From IMG/VR virus record IMGVR_UViG_3300023223_000475, positions 1 to 24,285 of that record: a stretch of DNA of 24,285 bases; one strand, given 5' to 3'. Of this stretch, positions 1 to 24,285 are shown in pieces. The notes beneath the pieces are model-generated. The model saw nothing but the letters and a program-made list of their open reading frames with translations. It did not search any database and was not told the DNA's origin. The first letter of the stretch is position 1, and each line of letters begins with the position of its first letter. This DNA is from a virus. The position numbers and the translations under genes were made by a program.

Positions 1-2
1 AC

Positions 3-224
3 GAAGTGTTTCAAGCATTTTTTGTAATGAGCGAAACGCGGACCGCTGGCTTTGGTGGATATGAGGCGATAAAGATTTCCGAAATCAAAGCGTGGATAGA
101 GCTTTTTGACGTTACCGAGAAGATTGAATTTATTGTGATGATCAGGAGAATGGACGACTTCCATCTTCGATTTATGCGCGATAAAGACGACAAAACAAAA
201 GACAACAAGAAAAGGGGACTTTAA
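3..224 (+). CDS. Tail assembly chaperone-like protein, C-terminal part (5' end outside window)
   Basis: The frame is open from the window edge, so this is the 3' end of a longer gene; a GTG at position 6 is probably internal. The visible protein is about 73 residues and ends with a very charged tail rich in Asp and Lys. The segment with SETRTAGFGGYEAIKISEIK followed by aromatic and hydrophobic residues resembles the short tail-assembly chaperones that sit just before tape measure genes in alphaproteobacterial phages and gene transfer agents, which carry a Gly-x-x-x-I-x-x-x-E-I pattern. Its place, 2 bp upstream of the tape measure gene, fits that role: such proteins coat the tape measure during tail assembly. 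The family match is from memory and the N-terminus is not visible, so the call is moderate. Confidence 0.55.
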   Translation, partial: EVFQAFFVMSETRTAGFGGYEAIKISEIKAWIELFDVTEKIEFIVMIRRMDDFHLRFMRDKDDKTKDNKKRGL

Positions 225-226
225 TA

Positions 227-3200
227 ATGGTTAACGAAACACCGATTGATATTGTCATAGTTGACAAGACCAAACGCGGTCGTGATCAGGTCGTTAAATC
301 CCTTGATGATATAGAAAAGGCGGCAGGCGGAACCGGTAGAGCCATCGGCGGAGCTGAAAAGTCTTTGACAAAGTTCGGAAGCGCAGGGGTAACGACCAAG
401 AAAATATTAACTGGTGTTGTGGCGGCCCTGTCCATCCGTCAAATAGTACAATTCACACGATCTATTGTTGATGCTACTGTTGAACTTGAAGGGTTAAACA
501 TTACCCTTGAAACCGTATTCGGCAGCGTTCAGGAAGCACAAAAACAATTTAGATTCGTAGCAGGCGAAGCCGATCGGCTTGGTATCTCACTTATAAATTC
601 TGAAAAGTCATTCGCTAAATTTGCGGCGGCCACAACAGGCGCCGGAATATCTGTCGAAAATACTCGAAAAATCTTCACATCCATATCAGAGGCATCAGCG
701 GTCTTAAACCTTAATACTGCCGACACGAACCTTGTATTCATTGCCCTTGAGCAAATAGCGTCGAAAGGCGTTGTCTCTATGGAAGAGCTTAGACAGCAGC
801 TCGGCGAACGTATTCCGGGTACAATGAAGATCGCGGCCGATGCGATGGACTTGCCAATCGCTCAATTTCAAAAGCTGGTTGCGGCGGGTGAAGTTATTTC
901 CGATGAGTTCTTGCCTAAATTTGCGGACGCATTGTCAGAAAAATTCGGGGCAGGCGTAGAGAAGGCGACAGATCGAGCCGCAGCATCATTCGCACGATTC
1001 GAAAATGCTGTCTTCAACCTTCAGACATCAATCGGACGAAGTGGCCTCGTAGATGCGCTTGCTGGTATTGCTGACAATATGACGCTAATCGTTAAAGCTG
1101 CAACCGATTTAAGTCGGGTCGAGATATTTACAGGACAGGGCAAGGGCGGCATTTTTGGACTTGCTGCAATAGGTGAAACAATAAGCGGCATCGGAATTCG
1201 CATCAAGGATGAGGTCGAGATCGTCGTTGGCTCAATTATAACCGCTGAACAAAAGATCACTAAACTTCGTAGCGATCTTGCCAAGCTAGGTCAAGACCCG
1301 CGTTTTTCAGAAAAGGGTCGTTCCAGAATTACCAAGGCCATTGAAAAAGAAGAAAAGGCACTTAAAACGTTGATTATGCGACGCAAAGTGCTTTTAGGCA
1401 TTACTGAAGAAGATATCGCCGCAAGAAAAAAGGCTCTTGTGGTTGGGGTGACAGAGGGCAAAATAGCCAGTAAATTAATCGATTCACTCGAAGGAAAGGC
1501 GCAGACATTACGATTGTCAACCGCCGCTACTGTAGAGGAAACACTTGCTTTATTAGATTTAACTGACGCAACGACCGGACCCGGCGGTCAGGTGGAAGCT
1601 ATAAAAAAATTGTTAACTGAAATCGACCGACTTGAACAGAAGAAAAAAGAATCTTCAAAAGGCTTCGATGTTATGGCGGAGGCCGGAAAGAATGCATTCA
1701 ATGACATCAAAGACGCGGCTGATGATGCGCTCGTCAATCTATTTGAAGGCAATATTCAAAACGTAAAAGACTTTTTTAACGAGGTAAAATCGATCGGAAT
1801 TAGGGCGCTTGTCGAAATAGGAACTTCAAAAGCATTGTCAGGATTTGGATTCAACGCAGCGACAGGAGCTTTCGGCGGGGCACGGACTAGGGGCGCTGGC
1901 GCCGCTGGTGGTGGTGGCATTGGTGGAAGTGACATAGCATCGACCGGCCTTTCAATTGCAGGCGGTGGAATTGCTAACGCTGCGGGCTTTTCGTTTGGCC
2001 TTGGTGGCTTCGGCGGCATTCCTTTCGGCGGATTTGCGGGAGCAACGGGAGTTGCTGCGGGAGGTGGTGCCGCAAGTTTGGGATCAACAGTACTTGCTGG
2101 AATAGGAGCGGCGGCGCCGTTTTTAATTGCCGCAGCAATTCCTTTGATTATTGGCGCATTACAAAAACAAAAACGGGCTTTCTCAGGGGCAATCACAGCA
2201 ATATCTGAGACAGGCGAATTCACCAGCGAAAGATCAAAAGCGAGTTCAGTCACCGATACCAATGCGGTTGACGCATTATTCGGAACGGTTACGGGATTTC
2301 TAGCAACCATATCTCAACAGACAGGCGCACGATTTGGCGAGGGTACTAACTTAGGTGTCGAATTGGGCAAAGATGCAAATGATTTCAGGATATTAGTTGA
2401 AGACGAATTCATTGACTCACTTGATAATATAAAGGAAAAGATAGCCTTTGACCCTCAAGACGAAGAGTCTATTTCAAATGCTATTGCTAATGTTACATTG
2501 AGGTTTTTAGAGACTGCCGACGTCGGTGATGACGTAGCTATTGCCCTGCAAAATATAAATTCTGAATTAACCAGCGCCGATGAATTACTTTCTGACCTTA
2601 CGTTTGCAGCTAATTTCAGAGGGTTATTCTTACCTATTAAAGATACATTTACAGAATTTGAGGCAACAATCAGAGAGTTGACTATAGCCTTTGAAGAGGC
2701 AAGCGAGACAGCGAAACGACTTGGACTCGATGAAAATGTTTTGACAGCAAACCGGGTTGTTGCAAATAAGCAGATAAAAGACGACTTCGATAATCAAATA
2801 AGGCGTCAATTGCTTGGAGTTCGTGACCCGCAATCACTGGCATTAGAAAACTTAAACATTGAGTTCGCAGAAATTCGCAGAAATGCTATAGCCGCAGGCG
2901 CCGATTTATTGCAGGTCGAACAGCTCTTCGCAGAAGAAAGAAGCGATATAATTTCCGAAGGGATTAGAAGTGCGTCAGCTTCATTGACGGCAGGCGTTAG
3001 CCGCTTTTTATCGGGAATAGGTCTATTCAGAAACAAGCTTGAACTTGACCCGAAGCTGTCACTTTCCACAAATGCACAAAGAGCGGCCGCCGCCCAAGGG
3101 ATTTTTAGCTCGCTACAGGCGCGAATCGCTGGCGGGGATATCACAGCACTCGACGAATTACAGCGCACGTCAGAAGATACGCTTTCGGCCATTATCGACA

Positions 3201-3889
3201 ACTTTGGTTCAACAGGTCCATCAGTCGAATTCCTTTCAGATATAAAAGACCTACTTGATGCCGGCGAAGCATTGGCAAATTCTACGCTATCGACTGAAGA
3301 TAAAATTCTGGTACAAAACGAAGAACAGACCGACCTATTAAAACAGATCGCATTAGGCAACGCAAGCATCGCTCTTGCTGGAATTGGCGGACTTTCCAAC
3401 GCAAGTTTATTGCGATCGGGCGAGTCAATCGACGATATATCCAAAAGATTTACTGGACTGAATGAGCTTCCGACGTTAACCGTCAGGAAGTTAAAGGCAT
3501 TAGCAGGCTTTGATTTTAGCGCAGAAGAAAATAAAAAACGTTCATTTGCTGAATTTGCAAAAGCCAATCCGGACAAGGGAGTTTTGTTTAACTCATTGGT
3601 AGAGTTATTGGGTGGCGAGGGTCAGACATTTGCAGATGGCGGCATTGCTTCAGGCTTCGGCCTTGTGGGCGAGCGCGGCCCGGAAATAGTAAACTTTGGA
3701 AGTCCTTCACGCGTGTTCAGCAATAGCGAAAGCGGTTCAATGCTAGGTATGACAGCTATGTCACGGGCGTTAAATCAATTAACTTCATTAACACAGGCTA
3801 ACGGAATGGCGATAATAAACCGCCTTGAAAGAGTTGTTGCTCAAGTGTCCGAATCAAATGAAACCCTTGGAAGGCTTGTAAATAATTAG
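227..3889 (+). CDS. Tail tape measure protein
   Basis: This 1220-residue protein is the longest gene in the window and sets tail length in siphoviruses while acting in the tail lumen. Residues about 80-240 match the tape-measure N-terminal domain pattern, with the characteristic stretch LRQQLGERIPGTMKIAADAM at about 188-207. A long helical region follows. A Gly/Ala-rich part then leads to a hydrophobic segment (APFLIAAAIPLIIGAL), typical of the membrane-active portion. The C-terminus carries the common tape-measure ending FADGGIASGFGLVGERGPEI. The start ATG has an AAGGGG ribosome site about 10 bases upstream and lies 2 bp after the previous stop. Upstream is a chaperone-like gene and downstream a tail-tip gene, the usual order. 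Confidence is high from length, motifs and position. Confidence 0.95.
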   Translation: MVNETPIDIVIVDKTKRGRDQVVKSLDDIEKAAGGTGRAIGGAEKSLTKFGSAGVTTKKILTGVVAALSIRQIVQFTRSIVDATVELEGLNITLETVFGSVQEAQKQFRFVAGEADRLGISLINSEKSFAKFAAATTGAGISVENTRKIFTSISEASAVLNLNTADTNLVFIALEQIASKGVVSMEELRQQLGERIPGTMKIAADAMDLPIAQFQKLVAAGEVISDEFLPKFADALSEKFGAGVEKATDRAAASFARFENAVFNLQTSIGRSGLVDALAGIADNMTLIVKAATDLSRVEIFTGQGKGGIFGLAAIGETISGIGIRIKDEVEIVVGSIITAEQKITKLRSDLAKLGQDPRFSEKGRSRITKAIEKEEKALKTLIMRRKVLLGITEEDIAARKKALVVGVTEGKIASKLIDSLEGKAQTLRLSTAATVEETLALLDLTDATTGPGGQVEAIKKLLTEIDRLEQKKKESSKGFDVMAEAGKNAFNDIKDAADDALVNLFEGNIQNVKDFFNEVKSIGIRALVEIGTSKALSGFGFNAATGAFGGARTRGAGAAGGGGIGGSDIASTGLSIAGGGIANAAGFSFGLGGFGGIPFGGFAGATGVAAGGGAASLGSTVLAGIGAAAPFLIAAAIPLIIGALQKQKRAFSGAITAISETGEFTSERSKASSVTDTNAVDALFGTVTGFLATISQQTGARFGEGTNLGVELGKDANDFRILVEDEFIDSLDNIKEKIAFDPQDEESISNAIANVTLRFLETADVGDDVAIALQNINSELTSADELLSDLTFAANFRGLFLPIKDTFTEFEATIRELTIAFEEASETAKRLGLDENVLTANRVVANKQIKDDFDNQIRRQLLGVRDPQSLALENLNIEFAEIRRNAIAAGADLLQVEQLFAEERSDIISEGIRSASASLTAGVSRFLSGIGLFRNKLELDPKLSLSTNAQRAAAAQGIFSSLQARIAGGDITALDELQRTSEDTLSAIIDNFGSTGPSVEFLSDIKDLLDAGEALANSTLSTEDKILVQNEEQTDLLKQIALGNASIALAGIGGLSNASLLRSGESIDDISKRFTGLNELPTLTVRKLKALAGFDFSAEENKKRSFAEFAKANPDKGVLFNSLVELLGGEGQTFADGGIASGFGLVGERGPEIVNFGSPSRVFSNSESGSMLGMTAMSRALNQLTSLTQANGMAIINRLERVVAQVSESNETLGRLVNN

Positions 3890-3899
3890 GTAGCAAACA

Positions 3900-5555
3900 A
3901 TGGTCAAAGAAATAAATCAATTCCTTTTCGAATTTGATTCACATGACGGAGCATCAGTAACTCGGCAACGTTTTGCAACAGGAAAAGGATTCCAGACAAA
4001 GAAGTCGGAAACACCTTCCCTTGCGAAGTACAAGGCGTTACTCGTTGATTCCGGTCTAGTAGAAAGTTTTTTATTTAAAAATGCAACAACTCGCGGGACG
4101 TCATTTACTGGCGCCGGAAAGGTTAGATTAAATAATGCAGATCGTGGGCTTGATTTTTTATTCGACGAAGGCGCTGACGGTCGTGAAGCAATTATCAGGG
4201 AAAACAAAGGACCGAATTTCCCGGCTGATTTTCCTTCCCGGTTTACAGGTTCCGTCGATAGAAAGACATTTACAGACTTATTCCTTGATATTGATCTTGC
4301 TGATAAACTTGGCGCTATATTTGCGCTACCGTTTCAAACATTTAAATATGCCGGCAATAATTCGGGCGGAACCGATGTTGAAGGAACTGCCGATGATATT
4401 GGAGGGCTTCCAAAACCACGTTTGCGCGGAAACGCATTAAACTTTCAACCGATTCTTGTAAATGAATCAACAAGAATATATCAAATTTCGTCAGACGAAA
4501 TAGAATCTGTTGACGTTGTTTATGATGGTCGTGCGGCTTTGACACTGGATACATTACATACTGATTTTGCAACATTTCTTGGTGACACAGCAACAGCCGG
4601 ACAATTTAACGTATATGAAGGCGATAACACAGAAGCCCTTGGGACGAACGACAGGGGCGCGTATATAATGTTAGGTAGTGACCCAGCCTTTCAGTTAACT
4701 TGTGACGCTACCGAAGGCGCTACGACGGGAGACAGGACGTTCGCGCAAATAGCAAAGAGAATAATTGAGGATAGAGGTTTTACTGTTGACGCCGCTGCTG
4801 TTACAGCGCTTGATACACTTGTCGCTTTTGAGGTTCAACACTGGCAAGGAACACAAGAAACTAATCCGGGCGAAGTTATTGACGCGCTTGCCGTTAGTAT
4901 TGGTGCATTTTGGACCGATGATATTACGTTAGCAAATGATTTTACACTTGGTCAACTTGCGTTACCAACATTTGTCGAAAAGAAAAAAACATTTACGAAT
5001 CAACAGTTAATGAATTTATCAAAAAACGAAAAGATTCGAATCGTTCGTAGTAATGATCCTGAAAAGGGTATTCCTATTAATCGGATTAACTTGGGATATT
5101 CACAAAATTATACGATTATGGCAATCGACGATCTAACTGGCGTCGGAAAAACACTTGCCGAAGCAGCAAAGATTAACGAACCATTTAGAAAGGTTAATTC
5201 ATCTGACGCAACAGTCAAAATAAAGAATTTGAATTCGCCTGAAATGAATCTTAATACTAAATTAGTAAATAAGACAAACGCTCAGAGTATAGCAGATTTT
5301 TGGCTTCAGTTATATAGTTTGCAACGTCAGTTTATTGAATTCCGTGTTCCAATCGAATTAGGTGAATCAATTAACTTAGATGATGTTGTCAGCGTTGATA
5401 GTAAATTATATAGGATAATGGGGAAAAGAATTCGTTTTCCACGAGCCGGGGCTTCCGGTGAAACCGCTGTCGCAATAACATTTCAGGGTTGGGGTGGAAT
5501 ACCTGACCAACCGAATGATGTGTTTAGCGTCGATTTCAGCGACGATTTTGATTAA
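3900..5555 (+). CDS. Tail tip / hub-like structural protein
   Basis: A 551-residue protein directly after the tape measure gene, the position of distal-tail or hub proteins. The N-terminal half (about 1-200) follows a pattern I know from a family of phage and prophage tail proteins: an early RFATGKGF, then a GxGxxxLxNADRGLDFL stretch near 71-87, a second part with FPxxFTGSVDR, and YAGNNSGGTDVEGTADDIGG followed by PKPRLRG near 150-176. The C-terminal third contains the sequence GESINLDDVVSVDSKLYRIMG, resembling the closing beta-barrel of baseplate hub proteins. An AGG site precedes the ATG. The exact molecular role (baseplate hub, adaptor or fibre attachment) cannot be fixed from sequence; membership in the tail tip is well supported by context. 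Confidence 0.75.
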   Translation: MVKEINQFLFEFDSHDGASVTRQRFATGKGFQTKKSETPSLAKYKALLVDSGLVESFLFKNATTRGTSFTGAGKVRLNNADRGLDFLFDEGADGREAIIRENKGPNFPADFPSRFTGSVDRKTFTDLFLDIDLADKLGAIFALPFQTFKYAGNNSGGTDVEGTADDIGGLPKPRLRGNALNFQPILVNESTRIYQISSDEIESVDVVYDGRAALTLDTLHTDFATFLGDTATAGQFNVYEGDNTEALGTNDRGAYIMLGSDPAFQLTCDATEGATTGDRTFAQIAKRIIEDRGFTVDAAAVTALDTLVAFEVQHWQGTQETNPGEVIDALAVSIGAFWTDDITLANDFTLGQLALPTFVEKKKTFTNQQLMNLSKNEKIRIVRSNDPEKGIPINRINLGYSQNYTIMAIDDLTGVGKTLAEAAKINEPFRKVNSSDATVKIKNLNSPEMNLNTKLVNKTNAQSIADFWLQLYSLQRQFIEFRVPIELGESINLDDVVSVDSKLYRIMGKRIRFPRAGASGETAVAITFQGWGGIPDQPNDVFSVDFSDDFD

Positions 5556-5566
5556 AAGGAAAAATT

Positions 5567-6109
5567 ATGGTCGATACAATAAGAACATTAACAGATTTAT
5601 TAAATAATTTCTTTCAAGATGGACAACCAGCCGGCAGTATAACGCCGAACGATGTGCGGGACTTTCTTGTCAGCGTTTCTGACCCACATTTTTCAGGTAC
5701 ACTAAACGTAGCGGCAGAAACGTCGATCGCTACTCAAGATGTATTTGTCAAAGCCGCTGGCACAACAACCCTATCTGTTGCAAAAGATTGGACACAAACA
5801 GCCGACGGAACTTGGAGATATGACGGTCCTGTAGTATCACAACATCAATTTGTTGCGTTGATGTCATGGTCCGCCGCTACTGGCGGCGAACAGTTACGCT
5901 TTAGATTAGCAAAAAATGGCACTACGCTTCCAGCATCAGAGCAAAATATTTTACCAAACAATGCTTCGGATATTCAGGCAGTTACAATAGGTATTGATAT
6001 TTCTATGGCGACAAATGATACTATTGAAATTTTCTGCGCAAATGGCACAAGTACAAATAACATGACTCTGGAATTCATGTGTATAATGGCAAGGGGGCTT
6101 TTTGGTTAA
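5567..6109 (+). CDS. Short tail-fibre / receptor-binding-like protein
   Basis: A 180-residue protein with an AAAGGA ribosome site 7 bases before the ATG. Residues about 5-35 (TDLLNNFFQDGQPAGSITP, then NDVRDFLVSV) follow the N-terminal pattern of many phage tail-fibre proteins, in which a short helix and the motif I-x-P-x-D-V/L-R-D-F-L precede the fibre shaft. The remainder is Thr/Ser/Ala-rich beta-strand sequence ending in a compact segment that could be a trimeric C1q/TNF-like knob. That fold suggestion is inference. The stop overlaps the next start (TAATG). Expected role: part of the tail tip that touches the host surface. Confidence 0.6.
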   Translation: MVDTIRTLTDLLNNFFQDGQPAGSITPNDVRDFLVSVSDPHFSGTLNVAAETSIATQDVFVKAAGTTTLSVAKDWTQTADGTWRYDGPVVSQHQFVALMSWSAATGGEQLRFRLAKNGTTLPASEQNILPNNASDIQAVTIGIDISMATNDTIEIFCANGTSTNNMTLEFMCIMARGLFG

Positions 6110-7251
6110 TGGGAAATATATTAATTGGATTACCTAATTGGATAAAGCAAGAAAGCGTTTTTGACGTGAAGTTCGGTTCAGGAAACTGGGAAAGCACTGA
6201 TCCGCTTATAAATCTTCAGGGAAAATTTTTCTTTGATAAGGCTATTTCGCAGGGTGTAACATTACCCGACACGAAAATGGACATCGACCTTGATTTACAG
6301 CGTGACACGAAAATGGTTGTAGTTACAAATAGCAATGTAACGAAGATCGCAAAGATAAAGATTCGAGGTGCAATCGACCCCGCTTGGACAGGTGTTGTCG
6401 TGAACGGCGTCAATTCCAGTGGAGCGACTACGTTAAACGTCACCGAAGGCGCTGCAACGATAGCCGTTGGCGAATGCTTTTCAATAGCTGGCGACACTGA
6501 TACGAATGGTGATCTCACGATCTATAACGTTACTTCTGTCGCTGCGGGGGTCTTGGGGATTGAAAACACCTTTGACGGGGCCGGGTTATTAAATGCTACA
6601 GTTGGCGCGGAGGTTATGACCACGCATTCCGGTGACTTTGTGACCGGGTCATCACTAGTGTTTGATACCGGATTAGTTGATTATATTGGTAAAACAGTTG
6701 AAGTCGGCGTCCGTGTTTGGGGTCAACCCGGCGTATGGGATGGAAAGCCGGGCGACGAAGAGTTCGCGGAATTAGGATTTCCGAAACCATTTATTCATAT
6801 ACTGACAGCTTTTGAATTTATTCAGTATGTCAGAATCGAAATTGATGATACGACAAACGCCGCTTCAGGAATTGAAGTTGATGGATTATACGTCGCATCA
6901 GCATATAGGCCGACAAACAACTTGTCGTTCGGGGCAACGGTGGGGCTTAAAAGTAACACCACGTCAGAAAACAGCGCCGGCGGCGTGGAGGTGTTTAACA
7001 CCGAAGAGTCGCAACGCTTTGTAAATGGGAAACTTGAAAACGTATCTATTTCGGAGGCGTGGGCGAATCAGTTTGATCGTCAGCGTCAGTTTGATATATC
7101 CGATGACTTTTTCTTCATATTCGACGAAGATGCTGAAGAGTTATTGACTCGCCAATCTTTCCCGGCGCGTTATGTCAATCTTAATCCACTGGAATATAAT
7201 TTCTTTAACGTGATCGATACAGCGATTCAGGTTTTAGAAAAATTAGCATAA
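6109..7251 (+). CDS. Virion tail protein of unknown fold
   Basis: A GTG at 6079 would extend this frame. I prefer ATG 6109 because it overlaps the upstream stop as TAATG and has AAGGGGG about 11 bases before it. The resulting product has 380 residues. It starts with MGNILIGLPNWI, has no transmembrane segment, and is rich in beta-prone Gly/Thr/Val sequence. The middle portion (about 95-165) resembles short tail-fibre repeats with alternating GVVVNG, ATTLNV and GECFSIAGDTDTNG-type strands. The C-terminal part is acidic and aromatic (ISDDFFFIFDEDAEELL). Its place among tail-tip genes makes a structural role likely. I do not recognise a named family. Confidence 0.6.
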   Translation: MGNILIGLPNWIKQESVFDVKFGSGNWESTDPLINLQGKFFFDKAISQGVTLPDTKMDIDLDLQRDTKMVVVTNSNVTKIAKIKIRGAIDPAWTGVVVNGVNSSGATTLNVTEGAATIAVGECFSIAGDTDTNGDLTIYNVTSVAAGVLGIENTFDGAGLLNATVGAEVMTTHSGDFVTGSSLVFDTGLVDYIGKTVEVGVRVWGQPGVWDGKPGDEEFAELGFPKPFIHILTAFEFIQYVRIEIDDTTNAASGIEVDGLYVASAYRPTNNLSFGATVGLKSNTTSENSAGGVEVFNTEESQRFVNGKLENVSISEAWANQFDRQRQFDISDDFFFIFDEDAEELLTRQSFPARYVNLNPLEYNFFNVIDTAIQVLEKLA

Positions 7252-7264
7252 GGAGCATGAAAAA

Positions 7265-8089
7265 ATGACTATAATTGTTGTAAACGGTACAACTTATGAT
7301 ACCGATGATCTAACTTCACAAGGGGGCCGTGGCTATGAAGTTGCTACGCTTGCCGGGACCGGTGAAACACTTCCCTTTTATATAGCGATAATGCGTGACG
7401 CCGTTGCTGACGCCACACTTCAAATGGTTACGACGTCCGTAACAAGCGTTACAATTGGAATTGGATCAAAAGTTTTTACATTACTTGCGGCTTTACCCTT
7501 TCAGGTTGGTGCCTTTGTTCAAATTGCTAGCGAGGCAAGCGGGGCAAATTTTATGTTTGGACAGGTCACGGATATGACGGGAAGCGTTTTGACTCTCGAT
7601 GTTCAGGTGATTGGAGGTTCTGGAACCCTAACCGACTGGAACGTTGGTGCCGCCGGGGCGCGTGGATCAACAGGGGCAGGTATAACGGCAATTGTTGAAG
7701 ACACTACCCCACAACTTGGCGGCGCGCTAGATGGTCAGAACGAAAATATCACCGACGTCAATTTTCCGAAGTTTCCTGTTCGCGGAACTGTGTTACTTGA
7801 AGTTGGTGAAGATGTTACGAAATTGATTATTAAAAATGTTCAACAAGCATTTACATTAACTGAATTTATTGGGATAAGTGATTCAGGAACTATAACAGCT
7901 TCGTTACAGATTAATGGAGTTGAAACAGCAACACTTAGCATCACATCAACAGAGTCAATCGATAATACTTTTGTTGACGATAGTGTTGCGGTTGATGATG
8001 ATATAACAATTGTATTTTCAAGTAATTCAGCGGCAGTCAATGCGTTTATGCACATTGTTGGCGAAGAAACACTAGATATACCGACATAG
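7265..8089 (+). CDS. Tail fibre protein
   Basis: A 274-residue protein with a clear AAGGAG site before its ATG. Residues about 58-135 hold a module common in phage fibres: TSVTIGIGSKVFTLLAALPF, then a Gly/Ala-rich strand region and VIGGSGTLTDWNVGAAGARG. At about 145-165 there is EDTTPQLGGALDGQNENI, the familiar linker motif of the type DTTPQLGG-x-LD-x-x-x-x-x-I that recurs in tail fibres. The C-terminal 100 residues are Thr/Ser/Val-rich beta sequence with acidic ends and may be a receptor-binding head. It lies in the middle of the fibre cluster. The tail-fibre call is good; receptor specificity cannot be told. Confidence 0.7.
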   Translation: MTIIVVNGTTYDTDDLTSQGGRGYEVATLAGTGETLPFYIAIMRDAVADATLQMVTTSVTSVTIGIGSKVFTLLAALPFQVGAFVQIASEASGANFMFGQVTDMTGSVLTLDVQVIGGSGTLTDWNVGAAGARGSTGAGITAIVEDTTPQLGGALDGQNENITDVNFPKFPVRGTVLLEVGEDVTKLIIKNVQQAFTLTEFIGISDSGTITASLQINGVETATLSITSTESIDNTFVDDSVAVDDDITIVFSSNSAAVNAFMHIVGEETLDIPT

Positions 8090-8098
8090 GGGATAAGT

Positions 8099-8635
8099 AT
8101 GGATTTTTCAAGAACATTTGCACAAGCTGGTGGTATTAAGTCTATTCAGACGGATACGTTTACAATAGGTGCTTCAGCCACTGGAACAGATACAATTACA
8201 GCAGTTGTTCCCGGTAACTCAATAATACTTTATGGCGGCTGTACTGAGACTGCAACAGCTAATGAACCAAGAAATACTTGTCATTCACTGGAAATTACGA
8301 ACAGTACAACAATAACCGGTGAAAAGTTTCAACCCGCAGGCTCGACAGTAATTCGCTATACTGTTATAGAGTTTAATCCCGGTGTTCTCGAATCTGTTCA
8401 ATATGGAACAATTGATTTAGATGGGGCTGAAGTCACCGACACAGCGACGGTTAGCGCGGTTGTAACTGCAAATTCAGTAGTTTTTGCAACCGGAGAATCA
8501 GGATATAGCACAAGTGGCGGTAATGATGAAAATCATGGACGGTTTGATCTAACAAGTACGACAGTAATAACATTAACAAGACTAAACGGGGCGCAAAGTT
8601 GTCACCGTGGGTTTGCACTAGTGGAGTTTAAATAA
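8099..8635 (+). CDS. Tandem beta-domain virion protein
   Basis: A 178-residue beta-rich protein with two similar halves. Residues about 15-93 contain TDTITAVVPGNSIILYGG, then LEITNSTTITGEKF, ending YTVIEF. Residues about 98-177 contain TDTATVSAVVTANSVVFATG, then FDLTSTTVITLTRL, ending FALVEF. The shared order (T-x-T-x-x-A-V-V-x-x-NS, then ST-T-V/I-T, then a closing V/I-EF strand) suggests a duplicated small beta-sandwich. Similar repeats occur in uncharacterised phage and prophage proteins next to tail fibres. Two Cys in the first half and one in the second may pair. It overlaps the next gene (TAATG). Role is inferred from position: a tip or capsid decoration. Confidence 0.55.
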   Translation: MDFSRTFAQAGGIKSIQTDTFTIGASATGTDTITAVVPGNSIILYGGCTETATANEPRNTCHSLEITNSTTITGEKFQPAGSTVIRYTVIEFNPGVLESVQYGTIDLDGAEVTDTATVSAVVTANSVVFATGESGYSTSGGNDENHGRFDLTSTTVITLTRLNGAQSCHRGFALVEFK

Positions 8636-8880
8636 TGGACACATATTTACAGTTTAGAGATGGAATACAAAGGGCTAGAGTTACAAGCTTAGAAGCACCT
8701 AATATTGACGGCACAGACAAAACCCACCAAGTAAAGGTTGCGCCTTACAGGGGTAAGGTTAGATTTGATGTAGCTAATAAAAAACTGATACCACAAAAGC
8801 TAGAAAATAATGTACATGTTGATGATTTATCTAAAGCTAAGATATCAGTGTTAGCTAAAAATATCAAAACAAGAAAATAG
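8635..8880 (+). CDS. Small basic protein, unknown
   Basis: An 81-residue protein whose ATG overlaps the previous stop (TAATG), so it is probably translationally coupled. It is basic (many Lys and Arg), has no transmembrane segment or Cys, and ends KAKISVLAKNIKTRK. No family is recognised. It closes the virion gene block; the next reading frame starts directly at its stop codon. Confidence 0.5.
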   Translation: MDTYLQFRDGIQRARVTSLEAPNIDGTDKTHQVKVAPYRGKVRFDVANKKLIPQKLENNVHVDDLSKAKISVLAKNIKTRK

Positions 8881-9056
8881 ATGAACATTTTGTTTTTATA
8901 ATTATACTATTTCTCCTTTTGGCTTCTCCTTTTGATTGGCGCGGAGTCACCATCGCGCTGATCATTGGGGGCGGTCATGTCTTTTGTAGGGCAGACAAGC
9001 GCTTTTTATTATGCTATCATAGGGTTTATAGGACCGTTTTAAATATTGGGGTTTAA
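8881..9056 (+). pseudogene. Possible frameshifted small membrane protein
   Basis: An ATG follows the previous TAG directly but gives only six codons before TAA. The frame one base later is open from 8859 to a TAA at 9054-9056. It reads as a hydrophobic stretch (FIIILFLLLASPFDWRG) followed by TIALIIGGGHVFCRADKRF and a basic tail. If one T were added to the T run at 8893-8897, the two frames would join into a 58-residue membrane protein beginning at 8881 and ending just before the next gene. The open frame itself has no ATG or GTG start near its beginning; a TTG at 8919 is the only option. It could be a sequencing error, a real frameshift mutation, a programmed shift or a chance open frame. Confidence 0.35.
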
Positions 9057-9057
9057 G

Positions 9058-9375
9058 ATGCAAGAAAAAGACATTGACGAAGTTGTCAGAAAATTAACGA
9101 AAGAACGAGAGCAAGATCGCGAACATCTTGCCGAAGCGATATGCAAAAAAATTGATGAAATGAATACAGCAACTTGGAAACTTGTCGCGGGCGTTGACAT
9201 TCATGATCAAAACTGTGTTAATAAATTCAATAATTTGATAAAGGATATGTTCGAAGCGCAAAAGCATCAGCAGAAGGTTATCGGAACCTTTCTTCAGGTA
9301 CTTGTCAAACGTGCTACTGACGCCGTCTTTATCTTGTTAACTATGGGAATGTTTTACATATTTATAGGGGGTTAA
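9058..9375 (+). CDS. Coiled-coil protein with C-terminal membrane anchor
   Basis: A 105-residue protein starting at the ATG with GGGG about 6 bases before it; a TTG at 9046 in the same frame is less likely. Residues 1-40 are highly charged and helical (EKDIDEVVRKLTKEREQDRE). The C-terminal 20 residues form one transmembrane segment (DAVFILLTMGMFYIFIGG). The arrangement, a cytoplasmic helical body tethered by a C-terminal anchor, occurs in phage lysis regions, but I recognise no named family. Next to two further membrane proteins and a spanin-like pair, a lysis or holin-accessory role is plausible but only inferred. Confidence 0.5.
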   Translation: MQEKDIDEVVRKLTKEREQDREHLAEAICKKIDEMNTATWKLVAGVDIHDQNCVNKFNNLIKDMFEAQKHQQKVIGTFLQVLVKRATDAVFILLTMGMFYIFIGG

Positions 9376-9376
9376 A

Positions 9377-9583
9377 ATGAAAAAAATATCAAAAGTACTT
9401 GCGAAATTAAAAGCAAAGATCGATTTCAGAAAAAGATTTGTGACTTGGGAAACTACAGGCGGCCTGTATATTGCCGGTGCCGCGATATTGATGTTCGTAC
9501 ACCCGGAGCTATTAAAGGCGATAATCGTCTTCGGCTTGGTCCTTATAGGTCTTCGGATGGTTATGGTTAACCGTGAAAAGTAA
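9377..9583 (+). CDS. Putative holin-like small membrane protein
   Basis: A 68-residue protein with GGGG about 8 bases before the ATG. The N-terminal 25 residues are basic (KKISKVLAKLKAKIDFRKRF). Two hydrophobic stretches follow, about 28-42 (GGLYIAGAAILMFVH) and 46-64 (KAIIVFGLVLIGLRMVMV), which could form a membrane hairpin. Small size, two membrane segments and the position between membrane proteins and the spanin-like genes fit a holin, which times lysis by permeabilising the inner membrane. No named holin family is recognised. It overlaps the next gene by 11 bases. Confidence 0.45.
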   Translation: MKKISKVLAKLKAKIDFRKRFVTWETTGGLYIAGAAILMFVHPELLKAIIVFGLVLIGLRMVMVNREK

Positions 9584-9836
9584 GAAGCCGAAAAAAGAAA
9601 AGGCCATGCACCCGGTCGGGACGATGACGTGGAGGTCTGACCTTAAAGTTTTGATTGTCTTGGTTTTGTTGGCGCCCGTAATATGGCTTAACGGCTATCA
9701 GTCGGCAAAGAACAAAGCGGCAAAAATAATTAATCAGAAACAAGAAATTAGGCATGAAATTAAAATCAAACATCTTGACGATCGCCCTTATAATCGCGAT
9801 CAGTTGCTTGTGTGGTTGCGCCACCGAATACGATAG
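9573..9836 (+). CDS. i-spanin-like (Rz-type) inner-membrane protein
   Basis: An 87-residue protein from GTG 9573, inside the end of the previous gene; ATG 9606 is an alternative start. It has a basic N-terminus, one transmembrane segment at about 23-43 (LKVLIVLVLLAPVIWLNGY) and a short charged helical tail (KNKAAKIINQKQEIRHEIK) ending DQLLVWLRHRIR. That is the layout of an inner-membrane spanin: N-in anchor, periplasmic helix. Many small alphaproteobacterial phage Rz-like proteins have a similar charged helix ending in an Arg-rich stretch. The next gene, a lipoprotein, starts inside it in another frame, as Rz1 does in Rz. The periplasmic part is short for a classical Rz, so the call is moderate. 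Confidence 0.5.
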   Translation: MKSKKPKKEKAMHPVGTMTWRSDLKVLIVLVLLAPVIWLNGYQSAKNKAAKIINQKQEIRHEIKIKHLDDRPYNRDQLLVWLRHRIR

Positions 9837-10089
9837 TTCGGGCAAGCCATACACTGGTAAAGAGCCTGAATTAAAAATTTGGGACATATCGGACGACACC
9901 AAGTTAAAAGACGATCAGTTGATATTCTTACAGCAATGTTATATGTCATGGGAAATCAACAACGAGATTGTCGAAGAAGAAGACTTTACGAAAATTGAAA
10001 TTAAGGGGTTCTGGATTGGCATCGGGTCAGGCGTTGCGGCCTTCTTTGCCACGGTTGGAAAATGGCTGTTTACCTTATGGCCATTTTAA
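9754..10089 (+). CDS. Spanin-like lipoprotein with C-terminal membrane segment
   Basis: A 111-residue protein overlapping the i-spanin-like gene by 83 bases in a different frame. Residues 1-22 form a lipoprotein signal: basic start, hydrophobic core (ILTIALIIAIS) and a lipobox ending L19-C20-G21-C22, with C22 the probable lipidated residue. The mature body is acidic. Residues about 85-108 form a hydrophobic C-terminal segment (GFWIGIGSGVAAFFATVGKW). A nested lipoprotein suggests an o-spanin; a lipoprotein with a C-terminal transmembrane segment is the architecture of unimolecular spanins such as T1 gp11. Its 3' end overlaps the convergent nuclease gene by 20 bases and carries a terminator-like hairpin. 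A non-lysis lipoprotein cannot be excluded. Confidence 0.5.
   Translation: MKLKSNILTIALIIAISCLCGCATEYDSSGKPYTGKEPELKIWDISDDTKLKDDQLIFLQQCYMSWEINNEIVEEEDFTKIEIKGFWIGIGSGVAAFFATVGKWLFTLWPF
10059..10087. terminator. Bidirectional terminator-like hairpin
   Basis: A perfect 8-bp inverted repeat, AAAATGGC at 10059-10066 and GCCATTTT at 10080-10087, encloses a 13-base loop. The stem ends in A/T runs on both sides, so it can act as an intrinsic terminator for both converging transcripts. It lies within the overlapping 3' ends of the lipoprotein gene (+) and the nuclease gene (-). The stem is short and only partly GC, so strength is uncertain. Confidence 0.5.
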
Positions 10090-10759
10090 ACATATCTTTA
10101 GTATTGCCGTCGAAAAAATCCCAAAACTTAATTTCCCACTCATTAAGGGGGCGGCTCTTTAATTGCTTTATTATCTTTGGTCTTAGCTTACTCAGCACAC
10201 CATTTTCACGCATATCCTGTATGATATCCCATTTGTTACCATTATAGCCTATAATTTCCTGAGCCTCGCATTTCCACAGCATCCTAGCCATATCGTAGGT
10301 AGATGTGTTTCGCCCCTGAAATCTAAACATTTGGCCAATAAAATCATATGGCTCTCCGCCACTCATACACTGAACTTGCTTAGACTCGTGGCAGTATTGC
10401 AAGTCAGGCTGTTGCCAGTTTGATTCCGTATGATATCCTGTGTAGCTATTGTCTTTAACCTCTTTTATCCTTCTATGTGAAACATCGACACAGGAAAGTA
10501 TACCATCAAAAGCTCTTTTGTAGCCCTCCATCTGCTTTTTTAAGGCATCTTGGCAATATTTATCTTTACCGCTTTTTAGCTCTATACACCCAATTTTATT
10601 GGTTAAAATAACAATATCGGCTCTGCCACATGATGATGCTGTATCGAGCGGGATTTCTAGCCTAATGTGTTTACGTTTAATGCCCCGCTTTAAAAGTTCT
10701 AAAACTATTGCTTTTCGAATGTCATCTTCGCAGCTTTTATTTTTTTTCTTTTTAACCAT
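10070..10759 (-). CDS. PD-(D/E)XK nuclease-like protein
   Basis: A 229-residue protein, last gene of the minus-strand operon. I start it at ATG 10759 because the upstream 51-residue gene ends within this start (ATGGTTAA, 8-base overlap), although an in-frame ATG exists at 10807. After a Lys-rich start, the core motif of PD-(D/E)XK nucleases is visible: E35 (RLEIPLD), D48 (CGRADIVILT), then E60-L-K62 (IGCIELKSGKD), followed by Q76 and Y80 in a helix. This fits a restriction-like or repair-like DNA nuclease fold such as those annotated sce7726 or MmcB-like. The C-terminal half (about 100-229) has no recognised domain and contains several Cys and Trp. Function could be DNA processing, host takeover or defence; sequence alone does not decide. 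Confidence 0.6.
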   Translation of the reverse strand: MVKKKKNKSCEDDIRKAIVLELLKRGIKRKHIRLEIPLDTASSCGRADIVILTNKIGCIELKSGKDKYCQDALKKQMEGYKRAFDGILSCVDVSHRRIKEVKDNSYTGYHTESNWQQPDLQYCHESKQVQCMSGGEPYDFIGQMFRFQGRNTSTYDMARMLWKCEAQEIIGYNGNKWDIIQDMRENGVLSKLRPKIIKQLKSRPLNEWEIKFWDFFDGNTKDMFKMAIR

Positions 10760-10907
10760 TCTGCAACAACACAATATGGTCGGCCATTTCCTCGGTCCGG
10801 CATTCACAAACGAACATCTTCAATGTTCGCCCCTCCCAATCTTTATTATAGTGAACATTCCAAAGCCCGTGCGACTCTTCTTTGTAGAATATACGCTTAT
10901 CACTCAC
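10752..10907 (-). CDS. Small unknown protein (51 aa)
   Basis: A GTG-started gene of 51 residues with GGGGTGA about 6 bases upstream and an in-frame stop just before it. The product begins with MSDKRIFYKEESHGLWNVHY and ends ECRTEEMADHIVLLQNG. It reads like a compact alpha/beta protein: aromatic-rich first half, then a short amphipathic helix. Both ends are locked into the operon: its start overlaps the previous stop (GTGA) and its stop overlaps the nuclease start. No family recognised. Confidence 0.6.
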   Translation of the reverse strand: MSDKRIFYKEESHGLWNVHYNKDWEGRTLKMFVCECRTEEMADHIVLLQNG

Positions 10908-10972
10908 GATAAATCACCCCCAAAAAACCACTCAATCGCCACAAGAGCGATATATATTATAAGATATTTCAT
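10904..10972 (-). CDS. Tiny membrane peptide (22 aa)
   Basis: An ATG four bases after the stop of the preceding gene, with AGGA just upstream, opens a 22-codon frame, MKYLIIYIALVAIEWFFGGD plus two residues. It is a single hydrophobic helix of about 17 residues. The stop overlaps the next GTG start (TGAGTG context). Tight coupling on the downstream side supports translation. A membrane miniprotein of unknown role, or a translational coupler; the length makes it uncertain. Confidence 0.4.
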   Translation of the reverse strand: MKYLIIYIALVAIEWFFGGDLS

Positions 10973-10976
10973 AATC

Positions 10977-11183
10977 CTATTCCGTCATTTTTAATATGTG
11001 ATGCGCTAATTCGCGGGCGGCTTGGGTTGGCATTGTCTCGGCAAAGCCCCCGTGATTTTCTTCTTTTTGGTCTTTTGGCCTGAAGAAATGAAGCAAAACA
11101 ACGCTTGTTGCGGGCAACACCGTCAGGTTGGCGTGAACCTCGTCCCCGTCCGAATCTTTATATTTAAGCTGGCTCTGAATCAT
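10977..11183 (-). CDS. Small unknown protein (68 aa)
   Basis: The start ATG overlaps the upstream stop (TAATG) and is preceded by GAGGGCGGG. The protein has an N-terminal beta-like half (SQLKYKDSDGDEVHANLTVL) and a C-terminal helix (PTQAARELAHHILKMTE). The alternating strand-then-helix pattern with a central HFFRPKDQKEENHGG loop suggests a small folded protein. No cysteines or membrane segment. Family not recognised. Confidence 0.55.
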   Translation of the reverse strand: MIQSQLKYKDSDGDEVHANLTVLPATSVVLLHFFRPKDQKEENHGGFAETMPTQAARELAHHILKMTE

Positions 11184-11653
11184 TATAGACCCGCCCTCAT
11201 TAGCTTTTTGAAATTGAATTGATTTTTGACAGCGTCTTCGACCTTGATTCGTTCGTCCGAAACTCCGAGAGTTTCTTTATTATAAAAGAAAACATATTTT
11301 TGTGCTGTTGCCTTACCCTTTAGAAAGTTAATTCCATGCGGTGTAATTTTCCAGAAACCGGAATCTTTCTTCGCGTCGGATCGATTTTTCGCCCTCTTAA
11401 CCATCGCCCAATGCTCCAATTTAGCGAAGTCCCCGCCATGTGAACTAAGTTCTGTTATGTGAATCCACTTATCTTTCCCGCCTTTATTATATATCTTAAT
11501 CAATTGCCTGACCATCGTCCCTGATATTGATCTTTTATATATCTTGGCTGTCTGCTTGCAACACGGACAGGTCACGAGTTCACCGCGGTTAATCTTTGTC
11601 GCTAATTTATTTGAATTATTCCTGTTTATTTGTCCTGTTCTTACTTTTTCCAT
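11183..11653 (-). CDS. CPCC zinc-finger / winged-helix-like phage protein
   Basis: A 156-residue basic protein with AAGGAAAG 7 bases before the ATG; it overlaps the upstream gene by 13 bases. Residues 29-32 are CPCC in a VTCPCCKQTAKIYKR context, which could form half of a metal site. The centre (LEHWAMVKRAKNRSDAKKDS then GFWKITPHGINFLKG) reads like a winged-helix DNA-binding fold, and the following KYVFFYNKETLGVSDERI is a conserved stretch I associate with widespread uncharacterised phage proteins. It may bind DNA. The other two metal ligands are not evident, so zinc binding is inference. Confidence 0.55.
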   Translation of the reverse strand: MEKVRTGQINRNNSNKLATKINRGELVTCPCCKQTAKIYKRSISGTMVRQLIKIYNKGGKDKWIHITELSSHGGDFAKLEHWAMVKRAKNRSDAKKDSGFWKITPHGINFLKGKATAQKYVFFYNKETLGVSDERIKVEDAVKNQFNFKKLMRAGL

Positions 11654-12111
11654 TGTCTTTCCTTCGGTTGGTTAGTTAATCTTTTTTCTATCTCTGGCTG
11701 TACTTGTCTTAGCGCCTCGTAATTGGCCTTTTCTTGATCCTTAGAATAGCCATATTGAAACTGTAAACCATATTTTCCTTGCCATTTTATCTCACATCTA
11801 TAACGCTTCTTTTTCTTATTAATGTTATTAAGGTAGGTTGCATCTATAGAGTTACAAGTTTCTACTACTGTAAATCCATTTTTTGATAACCACGTCTTTA
11901 CTTGCTCCCATCCTTCGGTGAAGTAGTTTGGTGGGCCGGGATGACTTCTAAGATTCCACTTCCCCTTTATGCCCCTTCTAAATTCATTCGCCTCTTCATA
12001 TGTTTTAAATTCGTGTATTTTATCTTCATCATGGTCTTTAACGGTGTAGGGCTTTCTCTCCCACCCCATCAACTTCTCACAAATCCAAATATTCAACTCA
12101 TCTTTATTCAT
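11641..12111 (-). CDS. DUF2591-like small phage protein
   Basis: I start it at ATG 12111 because it overlaps the upstream stop as ATGA; an in-frame ATG at 12141 would add ten residues. The product has 156 residues. The start MNKDELNIWICEKLMGWERK resembles a common family of phage proteins that begin with an M-N-x-x-E-L-x-x-x-I-x-x-x-x-M-G-W pattern (DUF2591-type). The middle includes FTEGWEQVKTWLSKNGFTVV, and the C-terminus has a charged helical part (KANYEALRQVQPEIEKRL). The base composition is more AT-rich than the exonuclease and ATPase genes. The biochemical role is unknown. Confidence 0.5.
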   Translation of the reverse strand: MNKDELNIWICEKLMGWERKPYTVKDHDEDKIHEFKTYEEANEFRRGIKGKWNLRSHPGPPNYFTEGWEQVKTWLSKNGFTVVETCNSIDATYLNNINKKKKRYRCEIKWQGKYGLQFQYGYSKDQEKANYEALRQVQPEIEKRLTNQPKERQWKK

Positions 12112-12251
12112 TCTACTTGTGCCGCCCTTAATAATGCCCACAAAATCACCTCTTCGTGCGTCGCATGTCGGGCTTTCTTGCTGCCGTCTTTATAGATAAC
12201 GACAGTCTGACCGTCGACGCTCGTTCTTATTTCAAAATCGAGATGGTTCAT
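12108..12251 (-). CDS. Small unknown protein (47 aa)
   Basis: The frame is open further upstream (ATG at 12320), but ATG 12251 overlaps the stop of the Cys-rich gene before it (ATGA) and is therefore chosen. The 47-residue product starts MNHLDFEIRTSVDGQTVVIY and ends in a helix (THEEVILWALLRAAQVE). A short beta hairpin followed by one helix is likely. Its stop overlaps the next start (ATGA). No family recognised. Confidence 0.5.
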   Translation of the reverse strand: MNHLDFEIRTSVDGQTVVIYKDGSKKARHATHEEVILWALLRAAQVE

Positions 12252-12406
12252 TTTCCAAGATTCCTTATAGTTATTTGTAAACTCTTCCACCACGCAAAAC
12301 CCCAAGTATGAACAAAGCATTTATCGGAGTTCAGCGCAAGACATGTTTTTTTCGTACATGCCGGGGTAGGGCAGGTCGGCCAGTGTGTTTTATATGCTTC
12401 GGTCAT
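12248..12406 (-). CDS. Small Cys-rich protein (52 aa)
   Basis: Start ATG 12406 overlaps the HNH gene's stop (ATGA) and the stop overlaps the next start in the same manner. A GAGGAAG site lies about 7 bases upstream of the ATG. The product has four Cys at positions 12, 17, 22 and 30 (WPTCPTPACTKKTCLALN, then DKCFVH) followed by several Trp, a pattern that could bind zinc. Similar short Cys-rich proteins are common in phage early operons. The coupling on both sides is the main evidence that this is a real gene. Confidence 0.55.
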   Translation of the reverse strand: MTEAYKTHWPTCPTPACTKKTCLALNSDKCFVHTWGFAWWKSLQITIRNLGK

Positions 12407-12897
12407 CGCGCTTCCTCTGGAAAGTTTAAGTATGCGAATTCACCATGATGGTTTTTTGCAAAGTTATCGTATGATTTTGCTGCTTCAATTTCACAGTTAA
12501 AAGACCCAATAAAATGAACCTTGCCGCCAACCCTCGACTTAGCCATCCACTTTTTACTACTTTTATGCCACCCAACGCCTCTAAAAATACTGCTTCTGCC
12601 TGACAATGGCGCCTTGTTGTATTGATTTTGTGCGTTGGTTGCGTTTCTTAAATTATATTTTTGGTTATTTAAGCTCTCCGTGTCAGCGTGGTCGGTTTCA
12701 ATTCCCTTCGGCGTTTTGTTGATTTCTCGGTGCATTTTTATTGTCTTAGACCCTTTAGGTTCTGATTTTTGTCTATTTCTAGCGGCATACCATTTATTTC
12801 TACTTTTATGCGCAAACCACTTCCATTGCATTAACCATTCATAGTCATCGTCGTCAACAAGTGCAACCATACCCTGTGTTAGTGGAATTTTTCTCAT
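12403..12897 (-). CDS. HNH endonuclease with AP2 DNA-binding domain
   Basis: A 164-residue protein. Residues about 50-92 carry the HNH_3-type nuclease core: M55-H56-R-E-I, then ETDHADTESLNNQKYNLR with D69-H70 and N82, typical of homing-type HNH enzymes that nick or cut DNA. Residues about 102-158 form an AP2 domain (SIFRGVGWHKSSKKWMAKSR, then HFIGSF and EAAKSYDNFA), the usual DNA-binding partner in phage homing endonucleases. The start overlaps the ATPase stop (TAATG), with AGGAG upstream. It interrupts an otherwise functional operon, as free-standing homing genes do. Its target is unknown. Confidence 0.9.
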   Translation of the reverse strand: MRKIPLTQGMVALVDDDDYEWLMQWKWFAHKSRNKWYAARNRQKSEPKGSKTIKMHREINKTPKGIETDHADTESLNNQKYNLRNATNAQNQYNKAPLSGRSSIFRGVGWHKSSKKWMAKSRVGGKVHFIGSFNCEIEAAKSYDNFAKNHHGEFAYLNFPEEAR

Positions 12898-13829
12898 TAA
12901 GTATATTCTCCTGATTGTTGCGGCTCGACTTCGCCATTTGAAATGTCATATTCATTCGCAATAGATCGGAACTCGTTCTTTTCGCTTTCCGAAAGCCGCC
13001 CAAGAGATTCTTTACTTGCAGGGGCCAACCCCTCCAAAAATTCGGTTAACGCAACGTTGCCCCCTTCGGCCGCTGACCTACATACATTTTTTAATTGTTC
13101 AAGTGGCTCATCTACAGCCGCGCCGCCTGATAACCATTCCTTGACCGCCGTTCCTGACTCAGCAACGAGCCGCTTGTCAGGTGGAAACATATGTTCGAGT
13201 GCTTCCGGGCATTTTGTAAGAGTAGGAAACTTCGAATCAGTGTCAAGCGTCATCGATACGATCATTTCATATATAAAATCTTTTTCCTGAATAGGCTGAA
13301 GCCCCTGCGAAGTGATCGTCGCGTCATAACCTGACCCGGTCTGAACCAATTTTTCACGCGCCCGCAGACAAAATATAATATCCATACGGGTCTGTAATAG
13401 CTTGTTCATCATTTTTTTATGTTCAGACTTCGGATAGGCCCACTTGTTCAAGCCCTTGGCGACGTTGCCCTTTGAGTTTGGCGTTTCGCTTAACTCAATA
13501 CAGCCGCCGGTCCCTTCCCATGCGTGGCTCATACTGTCTATGATCAGAACCCCGTAACCATCGCGTTCAAATGCCTCGATCGCCTCGATATATCTACGAG
13601 GCCCAAATGGCGGACACATTTCATAGACGTCGAAACCTTCCGGCAACACGTCAGCATATAGCGACGCCCGTCCAGATTCCGTATCAATAAACCCGATCTT
13701 CCGACCGTCGGCCATGCCTGACGCAAGTAATAATGCTGAATAAGTTTTTCCACTTCCAGACTGACCGGAAAGTCCGATCAATGCGGGTACGTTTTGCCTT
13801 ACGGCCTTTTTAATAGGTATTGCTTCCAT
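12897..13829 (-). CDS. Sak4-like RecA-fold ATPase (recombination)
   Basis: A 310-residue protein with an AAGAAGGA site upstream. Walker A is GQSGSGKTY at residues 22-30, and Walker B is VLIIDS at about 94-99, preceded by a Gly-Tyr-Gly. FIDTESGRAS at 48-57 matches the loop after the first strand in AAA_24/Sak4 proteins. The short RecA-like core, the NKWAYPKSEHKKMMNKLLQ segment and the REKLV stretch fit phage Sak4-type single-strand annealing or pairing ATPases, which usually work with an SSB. The last 60 residues are an acidic helical extension. The gene follows an exonuclease by 18 bases, the usual pairing in a phage recombination module. No SSB gene is visible here. Confidence 0.8.
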   Translation of the reverse strand: MEAIPIKKAVRQNVPALIGLSGQSGSGKTYSALLLASGMADGRKIGFIDTESGRASLYADVLPEGFDVYEMCPPFGPRRYIEAIEAFERDGYGVLIIDSMSHAWEGTGGCIELSETPNSKGNVAKGLNKWAYPKSEHKKMMNKLLQTRMDIIFCLRAREKLVQTGSGYDATITSQGLQPIQEKDFIYEMIVSMTLDTDSKFPTLTKCPEALEHMFPPDKRLVAESGTAVKEWLSGGAAVDEPLEQLKNVCRSAAEGGNVALTEFLEGLAPASKESLGRLSESEKNEFRSIANEYDISNGEVEPQQSGEYT

Positions 13830-13847
13830 GCTTTTTCCTTCTTTGAG

Positions 13848-15095
13848 TTAGTCTTCAAGCGCCCACTGCGGACACTCAATGTCTGACAATGCTTTAAATG
13901 GCATCCAATTTATCCATGCGTCAGAACCGTATTTATTAACATTTTCGACGTAGTTTTTCAACAACCTTCTGTATAAATTTTCACCAGAAATAAAATAATT
14001 GTTTCGGCTTCCTTCCGCCGATTCTCTTTCCTCGAAGCCCTTTCCAAGTATCTCGAAAGGCTCTTGTTGCTCAATGAAAACAAGCGCATATTTATGATTT
14101 TCATTTGCAAGCGCCTCTTGCGCCAATTCCCATTGTTCATTGTTCGCGGTCTTTATGATAACGCCTTTCTTCTTACTTAGCTTCTGAAGCGCCCTGAATC
14201 CATCCATATACATAACAGACTGAAGGTGATATTTATTACCGAAAATCGCTTTGATCATAGCGGTTTCAAAGTTTATAGACATAAAATTATTGAACGTCTT
14301 CAAGTCGAACTTTGTGTTCGCCGTAAGATAATCGATACGGGCCTTTAGCCTGACGCCCGTTTCTTCGTCGTCCCATACGATCGTAACTTCTGCGTAACCG
14401 TCTGTAAATCGGTCGTTGTAGTCGGGATTAATCGCAATCATCTTTCGGGCCGATTGTGCTTTTTCAAACATTTCGTCGGTGACTATTAGTTGCCCGCGCT
14501 CTTCAACATTGTGTTCAAACTCTTCGATCATATTATCCCATATCAAAACATCGCGGTTCATTTGACTCGCCATAATTTGAATGCGATCTATTAGTTCGGG
14601 CTTATTGCCGGAGCTACCTTCGCCATTATCTTTTAACCATTGTTTAAGATCGGTTGCCGTCCGAAGGGCTTCCGGGTAATGATCGGGGTTCGGACGAACT
14701 GCAAAACTATCTTCGAATGTTTCAGGCTCTAACACCATTGTATGTAGCATCTTGCCCCATAACATTTGCGGGCTGATCTTGTCGTCGGTGAAGTCCGGCG
14801 CATGTAGTACATGATACCAAAAGTTATAAGGTGAAATTTCAAGCTTCTTAAACTCTGAATGAGATCGTGCGTCTAGTCTGATGTATTGCTCGAACGGCAG
14901 GTCAAAATATATACCCGGCTCGATTGCGACTCTTTTATTTTCGTTAACTTCTGATTTATTTTCGCTTTCTAACGAATCGACCGTTATATGTCCCGAATTA
15001 ATTTCGCTGTTTTCTAAATTAATTTCGTTGTTTTCGGCGTATAATTTATCAACCGATTCGATTGCTTCGCTGCTTATTTGTATATCTATGCTCAT
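13848..15095 (-). CDS. RecE/DUF3799-like exonuclease with SAP-like insert
   Basis: A 415-residue protein. Residues 1-56 are low-complexity and rich in Asn, Glu and Ser, including a 7-residue tandem repeat. From about 57 the RecE/DUF3799 pattern begins (GIYFDLPFEQYIRLDARSHS), followed by LWGKMLHTMVLEP with H118. The PD-(D/E)XK core is visible: E236, D255 (KARIDYLT), D264-x-K266 (TKFDLKTF), then Q and Y in KYHLQSVMYMDG. Residues about 145-172 (TATDLKQWLKDNGEGSSGNK, then PELIDRI) look like a SAP DNA-binding motif inserted before the core. Such enzymes resect double-strand ends to leave 3' overhangs for annealing. The stop lies 18 bases before the ATPase gene; the start overlaps the preceding gene (ATGA). 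Confidence 0.8.
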   Translation of the reverse strand: MSIDIQISSEAIESVDKLYAENNEINLENSEINSGHITVDSLESENKSEVNENKRVAIEPGIYFDLPFEQYIRLDARSHSEFKKLEISPYNFWYHVLHAPDFTDDKISPQMLWGKMLHTMVLEPETFEDSFAVRPNPDHYPEALRTATDLKQWLKDNGEGSSGNKPELIDRIQIMASQMNRDVLIWDNMIEEFEHNVEERGQLIVTDEMFEKAQSARKMIAINPDYNDRFTDGYAEVTIVWDDEETGVRLKARIDYLTANTKFDLKTFNNFMSINFETAMIKAIFGNKYHLQSVMYMDGFRALQKLSKKKGVIIKTANNEQWELAQEALANENHKYALVFIEQQEPFEILGKGFEERESAEGSRNNYFISGENLYRRLLKNYVENVNKYGSDAWINWMPFKALSDIECPQWALED

Positions 15096-15301
15096 AATAT
15101 TTCTTTTTGTTCTGTTATAAAACTCTTCCTAAGTGTAACGTCGTCACCTTCGAACTTGACATTGTGAGCAAGCATCGCGTTGGTCGTGCCGTCAACAATT
15201 ATGCCATGAAGCCAAGTTTCACATTGGCCCGTCACCTTAATGCTAATCTTTCCCTTTCTTGTGCAGTTTAACGCATATAATTTATTTTCTTCGTATGTCA
15301 T
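15092..15301 (-). CDS. Small beta-rich unknown protein (69 aa)
   Basis: Start and stop overlap the flanking genes (ATGA on both sides), with AAGGAAA upstream. The protein starts MTYEENKLYALNCTRKGKIS and continues with alternating strands (GIIVDGTTNAMLAHNVKFEG), suggesting a small beta fold. It is the second gene of the operon, directly before the exonuclease, so an accessory role in recombination is possible but not shown. No family recognised. Confidence 0.5.
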   Translation of the reverse strand: MTYEENKLYALNCTRKGKISIKVTGQCETWLHGIIVDGTTNAMLAHNVKFEGDDVTLRKSFITEQKEIL

Positions 15302-15519
15302 AACATTTCCTTATGTGTAAGCTTATGTTCGTCATTCTCGTTCGGAAGGCTTTCTTCGAGTTCTTCAATTATATCGTCGATCTCTTCGACCTTTTTTTCA
15401 AGATGAGTAAGAGCCTTGTTAGCATCTTCAATACCATCAGTATATTGCTTGCGTAAAGCCTTTAATAAATCAAGATTGGTTTCGTCTTGCTGGCGCGAAA
15501 ACGCCGATTCTTTTTCCAT
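15298..15519 (-). CDS. Small coiled-coil protein, first gene of minus operon
   Basis: A 73-residue, highly charged helical protein, with heptad-like Leu/Ile spacing between about 18 and 58 (LLKALRKQYTDGIEDANKAL, then LEKKVEEIDDIIEELEE). It has no Cys or membrane segment. An AAGGAAA ribosome site lies just before the ATG and the promoter region lies upstream, so it is the first gene of the recombination operon. Short coiled-coil proteins at this position are frequent in phages and have no assigned function. Confidence 0.55.
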   Translation of the reverse strand: MEKESAFSRQQDETNLDLLKALRKQYTDGIEDANKALTHLEKKVEEIDDIIEELEESLPNENDEHKLTHKEML

Positions 15520-15545
15520 GTTATTTCCTTATTAAATTAAAAATC

Positions 15546-15580
15546 TTGACGAACGTAAAATAAAAATATATCTATGTCAA
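15546..15580. promoter_or_regulatory. Divergent, face-to-face promoter region
   Basis: Between the divergent genes at 15519 (-) and 15617 (+), TTGACG at 15546-15551 is a -35 candidate for rightward transcription, with TATATC/TATCTA at 15567-15574 as -10. A perfect TTGACA on the minus strand (15575-15580) is a -35 for leftward transcription, with only a weak TACGTT 17 bases on. The two -35 boxes form an inverted repeat and each falls near the other's predicted start site, so the promoters would overlap. The surrounding DNA is very AT-rich. The rest of the 97-base gap holds only the ribosome sites. Confidence 0.45.
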
Positions 15581-15616
15581 TATATTTTTTCATATAAAGT
15601 TTTTATAGGATTTAAA

Positions 15617-15889
15617 ATGACTCCACAACCAATAAAATTACAGAAAGCTATGGAAGATGCTCAAGGATGTTTGAATATCTGCGGAATTTCTGTTGCAAGC
15701 ATTTGCCGCAAAGCTGATATGACCGAAGCAACTTTTCATAATTGGAAAAGAACAGGAACGGGACAAGTAGAACAGATTAATAAATTTTTAAGAATAGTTA
15801 TAAAGGAAATTGATAATGCAAAATTGGGCGGAAATAACAAAAGAAAAGAAGAAAAAAAACAAGTACGGGGCCAAAAAACAGACGGTTGA
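15617..15889 (+). CDS. Small HTH DNA-binding regulator
   Basis: A 90-residue protein with TAGGAT about 8 bases before the ATG. Residues about 22-46 hold a helix-turn-helix: SVASICRKADMTEATFHNWK, with the recognition helix probably MTEATFHNWKR. The C-terminal tail is Lys-rich. It is transcribed away from the recombination operon, next to a shared control region, the classical position of a Cro/repressor-type regulator. Its 3' end overlaps the next gene by 74 bases in another frame. Which promoters it binds cannot be read from the sequence. Confidence 0.6.
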   Translation: MTPQPIKLQKAMEDAQGCLNICGISVASICRKADMTEATFHNWKRTGTGQVEQINKFLRIVIKEIDNAKLGGNNKRKEEKKQVRGQKTDG

Positions 15890-16361
15890 CAGGGAAACGT
15901 TTGCATCCAAAGGGGAATATAAGCGTTATCACATGCTCGCCACTATGGAAGGTCTTGGCGAGATTCGCGCCCTAAAACACGAAGAAACATTTCACTTCCC
16001 GAAACTCACGTCCGGGCGCTCCGGGCAAAAACTTTTTATAAAACCTGACTTTACGTATCAGTTACGAATCAAGCAACGGGGACAGCTCGTATTAAAGACG
16101 TTGGACGACGGATCAACCGCTTGGGACATTCGTCAATACTGCGAAGAACACCTTCCAGACTACGACACAAGCATGTTGTTATTCGAGCCGGTGGAAGACG
16201 GGGTCATTGACGTATGGATAAATATAGTCGAAGATTTTAAATCGCCTGTAACTTTTAAGAAAAGTGATTTCCTTTGGAAGTGGGCAATTTTAAAACATTT
16301 TTATCCGCAATATAAACAACAGGTAAGCTTTCGAGGGGGCAAAATACATGAGATGGTATAA
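15816..16361 (+). CDS. DUF1064-like (PD-(D/E)XK-type) phage protein
   Basis: I start it at ATG 15816, with AAGGAA about 9 bases upstream; a TTG at 15810 is in frame. The product has 181 residues. Residues 15-40 (NKYGAKKQTVDRETFASKGE, then YKRYHML) match the start of DUF1064, and residues 75-82 (IKPDFTYQ) and 138-143 (VEDFKS, the D-x-K pair) are the other family landmarks, which resemble nuclease motif positions. Between them lies an insert of about 55 residues that is unusual in length. These proteins are widespread in phage replication regions. Catalysis is not established. It overlaps the regulator gene by 74 bases and the next gene by 14. Confidence 0.65.
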   Translation: MQNWAEITKEKKKKNKYGAKKQTVDRETFASKGEYKRYHMLATMEGLGEIRALKHEETFHFPKLTSGRSGQKLFIKPDFTYQLRIKQRGQLVLKTLDDGSTAWDIRQYCEEHLPDYDTSMLLFEPVEDGVIDVWINIVEDFKSPVTFKKSDFLWKWAILKHFYPQYKQQVSFRGGKIHEMV

Positions 16362-17250
16362 ATCACAGGCATGTTTCGTAACTGATCCGAAGGTCGGAGT
16401 TGCTGCAAGAAAGGGCGGAGTCCCAAAATATGTAATTCTTGCACTCTTTCATATCTTGCTTTCGCGATCATGTGAAAAGAATGATCCGTCATTTTTATCG
16501 ACCGCAACGGACGAAGAAACTTTCATCATGGAGGTCGAAGAACAGACCGGCTTACTTCCCGCGTATATACGAAAGGGACTCGTCGGACTCGACGCCGTCA
16601 ACCTAATTGACCTAAAAAAACTACAGGTTTCGAAGTGGGAAGAGTACCAAAAAGACGGGACCAATAAGGATAGACAGCAACGTCACCGCGACAAACAGGG
16701 CGTAACGGACAGTAACGCGCGTAACGCTGACGTAACGGCACGTAACGCGCGTAACGGTGAACCTCCGTTACATAACGTTAAGAAGAGAGTAGATAAGAAG
16801 AGAATAGATAAGAAAGAAAAAGAACTACCTAGCGGTAGTTCCAAAAAACCCCCCAAGCAAAAGGAAATGAATCTTGATGATTGGGAAACAGAAAATACAC
16901 CATTGACTATCGAATCTCTTGATCGATGGATGCATGATAACGATCTCGACCCGAACCTTGTCAAAGAAGAGCTTGCGAATTTTCGTGATCGCTGCTATGG
17001 CAAGGGATATGCATATCTCGACTTTCGCCGAATGTTTCAAGGATGGTGCAGGTCAACCGAATACGGCCGCCCCGGCCTAAAAGCTTTTAAATTCAACCAA
17101 CCCAAAGGAAATCAACATGGAAAACAAACTTTCAACTCAGTCGGACAAGACATCATTGATAAACGAAAGCAACGAGCAAGCGAGCGGCAGACTGACGACA
17201 ACAATAATCACGATATGCCAGATGCAAAAGAAGTACGGGACAACGCCTGA
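16348..17250 (+). CDS. Replication initiator / DnaD-like protein
   Basis: A 300-residue protein with GAGGGGG about 8 bases before the ATG. The N-terminal domain (about 1-105: MRWYKSQACFVTDPKVGVAA, then LKKLQVSKWEEYQ) follows the winged-helix pattern of phage replisome-organiser proteins, which begin with a M-x-W-x-x motif and end in a W-E-x-x-Q stretch. A basic, low-complexity linker follows (about 105-172), encoded by the iteron-like repeats. The C-terminal part (about 175-250) has a DnaD/helicase-recruiting look (ELANFRDRCYGKGYAYLDFR, then MFQGWCRS). By analogy with lambda O it would bind the repeats inside its own gene and recruit the helicase loader. The last 134 bases are shared with the next gene in another frame. 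Confidence 0.65.
   Translation: MRWYKSQACFVTDPKVGVAARKGGVPKYVILALFHILLSRSCEKNDPSFLSTATDEETFIMEVEEQTGLLPAYIRKGLVGLDAVNLIDLKKLQVSKWEEYQKDGTNKDRQQRHRDKQGVTDSNARNADVTARNARNGEPPLHNVKKRVDKKRIDKKEKELPSGSSKKPPKQKEMNLDDWETENTPLTIESLDRWMHDNDLDPNLVKEELANFRDRCYGKGYAYLDFRRMFQGWCRSTEYGRPGLKAFKFNQPKGNQHGKQTFNSVGQDIIDKRKQRASERQTDDNNNHDMPDAKEVRDNA
16701..16780 (+). repeat. Iteron-like array, candidate replication origin
   Basis: The heptamer CGTAACG occurs at 16701, 16720, 16731, 16741 and 16750, with a variant AGTAACG at 16711. Spacing is 9-11 bases, close to one helical turn. Downstream lie an inverted copy (CGTTAC, 16766-16771) and a palindrome TAACGTTA (16773-16780). The array is inside the linker of the initiator-like gene, followed by a purine-rich stretch, an arrangement like lambda's origin inside gene O. 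Confidence 0.55.
16781..16812 (+). repeat. Purine-rich 15-bp tandem repeat
   Basis: Two copies of a 17-base purine-rich sequence, AGAAGAGAGTAGATAAG at 16781 and AGAAGAGAATAGATAAG at 16796, overlap with a period of 15 bases and one mismatch. They encode a five-residue repeat (KKRVD, KKRID). The position right after the iterons suits a helix-unwinding segment; this is inference. Confidence 0.5.
16822..16841 (+). repeat. 8-bp hairpin next to the iteron array
   Basis: GAACTACC (16822-16829) and GGTAGTTC (16834-16841) form a perfect 8-bp stem with a four-base loop (TAGC), inside the initiator-like coding sequence. It follows the purine-rich repeat by about 10 bases. It could be part of the origin or an mRNA structure; chance cannot be excluded. 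Confidence 0.4.
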
Positions 17251-17527
17251 AGAGCTTGAACTGAAGGAAGCGGGCTTTCAGATGATGCTTGCCGGCTATG
17301 ACATTGACGAAGTCGAAGCGGCGTTTATAAAATATTGCAAAAAACATGACGACATCCCGGCGCCGGCGAATATCATTGGAATAATTGAAAACCGCCCGGT
17401 CTATTCCGAAGCAATTTACCGACAGATTAAAGCGGACATACTTTGCCCAACAACGTTTGTCAGCAAGCAAGAGAAGCAATATCTTGAAGATTACAAGGTT
17501 TACATGCTCGGCGAGGCGGGATTATGA
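17117..17527 (+). CDS. Helicase-loader-like replication protein
   Basis: A 136-residue protein with AAAGGAAA about 6 bases before the ATG. Residues about 45-100 (PEELELKEAGFQMMLAGYDI, then DEVEAAFIKYCKKHDDIPAP and ANIIGIIE) follow a pattern common in phage replication regions: a helix with a G-F-x-x-x-L-x-x-Y/x-D stretch, an acidic helix and a P-x-P-A-x-I-I motif, as in proteins that load the replicative helicase. The first 35 residues overlap the initiator gene's C-terminal coding sequence by 134 bases in another frame. The position directly after the initiator is that of lambda P. A family call beyond that is inference. Confidence 0.5.
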   Translation: MENKLSTQSDKTSLINESNEQASGRLTTTIITICQMQKKYGTTPEELELKEAGFQMMLAGYDIDEVEAAFIKYCKKHDDIPAPANIIGIIENRPVYSEAIYRQIKADILCPTTFVSKQEKQYLEDYKVYMLGEAGL

Positions 17528-17718
17528 GCAAAGATTATTACCACGACCAGGGGCAAAGGATGTTTGCTGAATATTTTGCAGAAAAACGCGACAACAAACG
17601 GGAAGAGCTGACGCCTGAAGCGTTGGAACTTATGCGCCGAGCAAACGAAAAGGGCAAGGATGACCCGCGATATTTGAAAGAACGTGAAAGGTTAGGTTTA
17701 AATGGTACAGGAAAATGA
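17524..17718 (+). CDS. Small unknown protein (64 aa)
   Basis: The ATG overlaps the previous stop (ATGA). The protein starts MSKDYYHDQGQRMFAEYFAE, is strongly charged and helical, and has no Cys or membrane segment. It overlaps the next gene by 17 bases. No family recognised; the gene follows the replication pair and may be an accessory. Confidence 0.5.
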   Translation: MSKDYYHDQGQRMFAEYFAEKRDNKREELTPEALELMRRANEKGKDDPRYLKERERLGLNGTGK

Positions 17719-17911
17719 ATGGCTTACGACGATAACGTTTGACGGCCATGATTACAGGCTTCACAGAATGAAGCATGGAAATTGGAAAAGTTGGGGCTAT
17801 CTTGCCGCGTTAAAACCAGACGACCGAGACCGCGCCTTAAAACTTTCGTCTAAAAAACTGAATGATTTTTTGGGTCAGGTCCGGTCAGCCTTGAAGAAAG
17901 CCGATAAATAA
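17702..17911 (+). CDS. Small basic unknown protein (69 aa)
   Basis: A 69-residue protein starting within the previous gene. It begins MVQENEWLTTITFDGHDYRL, has a beta-like first half with several Trp, and ends with a basic helix (KLNDFLGQVRSALKKADK). It could bind nucleic acid, but no motif proves it. It is the last gene before a promoter-like sequence. No family recognised. Confidence 0.5.
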   Translation: MVQENEWLTTITFDGHDYRLHRMKHGNWKSWGYLAALKPDDRDRALKLSSKKLNDFLGQVRSALKKADK

Positions 17912-17918
17912 AAAAGCC

Positions 17919-17947
17919 TTGAAAGAAAAATGATTTTGGTTTACCAT
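17919..17947 (+). promoter_or_regulatory. Promoter candidate before the 17956 gene
   Basis: TTGAAA at 17919-17924 and TACCAT at 17942-17947 are spaced by 17 bases; the -35 matches five of six consensus bases and the -10 four of six. The predicted start site, about 17954, is almost at the ATG at 17956, so a transcript from it would be leaderless or nearly so. There is no ribosome site before that ATG, which is consistent. Confidence 0.4.
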
Positions 17948-17955
17948 TATCAGAC

Positions 17956-18414
17956 ATGGGCGGGACCAAAGAAGAAACAATTTCACCGACACCGGAAAGG
18001 TTAAAAAAATATGGCGGAGCTAAAAAGATCAATGGCGTTTTTAAGGTTAAAGCTACTTGCAAGCTCGATGTTTATTTTAATAATAATTGGATTGATGTTT
18101 ATCAATGGTCCGCCGGCATACAGCTATTCATGGATTGGTATTATTCAACCTACAACAACGGTTCATCAATCAGATATGACGACATGCCCCGCGGTGCGAT
18201 GGTTAATATATCAGAAAACCAGATCGACGCTACCATTCGCTACGACCGCGCAGTTAAATACCTACGGTCCCCGAACTACAAAACGATTGTTCAGGGGGTC
18301 TGTATATTCAACAGCGGCCTTAACGACTTCAGCGACAAGTGGGCGAAAGGACATGCGGCGTACGATCTTAAATCAGGACTTGACGAATTGGTCCGTCATT
18401 ATCGTATAAAATGA
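17956..18414 (+). CDS. DUF6456-like regulator candidate
   Basis: A 152-residue protein. The C-terminal 50 residues (about 103-152: YKTIVQGVCIFNSGLNDFSD, then KWAKGHAAYDLKSGLDELVR and HYRIK) resemble the DUF6456 domain of alphaproteobacterial regulators: a V-C-x-F-x-x-G-L helix, a spacer and a final L-x-x-x-L-D-x-L-x-x-H-Y helix. The N-terminal part has a basic stretch and aromatic-rich beta sequence. A role in transcription control is likely by analogy. The ATG lacks a clear ribosome site and lies almost at a predicted transcription start. The match is from memory, so the call is moderate. Confidence 0.45.
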   Translation: MGGTKEETISPTPERLKKYGGAKKINGVFKVKATCKLDVYFNNNWIDVYQWSAGIQLFMDWYYSTYNNGSSIRYDDMPRGAMVNISENQIDATIRYDRAVKYLRSPNYKTIVQGVCIFNSGLNDFSDKWAKGHAAYDLKSGLDELVRHYRIK

Positions 18415-18650
18415 GTGATAAAGCTAAAAAGAGTATAATTGACCCCGATTTAGTCAGCAAAGCTATGAACACAGTTGCCGAGCAAAACGCAAAGAAATTA
18501 GAAAAAGAATTTAATTTAAATGCAAACAGCGCCGTCGCGCGCGGAATATTTTGGATGTGGTTTTTTTGGATTATAACAGCGTTTTTTTTCGGGGGAAATC
18601 CCGACATTCACGACGCGATTTTAAAATATACACAGACCTTATCCATGTAA
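18411..18650 (+). CDS. Small membrane protein (79 aa)
   Basis: The ATG overlaps the previous stop (ATGA). The first 45 residues are charged and helical; residues about 46-62 form one transmembrane segment rich in Trp and Phe (IFWMWFFWIITAFFFGG), followed by a short polar tail. No family recognised. The high aromatic content at the membrane is unusual but not diagnostic. Confidence 0.5.
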   Translation: MSDKAKKSIIDPDLVSKAMNTVAEQNAKKLEKEFNLNANSAVARGIFWMWFFWIITAFFFGGNPDIHDAILKYTQTLSM

Positions 18651-18676
18651 CGTAACGCGATTGGGACGCGTTTATT

Positions 18677-18862
18677 ATGGCTGAAGAACACACGGGCGAT
18701 TGTTCTATGTATAGATATCAGGACGGGCAAAAGATTTACGAGAATGATGTTATGATCGGCGACATCGTTTGTTGCGGTCACGGGTGTTACAAGGTCGTTG
18801 ACAAGATACCCACCGACGACGGATATTGGGAACTTGATCTTGAACCTGTAAAAACTCATTGA
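18677..18862 (+). CDS. Small Cys-containing protein (61 aa)
   Basis: A 61-residue acidic protein with Cys at about 9, 32, 33 and 37 (CSMY, then DIVCCGHGCYKVVDK), which might bind a metal. The ribosome site is weak (GGGACG about 12 bases upstream). The protein begins MAEEHTGDCSMYRYQDGQKI. It ends just before a strong promoter. No family recognised. Confidence 0.5.
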   Translation: MAEEHTGDCSMYRYQDGQKIYENDVMIGDIVCCGHGCYKVVDKIPTDDGYWELDLEPVKTH

Positions 18863-18886
18863 CAGTCTGAAATAACATGTTATAAC
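18859..18886 (+). promoter_or_regulatory. Strong sigma70-type promoter with extended -10
   Basis: TTGACA at 18859-18864, a 16-base spacer, and TATAAC at 18881-18886 preceded by TGT (extended -10). The -35 is a perfect consensus and the -10 matches five of six. The predicted start is about 18893, 25 bases before the HTH gene at 18918. This is one of the two best promoters in the window. Confidence 0.65.
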
Positions 18887-18917
18887 TAATTCATATTAAT
18901 CGACCCAAAGAAGATTT

Positions 18918-19094
18918 ATGACAATAATAGAATTTAAAGAGTGGAAGGAACGACTTTGTTTGACGAATGAAGCTGCCGCCCGCGAGCTAGGTGTGACCTT
19001 AAGCACAATTTATCGTTGGCAGACGGACAGGTCATTAATTCCGAAGCGTGTCCAATTAGCTTGTAAACAGATTGAGGATGAACATTGTAAATAG
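18918..19094 (+). CDS. Small HTH regulator (58 aa)
   Basis: A 58-residue gene directly behind a strong promoter. Residues about 15-40 form a helix-turn-helix: LTNEAAARELGVTLSTIYRW, with the second helix TLSTIYRWQ and the turn at GV. The remainder is a short basic and Cys-containing helix (KRVQLACKQIEDEHCK). It resembles compact Cro-like proteins. A palindromic pair of repeats lies immediately after the stop. It probably controls early transcription. AAAGAAG about 6 bases upstream is a fair ribosome site. Confidence 0.6.
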   Translation: MTIIEFKEWKERLCLTNEAAARELGVTLSTIYRWQTDRSLIPKRVQLACKQIEDEHCK

Positions 19095-19133
19095 TCGGGC
19101 CGACGCCCCAAAGAAATATGTCGGTCCGGCGCC
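19094..19133 (+). repeat. Paired operator-like repeats
   Basis: Two 14-base near-copies, GTCGGGCCGACGCC at 19094-19107 and GTCGGTCCGGCGCC at 19120-19133, differ at two positions and are 26 bases apart, about 2.5 helical turns. The first contains a perfect 5-1-5 palindrome (GTCGG-G-CCGAC). They lie between the small HTH gene and the metallopeptidase gene. Operator use is inference. Confidence 0.4.
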
Positions 19134-19145
19134 AAGGGAAAGAAT

Positions 19146-19499
19146 ATGACAAAAATCAAAGTAGGATGTACAACTTTCACGGTGGTTCGTGTTTATATGC
19201 ACGACAAGTACGGCCTTTGTGACCGGGCCGAACAGACGATCACCATTTCAAACGATATTTCTTACGAAAAGTCAGTCTCGGTACTATTGCATGAAATGAT
19301 TCACGCTATATATGGCGAAACGGGCATGAAAGAGGGCGACACACCGCCGAACGAAGAACAAGTTTGCGTCGCGGTCGGGAATGGTCTTGCACAAATATTA
19401 ACGGACGCCGACCTTTTAAACGAAAGTAAGGTGCGAAAGGTTTTATCGACACCGCTCAGAAAGTCAAGGCTCGTCCCAAAAAGTCGCCACAAAGATTAA
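19146..19499 (+). CDS. HExxH metallopeptidase-like protein
   Basis: A 117-residue protein with AAGGGAAAG before the ATG. The zinc motif H49-E50-M-I-H53 lies in VSVLLHEMIHAIYGE; the Glu pair at about 70-71 (NEEQVCVAV) could supply the third ligand, as in compact phage gluzincin-type or ImmA/IrrE-like peptidases. ImmA-type proteases cut repressors, and the gene is placed two positions after a regulator; this is suggestive only. The C-terminus is basic. Whether it is an active protease is not shown. Confidence 0.55.
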   Translation: MTKIKVGCTTFTVVRVYMHDKYGLCDRAEQTITISNDISYEKSVSVLLHEMIHAIYGETGMKEGDTPPNEEQVCVAVGNGLAQILTDADLLNESKVRKVLSTPLRKSRLVPKSRHKD

Positions 19500-19525
19500 C
19501 CATTTATTAACCAAAGGAAAAAAGC

Positions 19526-20617
19526 ATGGAAGCAGCACAAAAACAAGAAATTTTACCACCGGAAGAACAAATTCACCTACCGACGACCGTCGATTATGAC
19601 ATCACGAACGAGGCGATCGCGGAATTGGCCGATAAATACACCGATATGTCGGCAGATACTACGGAAGGTTATCAGGAAGTTACAAAGGGGATCGCAGAAA
19701 TGCGGGGACTACGGATCAAGGTCGAAGACGCCCGGAAGGAGAAAGGCGGAGAAGCGCGGGAATATGTGAAGCTTGTCAATGAAGAGGCGAAGCGCATTAC
19801 CGAGTTAATGGCGCCGATTGAAACAGACCTAAAGGTCACGAAAAAGGTTGTCGACGACGAAAAAGAGAAAATAAAAGCGGAGGAAGCCCGCATTGAACAG
19901 AAACGCGTCGACAATCACCTTAACAACATCAGCGCGATTGCGCAAATTCCCGTCAATATGATCGGTAAACCGCTGGACGACATATGTGTCATGCTGTTAG
20001 AACTTCAGGAAAGGGTCATCGACGAATCATATGAAGAGTTTGCCGTCAGGGCCGGACAAGCCCGTCAGGACTCGATTAAAAAGCTTGAGGTTATGAAGAA
20101 CGAGAAGCTTGAAGCAGAAAAAGAAGCTGAACGTCAAAAGATATTGGCTGAAGCAAGAGAGAAAGCCGCCAAGCTTGAACAAGAAAAGTTGGCTGAAGAG
20201 CGCGCAAAGTTAGATAAAGAGCGTCAGGAGTTACAGGAGCGAGAAGAAAAACGTCTTGAAGAACAAAGAGTCGCTAACGAAAAACGGGAAAAAGAAGTCC
20301 AAGCTGAGCGTGAGAAGCTCGAAAAAGATAAACTTGAAGTCGAGGAAATGCGGAAAGCTAACGAGGAAGAGGCAAAAGCGAACGCCGAGAAACAAAAGGT
20401 TGAAGCGGAAAAAACAATCAAACAGAATCAGGAAAGGCCCGCGCTCGGCAAGCCTATGCCCGAAGGCAGGCCCGAAACAATCGCGGAAGGAAGAAAAATG
20501 ACGAATATCGAAATGATTACCGTTAAAATATATGACTTGTTGACCGAGGAATCGCATAGGCCATTTGAAATTAATACTTTGGATAGCGAAATCAACATAA
20601 CTTTTGAAGAGGTTTAA
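19526..20617 (+). CDS. Long coiled-coil phage protein (DUF1351-like)
   Basis: A 363-residue protein with an AAAGGAAAAA ribosome site. Residues about 25-150 hold a folded helical start (AELADKYTDMSADTTEGYQE, then MRGLRIKVEDARKEKGGEAR) resembling DUF1351-type proteins of phage recombination and replication regions. Residues about 185-300 form an unbroken, heptad-like Glu/Lys/Arg-rich coiled coil. A Pro/Gly hinge (PALGKPMPEGRPET) precedes a small C-terminal part. Such proteins are often next to nucleases or SSB. The role is unknown; it probably scaffolds a DNA-processing complex. Confidence 0.55.
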   Translation: MEAAQKQEILPPEEQIHLPTTVDYDITNEAIAELADKYTDMSADTTEGYQEVTKGIAEMRGLRIKVEDARKEKGGEAREYVKLVNEEAKRITELMAPIETDLKVTKKVVDDEKEKIKAEEARIEQKRVDNHLNNISAIAQIPVNMIGKPLDDICVMLLELQERVIDESYEEFAVRAGQARQDSIKKLEVMKNEKLEAEKEAERQKILAEAREKAAKLEQEKLAEERAKLDKERQELQEREEKRLEEQRVANEKREKEVQAEREKLEKDKLEVEEMRKANEEEAKANAEKQKVEAEKTIKQNQERPALGKPMPEGRPETIAEGRKMTNIEMITVKIYDLLTEESHRPFEINTLDSEINITFEEV

Positions 20618-20626
20618 AAGAATAAA

Positions 20627-20920
20627 ATGAAACAAATATTAATTATTATAGGATTGTTGGCATTACTACCAATTATGATGCTTTGCGAAGGCTTTACGCT
20701 TTATACGCTATGGAATTGGTTCGCGGTCCCGATTGGTTGGCCTACCTTGTCAATACCTGTGATCATGGGACTTGGAATTATATTCAGAACTTTTAATTAT
20801 AAACAGGGCGATAAGCCGCTAAAACAAAACAAGGAAGAGGCGTTTCAAAATATTGGATTGTATTTTGTAAGGCTGTTATTTACCTTGTTAATTGGCTGGA
20901 TTTTAACGTTATTTATATAA
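20627..20920 (+). CDS. Small multi-pass membrane protein (97 aa)
   Basis: A 97-residue protein with three hydrophobic segments at about 3-25 (ILIIIGLLALLPIMMLCEGF), 36-55 (IGWPTLSIPVIMGLGIIF) and 76-97 (IGLYFVRLLFTLLIGWILTL). A basic loop lies between the second and third. No family recognised. The start is 9 bases after the previous stop; AAAAG provides a weak ribosome site. It might be an inner-membrane factor affecting superinfection or host physiology, which is speculation. Confidence 0.5.
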   Translation: MKQILIIIGLLALLPIMMLCEGFTLYTLWNWFAVPIGWPTLSIPVIMGLGIIFRTFNYKQGDKPLKQNKEEAFQNIGLYFVRLLFTLLIGWILTLFI

Positions 20921-20921
20921 G

Positions 20922-21098
20922 ATGAGCCATTTCGATTGTTATTTAAAGAAAGCCTCAACCGCGCGCCTAGAGCGTGAAGCGAGTAGAAAGAAGACTACAC
21001 TTGCGGAACTACGGTCAAAGGTGACGAAATTGGAATACGGATTGTTTAAAATGAACCGTGAGCTTGCTAAAAGAAAGGCTTGCGAATCAACGGAATAG
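20922..21098 (+). CDS. Small basic coiled-coil protein (58 aa)
   Basis: A 58-residue frame starting one base after the previous stop. The product begins MSHFDCYLKKASTARLEREA and continues as a strongly basic helix with heptad-like Leu spacing (TLAELRSKVTKLEYGLFKMN). It has no membrane segment. Spacing and codon character support a real gene. It ends at the edge of a structured leader. No family recognised. Confidence 0.5.
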   Translation: MSHFDCYLKKASTARLEREASRKKTTLAELRSKVTKLEYGLFKMNRELAKRKACESTE

Positions 21099-21168
21099 GT
21101 GACGGTTATTTATGGTCGCATGGTGTGACCGATATGTTTCATATATTTATATTAGGGTGGCCGTCACC
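21098..21168 (+). promoter_or_regulatory. Structured leader before the 21188 gene
   Basis: GGTGACGG at 21098-21105 and CCGTCACC at 21161-21168 form a perfect 8-bp inverted repeat around 55 bases. Inside, GGTCGCA (21114-21120) and TGTGACC (21124-21130) form a 7-bp hairpin with a three-base loop and one G-U pair. The element ends about 10 bases before the ribosome site of the next gene. It could regulate translation or be a small RNA. Confidence 0.4.
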
Positions 21169-21187
21169 TTGTTTAAAAGGAAAGAAA

Positions 21188-21541
21188 ATGAAGTTAAAAA
21201 TAAAAATGACTAAACACGATCCGTATTCGACGGAAGTGTTTATCGACGGGAAAAAGCCTGACGGATTATGTGGCCTTGATTTCAATTTAAATGCTGACGG
21301 CGCCCCAATGGTCAATTTAAGGATGCATCTTGAAGAGATCGACATCGAGGCCAACGACTTCAAGCGTAGCGTTATATATTATTCAACAGAAAAGGCAAAA
21401 CACGCCTATGACGCAGATCGCAAGCTGAATCTATGTAAAAGAACGATGGAAAGGATTCTCGACGCCGATGGTGACGGAAATAAAGTCGACCCACATTCGC
21501 GTGATTGGCTAAATATAGCATTAAGGGAGTTAAATAAATGA
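21188..21541 (+). CDS. Small unknown protein (117 aa)
   Basis: The frame is open from TTG 21080, but ATG 21188 has AAAGGAAAG just upstream and is chosen. The product has 117 residues, beginning MKLKIKMTKHDPYSTEVFID. It has a beta-rich first half (DFNLNADGAPMVNLRMHLEE) and a helical second half with an acidic loop (MERILDADGDGNKVDPHSRD). The D-A-D-G-D-G-N motif resembles a Ca-binding loop only superficially. No family recognised. The stop overlaps the next start (ATGA). Confidence 0.5.
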   Translation: MKLKIKMTKHDPYSTEVFIDGKKPDGLCGLDFNLNADGAPMVNLRMHLEEIDIEANDFKRSVIYYSTEKAKHAYDADRKLNLCKRTMERILDADGDGNKVDPHSRDWLNIALRELNK

Positions 21542-22044
21542 AATTATACGAAAGATTATCAGGAACCGTCGGCCAATTTGGTCAGCAATTTGATCATAAC
21601 GGCCAGCCTATGGGAATACACCTTCAGACCGAAGAGTCCATCGTCATCGACGCTGACAGGCTCGTTAACATGAATATTGAAGACGAAATGCGTAAGACGA
21701 TTGTCAGCCTTCAGGGTATTGTTAAACAGCTTTGCACCGAATCATATGATATGCAACAGGATAACGCTAACGAATACAGTCGTTATCAGGGAAAGATTGA
21801 CGAAAAAGATAAAAGAATCAAAGAATTAGAAAAAACTAATCAATACTGGCAAGACGGGGATGTGGAAAATCAAGTCGAAATCAGCGCCTTAAAGCACGAA
21901 CAAAGCAACAATCAAACGCAGATCAAGCGCCTGAAAACTCAGGTCAAAAATCTCAAAACAGAAAAGGCGAACTACTGGACAAAGCCCCCGAACAAGCGGG
22001 TTCGAAGCAGTTCAACCCGTGTCAGCAAGGGTTCGCCGATATGA
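21538..22044 (+). CDS. Coiled-coil unknown protein (168 aa)
   Basis: Start overlaps the previous stop (ATGA). Residues 1-50 form a small folded region (MKLYERLSGTVGQFGQQFDH, then GIHLQTEESIVIDADRL). Residues about 75-145 are a charged, Gln- and Lys-rich coiled coil (KIDEKDKRIKELEKTNQYW, then IKRLKTQVKNLKTEKANYW). The C-terminus is basic and Ser-rich. Overlaps the next gene by four bases. No family recognised. Confidence 0.5.
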   Translation: MKLYERLSGTVGQFGQQFDHNGQPMGIHLQTEESIVIDADRLVNMNIEDEMRKTIVSLQGIVKQLCTESYDMQQDNANEYSRYQGKIDEKDKRIKELEKTNQYWQDGDVENQVEISALKHEQSNNQTQIKRLKTQVKNLKTEKANYWTKPPNKRVRSSSTRVSKGSPI

Positions 22045-22508
22045 GAATTGACATATATACATTCAACAGCGACCCGGACGAACCGAAGTTAATCGCATCA
22101 AATATTTACGATCTCATACATGACGGCGTTGGGAAAAATGGACAGGTTTACGTTTTCGATAGTCAATCGACGTTTGATATGAACGATAAGTCAGGCGAAG
22201 TTAAAACCGTAATGGTTTTTGAAGAAATGGACCTATACACCGATAACTATAAAAAAATAGGATCAAAAGGAAAGTTAGGCATTAAAAACGAAGTCACCGC
22301 CGAAAGCCCGAAGGACAAGCTATTCAACCGTGTAATGTTCTTACTAAAGCATAACGAAGAGTTGCGGGAAAAGCTCGAAGCCGAAAAATTAAAAAACTAT
22401 AACCTAAAACGTAAGAACAAAAAGCTTGAACTACGGAACATCGACGACATCAACGCTAAAGTTAACAAATCAATATCATTACTGGAAGACATTAAGGAGG
22501 CATTATGA
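22041..22508 (+). CDS. Unknown protein with C-terminal coiled coil (155 aa)
   Basis: Starts by ATGA overlap. The first 80 residues read as a mixed fold (MRIDIYTFNSDPDEPKLIAS, then GQVYVFDSQSTFDMNDKSGE). Residues about 95-150 are a basic coiled coil (LLKHNEELREKLEAEKLKNY, then LKRKNKKLELRNID). The pairing with another coiled-coil protein just upstream suggests they may interact; this is inference. AGGAGG just before the next start belongs to that gene's ribosome site. Confidence 0.5.
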   Translation: MRIDIYTFNSDPDEPKLIASNIYDLIHDGVGKNGQVYVFDSQSTFDMNDKSGEVKTVMVFEEMDLYTDNYKKIGSKGKLGIKNEVTAESPKDKLFNRVMFLLKHNEELREKLEAEKLKNYNLKRKNKKLELRNIDDINAKVNKSISLLEDIKEAL

Positions 22509-22738
22509 GTATATTTAAAACATGCAAAGACGGCGTTCATAGTTATGAGCCGAGATATGACGAAAAATATAATCCTGAAGTTATTAAGTTATTTGAAACA
22601 ATGGATGGAAATGTTAAGCAGCTAAGGGACGAAACATATATTCATGATATTTGTGTTCGTTGCGGTGATGTTGTCAAGCCCGACTTCGTTAACGCCTGCG
22701 AATCTATGGGCGCGGACTCTTTGGAGGGCAAGGGGTGA
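22505..22738 (+). CDS. Small zinc-ribbon-like protein (77 aa)
   Basis: A 77-residue protein starting within AGGAGGCATTATGA, so it has both a strong ribosome site and stop-start overlap. C7 and H12 (TCKDGVHSYEPRYDE) and the pair C50/C53 in DICVRCGDVVK make a C-x4-H ... C-x2-C pattern that could bind zinc, as in a family of small phage zinc-ribbon proteins. A further Cys lies near residue 65. DNA or RNA binding is possible; no partner is known. It overlaps the next gene (GTGA). Confidence 0.5.
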   Translation: MSIFKTCKDGVHSYEPRYDEKYNPEVIKLFETMDGNVKQLRDETYIHDICVRCGDVVKPDFVNACESMGADSLEGKG

Positions 22739-22977
22739 TAAGTCGCGAAGAACTAGAAAAGATGCTCGAACCTGTTGAAGGATGGAACGGACTAGACACG
22801 GAACAAATACACAACCTAGTTGAAACAGCTATCGCGCTCCTAGGGATTATAGATATTCAAACTAAAGCTTTGGAGCATATAGTGACAATCCCTCATGACT
22901 TCCACATAGATGTAGCTAAAGGACACGCAAGAGAAGCTATTGAAAAATGTAATAAGCTGCAAGGGGGTAAGGGATGA
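22735..22977 (+). CDS. Small helical unknown protein (80 aa)
   Basis: Starts at GTG inside GGGGTGATAAG, overlapping the upstream stop. The product is helical throughout (MISREELEKMLEPVEGWNGL, then LVETAIALLGIIDIQTKALE and HAREAIEKCNKLQGGKG). It resembles common short phage early proteins without assigned function. Followed by a five-codon frame (MKDFK) and then the next gene. Confidence 0.5.
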   Translation: MISREELEKMLEPVEGWNGLDTEQIHNLVETAIALLGIIDIQTKALEHIVTIPHDFHIDVAKGHAREAIEKCNKLQGGKG

Positions 22978-22987
22978 AGGATTTTAA

Positions 22988-23137
22988 ATGACTGAAGACA
23001 GAATAAATGACATAAAGGCAAGCTACTCTAATATGGTCTATTATGCACGTAACGATAGTATTTTTACTAAAAAAGAACTGAAAGGGTTTTTAGACTATAC
23101 ACGTAAACATCATCAAAAAATGCTGGATGCCTTATGA
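22988..23137 (+). CDS. Small unknown protein (49 aa)
   Basis: ATG 22988 follows AAGGA by 6 bases. The 49-residue product begins MTEDRINDIKASYSNMVYYA and ends KGFLDYTRKHHQKMLDAL. It is helical and charged and its stop overlaps the next start (ATGA), which supports it as a real gene. No family recognised. Confidence 0.5.
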   Translation: MTEDRINDIKASYSNMVYYARNDSIFTKKELKGFLDYTRKHHQKMLDAL

Positions 23138-23316
23138 AAATGACCGTTGAAAAAGCTCAGGTTTTCCTTATTGATTATAAACTGCGAATCATCGGACTTA
23201 GAATGGAAAAGCAAATAATACTAAATTATAACGAAACATTAATGAAGATCACAGCCCGCCAATGTTATAGAATAGCAAAGGACGGGCTTAAAAGGATTAA
23301 AGATGACAAAGTATAA
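23134..23316 (+). CDS. Small basic unknown protein (60 aa)
   Basis: Start ATG 23134 overlaps the previous stop; a second in-frame ATG lies at 23140. The product is a basic, helical protein (MKMTVEKAQVFLIDYKLRII, then CYRIAKDGLKRIKDDKV) with one Cys. It overlaps the next gene by 14 bases. No family recognised. Confidence 0.45.
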   Translation: MKMTVEKAQVFLIDYKLRIIGLRMEKQIILNYNETLMKITARQCYRIAKDGLKRIKDDKV

Positions 23317-23602
23317 GATATTGCCGTTTTTAAATATGTGGGTTCATACTGCCCTAGCACATAAGTTTCATAAAGCACAATGCGGTTGCGTACTAAATAA
23401 GCAAGACGTGAAATACGTTTGCCGAAGATGTGGCGCAGCTTATGATAATGACCCGCTTTATATGGACTTTGGGTGTTATGATTGTGGACGTCGCATTGAT
23501 GCAATACATCATTCTGTTGGGTCATTTAATATTGTATGGCGAAAAGGTCGAATAAAAGGCAAGCGACATTATCTTGATTCTTTACAAAAAACAAACGTTT
23601 GA
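23303..23602 (+). CDS. Zinc-ribbon-like protein (99 aa)
   Basis: A 99-residue protein with AAAGGATTAAAG before the ATG. The Cys pattern C27-x-C29, C40-x2-C43 and C58-x2-C61 (CGCVLNKQ, KYVCRRCGAA, FGCYDCGRR) is typical of a zinc ribbon or double zinc knuckle. The flanks are basic (RKGRIKGKRHYLDSLQKTNV), consistent with nucleic-acid binding. It is the last gene of the early block and its final codons overlap the -35 of the promoter that follows. Confidence 0.55.
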   Translation: MTKYKILPFLNMWVHTALAHKFHKAQCGCVLNKQDVKYVCRRCGAAYDNDPLYMDFGCYDCGRRIDAIHHSVGSFNIVWRKGRIKGKRHYLDSLQKTNV

Positions 23603-23627
23603 CTTCTCCCACCAAAACTGATATGCT
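23599..23627 (+). promoter_or_regulatory. Strong sigma70-type promoter before the packaging genes
   Basis: TTGACT at 23599-23604, exactly 17 bases, and TATGCT at 23622-23627, preceded by TGA (extended -10, TGNTATGCT). The predicted start is about 23634. It reads towards the small-terminase gene, and no other promoter was seen in the 203-base gap, so it is the likely late or packaging-operon promoter. Confidence 0.6.
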
Positions 23628-23643
23628 TTCCGCATAATCGATA

Positions 23644-23684
23644 GAAGCCCCTGAAAACAAGGCTTTCGGTTATTTCCTTTTAAA
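23644..23684 (+). terminator. Terminator/attenuator-like hairpin after the promoter
   Basis: GAAGCC (23644-23649) pairs with GGCTTT (23661-23666; one G-U), loop 11 bases, followed by a T-rich stretch (23665-23681) broken by a few other bases. A transcript from the promoter at 23599 would reach it within about 10 bases. The stem is weak; it could attenuate transcription in the manner of lambda tR'. Confidence 0.35.
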
Positions 23685-23697
23685 TATAAAGAATCAT

Positions 23698-23743
23698 TTA
23701 AGAAGGGGTCGGTTGTCTTTCCATGCTTCCAGCCCCTTCTTAA
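23698..23743. repeat. 11-bp perfect inverted repeat
   Basis: TTAAGAAGGGG at 23698-23708 and CCCCTTCTTAA at 23733-23743 are exact inverted copies around a 24-base loop. It is the longest perfect stem noticed in the window, in the otherwise gene-free gap 23603-23805 before the small-terminase gene. Possible roles: terminator or leader structure, or part of a packaging (cos/pac) site. No long T-run follows it. The remaining part, 23744-23805, is AT-rich and shows no other structure. Confidence 0.5.
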
Positions 23744-23805
23744 CTATTGATATAGAAAGGTATTTTCCGATTGGGTTGGGAATAAACAATTAAAATTATA
23801 TTATT

Positions 23806-24147
23806 ATGTCTAAAGGTATAGGTAACGGCGCGGGGCGTCCACCGGGAAGCACCAACAAAGAAGTTTCCAAACGCGAACGCGAAGTTAATAAAATTATTGA
23901 TGAATATGCGGGGGGTATAACCCCTCTTGCAGCATTGGCGAAGATTTATTCTACGTCATTAGACCCGGAACTTGTGGTTTCGGCCGCCGGGAAAGCTGCG
24001 CCGTATGTACATAAGAAAATGCCTATGGAGCATCAGCATACGGGCGAGATCGAAATGACTTACCCGCCAATGTTATCACGGGCGGAAATGGCTAAACTAA
24101 TTGAACACCCTGAAATAGAAGGGGAAAGCGAAGAGGTTTCAGAATGA
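23806..24147 (+). CDS. Small terminase subunit-like protein
   Basis: A 113-residue protein. Its N-terminus (GNGAGRPPGSTNKEVSKRER) has the GRPxGSxNK pattern seen in many phage small-terminase-type proteins. Residues about 45-72 (LAKIYSTSLDPELVVSAAGK, then AAPYVHKKM) follow the helix-A-A-P-Y-x-H-x-K motif of the same group. The C-terminus is acidic. It is preceded by a late-type promoter and is followed at once by another gene (overlapping ATGA), as expected for terS-terL. The start ATG has no strong ribosome site. The match is from memory. Role: recognition of phage DNA for packaging. Confidence 0.6.
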   Translation: MSKGIGNGAGRPPGSTNKEVSKREREVNKIIDEYAGGITPLAALAKIYSTSLDPELVVSAAGKAAPYVHKKMPMEHQHTGEIEMTYPPMLSRAEMAKLIEHPEIEGESEEVSE

Positions 24148-24285
24148 ATGACCCTAGCGTCAACCACGGCCGTCAAATATGTATCGGCTTCGTCCCTGAA
24201 AAATTTAATCTTTAATGTGTTCACGTTATTTAACTTTCTTCCATTTCCCTATATCAAGCGGCAAGAATGTATATATCCGATCGAT
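24148..24285 (+). CDS. Start of the next gene, possibly terminase large subunit (partial)
   Basis: Two overlapping ATGs lie here. ATG 24144 (ATGA overlap) gives only 23 codons. ATG 24148 opens a frame that runs to the window edge and reads MTLASTTAVKYVSASSLKNL, then a hydrophobic-aromatic stretch (NVFTLFNFLPFPYIKRQE). Being directly after a small-terminase-like gene, this is the expected position of the large terminase ATPase/nuclease, but no Walker motif is visible in the 46 residues present. The call is from position only. Confidence 0.35.
   Translation, partial: MTLASTTAVKYVSASSLKNLIFNVFTLFNFLPFPYIKRQECIYPID

Follow-up and report, generated by a model that had tools for sequence, protein, structure and literature searches.

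Several well-described phages carry their replication origin within the gene that encodes the initiator protein. In both SPP1 and lambda, repeats and an AT-rich DNA unwinding element located inside the initiator gene form a proven origin (PMC6316719, PMC7466680). The oriL of SPP1 lies in gene 38 and combines direct repeats with an AT-rich unwinding element; the repeats are bound by gp38, and gp39 loads the helicase (PMC6316719). In lambda and the Stx phages, the iterons and the AT-rich tract are likewise found within O (PMC7466680). In phage 80alpha, the loss of ORF20 could not be rescued in trans, and plasmid replication requires no more than ORF20-21 (PMC5499656).

Here we analyzed a stretch of 24,285 nucleotides from a virus record in IMG/VR (IMGVR_UViG_3300023223_000475, positions 1 to 24,285; hereafter the window). 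Our analysis indicates that bases 16701-16825 are very probably the replication origin of this phage, situated inside its own initiator gene in the layout of lambda and SPP1, with both initiator binding and origin activity being what we infer from this arrangement. The kind of origin is already known, as an in-gene origin with iterons followed by an unwinding tract is the organization of SPP1 oriL in gene 38 and lambda ori in O. The same elements are found here, namely short direct repeats in an initiator coding sequence that go beyond what coding explains, an adjacent AT-rich tract, and a loader gene immediately after (Table 1). The original prediction of an iteron-type origin within an initiator gene is supported by heptamers that are a DNA-level feature, by an initiator-like host gene with its loader, and by the recurrence of the array in annotated initiators such as orf15 of phage phi11.

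Table 1. Features of the putative origin and initiator-loader module (positions in the window).
Feature	Position	Strand	Basis or details
Initiator-like gene, 300 aa	16348..17250	+	ORF; winged-helix prediction; profile links
Iteron array	16701..16756	+	CGTAACG at 16701, 16720, 16731, 16741 and 16750; AGTAACG at 16711
Inverted iteron and palindrome	16765..16780		CGTTAC (inverted GTAACG) at 16766-16771; TAACGTTA at 16773-16780
Purine-rich, AT-rich tract, candidate DNA unwinding element	16779..16825	+	15-bp tandem repeat, then A-rich run
8-bp hairpin, GAACTACC-TAGC-GGTAGTTC	16822..16841		Beside the purine tract
Putative G39P/lambda-P-type helicase loader gene, 136 aa	17117..17527	+	Overlaps the initiator gene; family profile and predicted fold

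The individual repeats described in that prediction were all recovered in place, including the five CGTAACG copies and one variant spaced 9-11 bp apart as well as the inverted copy, the palindrome, the 15-bp purine-rich tandem repeat, and the 8-bp hairpin, which are present inside the same ORF. The start-to-start spacings of the iterons are, in order, 10, 9, 11, 10, and 9. The inverted iteron and the palindrome TAACGTTA contribute outward and inward TAACG cores, and nine such cores occur within 16703-16780 when both strands are considered. A 30-bp direct repeat (16701-16730 and 16731-16760, 87%) covers the array, and each of its units already has three core copies in two frames. CGTAACG is the sole 7-mer with five copies per 60 bp in the whole 24-kb window, and the best word in 100 dinucleotide shuffles never reached five (four copies in two shuffles and at most three in the others). 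Pairing between the direct and inverted iterons also gives the region a strong single-stranded DNA fold (z -6.1).

Adjoining the iterons is a tract at 16779-16825 that is predicted from sequence stability to melt easily. It consists of 72% A+T and 87% purine, a purine skew that is matched by 5 of 24,239 windows, and when 47-bp windows are ranked by stability it belongs to the bottom 1.4% for the contig and the bottom 0.1% for the gene. Its tandem repeat units are located at 16779-16793 and 16794-16808 (93%). The neighboring hairpin (16821-16842), when read on the minus strand, is followed by a T-rich run and resembles an intrinsic terminator. Cumulative GC skew, which had been proposed as an additional origin marker, was rejected; its minimum near 15-16 kb coincides with a switch of coding strand, and this confounding makes it uninformative.

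As the repeats lie in a coding sequence, where they specify residues 118-137 of the product of ORF 16348-17250, it had been suggested that coding constraint could be part of their cause. Coding alone proved insufficient to account for the heptamers. The heptamer is read in two forward frames, as GTA-ACG (Val-Thr) at 16701 and 16731 and as CGT-AAC-G (Arg-Asn) at 16720, 16741, and 16750, and because it occupies two frames, the repeated Asn-Ala-Arg peptide alone cannot yield the array. When the amino acids were fixed and codons were drawn from the phage's own usage, none of 200,000 synonymous redraws contained five copies; the maximum was four, which was reached three times. With two frames, spacings that are not tied to three, and redraws that fall short of the count, the heptamers are a DNA-level feature.

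The gene that contains the array was expected to be initiator-like, and we find that it is, as a winged helix is predicted, profiles link it to array-bearing initiator ORFs, and a helicase loader gene follows. The product is predicted to consist of a winged-helix domain (approximately residues 1-102), a basic helix with the sequence DRQQRHRDKQ (104-122), a disordered linker, and a C-terminal helical part. The array encodes the linker that is predicted to be disordered, and the DNA there would therefore be free to be shaped by binding. In an AlphaFold2 model produced with the proteins of the array loci, the N-terminal domain has a pLDDT of about 82-96 and comprises helices at 14-23, 27-44, 53-67, and 71-83 with a short wing, and the linker is below 60. 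Structural comparison of residues 6-102 with VIA-align returned mostly winged-helix DNA-binding proteins at modest Z scores of 4-7, and matches in a viral structure library included primosomal protein 1, DUF1376, and replication-initiation proteins. Foldseek returned no significant match to this model in the PDB, and our statements on its fold are based on VIA-align.

At the sequence level, the initiator is more isolated. Scans of Pfam and PHROGs identified no family at E values up to 0.1, lambda O included, and direct homolog searches of IMG/VR, INPHARED, and GTDB found no close relative. Single-sequence links are weak (phmmer, 0.0024), and pairwise BLAST gave 2e-8 and 6e-8 with the proteins of loci L065 and L024, each E value applying to one comparison only. 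An iterative profile built from residues 1-116 of the window protein reached approximately 60 ORFs, most of which bear arrays, and the iterative N-domain profile extended to members of Phage_rep_org_N and DUF1376; the window N-domain itself had no direct Pfam match. The C-terminal part matched a profile of O-like C-termini weakly (8.5 bits), which we do not rely on. Judging from these sequence comparisons, the nearest kin appear to be replisome organizers of the Phage_rep_org_N/DUF1376 kind that are accompanied by an SPP1-like loader, although the link is distant, and the protein is outside the detectable lambda O sequence family. The designation of the origin as “lambda-O-type” consequently stands for its architecture but not for the protein, which has no Pfam or PHROG match to the lambda O family.

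The adjacent gene provides a clearer connection to known systems. In other contigs, profile relatives of its product are mostly encoded 0.3-0.9 kb downstream of an array, an adjacency that is partly ascertained, as the database used consists of loci around arrays. Several of these relatives match PF11417 (G39P) or a PHROG helicase loader. The single sequence has no PF11417 match in Pfam, and the assignment to G39P is family-profile evidence: searched against the PDB, the family profile matched only SPP1 G39P (1no1, E 5e-10), and it still matched this protein at 2e-6 when relatives with a PF11417 match were left out. Using VIA-align, the best two structural matches of the AlphaFold2 model were lambda P (Z 7.2) and G39P (Z 7.0), the latter aligning over 66 of 67 residues, and the next, unrelated row had a Z score of 4.7. 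Foldseek found no significant match of the loader model in the PDB, and the fold statement is based on VIA-align together with the sequence profile; a tblastn search of phages with the loader also gave no match. Based on sequence and model comparisons, we consider ORFs 16348-17250 and 17117-17527 to be a putative initiator-loader module. Upstream of the initiator (12403-16361), the minus strand encodes recombination-type proteins, namely an HNH endonuclease with an AP2 domain, a Sak4-like ATPase, and an exonuclease VIII-like PDDEXK protein, and the plus strand contains a DUF1064/Holliday-junction-resolvase-like ORF.

This arrangement resembles several characterized phages in different respects. 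As in SPP1, repeats and an AT-rich element in the initiator gene precede a gene for a G39P-type loader, but SPP1 encodes its own helicase (G40P) alongside the initiator G38P and the loader G39P and has a second origin, oriR, neither of which was found in the window. The lambda ori in O, with the loader P, also has iterons that are followed mid-gene by an A-rich, purine-rich AT tract, with the loader gene next, and the window loader resembles lambda P in predicted fold. In contrast, the lambda iterons are four 18-bp repeats approximately 20-24 bp apart, unlike the heptamers in the window, and the window initiator lacks a match to the lambda O family. The candidate origin here is embedded in the initiator gene ahead of a loader gene, as in ORF20 of Staphylococcus phage 80alpha, but the 80alpha repeats contain neither GTAACG nor CGTTAC and its loader is DnaC-like. 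Profile searches tie the window initiator distantly to orf15 of Staphylococcus phage phi11 (Phage_rep_org_N, PF09681), which is surrounded by replication genes and has relatives annotated as replication initiation protein or replisome organizer. The linker-coding part of orf15 likewise carries an array with the GTAACG core in two frames, and a purine-rich tract comes after it; the copies are fewer (three direct and two inverted GTAACG). A close relative of orf15, in locus L018, shares approximately 20% identity with the window protein, to which it is only distantly related, and has a DnaB_2 C-terminal domain that was not detected in the window initiator.

If these likenesses extend to function, the N-terminal winged helix of the initiator would bind the GTAACG-core iterons, whose spacing is close to one helical turn, and the resulting nucleoprotein complex would, as the analogy to SPP1 oriL and lambda ori suggests, melt the purine-rich AT tract. 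The initiator would then recruit the product of the next gene, whose identity as a G39P/lambda-P-type helicase loader is supported, and the loader would deliver a DnaB-type helicase.

As no close relative of the initiator protein turned up in the collections, we surveyed them for the array instead. A scan of IMG/VR for three CGTAACG words separated by gaps of 0-6 bp returned at least 120 stretches, and the figures from the scans for array words are proportions among the matches listed rather than totals. After near-duplicates were removed, 41 of the 82 cases within an ORF were mid-gene and on the coding strand of an ORF of 180-450 aa, and another 17 had no ORF. Among the matches listed for GTDB genomes, this pattern was mostly located elsewhere. 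Many of the array ORFs read like initiators, with a winged-helix end, the sequence NAERQRRYRER or a similar one, the array, and low complexity. PHROGs annotated sampled array ORFs as replication initiation protein, replisome organizer, DnaD-like loader, or primosomal protein, and the array is found alongside more than one N-terminal family (Phage_rep_org_N in L018, DUF1376 in L009 and L011). Among the coding-strand genes listed, the heptamer was found in two frames in 40 of 55, with spacings modulo 3 of 71/44/40, compared to the control word GACATCG, which kept to one frame in 22 of 29 coding-strand genes and to multiples of three in 86 of 101 spacings. A few multi-frame cases of GACATCG look initiator-like (e.g., L475 and L480). 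Some initiator genes (L030:3131-3156 and 3458-3483, L014, L024) have two CGTAACG arrays, the first in the part coding for the winged helix (for L030, around residue 44) and the second in the linker.

Two other words of related composition, GCAATGC and CGATACG, were dropped as controls, as both proved to occupy the corresponding position in further initiator-type genes, in two or three frames; their arrays are apparently additional classes of the same in-gene array. Those of GCAATGC (L122-L241, e.g., L140 on the minus strand and L191:4534-4562) are in the linker of DUF1376-type and Lin1244_N-type phage genes, have a spacing of 11 bp in 126 of 170 instances, and occupy all three frames in 50 of 69 genes among the matches listed, and they apparently represent a second class of in-gene origin array. 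CGATACG arrays (L242-L333, e.g., L267:5435-5464) use two or three frames, are followed by KEKEKEK tracts, and mark a third class in DnaD-like/replisome-organizer genes. We also scanned IMG/VR with a degenerate DNA pattern for NAERQRRYRER that ends before the linker, in which the GTAACG core was not a selection criterion. This array-blind scan gave 20 stretches, 12 of which had at least 20 further codons. Eight of these 12 testable genes had 3-15 GTAACG/CGTTAC sites, where synonymous draws would give 0.3-2.4 (p at most 0.015 each), and the other four had none.

These results bear on other explanations for the repeats. They could reflect nothing more than a low-complexity linker, with an Asn-Ala-Arg/Val-Thr peptide, codon bias, and a 30-bp tandem duplication leaving the heptamers as a by-product that has no function in the DNA. 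The 30-bp direct repeat does span the array, the encoded linker is predicted to be disordered and of low complexity, and a random heptamer array in a phage is in most cases a protein repeat. We nonetheless regard this as very unlikely given the use of two frames, the spacings of 10 and 11, the lack of any redraw with five copies, and the recurrence of the heptamer at the same place in diverged genes, even those found without reference to it. Plasmid iteron arrays can also act in autoregulation, and the array might instead be an operator at which the initiator or another phage DNA-binding protein acts in autoregulation, as a roadblock, or in an antisense terminator region rather than at a replication start. 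A winged helix is typical of repressors too, and a terminator-like hairpin on the minus strand adjoins the tract. However, the array is in the middle of the gene, approximately 350 bp past the start codon, no promoter-like match was found on either strand of 16317-17303, and an array beside an unstable tract and then a helicase loader is the layout of proven origins, which leaves an operator highly improbable as well.

Binding by a host replication or nucleoid protein in place of the phage initiator would explain why different initiators share a heptamer, and the array does indeed accompany both Phage_rep_org_N and DUF1376 N-termini. Yet other initiator genes carry GCAATGC or CGATACG at the same place, which is what would be predicted were each initiator specific for a site of its own, and the repeats of lambda and SPP1 are bound by the phage initiator; we therefore give a host protein only the slightest probability. 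Some general points also count against an in-gene origin, namely that many regulators share the winged-helix fold, that part of the array is a 30-bp duplication, and that the initiator has neither a close relative nor a direct Pfam or PHROG match, with weak single-sequence links to its family. A better origin elsewhere in the genome is also conceivable because the 24-kb contig may be a fragment.

With an origin inside the initiator gene as the favored reading, an uncharacterized phage gains a precise, testable candidate origin together with an initiator-loader module. The mildly novel part is that one heptamer is common to divergent initiators, which we did not find described in the papers searched, none of which named CGTAACG as a phage origin. 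We see an even chance that GTAACG is a widely shared origin code, found in phages of Firmicutes, Proteobacteria, and unknown hosts, in initiators beyond the reach of single-sequence matching, and with at least two Pfam N-terminal families, with GCAATGC and CGATACG marking further classes. If so, the sequence by itself would suffice to call phage origins, as short words that recur in several frames within the initiator linker, and a heptamer common to divergent initiators would raise the question of how the binding specificity of winged-helix initiators is retained or altered. The multi-frame test, in which one short word recurs on the coding strand in mid-gene in two or three frames with codon-independent spacing, distinguishes origins at the DNA level from repeats of the protein, and through it at least three heptamer classes of in-gene arrays came to light in IMG/VR. 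Apart from the array, the window has two overlapping GTAACG cores (GTAACGTAACG) at 18647-18657, where they span the end of ORF 18411-18650 and part of the gap that precedes the ORF at 18677, and which are possibly a second site for the initiator or a chance occurrence.
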